Shown piece by piece: positions 1 through 12,737 of a stretch of 12,737 nt of DNA. A program made the position numbers and the translations under genes. This stretch comes from Deltaproteobacteria bacterium (GTDB taxonomy: Bacteria; Desulfobacterota; DSM-4660; Desulfatiglandales; Desulfatiglandaceae). Each line of letters opens with the position of its first letter. Position 1 is the stretch's first letter. The notes beneath the pieces are model-generated. The model did not search any database. It was not told the origin of the DNA and saw only the letters and a list, made by a program, of their open reading frames with translations. The DNA lies in contig JAGHDR010000104.1 of NCBI GenBank assembly GCA_021159825.1, positions 1 to 12,737 of the forward strand. The letters are read 5' to 3'.

Positions 1-200
1 CAGGACGGACAGACGCCACAACCGTCAAGCCCTGAAGGCGCATGGCAATTCAACCTCATGGTGAAGGCTTTGGCTGCGCTGGTCTTTCCAATGCCCGAAA
101 TGCCTGTAAAAAGATAGGCATGGGGAACCCTTTTCCGGCGCATCACATTCTCAAGGAAACGCTTGGCCTTTTCCTGGCCGATGATTCGAGAAAAAAACAC
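1..200 (-). CDS. holB: DNA polymerase III delta' subunit, N-terminal part (runs off the window)
   Basis: This is the first 66 codons of a clamp-loader AAA+ subunit, part of the complex that loads the sliding clamp during replication. The visible protein begins MFFSRIIGQEKAKRFLENV, the usual N-terminus of HolB/DnaX-type proteins. A Walker A loop, GISGIGKTS, follows at about residues 36-44. The last visible residues (CHAPSGLDGCGVCPSC) are the start of the four-cysteine zinc module typical of the family. The start is a GTG at 198-200, with an AGAGG ribosome-binding sequence just upstream that overlaps the end of tmk. The gap to tmk is only 6 bp, and tmk-holB is a common bacterial gene order, so the two are very likely co-transcribed. 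DnaX is the alternative reading, but the tmk neighbour favours holB. Confidence 0.88.
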   Translation of the reverse strand, partial: MFFSRIIGQEKAKRFLENVMRRKRVPHAYLFTGISGIGKTSAAKAFTMRLNCHAPSGLDGCGVCPS

Positions 201-206
201 GGGCCT

Positions 207-851
207 CTACTCTGAACCGCTCAAAGGGATGTGGGTCTTAAGGTGGGAAAAAATAGCCTCCTCCAGACGGTTTTCCGCTTGTGTGGCATCCACTACAACA
301 AATCTTTCGGGGTTTTTCTTTGCCAGATCCATATACCCGCGCCGAACGGCTTCGTGGAAAACCGTTTTTTCCTGCTCAAACCGGTCCTGCCCCACCACGT
401 TGCTTTCAGCGTTTCGTTTCAGTGCTCTCTTTATTCCGACACTTACGGGGCAATCGAGCAAAAAAGTCACATCCGGCGTAATACCAAAGGAGGCAACTTC
501 ATTCAAGTGGGTCGTCATCCGGAGGTCCTGCCCGCGCGCATACCCCTGGTACGCGGTGGTCGCATCAAAAAAGCGGTCGCACAGAACCCATTTCTTCTCC
601 GCCAAAGCCGGTTTGACAACGCCTGCCATGTGCAGGGCCCTGTCCGCTTCGTAAAGGAACAGCTCGGCCAGAGGGGGCAAATCCCGGTTCCCGGAAGATA
701 ACAGGATCTGCCGGATATCATGCCCGATGGGCGTACCACCCGGTTCCCGCGTCAGGATTAATGAAACCCCCGTCCGTTCCAGCCGATTTGCAATCCGTTT
801 GGCCTGGGTGGATTTCCCACACCCCTCTATGCCTTCAAAAGTGATAAACAA
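207..851 (-). CDS. tmk: Thymidylate kinase (dTMP kinase)
   Basis: Tmk phosphorylates dTMP to dTDP with ATP, an essential step in dTTP synthesis in the cytoplasm. The 214-residue product has the usual length. It shows the P-loop GIEGCGKST at residues 7-15, the TREPGGT motif at 34-40, the DRF (normally DRY/F) motif at 92-94, and a LID region around residues 145-161 with QDRFE. The start is TTG at 849-851. The predicted protein (MFITFEGIEG) matches the usual family N-terminus exactly from that codon, and no in-frame ATG or GTG lies close upstream. A weak GAGAG ribosome-binding sequence sits within a short AGCTCTC repeat about 8 bp upstream. It is followed after 6 bp by holB. The TTG start combined with a weak ribosome-binding site suggests modest translation. 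Confidence 0.96.
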   Translation of the reverse strand: MFITFEGIEGCGKSTQAKRIANRLERTGVSLILTREPGGTPIGHDIRQILLSSGNRDLPPLAELFLYEADRALHMAGVVKPALAEKKWVLCDRFFDATTAYQGYARGQDLRMTTHLNEVASFGITPDVTFLLDCPVSVGIKRALKRNAESNVVGQDRFEQEKTVFHEAVRRGYMDLAKKNPERFVVVDATQAENRLEEAIFSHLKTHIPLSGSE

Positions 852-856
852 CGTTT

Positions 857-874
857 AGCTCTCAGCTCTCAGCT
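857..874. repeat. Short tandem repeat AGCTCTC (about 2.5 copies)
   Basis: Read on the plus strand, AGCTCTC occurs twice and is followed by AGCT. On the minus strand this gives GAGAGCT units directly upstream of the tmk TTG start, so the repeat also supplies its GAGAG ribosome-binding sequence. No wider function is visible. Confidence 0.7.
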
Positions 875-892
875 GTTAGCCTAATGGCTAAC
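875..892. other. Perfect 7-bp inverted repeat next to tmk
   Basis: GTTAGCC and GGCTAAC flank a TAAT loop with no mismatch. No T-run follows on either strand, so it is not a typical intrinsic terminator. It lies 24 bp upstream of the tmk start and contains the stop codon (881-883, minus strand) of the degenerate ORF described next. It could be an RNA hairpin in the tmk leader or the remains of a mobile repeat. Confidence 0.55.
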
Positions 893-1056
893 GACCAATG
901 GCTCAATTTTATAGGTCTTACACACCTGTTCAATGGCGGCGTCCAATGTCTTCGGGTCTTGTTCACGTGGTCAATAGCAACTGGCGACCGTCCCCATAAG
1001 GTGTTGTTCTGAAGTTTGATCGGACTTTTAGGTTCCTCTTCTAAAAAAGCATCCAT
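881..1056 (-). pseudogene. Short frame-broken ORF, not recognised
   Basis: An ATG at 1054-1056 is preceded by a strong GGGAGG ribosome-binding sequence (1062-1067, spacing 5). The reading frame begins MDAFLEEEPKSPIKLQNNTL and continues to about VAIDHV. After that, the same frame becomes rich in W, R and P (residues such as TRRHWTPPLN) and ends at 862. The neighbouring frame instead reads EQDPKTLDAAIEQVCK then TYKIEPLVVSH and stops at 881. That segment looks like normal coding sequence with an amphipathic helix. Restoring one base near 969-975 would join both parts into a protein of about 58 residues. I recognise no family. It may be a true pseudogene, a sequencing error in a small real gene, or chance. 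The 360-bp stretch from 852 to 1210 holds nothing else convincing. Confidence 0.35.
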
Positions 1057-1138
1057 CAAAACCTCCCACCATTTTCCAAAATTTAAACCCAATGAAAGGA
1101 CCGTGTTGATTGTCCTCCCCATTGGGCCAACGTGCTGG

Positions 1139-1168
1139 AAGATAACGCAAACGGGGATTAGAGGTCAA
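1139..1168 (-). promoter_or_regulatory. Weak candidate sigma-70 promoter reading towards tmk
   Basis: On the minus strand TTGACC (1163-1168) and TATCTT (1139-1144) are separated by 18 bp. The match to the -35 is five of six bases and to the -10 four of six. It lies in the gap between the glycosyltransferase gene and the short broken ORF, where a promoter for the tmk-holB unit would be expected. The call rests on pattern alone. Confidence 0.25.
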
Positions 1169-1210
1169 GAAAATTCATTGTCTTGCCACAGAACGTGCGA
1201 ATCAGGCATA

Positions 1211-2332
1211 TCAGCGGAAATTCTTCAGATAAAGCGTGGCCATCCGGTCCGCTACCCGATCCCAACTGTGTTTCAAGGCCTGCTCCCGGGCACATTCTCC
1301 CATTTTCAGCCGGTTCTTTGCGTTTGAAAGAAAGTCAATTTTCCCGGATAATTCAACGGCATTCGGGGGATCACCCAAAACGAACCCCTCGACGCCGTTA
1401 TTAACCAGGTCCCTGGCTCCCACGGTTTGGCTGATGATTACCGGCAGCCCGGCGGCCATGGCCTCCAGAACCGCCATGCCGAAGGTATCGTAAACCGACG
1501 GCATGGCAAAAATATCACTGGCAGCATAGTATTTTTCAACCTCGTGGGTCACACCCGCAAAAATGACGCGGTCTGCCACACCGTATTCCCGGGCCATGGT
1601 CGCATAAGCCGTCTCTTTTCCCTTGCCCACCACCAGAAGCTTCACTTCCGATGGGTAACCATCCCCCTGCGACACGCGCGAAATGGCCTCGATGAGCAGC
1701 CCCAGGCGTTTGATCTCAAAATTCATCCCCACAAACAGGACGACCAGATCTTTTTTATTGATACCGTGACGCATTCGGATCTCCTGTCTGCAACTCAGGT
1801 TATCCATTTCCGAAAACCGCTCCAGGGATACACCCGGATGAATCACCTGAATCTGTTTTTCCGAAACCGGGTAGGTCTTCTGCAGTTCATCCCTGACCAG
1901 GGTCGAAACCGGCAACACCGTGGGAGCAAGAGACCCGGTTAACCCCTTCCTTTCCACCCAGATCATGCCACGGTCAAACAGGCTCAGCCGTTTGTTTCTC
2001 ATGCGCCTGACCCAGGTTTCGTGGGGGATACCATGCATGGTAAATAGATCCATCCTGAAAATCCGGTCGTGGCTGTGAACCAGATCGTATGAACCCTTTT
2101 GAATCTCATGGTTTGCAAACCAGGCAAAACTGATCTGTTTCAGAAAGCGCGGAAAAACGACCATGGGGACCCGGTGAAATAGAATGGGGGCGTTGCCCCG
2201 GCGGTAGCGGTTGGCAAACACATGGATCTCAAATTCATTCCGCATGGCCAGCCGTTCCGTAAGCGCGTAAACAAACCCTTCCGCACCGCCCACCAGACCA
2301 TATTTCGGGATAACCACCGCGACTTTTATCAT
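1211..2332 (-). CDS. Glycosyltransferase, GT4 family (GT-B fold)
   Basis: This is a 373-residue retaining glycosyltransferase of the WaaG/GT4 type, which moves a sugar from a nucleotide-sugar donor, commonly during cell-surface polysaccharide or lipopolysaccharide synthesis. The N-terminal acceptor domain opens MIKVAVVIPKYGLVGGAE, with the glycine-rich loop of the family. The C-terminal donor domain carries VVLFVGMNFEIKRLG and DTFGMAVLEAMAAGLPVI, in which D282 and E290 correspond to the E-x7-E motif with Asp in the first position. The frame is open upstream to a TTG at 2398, but that adds a lysine-rich, non-homologous 22 residues. The ATG at 2330-2332 gives the canonical N-terminus and is chosen, although neither start has a good ribosome-binding site. 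Donor and acceptor cannot be named from sequence. Confidence 0.92.
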   Translation of the reverse strand: MIKVAVVIPKYGLVGGAEGFVYALTERLAMRNEFEIHVFANRYRRGNAPILFHRVPMVVFPRFLKQISFAWFANHEIQKGSYDLVHSHDRIFRMDLFTMHGIPHETWVRRMRNKRLSLFDRGMIWVERKGLTGSLAPTVLPVSTLVRDELQKTYPVSEKQIQVIHPGVSLERFSEMDNLSCRQEIRMRHGINKKDLVVLFVGMNFEIKRLGLLIEAISRVSQGDGYPSEVKLLVVGKGKETAYATMAREYGVADRVIFAGVTHEVEKYYAASDIFAMPSVYDTFGMAVLEAMAAGLPVIISQTVGARDLVNNGVEGFVLGDPPNAVELSGKIDFLSNAKNRLKMGECAREQALKHSWDRVADRMATLYLKNFR

Positions 2333-2428
2333 CGTGAAACCAAGCGACCCAAAACCTTTCTTTTTTACCTGTCGCTTTTTCCGCGATTGCCCTTGCAAGG
2401 GGTAGAAAAGAAGACGTTGAGGACGGTG

Positions 2429-2716
2429 TCAGTTGGGAATAACCCTCTTTTCCTGTTCGATTCTTTCATGAAGCCAGGCAGCCATAAGCTGTGTGTGGGG
2501 GATACCCTTTTTGCGAGCAAGGCGTTTTACCATTGAGAGGTCAAATGGATCTAAACGAATAGATACCGGCCGGCGCGGAGGTCGTGGGATATTAAAGGCC
2601 TCTGCTTCGTTGAGATGTTGTTCAATAGCCTCGGTGCTTTCACCGGCAATCAACTTGTCCCAAGCCTTTGCTTCTTCATTGAGATCTTTCACGATTTCTT
2701 TTGGGAGCCTGGTCAT
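2429..2716 (-). CDS. Antitoxin, BrnA/CopG-type ribbon-helix-helix protein
   Basis: This is a 95-residue protein with an acidic, helical N-terminal half (MTRLPKEIVKDLNEEAKAW onwards) and a C-terminal ribbon-helix-helix segment, RPVSIRLDPFDLSMVKRLARKKGIP and TQLMAAWLHERIEQE shown in two parts. This is the layout of CopG-type antitoxins that accompany BrnT-like toxins: the DNA-binding part represses the operon and the other half blocks the toxin. The ATG at 2714-2716 overlaps the toxin stop codon (ATGA). An AAGGA ribosome-binding sequence lies inside the end of the toxin gene, so translation is coupled. Toxin-first order is typical of brnTA. The family assignment comes from motif and context. 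Confidence 0.85.
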   Translation of the reverse strand: MTRLPKEIVKDLNEEAKAWDKLIAGESTEAIEQHLNEAEAFNIPRPPRRPVSIRLDPFDLSMVKRLARKKGIPHTQLMAAWLHERIEQEKRVIPN

Positions 2717-3033
2717 TTTTTTATCCTTCTAAAATAAACCTTTTTGGTAGAATCGGACATGGGAAAAGCGGTAACGCATCGCCATAAATTGTATTTGGGG
2801 TATGGGGCCACAATTGCCTCGATGCAAAACCCGGATGCATCCATTCCCCAAAGCCGATACCTATACTCTATGGTGTTTCCCCGATTCTTTAGGTTTTTCA
2901 GAGCAAATGTCGGAAAGGGACCTTCGCCGTAGTAAACCTCTTCCACTTGCTCGGGCCGTATGCCATGGAGGTCAATATGCCTGACGTTGTCTTCATCCCA
3001 GTCAGGTTCGAGGCGTTGATCGGCTTTAATCAT
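2713..3033 (-). CDS. BrnT/DUF497-like toxin of a type II toxin-antitoxin pair
   Basis: The product is a 106-residue basic protein that I assign to the BrnT-like (RelE-related) ribonuclease toxin group. Near the N-terminus DWDEDNVRHIDLHGIRPEQVEEV matches the family's opening (an E/D-W-D-x2-N pattern, then a helix with H-G-[IV]-x-[PE]-E-x-V-E-E-V). The C-terminal strands carry several arginines and a tyrosine (ITAFPM-type strand and KKVYFRRIKK) that would form the RNA-facing side. The middle (LKNRGNTIEYRYRLWGMDASGF) differs from classical BrnT, so this may be a distinct subfamily. Its stop overlaps the antitoxin start by four bases. It is preceded by a near-consensus promoter that places the predicted transcription start on the ATG. 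Confidence 0.78.
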   Translation of the reverse strand: MIKADQRLEPDWDEDNVRHIDLHGIRPEQVEEVYYGEGPFPTFALKNLKNRGNTIEYRYRLWGMDASGFCIEAIVAPYPKYNLWRCVTAFPMSDSTKKVYFRRIKK

Positions 3034-3039
3034 GAGAAG

Positions 3040-3068
3040 AGCATAGCGTAATTTTTTGATGACGTCAA
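3040..3068 (-). promoter_or_regulatory. Sigma-70 promoter of the toxin-antitoxin operon, probably giving a leaderless mRNA
   Basis: On the minus strand TTGACG (3063-3068) and TATGCT (3040-3045) are spaced by exactly 17 bp. The expected +1, about 7 bp past the -10, is at or within a base of 3033, the A of the toxin ATG. No ribosome-binding sequence precedes that ATG. The palindrome TGACGTCA (3060-3067) overlaps the -35 box and is a natural candidate for an operator bound by the ribbon-helix-helix antitoxin. Confidence 0.65.
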
Positions 3069-3364
3069 ATTTTTATCGCTATTTTAAGAATTGCAGACAT
3101 TCATGACCGGATTGAAAAGCAAAACAGGGAGGACCTTTTCCAGTCTCAATAATGTGTTTTCAGTTGTTTTCTGATTATTGCTTTGATATTCTCACGATGC
3201 ATGAAAAAGTCTCCTCAAAGTAAAACTATAATGCGCTGAGGGGTGAATCCAATGTGCAGGGATCCACGGGTCACTGTCTTCTGTTCCATATCTGGCCGCT
3301 TACAACCAGAAAAATGCGCCAGCCACCAACAACCCCTTGAGCACCAACTGAAGGATGAAAGAAA
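3046..3364. other. Intergenic region between the toxin-antitoxin promoter and the riboflavin kinase gene
   Basis: About 320 bp with no supported gene. It holds the promoter of the minus-strand toxin-antitoxin pair at its left end and a perfect TATAAT (3227-3232, plus strand) that lacks a good -35 partner. A weaker pair, TTGTTT (3164-3169) and TATTCT (3187-3192) at 17 bp, is also present on the plus strand. Reading frames here are short and look random. I see no FMN riboswitch consensus upstream of the riboflavin kinase gene. Confidence 0.5.
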
Positions 3365-3745
3365 ATGGAAATATCGGGTGTTATCGAAAGCGGCGCCGGA
3401 AAGGGGGCCTATTTCACGCAGGTGGACTGGGTGGTGAAACAGTGCGAGATTAAGTTGGATATGACACTGTTTCCAGGTACCTTGAACGTTAAAGTTGATG
3501 ATAGAACGGTTCATCAACTGGGGGAATTTCTGCGGGTAGCAGACATTGAGCTGATCCCCGACGATCCATCGTTTTGTGCGGCACGCATTAAAAAAGTTAC
3601 GGTTAACGGTATTGCGGCAGCGGTGGTTCTTCCCAGTGAAGACGTCAGAATTCATGACAACCGGACCATTGAATTGATTGCTTCGTGCAGCCTCAAAAAA
3701 AGGCTCAGCCTTAATGATGGCGATACGGTCACCATTGCCGGCTAA
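3365..3745 (+). CDS. CTP-dependent riboflavin kinase, archaeal type (DUF120 family)
   Basis: This is a 126-residue protein resembling the archaeal riboflavin kinase RibK (about 130 residues when not fused to a regulator), which phosphorylates riboflavin to FMN using CTP rather than ATP. Three features support this: the opening GVIESGAGKGAYF (residues 5-17), the signature PGTLNV (37-42) after LDMTLF, and the closing strand block LKKRLSLNDGDTVTI (110-124), equivalent to the archaeal L-R-x2-L-x-L-x-D-G-D-x-V motif. The N-terminal winged-helix domain often present in archaea is absent. The ATG has an AAGGA ribosome-binding sequence 9 bp upstream. Most bacteria use the unrelated RibF, so this gene is either a second kinase or one acquired from archaea. 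Activity on riboflavin and use of CTP are inferred from the family. Confidence 0.8.
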   Translation: MEISGVIESGAGKGAYFTQVDWVVKQCEIKLDMTLFPGTLNVKVDDRTVHQLGEFLRVADIELIPDDPSFCAARIKKVTVNGIAAAVVLPSEDVRIHDNRTIELIASCSLKKRLSLNDGDTVTIAG

Positions 3746-3769
3746 GAGGCCTTTGCACCCTTTTTTCGC

Positions 3770-3899
3770 ATGAAAGGAATACATGACCCCATGGAGACAT
3801 ACAGGGAGATTTCATTTGACAAAATCTTAAAACGATGGTTCACTTGAACTCCGGGGTGGTGATCACGGGCCCCGCCATCGGTGCAGGGCCTCGGTAAAA
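3770..3899 (+). other. Possible frame-broken small ORF, not recognised
   Basis: An ATG at 3770 opens MKGIHDPMETYREISFDKIL then KRWFT and stops at TGA. One base later another frame reads NSGVVITGPAIGAGPR and stops at 3899. Joined by one added base this would make a peptide of about 42 residues with plausible composition. There is no good ribosome-binding sequence and no recognised family. It may be chance, a decayed gene or the product of a sequencing error. Confidence 0.2.
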
Positions 3900-3920
3900 G
3901 TTCGTACATCGGGAGTTGCC

Positions 3921-4145
3921 ATGAGCTGCTATTTCAGACACATGAAGGATGTCCTGGAAGAGGCCGGGGTTGAAATCACCAAAGACAACAAGAGAGAGAT
4001 TGATCGTATCATCCACGGCCTGGTGGATATGGCCTATAAGGATTGCTCTTCTGCCTGGAAAAACGTCAAAGAGCGTATCAAGGCCGACGAAGCCGCAAGA
4101 GGTCAGTTTATCAAAAACCTGAAGAAGGAAATCAAAGCCCTGTAG
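3921..4145 (+). CDS. Small helical protein of unknown function (74 aa)
   Basis: The product begins MSCYFRHMKDVLEEAGVEIT and continues KDNKREIDRIIHGLVDMAYK, ending in a lysine-rich helix (FIKNLKKEIKAL). It is charged and almost wholly helical, with two cysteines (residue 3 and the CSSAWK segment) and no signal peptide or membrane helix. The pattern, with HMK near the start, NK-x-EIDR-x-IH in the middle and a conserved-looking C-x3-WK, is one I recall from small hypothetical proteins in anaerobes, but I cannot name a function. A GGGAG ribosome-binding sequence lies 5 bp upstream of the ATG. The next gene starts 24 bp after its stop with its own strong ribosome-binding site, so the two probably share a transcript. 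Confidence 0.8.
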   Translation: MSCYFRHMKDVLEEAGVEITKDNKREIDRIIHGLVDMAYKDCSSAWKNVKERIKADEAARGQFIKNLKKEIKAL

Positions 4146-4169
4146 CGGAATATTTTCGGAGGATCCTGA

Positions 4170-4793
4170 ATGGGAAATCGGGCAATTACCATGGTGATGG
4201 CATCATTTGCGGCTGATTCACTGGCACTCGGGGCCCATTGGATTTATGATACCCAGACCATCGAGGCTTATTTGGGAAGGGTGGACGCCCTCTTAAAACC
4301 GCAACCCGACAGCTATCATTCCACCAAAGCGCTGGGGGATTTCACCCATTACGGAGACCAGATGTTTGTACTGCTGGAATCCCTGACCGCCCAGAAAGGC
4401 TTTTCGCCGGGGGATTTTTCTACCCGTTGGAAAACGCTCTTCGAGAATTACAATGGCTATGTGGATCAAGCCACACAAGGCACACTGGCCGGATACGATT
4501 CGGGAAAGGGTCCGAAAGGCGGCGGTTCCCCATCCGACGACCTGGCCGGTGCCGCCCGCATTGCCCCGCTGGTTTATGCGTACTCGGATCACCTGGAAAA
4601 CCTGATTGATGCTGCGAAAACTCAGACACAAATGACCCACACCAATCCCTTGACCGTGGAAAGCGCTGCCCGAGGCGTGGTGGTGGGGATGGTGCTGGGG
4701 GCCCATTCGGGTGATGAAAGCCTTCCCCTGGAATGGATATCCGTTTTGAACAAGGAACAGCAGATTGCCCGGATGTTAAAACAGCTTCGTTAG
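4170..4793 (+). CDS. ADP-ribosylglycohydrolase / J1-crystallin-like protein, apparently shortened by an internal deletion
   Basis: This is a 207-residue member of the ADP-ribosylglycohydrolase family, enzymes that remove ADP-ribose from proteins or small molecules using two magnesium ions. The N-terminal half is well preserved: ASFAADSLALGAHWIYDT (11-28), FTHYGDQMFVLLE (58-70) with the metal-site aspartate of the first motif, SPSDDLAGAARIAPLV (120-135) and MTHTNP (155-160). After LTVESA (about 166) the sequence passes straight into ARGVVVGMVLGAH. In full-length relatives ARG-x3-GM-x-LGA follows the C-terminal GGDSA metal motif, so the intervening helices and that motif are missing. Loss of the second metal site predicts an inactive or altered enzyme. 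A GGAGG ribosome-binding sequence is 7 bp upstream of the ATG. Family identity is fairly sure; the deletion is inferred from recalled homologues. Confidence 0.8.
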   Translation: MGNRAITMVMASFAADSLALGAHWIYDTQTIEAYLGRVDALLKPQPDSYHSTKALGDFTHYGDQMFVLLESLTAQKGFSPGDFSTRWKTLFENYNGYVDQATQGTLAGYDSGKGPKGGGSPSDDLAGAARIAPLVYAYSDHLENLIDAAKTQTQMTHTNPLTVESAARGVVVGMVLGAHSGDESLPLEWISVLNKEQQIARMLKQLR

Positions 4794-4840
4794 GGGGTCT
4801 TGATCAATGGAGAAACCGCTCAAATTGTGCAACCCATTTT

Positions 4841-4870
4841 CCTCACGGAATCCGAAGGATTCTGTTGAGG
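4841..4870 (+). other. Hairpin downstream of the ADP-ribosylglycohydrolase-like gene
   Basis: Two perfect stem blocks, CCTCA/TGAGG (5 bp) and GAATCC/GGATTC (6 bp), are separated by a small internal loop and closed by a GAA loop. It begins 48 bp after the stop codon. The absence of a T-run makes factor-independent termination uncertain, and it may instead be a transcript-end stabiliser. Confidence 0.4.
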
Positions 4871-5086
4871 GTTTCTGAGATTAATTGGCCTTTTGAAAGA
4901 TGTTTTTCTGAATTCAGGAAACACTACCAACCCTCATGCCCGTTTGGGCAAAACGAATGATCAGGTTGGGGGATTTGCCCCCAGGTTTTCTATGTTGCGC
5001 AACTTCCAATTTTTGGAAGAAACCTGTCGGTTATGGGATATCGGATCGTTTTCAAATAAAAACCAAACATCTTGGAAATTTTGTCA

Positions 5087-5103
5087 TGGGTGCTTATTTG
5101 CAA
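5087..5103 (+). promoter_or_regulatory. Candidate sigma-54 promoter of the GAF-domain gene
   Basis: TGGGTGC-TTAT-TTGCAA has the invariant GG (5088-5089) and GC (5100-5101) with exactly 10 bp between them, and a good -12 element (TTGCAA). The -24 element departs from TGGCAC after the GG. The predicted start is near 5113, leaving about 29 bp to the ATG. Sigma-54 promoters need an upstream activator site. The short inverted repeat at 5003-5018 is a possible but unproven candidate. Confidence 0.4.
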
Positions 5104-5141
5104 GTGCTCGTTCATAAAACTTTTTGAGAAAGGAGGGCGCC

Positions 5142-5747
5142 ATGAAAAAGGAATTGATGAACTACGAAGCGATCTTGAAGGTGACAAGGGACATCGTTCA
5201 GACCAAGGATCCCGAAGAGGTTGCCCTGTTAACGGTGGAAAGCGTAAAAAGGGCATTGGAGGCCAAGGGATGTGCACTGCTTCTTTTTAACCGCAAAACC
5301 AGTGAATTGGAAGTTGCGGCTTCTTTTGGTTTGAGCGAGGAATACCTGAACAAAGGTCCCCTCAGCTCTCTGCAGTCCATTGCCGGGTCCTTAAAGGACG
5401 GCCCCGTGGCCATTACCGACGTGTCTGACGATCCGCGCATTCAGTATCCGGAAGAGGCCAGGAAAGAAGGGATTTCTTCGATACTTTCAGTGCCCATTGT
5501 TGTGGGAAAAAATCCCATTGGCGCATTGCGCGTCTATTCAGCGGAACCCTGGGAAGCAACCCTGGAGGATGTGAATCTGGTCCAGGCCCTGGCACAGATC
5601 TCCGGTATGGGTCTGGAGTTGGCCCGGATGTACAGGGGTCTCAAAAGCAGCATCGAAATCCTGAAATCCAACCGGCATCCGAAGGATTTGAAATCCAAAA
5701 AATGGACCCCCTACGAGGGTGTTCCAAAAAGTGTTGAAAAACCCTGA
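5142..5747 (+). CDS. Stand-alone GAF-domain protein
   Basis: This is a 201-residue cytoplasmic protein made of one GAF domain (roughly residues 8-162) and a basic C-terminal tail. The domain starts with a helix (LMNYEAILKVTRDIVQT), followed by strands CALLLFNRKTSELEVAASFG, a helix near SLQSIAGSLKDG, then VAITDVSDDPRIQYPEEARKEG. It ends with SSILSVPIVVGKNPIGALRVYSAE and a long helix. GAF domains bind cyclic nucleotides or other small ligands, or hold heme or iron. No output domain (kinase, GGDEF, AAA+, HTH) is attached, so it probably acts on a partner. The ATG at 5142 has an ideal AGGAGG ribosome-binding sequence (5131-5136), which rules out the in-frame TTG at 5124. It stands alone between a candidate sigma-54 promoter and a strong terminator. 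The ligand is unknown. Confidence 0.88.
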   Translation: MKKELMNYEAILKVTRDIVQTKDPEEVALLTVESVKRALEAKGCALLLFNRKTSELEVAASFGLSEEYLNKGPLSSLQSIAGSLKDGPVAITDVSDDPRIQYPEEARKEGISSILSVPIVVGKNPIGALRVYSAEPWEATLEDVNLVQALAQISGMGLELARMYRGLKSSIEILKSNRHPKDLKSKKWTPYEGVPKSVEKP

Positions 5748-5762
5748 TCTGTATGCAACAGC

Positions 5763-5793
5763 GTACCGTCAGGTTCGGTACTTTTGTTTTTTT
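5763..5793 (+). terminator. Rho-independent terminator of the GAF gene
   Basis: A perfect 6-bp stem (GTACCG/CGGTAC) with a 7-base loop is followed immediately by TTTTGTTTTTTT. It begins 16 bp after the GAF stop codon. The hairpin is symmetric, but no T-run lies on the other side, so it should act on plus-strand transcripts only. Confidence 0.9.
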
Positions 5794-5906
5794 GGGGTTA
5801 CCCAATACAAATCAAACCGTTTGGATCCGTCCGCTTCAGTTGAGGCTTCAAAGCTGTCGCAGTAGCGGGCGGGTCCAAAAAAAATGATGTTGTTCAAGAT
5901 CAATCT

Positions 5907-6416
5907 CTAAAACATTTCGGTCGGTGTTTCATTGGTGAAGACCCCCAGTTCATGCCCGGTTCGGTCATTGATGAATCGGGCGGCAAGTTCCATTCCCACC
6001 CGGTGGGTCATTCTGAGGGGCCAGGGATTATCCATGTCTATGGTGACATAAATTTTTTGCCCTTCTGCTCTTTCAATCAACCCCTGAATTACTTTTCCGC
6101 CGATTCCCATGCCCCGGAATTTCGGATCAACCGCCGTATATCCTCGTTCCAGGTAATTGGAAAGATCGAGTCCGGTTTCAGTTTCAATCTTTTTCAGGTA
6201 ACGCTCTTTGGGATATTTGTGGGTGGAGGTGCCAACCACCCGATCTCCGCAAAGAGCATAACCGATCAGGAAGGCTTTTTGAAGGTTCTCTTTTACCCAA
6301 AAAGTGCCCACGCTGCCGCCGTATGCCACAAGATCGCTGATCTGATCCAGAACGGCTTCAGGTGTTCCATCCGGTGGGGTGAAGCAATAACGGACTTCCA
6401 TACTGGGTCCCAGCAT
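5907..6416 (-). CDS. GNAT-family N-acetyltransferase
   Basis: This is a 169-residue acetyltransferase, predicted to move an acetyl group from acetyl-CoA to an amine. The acetyl-CoA pyrophosphate loop R-G-M-G-I-G (motif A, R/Q-x2-G-x-G/A) is clear in DPKFRGMGIGGKVI, followed by a helix and the strand IYVTIDMDNPWPL. The N-terminal part (VRYCFTPPDGTPEAVLDQIS) is distinctive but I cannot link it to a substrate. Several starts are possible: a TTG at 6458 that would overlap the hdrA stop by 14 bp, the ATG at 6416 chosen here, and an ATG at 6401. None has a strong ribosome-binding sequence. It lies 28 bp after hdrA on the same strand and is probably read from the hdr transcript. Whether it modifies the complex is unknown. 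Confidence 0.85.
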   Translation of the reverse strand: MLGPSMEVRYCFTPPDGTPEAVLDQISDLVAYGGSVGTFWVKENLQKAFLIGYALCGDRVVGTSTHKYPKERYLKKIETETGLDLSNYLERGYTAVDPKFRGMGIGGKVIQGLIERAEGQKIYVTIDMDNPWPLRMTHRVGMELAARFINDRTGHELGVFTNETPTEMF

Positions 6417-6444
6417 TTTTAAATCCGCAGTCCGCAATAAAAAA

Positions 6445-9400
6445 TCAGACGCAGTCAATCATACCCATGATCTGCGAGGTTTCAAAACCTTTGAGATGCA
6501 GGGCTCCGGAACGACAAGATGCCACACAGAGACCGCATCCCTTGCACAGGGTGGATTCGATCACGGCCTTGCCCGTTTTTTCATCCATCCTGGGAGCCGA
6601 ATAGGGGCAGATGGACACGCAAACCCCGCAACTGCTGCAGTTGAGCGGATTTACTTCTGCAACCGTACCGCTCACGGGCAGGCTTTTGGCCGATAAAAGT
6701 GTGACGGCTCGTGCGGCGGCGGCCTGGGCCTGCGCGATGCTTTCGTCGATGGGTTTTGGGGAGTGGGCCAGACCACAGACAAACACGCCGTCGGTGGCGA
6801 AATCCACGGGCCGCAACTTGACGTGGGCTTCCACGAAAAAACCGTCTTCGTTCTGAGCCACCTTGTAAAATTGGGACAGGGGGTTTTCTTTTTCCGGAAC
6901 AATGGCGGATGCCAGCACCAGAAGGTCTGCTTGAATGGTCACTTGTTTTCTGAAAACCGTATCCGTAAATTCGACTTCCACTTTCTCGTCGCGGGGTTCA
7001 ATTCTCAGTTCTTTCTCAAAATTGTAGCGTATGAAAGAGATGCCTCGGGTTCTTGCTTCCCGGTACAGATCTTCCCTGAGACCATAGGGCCTCATGTCCC
7101 GGTAAACCACATAGATGTGCATATCGGGGTTTCTTTTTTTCAGTTCCAGTGCGCTTTTGATGGACTGGGTGCAGCATACTTTGGAACAGAAGGGTCGTTC
7201 CGGAATACGAGAGCCGTAGCACTGGAGGAAAACGGCTGTGCTGAGTCCATTAAGCCGGCTGTCCCCTTTGTTAAACCCCTGCTGTAATTGAAGTCCGGTC
7301 ATCACCCGGGAAGATTCGATGAGGGCAGGATCCTCAGGACTATGTTCGGATGCTCCCGTCGCCATGATGGTAACACCATGCTCCAAGGTTCGGCTTTCCT
7401 GTCCTTGCATAATGGTGGTTTTGAAGTTTCCCACAAAGCCATCCACGTCGGTAATTTCAGCACCCAGGCAAACCTCCACTTTGTCCGCCGTTTCCATTTC
7501 CCGGGTCAGCTCTTGAAGATAACCTTGAATATCCTCTCCCCGCCATGTTTCGTGCAGGGATCGGGCGTTGCCCCCCAGTTTCCCATCACGCTCCACGAGG
7601 TAAGTAAAATATCCCTGTTCAGACAGGTTCTTGGCGGTCTCCATACCGGCCACCCCGCCGCCGATCACCAGCGCGTTCTGGTTGACGTTGAGAATGGGCT
7701 CCGGTAGAGGTTCCAGCAATCCCGCTTTGGCCACCGCCATCCGCACAAGGTCCTTGGCTTTTACCGTGGCAGCCTCGGCATCATCCTTATGCACCCAGGA
7801 ACACTGGTTCCGAATGTTGACCATTTCAAAAAGATATTTGTTAATCCCGGCGCTGGTGAGGGTATCCTGAAAGAGCGGTTCATGGGTTTTGGGCGTACAG
7901 GCCGCTACCACCACCCGATTAAGCCCTTGCTCCTGGATGACCTCACCCATTTTGACCTGGGTATCCTGGGAACAACTGAACATGTTTTGCTCGGAAAACA
8001 CCACACCGGGCAGACCCTTTGCAAACTCCACCACCGCCGGTACATCCACAACGCCGGCGATATTGGTGCCGCAACAGCATACGAAAACACCGATACGCGT
8101 CGCATCCCCTCTGATATTTCGTTCCTCGGGAATCTGGGCTTTCCGGGTCAAAGACCAACGGGCCTCGGAAAGGAGACTGCCGGCCACCCCTGCCGCCGCA
8201 CTGGAATCCACCACTGACGAGGGGATATCCTTTGGCGCCTGACAGGCACCGCAGGCAAAAATACCGGGAGTAGCGGTTTCAACCGGTTTAAAACTGCCAG
8301 TGCTCACAAAATTATAGCGGTTCAGTTCCAAACCCAGTTTTTCGGCCAGCGCCCGTCCTTCGGCCGTGGCACCGAGCCCCACGGACAGCACCACAATGTC
8401 AAAGGCCTCTTCCACCCTTAGGCCTTGTTCATCAACATAGCGGATCAGGCTCATGCCGGACTCTTTATCCGGAACAATATTCGTTACCCGCGACTTTACA
8501 AACCGAACGCCCGCCTCATCTTTGGCGCGGTTGTAATATCTCTCAAAGTCTTTTCCGTTGGTGCGGATATCCATGTAAAAGATGGCCGCATCCAGGTTGC
8601 CGCCCGCGTGCTCCTTGGCCAGCATGGCCTCTTTGACGGCATAGGTGCAACAAACGCCCGAGCAATACCCTCGGCCTTCCAGATGTTCATCCCGGGAGCC
8701 TACGCACTGCAGCCAGGCAATCTTTTCCGGTTCTTTCTTGTCCGACGGTCGTACCATGTGCCCGCCGTAAGGTCCGGATGCGGACAGGATGCGCTCAAAC
8801 TCAAGGCTGGTGACCACATTCTTGTTTTTGCCGTACCCATAGGTGTCGTGGTCCAGAGGATTATAGGTTTCGCTTCCGGCGGACATGATCACCGCACCCA
8901 CGTTCAGATCAATATGCCGTTCCTTGTCTTCATAGTTAATGGCGTCGGCGGGACAGACCTCTTCACATTTTCCGCATTTTCCCTTGGTTAGTTTAATGCA
9001 ATACTCCGGGTCAATGGCATATTTCAGGGGAACGGCCTGGGCGTATTGCACATAAATTGCCTTCCGTTTTACCAGATTGGCATCATATTCGTTGGGCACC
9101 TTTTTGGGGCATTTTTCCGCGCAGGCCCCGCAGGCAATACATTTATCCATATCCACATAGCGGGGATGTTGCAGGATGCTCACCACAAAATTGCCCGCTT
9201 CCCCTTTAAGGGCGGTAACTTCTGAAAGTGTGAGCAACTCGATGTTGATGTGCCGGCCGACCTCGACCAGTTTCGGTGAGATAATTCACATGGCACAATC
9301 ATTTGTGGGAAAGGTCTTGTCCAATTGGCTCATCATGCCGCCAATGGAACTGGTTCTTTCCACAAGGTAGACGTAATATCCGGAATTAGCCATATCCAGT

Positions 9401-9465
9401 GCGGCCTGCATGCCGGTAATGCCACCGCCCACAATTAAGACGGAACCGAGTTTTTCTGTCGACAT
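6445..9465 (-). CDS. hdrA: HdrA-like FAD/iron-sulfur protein, predicted selenoprotein with in-frame TGA at codon 60
   Basis: This is the electron-bifurcating or electron-transferring flavoprotein of a heterodisulfide-reductase-type complex, 1006 residues if the TGA at 9286-9288 is read as selenocysteine. Residues 1-59 hold an FAD loop ([15 protein letters not shown]) and TFPTNDCAM. Sec60 is followed by [16 protein letters not shown] in the same frame. Cysteine is usual at this place in HdrA (DC-x-C-I-x-[ST]-P-K). Next come two ferredoxin clusters (C109/112/115/119 and C156/164/167/171), CVGSRD and YCSGVCC (254, 268-273), and [13 protein letters not shown] (about 463). A second FAD loop (602-607) and a second CYGSR/FCSKVCC block follow, then two C-terminal ferredoxin motifs (943-953, 974-984). 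ATG 9465 has AGGAG 6 bp upstream and starts 3 bp after hdrB. Without recoding, the gene would appear as a 59-codon stub plus a 930-residue ORF with a TTG start. Confidence 0.9.
9257..9288 (-). promoter_or_regulatory. Selenocysteine codon and bacterial SECIS-like hairpin in hdrA
   Basis: The TGA (9286-9288) is followed by a stem-loop that fits the bacterial SECIS plan. CCGA (bases +10 to +13 after TGA) pairs with TCGG (+26 to +29). C and T at +16 and +17 pair with A and G at +23 and +24. The apical loop is GGTCG, with GGTC at +18 to +21. In the E. coli fdhF SECIS the equivalent GGTC is at +19 to +22, by my own count from the remembered sequence. Folding was done by eye. Confidence 0.75.
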
Positions 9466-9468
9466 AAA

Positions 9469-10344
9469 CTACTCCTGCGTTATAAAAGAAGTGATGTTAT
9501 CTATAGCCACCTGGTTTTTTTCAAGACCCAAAGACTTTTCATCGACACCCATGCACAACCCCAGTAACTGAGCGTAAAGTATGGAGGGTAGAGCGTCTCC
9601 GGTCGCGCCATTGCTTGCCATCATGCTCTGAACCTGGTCAAACTGAAGCTGGCAATAGGGGCAGGCAGTGCATAGGAAATCCGCTCCTGATTCGCGACCG
9701 CTGTCCAGTTTCTTTTGGGTCAGATCCATGGAAACGCGGTCGTTTACGCCCATCAAAGGTGCGCCGCAGCAATTGAGTTTTTCGCTCCATTCCACGCTTT
9801 TTGCTCCCGTCGCCTTCACCAGTTCATCAAAGAGGGTCGGTGCCACCGGGTCATCAAACTGAGTCACTTTACTGGGACGCAAGGCATGGCACCCATAATG
9901 GGTGGCGATTTTGAGATCTTTCATTTTTCTGGAGATCTTTTTTTTCAGATTGTCCAAACCCACATCGTGGTACAAAACCGAAAGTAGATGTTTGACCTCT
10001 ACCTGCCCCCGATAAGACAGGTCTCTCGGTTTTAACATGTCATTAATTTCCCGGCGCAGCGTCTCATTACCCCCAAGGATGTATTGGGCCTCTTTCAGCG
10101 TACCGAAACAGCATTTACACAGGGCCATGATGTTGACACCATCACGTTCAGCCAGGGCGAGGTTCCCGGCTGCGGAGAGAAGATAGGCTTTCCGGTCAAT
10201 ATTCCTCAATGGGTAACCACAACAGGTGAAATCGCGATAATCGATCAGACCCACGCCCAGACGGGACATTACCGCACGGGAAGCAGTTTCATATTGTTCA
10301 AGCCGGGCAGGAATATTGCAGCCCAGAAAAAAAGCGTATTTCAT
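9469..10344 (-). CDS. hdrB: HdrB-like protein with two CCG domains
   Basis: This is the 291-residue catalytic-type subunit of heterodisulfide reductase complexes, which carries non-cubane [4Fe-4S] clusters for disulfide chemistry. Both cysteine-rich repeats are complete. The first is C9, C41-C42-G, C76-x2-C79; the second is C152, C192-C193-G, C225-x2-C228 (with an extra C231). No signal peptide or membrane helix is visible, so it is cytoplasmic. The ATG has a GAGGA ribosome-binding sequence. The gene lies 35 bp after the membrane subunit and 3 bp before hdrA, giving an operon in order membrane subunit-hdrB-hdrA. The true substrate in bacteria is unknown; candidates are small or protein disulfides. 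Assignment as HdrB rather than another CCG protein is supported by its operon partner. Confidence 0.93.
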   Translation of the reverse strand: MKYAFFLGCNIPARLEQYETASRAVMSRLGVGLIDYRDFTCCGYPLRNIDRKAYLLSAAGNLALAERDGVNIMALCKCCFGTLKEAQYILGGNETLRREINDMLKPRDLSYRGQVEVKHLLSVLYHDVGLDNLKKKISRKMKDLKIATHYGCHALRPSKVTQFDDPVAPTLFDELVKATGAKSVEWSEKLNCCGAPLMGVNDRVSMDLTQKKLDSGRESGADFLCTACPYCQLQFDQVQSMMASNGATGDALPSILYAQLLGLCMGVDEKSLGLEKNQVAIDNITSFITQE

Positions 10345-10379
10345 CAGTTTTCCTCAGTTCAAAGGTCTCGGTTTCTGAA

Positions 10380-12128
10380 TTATGCAGCGGCCCCCTGCCG
10401 GGGACCCTTAATCGCTATATTCTTCAGCTGGTAAAGGATATCCGTTACTTCCACCAACTGGGGGCAGTGCTCCTGGCACTGATAGCAGGTTACACAATCC
10501 CAGATCATGCCAGCGCCACAGGCCATATCCGTGAGGCCAAGACCGAGGCAGCACATGATTTGGTGGGGCAGCAGCCCCAATGTCTCTTCAGGTTTTTCAC
10601 AAACGGCCACCACGGGACAAACGCTGGTGCAATTCTGACAGGCATAACAGGCTCTAAACGTCTCAGTGTCGTAAGGCAATGCTGCTTGAGATTCCGTACC
10701 GCCGTTAAAGTTCAGTGAATCGGTTTCCGCTGCACTGGGCCATCCCTTTGCAACCTCATGCCTGGCCAGTTCAAGGGGCTTTGCATAACCCTCAGTCGTC
10801 AAATTGGGTCGATTCAACCCTCTCACAAAGGAAAATCCGGAAAGCATCAGGGGGTCACCCGTTGCATCGCTCTGAATGAGACCCTCTCTCACATTGAGCC
10901 ACAGATCTCTTAAATTAATACCCGAAGGGCATACCACGGTGCATCGATCACAATTGGTGCAGATATAGACGCCTTCTCGAAGAGCCGTTCGTTCTGACGG
11001 GGAAAGGGCTTTTCCGGCGGCCAGCTTTCGGATGAATTGAAGCTTTTCCGACGGTAGGATGCAGTCGTTTCCAAGAGCATCGAATGCGGGGGATGAAGAA
11101 CATCTGAGGCTGCACGTGCCGCAATGGGTACAGGCATCCAGTTCCAGCATCTGGCGTGTCAGGATATTGGCGGGGTGAGACCGCTCTTTATCCATGACCG
11201 CATTGGCCATCAGGCTTAAGGGCGTTGCGATGATATGGAACATTTTGCTGAAGGGCAGGTAGGCCAACCCGATAAAACAGGCCAGGATATGGATGATCCA
11301 GAGAAAATATGCGGCTTCGGCATCATCAAGATACTGTGCCATGGGCCGCATCCCTTTTGAAAGGTTGAAACTGATGAATGCCCATTCCGGCACCGCGTGG
11401 CAACTCTGGCAGCTCATTTCATGAAGTTCTTGACCCTGGGTCAGGAGTTCCGTCTCAAAGGGGCCGGCCACCTTTGGGGAAACCACTCCGAATTCTTCAA
11501 CCCAAAAGGCTTCCAGTGCTCTCAACTCTTCGGCATCGTCCGTATCCGCGTACTCCTCCACCATGCGCTGAAACTCGTTATGGCTTATGATCTTGGCTCC
11601 TTCCAGGAAAAATCCGGTGATCATGATGATTGCCACAATCACAATGGCATAGAAGTCCATACCATTGGTCCGTAAGCGGGGAACCTTGAGGATGAAACGC
11701 CGGTACATGGCAATGGCCACGCCCGAAAAAACCATCAAACCGAACAGGTTTCTGAGAAAAAGATAGGGATTCGCCGTGGATGCGTAATCCTCGAAAAGAT
11801 TACTGCTGGTCCAACTTTCAAAGGCATGAATAAAAAGCAGCAGCATAAACCCCACAAAGATGAGCATATGCATGACCCAGCGCAGGGAATCTTCCTTGAG
11901 GATTCGCCGTTGCAGGATGACATCCAGTATCAGAACTTTCACCAGGGTCACGACCCGACCGCTGAAAATCACACCCAGAATGCCTTTTAGGACTTGGGAA
12001 ATTCTCTGCCCCGTTGAATAAGGGAGTTCCGGTCCGGTGATCTGTCGTGAAACCCAAGTGTAAGACTTGTAAGCAGATCCAACAATAAAGATTAAGAGAG
12101 ACCCGTACAGAAGCGAATCAAAAAACAT
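10380..12128 (-). CDS. Membrane subunit: NarI-like cytochrome b with inserted c-type heme site, fused to two HdrC-like iron-sulfur modules
   Basis: About 582 residues. Five membrane helices are predicted near residues 2-20, 83-101, 122-142, 158-176 and 271-292. Arginine- and lysine-rich loops (QRRILKEDSLRW, YRRFILKVPRLR) put loops 1 and 3 in the cytoplasm and the N-terminus outside. Histidines 87, 101, 280 and 298 are likely heme b ligands. The 90-residue loop between helices 4 and 5, which this topology places in the periplasm, contains CQSCH (240-244), a c-type heme motif. The cytoplasmic part has four complete C-x2-C-x2-C-x3-C motifs at 333-343, 390-400, 494-504 and 545-555, i.e. two HdrC-like pairs in tandem. 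A GTG at 12143 is the alternative start. The ATG at 12128 is preferred because GAGGA lies 8 bp upstream. It probably links menaquinone or periplasmic cytochromes to HdrBA. Its layout differs from QmoC (HdrC first, then HdrE). Confidence 0.88.
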   Translation of the reverse strand: MFFDSLLYGSLLIFIVGSAYKSYTWVSRQITGPELPYSTGQRISQVLKGILGVIFSGRVVTLVKVLILDVILQRRILKEDSLRWVMHMLIFVGFMLLLFIHAFESWTSSNLFEDYASTANPYLFLRNLFGLMVFSGVAIAMYRRFILKVPRLRTNGMDFYAIVIVAIIMITGFFLEGAKIISHNEFQRMVEEYADTDDAEELRALEAFWVEEFGVVSPKVAGPFETELLTQGQELHEMSCQSCHAVPEWAFISFNLSKGMRPMAQYLDDAEAAYFLWIIHILACFIGLAYLPFSKMFHIIATPLSLMANAVMDKERSHPANILTRQMLELDACTHCGTCSLRCSSSPAFDALGNDCILPSEKLQFIRKLAAGKALSPSERTALREGVYICTNCDRCTVVCPSGINLRDLWLNVREGLIQSDATGDPLMLSGFSFVRGLNRPNLTTEGYAKPLELARHEVAKGWPSAAETDSLNFNGGTESQAALPYDTETFRACYACQNCTSVCPVVAVCEKPEETLGLLPHQIMCCLGLGLTDMACGAGMIWDCVTCYQCQEHCPQLVEVTDILYQLKNIAIKGPRQGAAA

Positions 12129-12241
12129 GAACCTATTCCTCACTTACTCCACGAAAATAAGAGCGGCAGATCCGAATACCTTTTCAGTCTGCCTTGTTAG
12201 TGTGCCAAAAGAGTCTGACGCCATCCGCCAATAAGCGCACC

Positions 12242-12270
12242 ATCTGTATAAAGACCGGGGGTTTTGTCAA
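12242..12270 (-). promoter_or_regulatory. Candidate sigma-70 promoter of the hdr operon
   Basis: On the minus strand a perfect TTGACA (12265-12270) is followed by TATACA after 14 bp or ACAGAT after 17 bp. Neither -10 is ideal, so the promoter may need an activator. It lies about 115 bp upstream of the membrane subunit start. The -35 is embedded in the inverted repeat 12260-12290. Confidence 0.45.
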
Positions 12271-12290
12271 GATAAAATTTTCACAAAACC
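12260..12290. promoter_or_regulatory. Inverted repeat over the -35 of the hdr promoter, possible operator
   Basis: GGTTTTGT (12260-12267) and ACAAAACC (12283-12290) form a perfect 8-bp inverted repeat separated by 15 bp, whose AT-rich core contains AAAATTTT. The centre-to-centre distance of about 23 bp suits two major-groove contacts by a dimeric regulator, and binding would cover the -35 box. The regulator is unknown. Confidence 0.45.
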
Positions 12291-12484
12291 ACATCGGGTT
12301 GATGCACCGGCGCAATTTTTACCCGTTCTAATCCTGCTCTAGAAGACAAAAACCGTAGATTTAATTTATGATCATACACCTAAACAGAGACAATTGCCAA
12401 GTACAAACATGGGAGTTGAAAAAAAGATCGTCAATTGGTAAAAGGATCCGATCATCAAAAGCGAATTCGTTAGGAGTTTTCAAT

Positions 12485-12737
12485 TTGGGCTGCAAAATTA
12501 AATTAAGGGATGCATTCAAGGGTTACACCTTTGACCAGGATAAGATTGTTTCACCGGAAGAGACGGTGGGGCGTTTTAAGAACAGGCTCAAAGAAGTGAA
12601 TCTGGATATCTTGGAGGAAACCGTTCGAATCGACAACGGCAGATTGGATATACCCATCTATTTCAGTGTCTGCGGGCGCGATGCGTTAGATATCATCGGA
12701 ACCAAAAAACAGATGGGGAAAGGCGGGACCCCCAACC
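12485..12737 (+). CDS. YcaO-domain protein, N-terminal part (runs off the window)
   Basis: 84 codons are visible, reading LGCKIKLRDAFKGYTFDQDK at the start, then SPEETVGRFKNRL, IDNGRLDIPIYFSVCG and GTKKQMGKGGTPN. This matches the N-terminal region of YcaO-domain proteins, ATP-dependent enzymes that activate amide backbones (thioamide and azoline formation) or, as in E. coli YcaO, influence ribosomal protein S12 methylthiolation. The start is a TTG at 12485, with a strong AGGAG sequence (12472-12476) 8 bp upstream. The frame stays open further upstream but without a better start. No precursor peptide or TfuA gene is visible in the window, so its role cannot be assigned. It is transcribed away from the hdr operon. 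Confidence 0.82.
   Translation, partial: MGCKIKLRDAFKGYTFDQDKIVSPEETVGRFKNRLKEVNLDILEETVRIDNGRLDIPIYFSVCGRDALDIIGTKKQMGKGGTPN

Follow-up and report, generated by a model that had tools for sequence, protein, structure and literature searches.

Predicted selenocysteine in a fused double HdrA encoded beside hdrB and a membrane subunit in a deltaproteobacterial genome

Introduction

Selenocysteine (Sec) in HdrA is a kind of selenoprotein already known from related bacteria, and the gene described here is a further member. In the available part of PMC1794560, bacterial Sec-HdrA was tabulated in 2006 with 16 sequences, seven of them in Syntrophobacter fumaroxidans, and the accessible portions of two later papers report it in Desulfobacterium autotrophicum (PMC2702500) and Desulfococcus multivorans (PMC5109826). 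An earlier sequence-only reading of this DNA had named Sec-HdrA as known in Desulfobacterota, and for Deltaproteobacteria that has indeed been in print since 2006, as the part of PMC1794560 at hand shows. Like the Sec-HdrA proteins of Deltaproteobacteria and Firmicutes in that source, S. fumaroxidans among them, the present one is an HdrA from a deltaproteobacterium, with a UGA at a Cys position and a predicted bacterial SECIS element. Unlike the cases highlighted in the same portion of PMC1794560, which are hdrA-frhD-frhG-frhA operons with glpC, our hdrA follows a membrane subunit and hdrB. It also resembles HdrA1, HdrA2, HdrL1 and HdrL3 of D. autotrophicum HRM2, which are Sec-containing HdrA-type proteins of a sulfate reducer. 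The HRM2 loci differ, going by the available text of PMC2702500, in that hdrA and hdrL, except for hdrA4, are followed by mvhD, and in that the membrane type, HdrF, has its HdrC- and HdrB-like domains in one chain.

The architecture of the protein has its own precedents. According to the part of PMC9012536 available, the N-terminal Fe-S cluster of an HdrA is coordinated by Cys197 of its partner HdrA, and fused or tandem HdrAs divide Cys197 and the N-terminal Fe-S domain between their halves. The HdrA3 and HdrA4 of ANME archaea and the MetFV-HdrABC of Moorella thermoacetica are described there with two halves, one with Cys197 and one with the N-terminal Fe-S domain, as here. In the ANME proteins, however, the domain-bearing half leads, while our protein begins with the half of the Cys197 type and is predicted to have Sec at that residue. 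The HdrA of the solved HdrABC structure, 5odc_A, has matching domains, Cys197 at the Sec position, and E356 and K409, which are kept in our protein; unlike it, 5odc_A is a single HdrA of 654 residues with Cys where our protein would have Sec. What is less usual here is that two fused HdrA halves are encoded in a membrane-anchored operon, and the Sec may therefore be a ligand to an Fe-S cluster of the other half. The titles and abstract openings of the literature searched, a scope outside which most subscription journals fall, do not state that Sec is an Fe-S ligand in HdrA.

Results

The window, that is the whole stretch of 12,737 nucleotides that was analysed, carries hdrA on its minus strand (6445..9465). 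From an ATG at 9465, with GGAG six bases ahead of it by eye, 59 codons including the ATG lead to an in-frame TGA at 9286..9288, and the same frame then stays open to the stop at 6445-6447, just as the sequence-only reading had described. With the TGA read as Sec the product is an HdrA of 1006 residues in which position 60 is encoded by the TGA. The 930-residue HdrA of that reading exists as an open reading frame 3' of the TGA, listed with a TTG start at 9237, but the whole product is the longer one. Were the TGA annotated as a stop and the gene begun at TTG 9237, this core electron-transfer protein would lose its first 76 residues, and with them the flavin-binding loop and the key residue.

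The domain order of the product is that of a fused double HdrA: a thioredoxin-reductase-like half with a ferredoxin insert, an N-terminal Fe-S domain, a second thioredoxin-reductase-like half and a C-terminal 2x[4Fe-4S] domain. Pfam places FAD/NAD-binding motifs at about residues 8-47, before the TGA, a second flavin domain near 599-713, and several 4Fe-4S domains. A PDB search matched 5odc_A and four other distinct HdrA sequences with E values of 2.7e-158 or lower. The alignment with 5odc_A is gapless over residues 18-60 and sets its Cys197 opposite the TGA, which bears out the earlier claim of unbroken homology across the stop. Among NCBIfam models HdrA2 and HdrA score best, all under their curated cut-offs (NF040770, 954 against 1100 bits; NF041778, 751 against 1400; NF041891, 659 against 1300). 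By its sequence the protein is to be regarded as a homologue outside these narrow subfamilies, placed in the wider HdrA family by its domain content and its PDB matches.

The relatives compared are 80 loci, the best 80 of 177 confirmed stretches, with a best identity of 92%. A motif scan in which the residue at the site was left free in the pattern covered the window and loci L016 to L117. It yielded 99 sites, with TGA at 83 and a Cys codon at 16. Within the best 80 of the 177 loci there were 93 sites (77 TGA, 16 Cys) and no other codon at any of them; one locus of the 80, L067, had no site. The UGA is thus aligned with Cys of homologues within a CxxU motif, both in 5odc_A and at the 16 Cys sites, and Cys at codon 60 of homologues is what the sequence-only reading had wished to see confirmed.

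A nonsense mutation or a sequencing error, leaving the gene broken or just the downstream 930 codons in use, would be the plainest account of an internal TGA: the standard code stops there and the TTG at 9237 offers a start. Against it, the TGA recurs at the same codon in many separate genome records of the best 80 loci, conservation with HdrA extends over the first 59 codons, whose lack of such conservation had been named earlier as grounds for giving up the Sec reading, and the synonymous positions of the hairpin are constrained in genes with TGA and not in those with Cys, as set out below. This explanation was rejected on the conserved TGA and the hairpin constraint in the relatives, and we give it practically no credence. 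In all likelihood, what looks like a gene split by a stop is a single gene whose stop codon is read as Sec.

Two more HdrA genes of the same genome, L017 (G000:C37:5433-8372) and L019 (G000:C138:5518-6627), have TGA at the same DCxx(U) site. The hairpin of the former is identical to that of the window gene, and the latter has the canonical domain order of a single HdrA. Among the relatives, locus L040, from the cultured strain NaphS2, shares both the TGA and the hairpin. A second SECIS sequence type was seen at PKM-type sites (L089 8682, L095 8648, L096 4154, L097 8743, L098 8652, L100 6165, L101 8657, L108 5003 and L116 8829), with a 7-bp stem GGATGTC/GACATCC and a GGTC loop. The PKM type is a tandem second HdrA, also with a TGA, which lies 3.5-3.7 kb behind the first and is open for about 510 residues.

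The predicted bacterial SECIS hairpin lies at 9253..9270 on the minus strand, with its 5' arm at 9264-9270, the loop AGGT at 9260-9263 and the 3' arm at 9253-9259. The minimum-energy fold is CTGGTCG-AGGT-CGGCCGG (in RNA CUGGUCG-AGGU-CGGCCGG), at -10.2 kcal/mol, and the loop, at +23 to +26, begins 22 nt after the UGA. The hairpin proposed earlier, with GGTC as a loop at +18 to +21, was rejected because GGTC (9265-9268) is part of the stem, in the 5' arm of this fold. The SECIS model in the available part of PMC13188914 has a loop of 3-9 nt with a G among its first two bases, a stem of 4-16 bp, a spacing of 16-37 nt and a minimum free energy of at most -7.5 kcal/mol, and the hairpin conforms to it, with a loop of 4 nt (AGGU, G at position 2), a stem of 7 bp, a spacing of 22 nt and the energy given above. 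In our own implementation of that model as available, 71 of 79 TGA sites and none of the 16 Cys sites fitted; the eight TGA sites that failed include the same-genome paralogue on C138. As background, the same implementation accepted 12 of 991 codons in hdrA, the true site included, 0 of 276 in hdrB and 11 of 572 in the membrane gene. Rfam had no match at the hairpin site. The folding energy was no better than that of shuffled sequences (z -0.56, -0.78 and -0.91), so that the thermodynamic scores are uninformative and the evidence beyond chance is comparative.

For that comparison L016, L021 and L023, which repeat sites of the own genome, the site L103 5619, which is cut by a contig end, and the 11 PKM-type sites were left out, giving 69 TGA sequences, of which 65 are distinct, and 15 with Cys. 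The seven-pair stem is complete in 60 of the 65 distinct TGA sequences as against 1 of the 15 Cys sequences, and GG stands at loop positions 2-3 in 61 and 6 of them, respectively. Sliding the 3' arm lowered stem pairing in the 65 distinct sequences from 98.5% to 57.4% or less. Covariation in the same 65 was weak, one double change that 23 of 500 shuffles also reached, because the stem hardly varies. Synonymous invariance was scored over whole genes after rows under 800 residues (13 of 96 sites) had been removed. In the 68 TGA genes, the seven lowest entropies among 393 conserved degenerate codons (ranks 1-7) were those of codons 65-71, made up of the six hairpin codons 66-71 and the one before them. 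In the set of 15 Cys genes the same codons ranked from 60th to 360th of 406, the Cys genes being fewer and partly of one clade, in a contrast that ignores relatedness.

A FastTree tree of 83 HdrA rows, with the site column removed and midpoint-rooted, put Sec at the root and required six changes, whereas 500 shuffles of the labels gave a mean of 14.1 and a minimum of 11. By eye, Cys rows are nested in Sec clades, for example L052-L054, L056 and L061 beside L047, and in these five the 18-nt hairpin stretch is two to four changes from the Sec type. They are likely cases of Sec-to-Cys replacement with a decaying SECIS. The position of Cys rows inside Sec clades suggests that such replacement, with loss of the hairpin, has happened repeatedly.

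The genome itself is 75.8% complete, in 420 contigs. A selB gene on C396, without internal stops, and a gene for tRNA-Sec (selC) on C402, with anticodon tca, were both above cut-off; the earlier reading would have been given up had these two been absent. Its call for the Sec machinery was answered in part, as selA appears only as a fragment at the end of C58, cut by the contig end (the first 126 of 455 positions, 112 bits, below cut-off), and a search of this incomplete genome gave no convincing selD, the single match having 67.9 bits against a cut-off of 125 and resembling weak second matches also present in relatives. Both selA and selD were above cut-off in all six relative genomes examined, each selD with one in-frame TGA. 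A second selB, beside the tRNA-Sec on C402, is above cut-off in part and carries a TAG and frame breaks; compared with the copy on C396 (L001), this broken gene (L002, L007, L009) may reflect decay of a paralogue, an assembly error or contamination. A dsrA gene on C332 was above cut-off, and the dsrA-bearing host is probably a sulfate-reducing, Desulfobacterales-like bacterium. A hydrogenase partner for HdrA was considered and rejected, as no NiFe(Se) large subunit was found in the own, incomplete genome.

Directly upstream of hdrA on the minus strand is an hdrB-like gene with CCG domains (9469..10344), and before it a gene for a membrane subunit of 587 residues (10380..12143), with a cytochrome-b-like region (Nitrate_red_gam), a CxxCH motif of the haem-c type before its last N-terminal helix, a Fer4_8 domain and a C-terminus resembling HdrC/QmoC. 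Among the 93 sites in the best 80 of 177 loci, HdrB is directly upstream at 34 (30 TGA, 4 Cys); in L047, L054 and L085 it is present but beyond the distance rule. Where HdrB and at least 3.2 kb of upstream sequence are present, the membrane gene is found as well in 24 of 24 cases, and of the 27 membrane ORFs in relatives that gave long matches, 26 have CxxCH. Since many other sites have more than 1 kb of upstream sequence and no such HdrB, the operon with hdrB and the membrane gene is a feature of one part of the family. The fusion of cytochrome b-like helices, CxxCH, ferredoxin domain and HdrC-like end is conserved together with hdrB-hdrA.

Elsewhere in the window, two small genes overlapping by four bases (2429-3033), one of them weakly CopG antitoxin-like and below cut-off, are possibly a toxin-antitoxin pair. 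An ADP-ribosylglycohydrolase-like ORF at 4170-4793 covers profile positions 3-165 of 287 and is possibly cut short, and a GAF-domain ORF lies at 5124-5747. No second selenoprotein was apparent by eye among the TGA-read-through ORFs of 3900-6500.

Discussion

The conserved TGA, the Cys homologues, the constrained hairpin, and selB with tRNA-Sec all support the interpretation made from the letters alone, that Sec is inserted in HdrA. It appears almost certain, as far as sequence comparison can tell, that hdrA encodes a selenoprotein: SelB carrying the Sec-tRNA(UCA) would bind the hairpin, and Sec would be inserted at residue 60. At any Sec UGA, termination is expected to compete with Sec insertion. 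The codon could then be thought of as a selenium-dependent switch, where termination at low selenium lets a short product, or one from downstream reinitiation, dominate. We consider such a switch very improbable, as inspection by eye of the 25 bases preceding TTG 9237, which is located 15 nt behind the hairpin, showed no ribosome-binding site.

As for its role, Sec60 would correspond to Cys197 of HdrA. Residues 456-626 align with residues 4-174, the N-terminal part, of 5odc_A, and C463, C465, C498 and C523 are present in 83 of 83 rows. The corresponding stretch of the second flavin half, 630-658, has no Cys in the window protein, and at none of its columns in the 83 rows does Cys rank with the three most frequent residues. 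The Cys197-type residue is thus found in the first half only and the N-terminal Fe-S domain precedes the second half only. Because of this division, and of the published role of Cys197, we lean towards Sec60 completing the [4Fe-4S] cluster of the second half's N-terminal domain, within a chain or between two chains. The description of the Cys as flavin-proximal, made earlier, is doubtful in this light, as the part of PMC9012536 at hand makes Cys197 a ligand of the partner's cluster.

It could also be that Sec60, instead of serving as an Fe-S ligand, forms a CxxU redox pair with Cys57, perhaps close to the flavin, as the sequence-only reading also suggests. The two positions do form CxxU, which is given as the HdrA motif in a table of the review PMC13188914, in the part available, and C57 is present in 83 of 83 rows. 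The trans ligation by Cys197, and the complementary arrangement of Cys197 and N-terminal domain in fused HdrAs, both in the accessible text of PMC9012536 and the latter repeated here, make the redox pair the rather unlikely choice, and ligation of the cluster by Sec60 is what we favour.

E356 and K409, which stabilise the FAD according to the available part of PMC12054007, have their equivalents in E224 and K278, found in 83 of 83 rows. The conservation of these residues, taken as the criterion for an electron-bifurcating HdrA, suggests that the flavin of the first half is bifurcating or confurcating. The membrane subunit probably anchors the complex, and electrons might be exchanged between the quinone/cytochrome pool, the substrate of HdrB, perhaps DsrC, and ferredoxin; for the substrates and the direction of this exchange our confidence is low.

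We tentatively propose, at a little short of even chances, that in a large group of Desulfobacterales a [4Fe-4S] cluster lying between the two halves of one fused HdrA chain has a selenolate as its completing ligand, within a membrane-anchored HdrAB complex with a cytochrome b/c and HdrC-like subunit, and that Cys has replaced this selenium ligand on several occasions while the SECIS decayed. What selenium does at an HdrA Fe-S ligand position could be tested with the related Sec and Cys forms of one operon, and if the proposal is true, such natural Sec/Cys pairs would let the effect of selenium on a bifurcation relay be measured.
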